A DNA stretch of 12,233 nt from Halothiobacillus neapolitanus (GTDB lineage: Bacteria; Pseudomonadota; Gammaproteobacteria; Halothiobacillales; Halothiobacillaceae): assembly GCA_020721485.1 (NCBI GenBank), contig DYMR01000016.1, positions 2,471 to 14,703 of the forward strand. Reading direction: 5' to 3'. Below the pieces are notes generated by a model. That model did not search any database, was not told the origin of the DNA, and saw nothing but the letters and a program-made list of their open reading frames with translations. A program made the position numbers and the translations under genes. Below, one piece after another: positions 1 through 12,233 of the stretch. Every line of letters begins with the position of its first letter. Position 1 is the stretch's first letter.

Positions 1-91
1 CGGATTTCTCTGGAGCGGATTTCTCTGGAGCGGTTTTTTCCGGCTCGGATTTCCCTGAATCAGATTTTGCGGGCGCCGTTTTGTCCGGGGT
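1..91 (-). repeat. 15-bp minisatellite encoding pentapeptide repeats in the LptA tail
   Basis: Two exact copies of the 15-bp unit CGGATTTCTCTGGAG (plus strand) lie at 1-15 and 16-30. Degenerate copies continue to about position 91. In the lptA frame (residues 183-212) they read TPDKT, APAKS, DSGKS, EPEKT, APEKS, APEKS. The outermost copies, nearest the window edge, are the most alike, which suggests recent expansion. The array may extend beyond the window. Confidence 0.85.
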
Positions 92-637
92 TTTCGCGCC
101 CTCGCTGGCCGGGGCGGTCGTGGCATCCGGTTTGCGCGGTTGAATCACGACATGCACCCGTTCGCCGCCTTGTTTGCCCCCGGCTTTGACCACTTCGGCG
201 GCCATGTCGTAGGTAATCAGCGGCGATTCGAGAACATCGCCGCTGCGTTCCAGATGGGCATTGCCGGTCAGGATGACTTTTTGTTCGGTGGCCAAGTAGT
301 TGGCGTTATCGGCGTGGCCTTTAACGAGCTGGCCTTTGTCATCCAGTTCTTGAAAAGTGGCCGGGCTGCCGGTGAGCACCGCGCGGGTGAGCTGGCCGTC
401 TTTGACATACACCACGGCCTCGCTGCCGGTGGCCTTGAGGCTGCCTTGAATGATGACGACATTGCCGGTGTAGGTGCTGGTGCCGTTTTTGTAGTCGGTG
501 ACTTTTTGGTTGGCGGTCACATCAATCGGTTGTTGGCGGTCGGCCTTGGCTGCGTGGCTGATCGCGGGGTGAATCAGCACGGTGGCGAGGAGGAGGGCGG
601 AAAACAGCGAAATGCGGGCGGGCATAGCAAAGGTCAT
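1..637 (-). CDS. lptA: LptA, periplasmic LPS-transport bridge protein (3' end outside window)
   Basis: LptA oligomerises in the periplasm and links LptC in the inner membrane to LptD in the outer membrane, forming the hydrophobic channel for LPS. The 212 visible residues begin with a signal peptide (about 1-29, ending AISHA). The OstA/LptA jelly-roll follows (about 35-168), with family-typical stretches such as GNVVIIQGSLKATGSEA (58-74), SGDVLESPLITYDM (132-145) and GERVHVVIQP (158-167). I chose the ATG at 637 because it overlaps the lptC stop as ATGA and has GGAG at 645-648, seven bases upstream; an internal ATG at 625 is the alternative. An ordinary LptA would end near residue 170. This one continues into a Lys/Pro/Glu/Ser-rich tail with pentapeptide repeats and no stop before the edge. 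Identification is firm from sequence; the tail's role is unknown. lptB would be expected next, outside the window. Confidence 0.93.
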   Translation of the reverse strand, partial: MTFAMPARISLFSALLLATVLIHPAISHAAKADRQQPIDVTANQKVTDYKNGTSTYTGNVVIIQGSLKATGSEAVVYVKDGQLTRAVLTGSPATFQELDDKGQLVKGHADNANYLATEQKVILTGNAHLERSGDVLESPLITYDMAAEVVKAGGKQGGERVHVVIQPRKPDATTAPASEGAKTPDKTAPAKSDSGKSEPEKTAPEKSAPEKS

Positions 638-1245
638 GGCGAGTCTCCGGGGGCGGCGCGCGGCGGATTATACCGATCGACCACGCGGGACTGGGTGAGT
701 TCTTGGCTGCGGTAATCGAGCGCGAAGGTTTGCGCGCTGCTTTGCCAACGCGGCGTGCCGCTGGCGGTTTGCTCGATCACGGTGGAAACGGTGTGGCTGG
801 CTGCTTGATCTTTATCCGGCCAGAGCGTGAGGGCGGCGGTGGAAAAGTGCAGTTCGCCCTGTGATTGATAGGGCGCGCGCGTGCCGTGAACGGCGCCCTG
901 TAGCTGGATTTCCGCGAGTTTTTCATCGGCCGTGCCGGTGTCGGCGTGCAGGCGCCACGGCGGGCTGGCGGGGCTGCGCGGGCTGTAGAGCAGCACATCC
1001 ACATCGCGGGCGGTGTAGCCCTGATCGCCGGTGCGGTGGTCCAATCCCGCCCCGGTCATCAGCCAGTTCAGCGTGCCGTTGGCGGTGAATTGGCGGGCGG
1101 AGAAATCGGTGAAGCGTTGGTCAAACGCGGCGGGGCGGGTGGGCGCCTGCGGGATGTGTTCGGCGTAGTTTTTCCACAGCAGGGCGCCCAAGGCAGCGAA
1201 CAGCAGCAGCGCGAGCAGCGTTTGCCCGAGCAGCGGTTTGTTCAT
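634..1245 (-). CDS. lptC: LptC, inner-membrane LPS export protein
   Basis: LptC is a single-pass inner-membrane protein that receives LPS from the LptB2FG transporter and passes it to LptA. The 203-residue product has a short cytoplasmic start, one hydrophobic helix (about residues 8-24, LALLLFAALGALLW) and a periplasmic domain. That domain has the family pattern of a WRLHADTG segment followed by an IQLQGAVHG-type strand. E. coli LptC is about 191 residues. The start at 1245 is chosen because its ATG overlaps the kdsC stop (ATGA) and places the membrane helix at the N terminus; upstream in-frame extension would run into kdsC. No clear Shine-Dalgarno is visible, so translation is probably coupled to kdsC. 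The 3' end overlaps lptA by ATGA. LptC is poorly conserved, so the call rests on fold-type features plus position between kdsC and lptA. Confidence 0.92.
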   Translation of the reverse strand: MNKPLLGQTLLALLLFAALGALLWKNYAEHIPQAPTRPAAFDQRFTDFSARQFTANGTLNWLMTGAGLDHRTGDQGYTARDVDVLLYSPRSPASPPWRLHADTGTADEKLAEIQLQGAVHGTRAPYQSQGELHFSTAALTLWPDKDQAASHTVSTVIEQTASGTPRWQSSAQTFALDYRSQELTQSRVVDRYNPPRAAPGDSP

Positions 1246-1799
1246 GCGGCACCGATCGGGCGGCTGTCGCGCGGGTCGTGGTCGGCCAGCACGGCGGGCC
1301 ACTGATCTTGCGCGTCGATGAGTAAGTCAATGAATTCGCGCACGGCACCGTGACCGCCGGGCAAGCGCGTGACCCAATCGACGCGGTGGCGAATCACGGC
1401 GGGCGCATCGGCGACGGTGGCGCTCACGCCGGCGGCGGCGAGCATCGGCAGGTCGATGACATCGTCGCCCATCACGGCGCAGTGTTCGGGCGGGATGCCG
1501 AGGCTGCGGCACAGTTCGAGCAGCGCCTCGCCCTTGCGCGCGATGCCGGTCAAACAGTGTTGAATGCCGAGGTTTTGCGCGCGGTGATGCAGCGCCGGGG
1601 CGGCGCGACCGGAGATGATGGCGACTTCAATGCCGATGCGTTGCGCGAGCTTGATGCCGTGGCCGTCGCGCGAGTGGAAGACCTTGTGTTCGGTGCCGTG
1701 TTCGGTGAAGTGCAGACGGCCATCGGTGAGGATGCCATCAACATCGAGCACGAGGGCGCGCACGGCACGCAGGCGGGGCAGCAGCGGTGGGCGATTCAT
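1242..1799 (-). CDS. kdsC: 3-deoxy-D-manno-octulosonate 8-phosphate phosphatase (KdsC)
   Basis: KdsC is the HAD-superfamily phosphatase that removes phosphate from Kdo-8-phosphate to give Kdo for LPS core synthesis in the cytoplasm. The 185-residue product (E. coli about 188) contains all HAD motifs: DVDGILTDG with nucleophile Asp19 and Asp21, the SGR motif at 63-65, Lys89 in GIARKG, and GDDVIDLPM at 111-119 for magnesium binding. It has no cap domain, as expected for the C0 tetrameric class. The ATG at 1799 follows a GAGG ribosome-binding site about nine bases upstream, lies ten bases after the kdsD stop and gives a normal N terminus. An upstream in-frame start at 1856 would overlap kdsD and is not favoured. 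Identification is very secure. Confidence 0.96.
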   Translation of the reverse strand: MNRPPLLPRLRAVRALVLDVDGILTDGRLHFTEHGTEHKVFHSRDGHGIKLAQRIGIEVAIISGRAAPALHHRAQNLGIQHCLTGIARKGEALLELCRSLGIPPEHCAVMGDDVIDLPMLAAAGVSATVADAPAVIRHRVDWVTRLPGGHGAVREFIDLLIDAQDQWPAVLADHDPRDSRPIGAA

Positions 1800-1809
1800 G
1801 GTGCGAACC

Positions 1810-2805
1810 TCAGGCGACACCGACCCGCAGGAGGTCGTGCATGTTGAGTGCGCCAATCACGCGGCGGGCGTCGTCGATGATGACCAAGCCGTTGATTTTG
1901 TCCCGTTCCATAATGTTCAGCGCTTCAGCCGCCAGTAAATCGGCCGTGCAGGCGCGCGGGTTGCGGGTCATGACGCGCTCGATCGGCAGGTTCAGATCAT
2001 AAGTCTCTTGATCGAGAATGCGGCGCAGGTCGCCATCGGTGAACAGGCCGAGCAGTTGATCGTCGTCATCCACCACGGTCGTCATGCCCAAGCCGCCGGA
2101 GGAAATCACGATCAGCGCTTGTTTGATGGTTTGGAATACGCGAACTTTGGGCAAGGCCGCGCCGGTGTGCATCACATCCCGCACCCGCAGCAGCAGCCGC
2201 CGCCCCAGCGCGCCACCCGGATGCGACAGGGCAAAATCTTCCGGCTTGAAGGCGCGTGCATCCAGCAAGGCCACGGCCAGCGCGTCGCCCATCACCAAGG
2301 CGGCGGTGGTGCTGGCGGTGGGCGCCAAATTGAGTGGGCAGGCTTCGCGCGCCACGCCGACATCAATATGCGCATCGGCAGATTGGGCGAGGGTGGATTG
2401 CGGTTTGCCGGTCAGCGCGATCAACGGCGCGCCCAAGCGCTTGATGACCGGCAGAATCGCCAAAATTTCGGAAGTTTCTCCGGAATTCGACAGCGCCAGC
2501 ACAACATCTTGGCGGGTAATCATGCCCAGATCGCCGTGGCTGGCTTCGCCCGGATGCACGAAAAAGGCCGGGGTGCCGGTGCTCGCGAGGGTGGCGGCAA
2601 TTTTGCCGCCAATGTGCCCGGATTTCCCCATGCCGGTGACAATCACCCGCCCTTCGCAGTGCAGCATCAGGCGGCAGGCGGTGACGAACGATTCGTCTAA
2701 CCGATCAGCGAGCGCGGCGATGGCTTGTTGTTCGATGTCGATGACTTGTCGCGCCATCGTCAGCAGGGGCAGCAGGGTATCGGCCAGAGGAGAATCGGTC
2801 TTCAT
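1810..2805 (-). CDS. kdsD: Arabinose-5-phosphate isomerase (KdsD), SIS + two CBS domains
   Basis: KdsD interconverts ribulose-5-phosphate and arabinose-5-phosphate, the first committed step toward Kdo. The 331-residue product (E. coli 328) has an N-terminal SIS sugar-isomerase domain (about 40-180) with GMGKSGHIG at 58-66, HPGEASHGDLG at 84-94 and SNSGETSEI at 106-114, then SHPGGALGRRL near 194. A pair of CBS domains follows (about 208-265 and 275-330), including LFTDGDLRR and VMTRNP. The ATG at 2805 matches the usual KdsD start. An in-frame extension to 2970 would cross the candidate promoter and has no family similarity, so I reject it. The ribosome-binding site is weak. It is the first gene of the leftward operon. 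The yrbG-type antiporter gene that precedes kdsD in E. coli is not here. Confidence 0.96.
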   Translation of the reverse strand: MKTDSPLADTLLPLLTMARQVIDIEQQAIAALADRLDESFVTACRLMLHCEGRVIVTGMGKSGHIGGKIAATLASTGTPAFFVHPGEASHGDLGMITRQDVVLALSNSGETSEILAILPVIKRLGAPLIALTGKPQSTLAQSADAHIDVGVAREACPLNLAPTASTTAALVMGDALAVALLDARAFKPEDFALSHPGGALGRRLLLRVRDVMHTGAALPKVRVFQTIKQALIVISSGGLGMTTVVDDDDQLLGLFTDGDLRRILDQETYDLNLPIERVMTRNPRACTADLLAAEALNIMERDKINGLVIIDDARRVIGALNMHDLLRVGVA

Positions 2806-2862
2806 AAGTATTCGTGATGACGGGAATTTCGTTATGATAAGAAACGCTGCGCCGTGATTGGA

Positions 2863-2878
2863 TGACCGCACAAGGTCA
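2863..2878. promoter_or_regulatory. Inverted repeat TGACC-N6-GGTCA, possible operator
   Basis: Perfect 5-bp arms TGACC (2863-2867) and GGTCA (2874-2878) flank six bases. The repeat would lie about 20-35 bases downstream of the proposed kdsD transcription start, where a bound repressor could block initiation or clearance. It is short enough to be coincidence, and no regulator is identified. Confidence 0.25.
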
Positions 2879-2903
2879 CAAAAACGGTGCAAAATCGCCC
2901 GAC

Positions 2904-2912
2904 AGTATAGCA
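2904..2912 (-). promoter_or_regulatory. Candidate extended -10 promoter for kdsD-kdsC-lptC-lptA
   Basis: On the minus strand the sequence reads TGCTATACT, matching the extended -10 consensus TGnTATAAT at all but one base. No good -35 is visible, which is tolerated in extended -10 promoters. Transcription would start near 2897, leaving a leader of about 90 bases before the kdsD ATG. This is a sequence-based inference. Confidence 0.5.
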
Positions 2913-3040
2913 GCCGACCGACTTCGCGCCGATGCGACCGGTGTTGTTCGATAGCCTGCTTACGATTCATTCTGCTAACCTAAGACTGTATTGATATTCT
3001 TAAACTGCCCGCCCCGGCGTTTTATCGTGAACTTTGCCCC

Positions 3041-3990
<950 letters not shown>

Positions 3991-3994
<4 letters not shown>

Positions 3995-4506
3995 CTGCGC
4001 CATTTGTTCCGCCCGAGGGATTTTCGATCAGCTTGGGCTTTGCCGATCCTTGGGATGCGGCCTTGGCCACGGCGTTCTACCCCGAAGGCATGCCGCCGGA
4101 ATGGCAGGCGAATTATTTGGTGTTGATGACCGATGCGGTGGTGCTGAATCCAACATCGGCGGCTTTTGCTGAGGTGTGGACGGCGTGCCGCGAGGCGCCC
4201 AAGCCGGTGCAGGGGGTTTGGTACGGGGGTGATTTGCCGGCGGATGCCGCCGACTTGTCCGTTTCCTTGCCTTTGCCCTTGCTGACTTGGGTGACCGGTC
4301 AGGAATGGACGCCCGGTGCGTCGGTGCACGGCGCGACGATTGGCCTGCTCGCGCCGGGTTTATCGCCCCGTGCCCTGCGGGATGCGCTGGAAGCCTTCGC
4401 GCGGCAAGCCCCGGCGGCGCCCTGCGCCCTGCTGTTCACCGGCGGTGCGGCGGCGGTGCCTTTGTTGGATCAAACCCGCACCTTAATCGAGCTGCTGGGC
4501 TGGTGA
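3991..4506 (+). CDS. Unrecognised 171-aa protein between the SUMF1-like gene and mlaF
   Basis: I do not recognise this family with confidence. The product is 171 residues, acidic to neutral, Ala/Pro/Leu-rich, with no signal peptide or clear membrane segment, so it is probably cytoplasmic. The N-terminal part (about 10-60), with AFYPEGMPPEWQANYL followed by a Trp-containing helix, loosely resembles the opening of DUF72 TIM-barrel proteins (YPxGxPxxEWLxYY pattern). The protein is too short for a whole DUF72 barrel and the C-terminal half does not obviously match. Reality as a gene is supported by the ATGA overlap with the upstream stop, the one-base gap to mlaF and codon use like its neighbours. 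Position suggests co-expression with Mla, but no function can be assigned. Confidence 0.75.
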
Positions 4507-4507
4507 C

Positions 4508-5323
4508 ATGAGCGTCGAGCCGTACATCCGTTTCGAACAAGTCAGCTTTGCGCGCGGGCGTCAGCGCATTTTCGACCGCGTGAATCTGGACATTCCGCGC
4601 GGGAAAATCACGGCGGTGATGGGGCCTTCCGGTACCGGAAAAACCACGCTGTTGCGGTTGATCGGCGGGCAAATCAAACCCACGCGCGGCAAGGTTTGGG
4701 TCAATGGGTTGGATGTCGCGCGGGCGCGGGCGGGCGAGTTGTTGGCCATGCGCCGCCGCTTGGGGTTTTTGTTCCAAAACGGCGCGCTGTTTACCGATTT
4801 AACCGCTGCCGAGAATGTCGCTTTTCCCCTGCGCGAACATGCGCGGCTGCCCGAGCCGCTGCTCGACCGGGTGGTGGCGCTCAAGTTGAATGCGGTGGGC
4901 ATGCTGGATGCCGCCGAGTCGATGCCCTCGGCGCTGTCTGGCGGCATGGCGCGGCGCGTGGCGCTGGCGCGCGCGCTGGCGCTCGACCCGGAACTGATGT
5001 TGTACGACGAGCCGTTCACCGGACAAGACCCGATCAATGTGGGCATTTTGTTGCGCCTGATCGCCTCGTTGAACCGTGCTTTGAACCTCACCAGCGTGCT
5101 GGTTTCGCACGATGTGGCGGAAACTTTGTCGATTGCCGATCAAGTCATCATTCTCGATCAGGCGCAGATTGTGGCGGCGGGCACGCCGGATGAACTGCGG
5201 GCACGCATGGGCGACATTCCGTTTTTGCAGCGCTTTTTGCAGGGTGCGCCGCCGGATGAAGATTCCGACCGGGCGCTGGCGGCGCGCACACTGCTGGCGA
5301 AAAAGCTGCGGGTGTCTGTATGA
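4508..5323 (+). CDS. mlaF: MlaF, phospholipid-transport ABC ATPase
   Basis: MlaF is the cytoplasmic ATPase of the MlaFEDB inner-membrane complex, which powers phospholipid movement between inner membrane and periplasmic carrier MlaC. The 271-residue product carries every ABC motif: Walker [10 protein letters not shown] (39-47), Q-loop Gln90, signature LSGGM (143-147), Walker B LMLYDEP (163-169) with catalytic Glu168, and switch His201. The [23 protein letters not shown] stretch after the Q-loop is typical of the MlaF/Ttg2A group. The ATG lies one base after the preceding stop, and its 3' end overlaps mlaE by ATGA, so translation is coupled in both directions. Identification is secure. Confidence 0.96.
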
Positions 5324-6144
5324 GTGGCCTGATAATGGGCGTGATAAATGGCCTGATAAAGCGCCTGTCGGATGTTCTGGCCGCCCTGGGGCGGGCGATG
5401 CTGACTGCCGCCGCGCACACCGGCGCACTGGCCGGATTCGCGCTGCGCTTGGCGTGGCGCTTGCTTCCCGCGTGGACGCGCCCCCGATTGATCGTGCAAG
5501 AACTGTTCGTGATCGGCGTGTTGTCGCTGATTATCATCTTGATTTCCGGCGCTTTTGTCGGGCTGGTGTTGGGCTTGCAGGGCTACAATATCCTCTCGAA
5601 ATTCAACGCCACCGAATCGTTGGGGGTGATGGTCGCGCTGTCGCTGGTGCGGGAATTGGGGCCGGTCGTTACCGCCTTGCTGTTTGCGGGTCGCGCCGGT
5701 TCGGCCATCACCGCAGAAATCGCCCTGATGAAAACCACCGAGCAACTGTCCGCGATGGAGATGATGGGCGTCGATCCGCTGCGGCGCGTGGTGGCGCCTC
5801 GGTTTTGGGCGGCACTGTTTTCCATGCCGTTGCTGGCCGGTTTGTTCTCTTTGGTCGGGATTTTGGGCGGCTATGTCATCGGCGTCCTCGTGCTCGGCGT
5901 CGATACGGCGTCGTATTGGGGGCAGATCGGCGAACAAATGCAGCCGGTGGCGGATGTGTTCAATGGCATCGTCAAAAGCCTGGTGTTCGGTGCGGTGGTT
6001 GGTTTGATCGCGGTGTTTGAAGGCTACGCGGCTGAGCCCACTTCGGCAGGGATTTCCCGCGCCACCACCCGCACCGTGGTGCTGAGTTCGCTGGCCGTGT
6101 TGGGGCTGGATTTTATGTTGACCGCTTTAATGTTTGGAGCTTGA
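5320..6144 (+). CDS. mlaE: MlaE, phospholipid-transport permease
   Basis: MlaE is the membrane permease of the Mla complex. The 274-residue product (E. coli about 260) has an N-terminal amphipathic/interfacial region, then hydrophobic segments near 62-86, 103-124, 163-194, 218-236 and 252-271. The family hallmark [20 protein letters not shown] begins at 111 and is followed by [23 protein letters not shown], the cytoplasmic coupling region that contacts MlaF. The start overlaps the mlaF stop (ATGA). A second in-frame ATG at 5335 would remove part of a short N-terminal repeat and could be the true start. Identification is very secure; the start is slightly uncertain. Confidence 0.96.
5326..5361 (+). 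repeat. Three 12-bp units at the 5' end of mlaE
   Basis: Units GGCCTGATAATG, GGCGTGATAAAT and GGCCTGATAAAG lie head to tail in frame and encode GLIM, GVIN and GLIK. A four-residue period suits an amphipathic helix. The pattern suggests a small in-frame duplication that extended the N terminus, which fits MlaE being longer than the E. coli protein. Confidence 0.6.
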
Positions 6145-6145
6145 G

Positions 6146-6607
6146 ATGAACGCGCAACGGGGTTTGGACATCGTGGTGGGGGCGTTCGTGCTCGCCGGGA
6201 TCGTGGCGCTGTTGACGCTCACTTTTAAGTGGAGCGATTTCAGCGCCAGCAGCATTCACGGCTACACGCTCACCGCCGATTTCGACAACATTGGCGGGCT
6301 GACCAACCGCTCGGCGGTGAAGTTGGCGGGCGTGACCATCGGGCGGGTCACGGGCATCCGGGTCGATCCGGCCACCTTTGAGGCCGTGGTGACGATGCAA
6401 ATCGACAACAAATATAACAACCTGCCGAAAGATTCTTTTGCGAACATCTACACCGCCGGCTTGCTGGGCGCGCAGTACATCGAAATTTCTCCGGGCGGCG
6501 ACACGGCGGTGCTGAAAAATGGCGACCGCATCACGATGACACAATCCGCCATCATTCTGGAAAAAGTGATCTCTAAATTCTTGTTCAACAAGGCTGCTGA
6601 TAAATGA
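6146..6607 (+). CDS. mlaD: MlaD, MCE-domain protein of the Mla complex
   Basis: MlaD forms a hexameric ring anchored in the inner membrane, with a central hydrophobic pore through which phospholipids pass between MlaE and MlaC. The 153-residue product has one N-terminal transmembrane helix (about 8-27) and a single MCE domain (about 39-117). Typical stretches are ADFDNIGGLTNRSAVKLAGVTIGRV (44-68) and AGLLGAQYIEISPGG (104-118). It is shorter than E. coli MlaD (about 183), lacking much of the C-terminal extension. The ATG at 6146 is preceded by GGAG at 6136-6139 and begins one base after the mlaE stop. An upstream TTG in the same frame is not needed. Its stop overlaps the TolC-family gene by ATGA. 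Confidence 0.95.
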   Translation: MNAQRGLDIVVGAFVLAGIVALLTLTFKWSDFSASSIHGYTLTADFDNIGGLTNRSAVKLAGVTIGRVTGIRVDPATFEAVVTMQIDNKYNNLPKDSFANIYTAGLLGAQYIEISPGGDTAVLKNGDRITMTQSAIILEKVISKFLFNKAADK

Positions 6608-7968
6608 AAAATTCCTGGCTCTTAGGACTGGCGCTGTTCGGTGCGGCGCACGCGGCGCAGGCGGTGTCGGTCACACTCGAACAGGCCACGCAGATGGCGC
6701 TCAATGCCGATCCGCGCATTGAAGAACAGCGCGCGAATGTCGCGGCGGCGCAGGCGCTGATTCAAAAAGTGGATGGGGAAGGCGGGATTCGCGCCAGTGT
6801 GAACCTGTACGCCGGCCTCGCGCCGAAGGCCACCAACGGCATCTTCACCAACGGCAGCAATACTTGCCCGGCGGGGCAGGGCTGCACGGTGCGAACCGAT
6901 GGCATGAGCCTGAATGATGGCATTACCGTCTCCGGCGGCGTGACGGCGTCGATCATTCAACCGTTGTATACCTTCGGCAAGCTGGAAAACTACCGCACGG
7001 CGGCGGAATACAACAAGAAGTTCAAAACGGAAGAAGTCGCGCTCGCCAAAGGGCAAACCTGGCTCACCGTGCGCCGCGCCTATTACGGCTATTTGACGGC
7101 GCGGGATACGCGGCAGTTTTTGGTGGGCGTGCGGCAACAACTGGCGGATACCGAAGGCCCGCTGACGAAAAAGGCTGAAGAAGGCAAATCGCCGATGCGC
7201 GATGTGTATGCGCTGCAAAACGGTTTGGGGCTGCTGGATCGGTACATTGCCGAGGCTCAAGGCGTTGAGGCGATTGCGCTCGATGGCCTGAAAACCATTA
7301 TTGGCGTGCCCATCAAAGACGATCTGAGCGTGGCCGATGCCCACATTGAGCCCGTCGCCCTGCCGTCTGGCAACTTGCAGCAATTCGCCCAGCAGGCTTT
7401 GGATGATCGCCCAGAAATGAAGATGGCGCAGAGCGGTTTGGCGGCGCTGCGTTCGTATGTGGCCGCGCGCAAAGCCGATTATTACCCGGATTTGTATGCC
7501 GGCATCCTGCTGGCCGGGCAATACACGCCGGGGCGCGAGCGGGTCAATAATCCCTACATTTACGACCCGTTGAATATGGGCATTGCCACGCCCGTGGTGG
7601 GTTTGAAGTGGGACTTCAACCCCGGCGTACTCAAGGCGAATGTGAGTGATGCCGAAGCCCAGTTGCAAGGCGCGGTCGCCAAGGCGCAGCTCGCGCAGAT
7701 GGGGATTCCGTTCCAAGTCTCCGAGGCGTATCACGGCGCAGAATCCTTGAAACAGCAGATCGCGGCACTGGATAAAGCTCGGGCTGCCTCGCGCCGTTGG
7801 ATGATTTCCTCGTTTCTGGATTTCCAAGCCGGCTTGGTCGATGGCGGCGTGTTGGCGCTGGCCGTTGCGGGGAACACCCAAACCCAAGTCGATTACCTGC
7901 GTGCCATCAATGACTACAACCTGAAAGTGGCCGAACTCAAGCTCGCCACCGGAGAATACCCACAATGA
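6604..7968 (+). CDS. TolC-family outer-membrane protein embedded in the mla operon
   Basis: The 454-residue product has a signal peptide (about 1-20, ending AHAAQA) and the two-part architecture of the outer-membrane efflux (TolC) family. Opening helices contain LEQATQMALNADPRIEEQRANVAAAQALI-type sequence (25-53). A mid-region helix YYGYLTARDTRQFL is near 160-173. The second repeat begins ALDDRPEMKMAQSGLAAL (265-282), and the protein ends YNLKVAELKLATG. These proteins form trimeric barrel-tunnel exit ducts. An insertion around 75-105 contains Cys88 and Cys94, which could form a disulfide in an exposed loop. The gene overlaps mlaD upstream and mlaC downstream, each by ATGA, so it is translated with the Mla core. 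E. coli has no TolC gene in its mla operon. Role in lipid transfer or solvent extrusion is inference; no periplasmic adaptor gene is in the window. Confidence 0.9.
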   Translation: MKNSWLLGLALFGAAHAAQAVSVTLEQATQMALNADPRIEEQRANVAAAQALIQKVDGEGGIRASVNLYAGLAPKATNGIFTNGSNTCPAGQGCTVRTDGMSLNDGITVSGGVTASIIQPLYTFGKLENYRTAAEYNKKFKTEEVALAKGQTWLTVRRAYYGYLTARDTRQFLVGVRQQLADTEGPLTKKAEEGKSPMRDVYALQNGLGLLDRYIAEAQGVEAIALDGLKTIIGVPIKDDLSVADAHIEPVALPSGNLQQFAQQALDDRPEMKMAQSGLAALRSYVAARKADYYPDLYAGILLAGQYTPGRERVNNPYIYDPLNMGIATPVVGLKWDFNPGVLKANVSDAEAQLQGAVAKAQLAQMGIPFQVSEAYHGAESLKQQIAALDKARAASRRWMISSFLDFQAGLVDGGVLALAVAGNTQTQVDYLRAINDYNLKVAELKLATGEYPQ

Positions 7969-8582
7969 ACCGCCTGTTTGTCTGGATTTTTGCTGCCCTG
8001 AGCCTGTTCGGCGCCCCGTTGGTGCAGGCCGATGCGCCTGCCGCCAGCCCGGAAGCCGCCATGCAGATGGTGCAAAACACCGCCGATACCGTGATTAAAG
8101 AAATTGCCGCCCAGCAAGATGCGGTACAGAAAGATTCATCGGTACTGCTCGGCATCGTCAAAAAAACCCTGTTGCCGCATGTGGATTCCGAACGCATGAG
8201 CCGCCTGGTATTGGGCCGCTACTGGCGCAGCGCCACCGCCGCGCAGAAAACTGAATTTACCGAACAATTTCAGCAACTTCTGGTGCGAACCTACGCAGGG
8301 CCCTTGTCGAAACTGGGGAATCAAACCATTAAAGTCACTGGCACCAAACCGGGGCCGGAATCGGGCGAATTGGTGGTGGAATCGGAGTTGATCGGCGGCG
8401 ATATGGGCAAAGTGCCGGTGAATTACCGCGTCGCGCCCGTCAACGGCCAATGGCAGGCGTTCGATGTGGTGATCGACGGCATCAGCCTCATCAACAACTA
8501 CCGGGGCAGCTTTGCCGAAGTCATTCAGCGCAAAGGCCTTGATGGCTTAATCAACACCTTAAAGAGCCAAAACAATGGCTGA
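7965..8582 (+). CDS. mlaC: MlaC, periplasmic phospholipid-binding protein
   Basis: MlaC shuttles phospholipids across the periplasm between the MlaFEDB complex and the outer-membrane partner (MlaA in E. coli). The 205-residue product has a signal peptide cleaved after about residue 22 (LVQA-DA), then the MlaC/Ttg2D domain. Family-type stretches include LLPHVDSERMSRLVLGRYWRSAT, FQQLLVRTYAGPL and the C-terminal DVVIDGISLINNYRGSFAEVI. The length is normal. Its ATG overlaps the TolC-family stop, and its stop overlaps mlaB by eight bases. Identification is secure. No mlaA is present in the window. Confidence 0.95.
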   Translation: MNRLFVWIFAALSLFGAPLVQADAPAASPEAAMQMVQNTADTVIKEIAAQQDAVQKDSSVLLGIVKKTLLPHVDSERMSRLVLGRYWRSATAAQKTEFTEQFQQLLVRTYAGPLSKLGNQTIKVTGTKPGPESGELVVESELIGGDMGKVPVNYRVAPVNGQWQAFDVVIDGISLINNYRGSFAEVIQRKGLDGLINTLKSQNNG

Positions 8583-8919
8583 GCCGACGCCGGCGGCAAC
8601 GACCACCGCCGAGCCGCTGCACCTAGTACACACGCCGGGGTGTTTGCGGGTGCAGGGCGATTTGACGCGCCCGCAGATTGAAGCGCTGACGAGCCATGCC
8701 CTGCCCACGCTGGAGGGGCAGGGCAAAGGCAGCCGCCTCGAAATTGCCTTGGGTCAGGTGCGGGCGATTGATACCGTGGGCGTTGCGTTTCTGTTGGGCT
8801 GGCAGGCCAGCGCGCAAGCACAATCCATAGCGCTGCGGTACACTCACCCGCCCAAAGCGTTGCGCGCCATGGCCGAAGTGTATGGACTGGGCGCGCTGAT
8901 GCCGTTCGAGGGTCTGTAA
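8575..8919 (+). CDS. mlaB: MlaB, STAS-domain subunit of the Mla complex
   Basis: MlaB is a small cytoplasmic STAS-domain protein that binds MlaF and stabilises the ABC complex. The 114-residue product has a low-complexity start (1-15), a strand-rich section LRVQGDLTRPQIEAL (24-38) and the STAS motif VRAIDTVGVAFLLGW (62-76). Thr67 occupies the position of the functional Ser/Thr in other MlaB proteins. STAS proteins are weakly conserved, so identity relies on this motif plus place at the end of the mla genes. It starts inside mlaC (eight-base overlap), with AAAGAG a short distance upstream. It is the last gene of the coupled run. Confidence 0.92.
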   Translation: MAEPTPAATTTAEPLHLVHTPGCLRVQGDLTRPQIEALTSHALPTLEGQGKGSRLEIALGQVRAIDTVGVAFLLGWQASAQAQSIALRYTHPPKALRAMAEVYGLGALMPFEGL

Positions 8920-10265
<1,346 letters not shown>

Positions 10266-10281
10266 ACGAGAGTTTGAACCG

Positions 10282-10944
10282 ATGAACCCTCCCGCTGCCG
10301 ACGCCCCGCTGATCGTCGCTCTATCCAAAGGGCGAATTTTCAAAGACACGCTGCCCTTGCTCACGCATGCCGGCATCGTGCCGATTGATGATCCGGAAAC
10401 CACCCGCAAACTCATTCTCGATACCAATCATCCGGGAATTAAGTTGCTGATTTTGCGCGCATCCGATGTGCCGACCTATGTGCAATACGGCGCGGCGGAT
10501 GTGGGCGTGGCGGGCAAAGATGTGCTGATGGAGCACGGCGGCGACGGCCTGTTCGAGCTGCTCGACCTTCAGATTGCCCGCTGCAAACTGATGGTGGCCG
10601 GCCGTCCGGGCTGCTTGGATCGGCCGGGGCGGCTGCGGGTGGCGACCAAATTTGTGCATTCCGCCGAGCATTTTTTTGCGGATGCCGGTCGGCAAATCGA
10701 GCTCATCAAGCTGTACGGCTCGATGGAGCTGGCGCCGTTGGTGGACTTGGCCGATTGCATCGTCGATGTGGTCGATACCGGCAACACCCTGCGCGCGAAC
10801 GGCTTGGAGCCGCTGTTGCACATGGCGGATATTTCCTCCCGATTGATCGTCAACCGCGCCGCGTTCAAGCTCAAGCACGCGGCGATTGCGGCGCTGGCCG
10901 ATCACTTGGCCGACTACCTCAACAAAGATACCCCCCCGCAGTAA
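10282..10944 (+). CDS. hisG: ATP phosphoribosyltransferase, short-form catalytic subunit (HisG)
   Basis: HisG condenses ATP and PRPP in the first step of histidine synthesis. The 220-residue product is the short form. It has the catalytic domains, with ALSKGRIF (13-20), [24 protein letters not shown] (59-82) and the PRPP-binding segment [15 protein letters not shown] (161-175), but ends where the long form (about 299 residues in E. coli) would begin its C-terminal regulatory domain. Known short-form enzymes work as a complex with HisZ, a histidyl-tRNA-synthetase-like regulatory subunit, which is not in this window. The ATG at 10282 has GAGAG at 10268-10272. An extended in-frame start inside murA is rejected. 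A run of seven C at 10931-10937 sits just before the stop. Confidence 0.95.
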
Positions 10945-10999
10945 ACCGCCTGACTGCCGGGTGGCTGTGCTGAACTTGCGGATTTTGGAATACCCGTCA

Positions 11000-12233
11000 A
11001 TGAACATCCAACGCCTGAATACGCTGTCCGCCGATTTTGACGCCCGATTGTCGGCGCTGCTCGCTTGGGAATCGGTGTCCGATGACCAAGTATTCTCCAC
11101 CGTGCAGGGCATCCTGCGGGATGTGCGCGCGCGCGGGGATGCCGCCGTGTTGGACTACACCGCCCGTTTCGATCATTTTCACGCGAAGGACATGGCCGAA
11201 CTGGAAGTCTCCGTGCCGCGCATGGAGGCATCGCTGGCACGCATTCCCGCCGCGCAGCGCGATGCCCTGGAGCAAGCCGCCGAGCGCATTCGCCGCTACG
11301 CCGAGCGCCAAAAGCTGGAATCTTGGCAGTATGTCGAGGCCGATGGCACCGTTTTGGGGCAGAAAGTGACCCCGCTCGACCGCGTGGGGCTATATGTGCC
11401 GGGCGGCAAGGCGGCGTATCCCTCGTCGGTGCTGATGAACGCCATTCCGGCCAAAGTCGCGGGCGTGCCGGAATTGATCGTGGTGGCGCCGGCACCCCGA
11501 GGCGAGCTGAATGATTTAGTGCTTGCCGCCTGCCGGATTGCCGGTGCCGACCGCGTGTTCGCCATCGGCGGCGCGCAAGCCGTGGCCGCCTTGGCCTACG
11601 GCACAACCCGCATTCCGCCGGTCGATAAAATCACCGGTCCGGGCAATATTTTCGTGGCCACGGCCAAACGCATGGTCTTCGGCACCGTCGGCATCGACAT
11701 GATCGCCGGCCCCTCGGAAATCGTGGTGGTCTGCGATGGCAAAACCGATCCCGATTGGATTGCGATGGACTTATTCTCGCAAGCCGAACACGACGAACAA
11801 GCGCAAGCGATTTTGATTTCCCCCGATGCGGCCTTCCTCGATGCGGCGGCGGCGGCGGCGACTCGACTGGTGAAAACCATGCCGCGTGGCGACATCATTC
11901 TCGCCTCCATGCAAAGCCGGGGCGCGTTGATCCAAGTGCGCGATTTGGACGAAGCCGCCGCCGTGGTGAACGCCATCGCGCCGGAGCATTTGGAATTATC
12001 CCTCGATGAGGCCGAGGCCTACGCCGAAAAAATTCGTCACGCCGGGGCGATTTTTATGGGGCGTTACACCGCCGAGGCGCTGGGTGACTACTGCGCCGGC
12101 CCGAACCATGTGCTGCCCACCTCCCGCACCGCCCGATTCTCCTCGCCGCTGGGGGTGTACGACTTCCAAAAACGCAGCAGCCTGATCGGTTGCTCGGCGC
12201 AGGGCGCCTCCGCGCTCGGGAAAATCGCGCGGG
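11000..12233 (+). CDS. hisD: Histidinol dehydrogenase (HisD), 3' end outside window
   Basis: HisD oxidises histidinol to histidine in two NAD-dependent steps, the last reactions of the pathway. The first 411 residues are visible and uninterrupted; E. coli HisD has 434, so only the C-terminal tail is cut by the window edge. Visible features include [18 protein letters not shown] (130-147), [11 protein letters not shown] (210-220), zinc ligands Gln261 and His264 in SQAEHDEQ, the catalytic Glu329-His330 pair in APEHLE, and Asp363 and His370 in [13 protein letters not shown]. The last expected zinc ligand, a C-terminal His, lies beyond the edge. The start at 11000 gives the usual N terminus. It lies 55 bases after hisG, with only a weak TGGAA as ribosome-binding site. 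Confidence 0.96.
11843..11860 (+). repeat. (GCG)6 trinucleotide run in hisD
   Basis: Six consecutive GCG codons give Ala282-Ala287 in a surface-helix region between the zinc-binding segment and the catalytic Glu-His motif. It is in frame and probably benign, but is a small slippage-prone tract in a gene otherwise free of repeats. Confidence 0.7.

Follow-up and report, generated by a model that had tools for sequence, protein, structure and literature searches.

A TolC-family channel gene in the mla operon of Halothiobacillus neapolitanus and its possible role in place of MlaA

A stretch of 12,233 nucleotides from Halothiobacillus neapolitanus, referred to throughout as the window, was analysed on the basis of its ORF list and Pfam comparisons, revealing a TolC-family gene sandwiched by mlaD and mlaC (Table 1). 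The canonical inner-membrane and periplasmic Mla components F, E, D, C and B are all encoded in the one operon. MlaE and MlaD both score above their respective NCBIfam cut-offs; MlaB, MlaC and MlaF fall below theirs yet exceed the cut-offs for the corresponding Pfam domains, the top NCBIfam match for the mlaF product being the MlaF model NF008809 (314 bits against a cut-off of 441). The window MlaC additionally matches the E. coli MlaC chain 8oj4_H with an E-value of 4.6e-19. The mechanically defined mlaD ORF spans 6134-6607 (157 aa), although the gene probably starts at the ATG at 6146 as opposed to the TTG at 6134, giving an MlaD protein of about 153 aa. With regard to the flanking genes, the SIS/CBS-domain protein and HAD hydrolase are presumably kdsD-like and kdsC-like, respectively, while the cut ORF at the window end is taken to be hisD-like.

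Table 1. Genes of the window, with positions, strand and the matches on which each assignment is based.
Feature	Position	Strand	Evidence or remark
SIS/CBS-domain protein, HAD hydrolase, lptC		minus	Pfam for the first two, NCBIfam for lptC; precede the plus-strand genes
FGE-like gene	3041-3994	plus	FGE-sulfatase Pfam match; ahead of the mla operon
Small protein 5' of mlaF	3991-4506	plus	No Pfam family
mlaF, ABC ATPase	4508-5323	plus	PF00005, 110 bits
mlaE, permease	5320-6144	plus	NF033619, 372 bits (cut-off 315); PF02405, 241 bits
mlaD, single MCE domain, short form	6146-6607	plus	TIGR04430, 181 bits (cut-off 135)
mla-associated TolC-family channel, 454 aa	6604-7968	plus	OEP, PF02321
mlaC, periplasmic lipid shuttle	7965-8582	plus	PF05494, 176 bits
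mlaB, STAS-domain protein	8575-8919	plus	PF13466, 61 bits
murA		plus	Follows mlaB
hisG		plus	Follows murA
Cut ORF	10886-12232	plus	Follows hisG

A preliminary description of this DNA had placed the channel gene between mlaD and mlaC, coupled to both by ATGA overlaps, and had noted that mlaA was absent from the window. The window bases bear out the former, with overlaps at 6604-6607 (mlaD and the TolC gene) and 7965-7968 (the TolC gene and mlaC), and a further overlap at 5320 between mlaF and mlaE. The latter holds for the 14 proteins compared with Pfam, which are those encoded beyond the minus-strand segment at bases 1-600 and before the cut ORF: neither mlaA nor any adaptor (HlyD/MFP), pump or MacB-type gene was found among them. 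A search of the whole source genome, which is a 1.8 Mb draft that is 81% complete, with PF04333 (MlaA) also returned no match.

The 454 aa channel protein matches the OEP family PF02321 alone among Pfam models (101.5 bits, cut-off 22), and reaches 64.5 bits against the NCBIfam model for TolC family outer membrane proteins, TIGR01844, which is under the curated cut-off of 225.15. An AlphaFold2 model of the single chain, built with 60 sequences, has a pLDDT of 90.2 and resembles a TolC protomer, with predicted strands at residues 63-74, 107-122, 296-307 and 325-335 and a pair of helices, 67 and 69 residues long. Foldseek and VIA-align matched the model to TolC, OprN, OprM and CusC across nearly the full chain, whereas a sequence search of the PDB recovered CusC and SilC only, and weakly. 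The PF02321 repeats and the predicted fold thus place the protein in the TolC/outer-membrane factor family. Its N-terminus comprises a hydrophobic stretch that contains no cysteine, and the protein is therefore not an evident lipoprotein. A subfamily signature, RRWM-x5-DFxAG, is located at residues 397-410 near a periplasmic hairpin, with W399, A409 and G410 present in 60/60 aligned rows; the source genome encodes nine further OEP-family ORFs, and the signature is absent from the eight of these that were aligned. Of 17 segments compared over the 60 relatives, none is more conserved than the second surface loop, and the first loop is average. Residues 88 and 94, in the first surface loop, are a pair of cysteines that is shared by some relatives, though not all, and that may form a disulfide. 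The best 120 of 452 protein matches are annotated in general terms alone (e.g. 'TolC family protein'); among them, the nearest named one, at 90% identity, is from Halothiobacillus sp. DCM-1.

Next, the gene order at related loci was examined. Of 30 relative loci, 29 have an ortholog, and in all 29 the gene is flanked by mlaD and by mlaC, which indicates that the placement is more than chance; the 30th (L045) is a 22% identity match without flanking mlaD or mlaC. A scan of species genomes yielded 390 relatives, the nearest named loci being mostly from Halothiobacillus and Guyparkeria, and the 80 of the 390 that were kept including Thiobacillus, Sulfuriferula, Sulfuricella, Sulfurimicrobium, Candidatus Tenderia and Chromatiaceae; the TolC-carrying mla operon is found in many sulfur-oxidising and related bacteria. 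Among 80 named loci, the D-TolC-C order was observed in 74, and likewise by coordinates in L099, while four have an mla gene on one side only. Three of 29 loci from the class sample (L143, L144 and L162) came out in another gene order, which is probably an artefact of sorting stop-to-stop frames. Spacing between the TolC gene and mlaC was obtained for 37/45 genomes, with the two adjacent in 36 (87-246 bases between profile edges) and on two contigs in the other. Comparison operons that lack the channel are mostly arranged F-E-D-C-B. Two genomes of family f108 (G249 and G133), however, have the order F-E-D-mlaA-C; that is, the same operon as in the window, with MlaA instead of a TolC-type channel in the same slot. 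At L186, L204 and L207, which are likewise comparison loci, mlaA is next to the operon but on the opposite strand. As a separate observation, a Thiobacillus denitrificans MAG (L087) carries an ABC-2 exporter pair at 8273-9930, with mla genes on one side and a murA-like ORF on the other; no such pair is present in the window.

The distribution of the channel and of MlaA was then compared. In a first sample of 57 genomes, comprising the source genome and relatives, and with orthologs defined by 40% identity or more, the ortholog was found in 29 genomes, including 27/27 family members, and MlaA in 22, none of which was among the 29 ortholog carriers; PF04333 was not matched in any of the 27 family members. 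In a class-wide sample of 369 genomes, the mla-associated TolC was present in 45 genomes from 21 families, with one match apiece, MlaA in 286 and MlaC in 342. MlaC was present in 45/45 TolC-type genomes. The preliminary description had called for a survey of whether the two outer-membrane components anticorrelate, and in raw counts they do so strongly: the 342 MlaC-bearing genomes divide into 4 with both, 41 with TolC only, 277 with MlaA only and 20 with neither (Fisher p 3.7e-33, a statistic that ignores ancestry), such that MlaA occurs in 4/45 TolC-type genomes as opposed to 282/324 others, or 277/297 others with MlaC. It seems unlikely that the absence of MlaA is an artefact of incomplete drafts, since 35/39 good-quality TolC-type class genomes, some of them on a single contig, have no MlaA. 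The four genomes that retain both (G109, G127, G154 and G222) are all of good quality; in G222, some 2 kb of other sequence, including what is presumably a dehydrogenase-like ORF (L175, 6497-7411), separates mlaD from the channel gene. A phylum-wide sample of 349 genomes, in which matches to an E-value of 1e-15 were counted, contained five carriers, including the window's own genome. Three of these belong to other classes, all with the order mlaE-D-TolC-C, and MlaA was found in none of the four other carriers (the three from other classes and one more from the window's class). The 20 class genomes that have MlaC with neither MlaA nor the mla TolC (e.g. G118, G143 and G221) include some that are incomplete; some of the 20 may hold another outer-membrane partner.

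The extent to which this exclusion reflects common descent was assessed with an operon tree constructed from MlaE, MlaD and MlaC of 78 loci, comprising 37 TolC-type rows and 41 of 53 comparison loci, with L144 left out. The comparison loci were picked from the best-scoring MlaC matches listed, as opposed to at random, and the other 12 that were fetched have no mlaD-mlaC operon; at an earlier alignment step five short rows had been dropped and the TolC-type loci thinned to 47. On this tree there are 10 changes of state for TolC presence and 15 for MlaA presence, and at least five changes of the class with TolC and no MlaA are forced by supported branches, under a bootstrap that had yet to settle. 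Well-supported branches provide three independent pairs, of which on average 2.7 are opposite (p 0.25, in a test that requires at least six informative pairs to attain significance). The association between TolC and MlaA is therefore not significant by the independent-pairs test after allowing for ancestry. Shared ancestry inflates the correlation; the exclusion recurs over the tree but may still depend on lineage.

In order to identify which of the Mla proteins differ with operon type, alignment columns of MlaC, MlaD and MlaE were contrasted between types, the null being 340 traits that were simulated over the 78-row tree; this null replaced plain label shuffling because the latter ignores ancestry. 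The best column, found by a scan of all columns in the three proteins, is in MlaC, with a divergence of 0.59 that was attained by 0/340 simulated traits; the top-ten mean for MlaC has a p value of 0.012. Conversely, columns in MlaD (p 0.73) and MlaE (p 0.28) did not separate the operon types beyond the simulated null. The MlaC column corresponds to window residue 148, which aligns with E. coli P144 and is located at a hairpin turn. It is occupied by F in 18/37 channel-type rows and by P in 16/41 others, the window having G, while at least one MlaA-type row (L179) carries the TolC-type residue, F. According to excerpts of published work on E. coli, MlaC contacts MlaA through K128, V171, S172, T175 and a positive patch (PMC10719372), and a cleft near helix 3 and strands beta3/beta4 holds the MlaA tail (PMC10245069). 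None of the published MlaA-contact columns, with divergences of 0.03-0.28, differs between types beyond the null; the site of one published contact, K84, is uncertain, since the E. coli letter at that position is S here and K is at 83. On the evidence of these columns, the partner that may have changed is MlaC and not MlaD. The earlier suggestion that the TolC protein could be an outer-membrane docking site in a variant Mla system is supported in part, the anticorrelation with mlaA being strong in raw counts.

A separate housekeeping TolC ortholog was identified in 24/27 family members, enabling the two channels to be compared within the same genomes (housekeeping loci L234-L257). The proteins belong to the same family and are of similar size, but the housekeeping TolC is encoded by a separate gene and shows the inverse pattern of conservation. 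Across the 24 two-TolC genomes, and with loop limits that were set from the model and alignment and are hence approximate, identity in the two surface loops amounts to 57% and 72% for the mla TolC (61% overall), compared with 25% and 30% for the housekeeping TolC (56% overall), while the periplasmic tip is 56% identical in the former and 81% in the latter. The less conserved tip of the mla TolC does not favour adaptor-like docking at this site, and the conserved surface loops are more easily reconciled with a role at the outer leaflet than with adaptor-driven efflux. One family member (G004, 99% complete) had no housekeeping TolC detectable at an E-value of 1e-40.

To our knowledge, MlaA with a porin is the one known outer-membrane partner of MlaC. 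It seems probable that the window encodes a variant Mla system in which a dedicated, operon-encoded TolC-type trimer replaces MlaA (and the porin) in this capacity, and the channel is probably the outer-membrane end of the pathway in TolC-type genomes. The MlaFEDB inner-membrane ABC machine and the MlaC shuttle would be retained, with the outer-membrane end swapped. Since the inner machine and shuttle look ordinary and the outer end is exchanged, MlaC would exchange lipid with the channel as opposed to MlaA-porin, passing it between the MlaD ring and the channel's periplasmic end by way of a putative contact, and the channel would use its conserved surface loops at the outer leaflet. The gene order and slot, the predicted fold, the distribution with its near-exclusion of MlaA, the separate housekeeping TolC and the loop and MlaC-column patterns are observed; we infer that the channel is trimeric, that MlaC contacts it, and that lipid passes through it. 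Weighing against this reading are the four genomes that retain both genes and the 20 with neither, the small number of supported independent pairs, the origin of the MlaC column in a scan of three proteins, the TolC-type residue in L179, the published contact columns that do not stand out, the less conserved periplasmic tip, and G004. Retrograde transport has been proposed for Mla in E. coli, and because MlaE and MlaD are unremarkable in sequence our guess leans slightly towards the same direction here. The preliminary description had acknowledged that its proposal would sit badly with a neighbourhood that is not conserved, or with a genome encoding a normal MlaA and a pump for which this protein is the TolC. 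Instead, the same order is found in relatives, even in three genomes of other classes, PF04333 has no match in the draft source genome, and most family members have a housekeeping TolC besides.

A bolder version, in which MlaFEDB, MlaC and the TolC trimer make up a single lipid machine across the envelope, with MlaC bridging or plugging the gap and lipid moving through or along the channel, is a tentative suggestion that we regard as doubtful. The MlaD ring is six-fold and the TolC entrance pseudo-six-fold, and the symmetries therefore match; such a machine, if it exists, would be a third type of design, in addition to the MlaA-MlaC ferry and the long-MlaD bridge, and would place a TolC-family channel in the control of lipid asymmetry. 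It is also conceivable, albeit rather improbable, that the system is an anterograde exporter, in which MlaFEDB and MlaC push phospholipid, a hopanoid or another lipid to the surface via the channel, much as glycolipids are exported by DevBCA-HgdD of Anabaena. TolC-family channels are exit ducts, the surface loops of the mla TolC are conserved, the window MlaC scores about equally with models for the hopanoid-associated HpnM and for MlaC (both below cut-off), and HgdD is reportedly needed for the export of heterocyst glycolipid, according to excerpts of PMC8277102. Set against this, MlaD and MlaE of TolC-type operons are indistinguishable from others beyond the phylogenetic null, MlaC is retained in every TolC-type class genome, and the scan of window proteins revealed neither an adaptor nor a pump of the MacB type.

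The idea that an ordinary efflux channel serving RND, ABC or type I pumps has settled in the mla operon, with loss of mlaA being an unrelated trait of the lineage, draws on the nine other OEP-family ORFs in the genome, such channels being common, on the few well-supported independent changes underlying the association, on the ABC-2 exporter pair downstream in some relatives (e.g. L087), and on G004, in which the mla channel is accompanied by no detected housekeeping TolC. We consider it very improbable nonetheless, given that the gene occupies the same slot in different families and classes, that 24/27 family members have a separate housekeeping TolC, and that the two channels show opposite patterns of loop conservation. 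Adaptor and pump genes were likewise not found among the window proteins scanned, a test made at the window only, such that a partner gene may be located elsewhere in the genome. A general efflux function was thus judged unlikely, on the basis of the separate housekeeping TolC and of the pump genes not found in the window.

The E. coli Mla system (MlaA-OmpC/F, MlaC and MlaFEDB) has in common with the window the F, E, D, C and B components, the operon order and a short, single-MCE MlaD; it differs in having MlaA, which was not found here, the gene between mlaD and mlaC in the window being that of a TolC-fold channel. The preliminary description had surmised that TolC-like genes occur near mla loci in other lineages, and this is indeed the case in the Negativicutes: the excerpted text of Grasekamp 2023 (PMC10665443) describes an mlaEFD-tolC-tamB cluster in Veillonella parvula, conserved in all Negativicutes, without MlaA and MlaC, and proposes that a long MlaD, which carries a beta-barrel of its own, acts as the bridge, as opposed to TolC. 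As far as that text goes, the two systems share a tolC homologue after the mlaEFD genes and the absence of MlaA, but the window is unlike Veillonella in that MlaC is kept, MlaD is short (about 153 aa) and the next genes are mlaC, mlaB and murA; it does not, therefore, represent the minimal Mla type defined by a long, barrel-tipped MlaD and no MlaC. The Anabaena DevBCA-HgdD glycolipid exporter similarly combines an ABC machine with a TolC-family channel acting on lipid, although in the parts of PMC8277102 drawn on here it comprises a MacB-like transporter, an adaptor and a channel shared with other pumps, and no adaptor or MacB-type gene was found at our locus. A literature search of open-licence PMC papers found no description of the D-TolC-C arrangement in Pseudomonadota. 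In so far as these excerpted sources allow, what is known is a TolC gene beside mla genes in Negativicutes, and what is new is a channel in the mlaA slot with MlaC and a short MlaD kept.

The way in which phospholipids reach or leave the outer leaflet is one of the central questions still open in outer-membrane biology. If MlaA has been replaced by a protein of unrelated fold in approximately one eighth of the class genomes sampled (45/369), these bacteria would offer an independent test system for what MlaC needs in a partner, and TolC-type channels could be dedicated to lipid traffic in Pseudomonadota.

Finally, the genes upstream of mlaF were examined. Relatives of the small protein are encoded 5' of mlaE/mlaF at 46/71 TolC-type loci compared with 7/37 other loci, counting only those with enough upstream sequence (a further 13 had too little). 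The small protein was considered as a further component of the system and set aside, since it is associated with TolC-type operons but is not specific to them. Its relative in L087 (3243-3800) has a faint match to DUF72 (E 0.013, below cut-off). The FGE-like protein encoded ahead of the mla operon contains a short repeat, GPDSS, in its N-terminal region.
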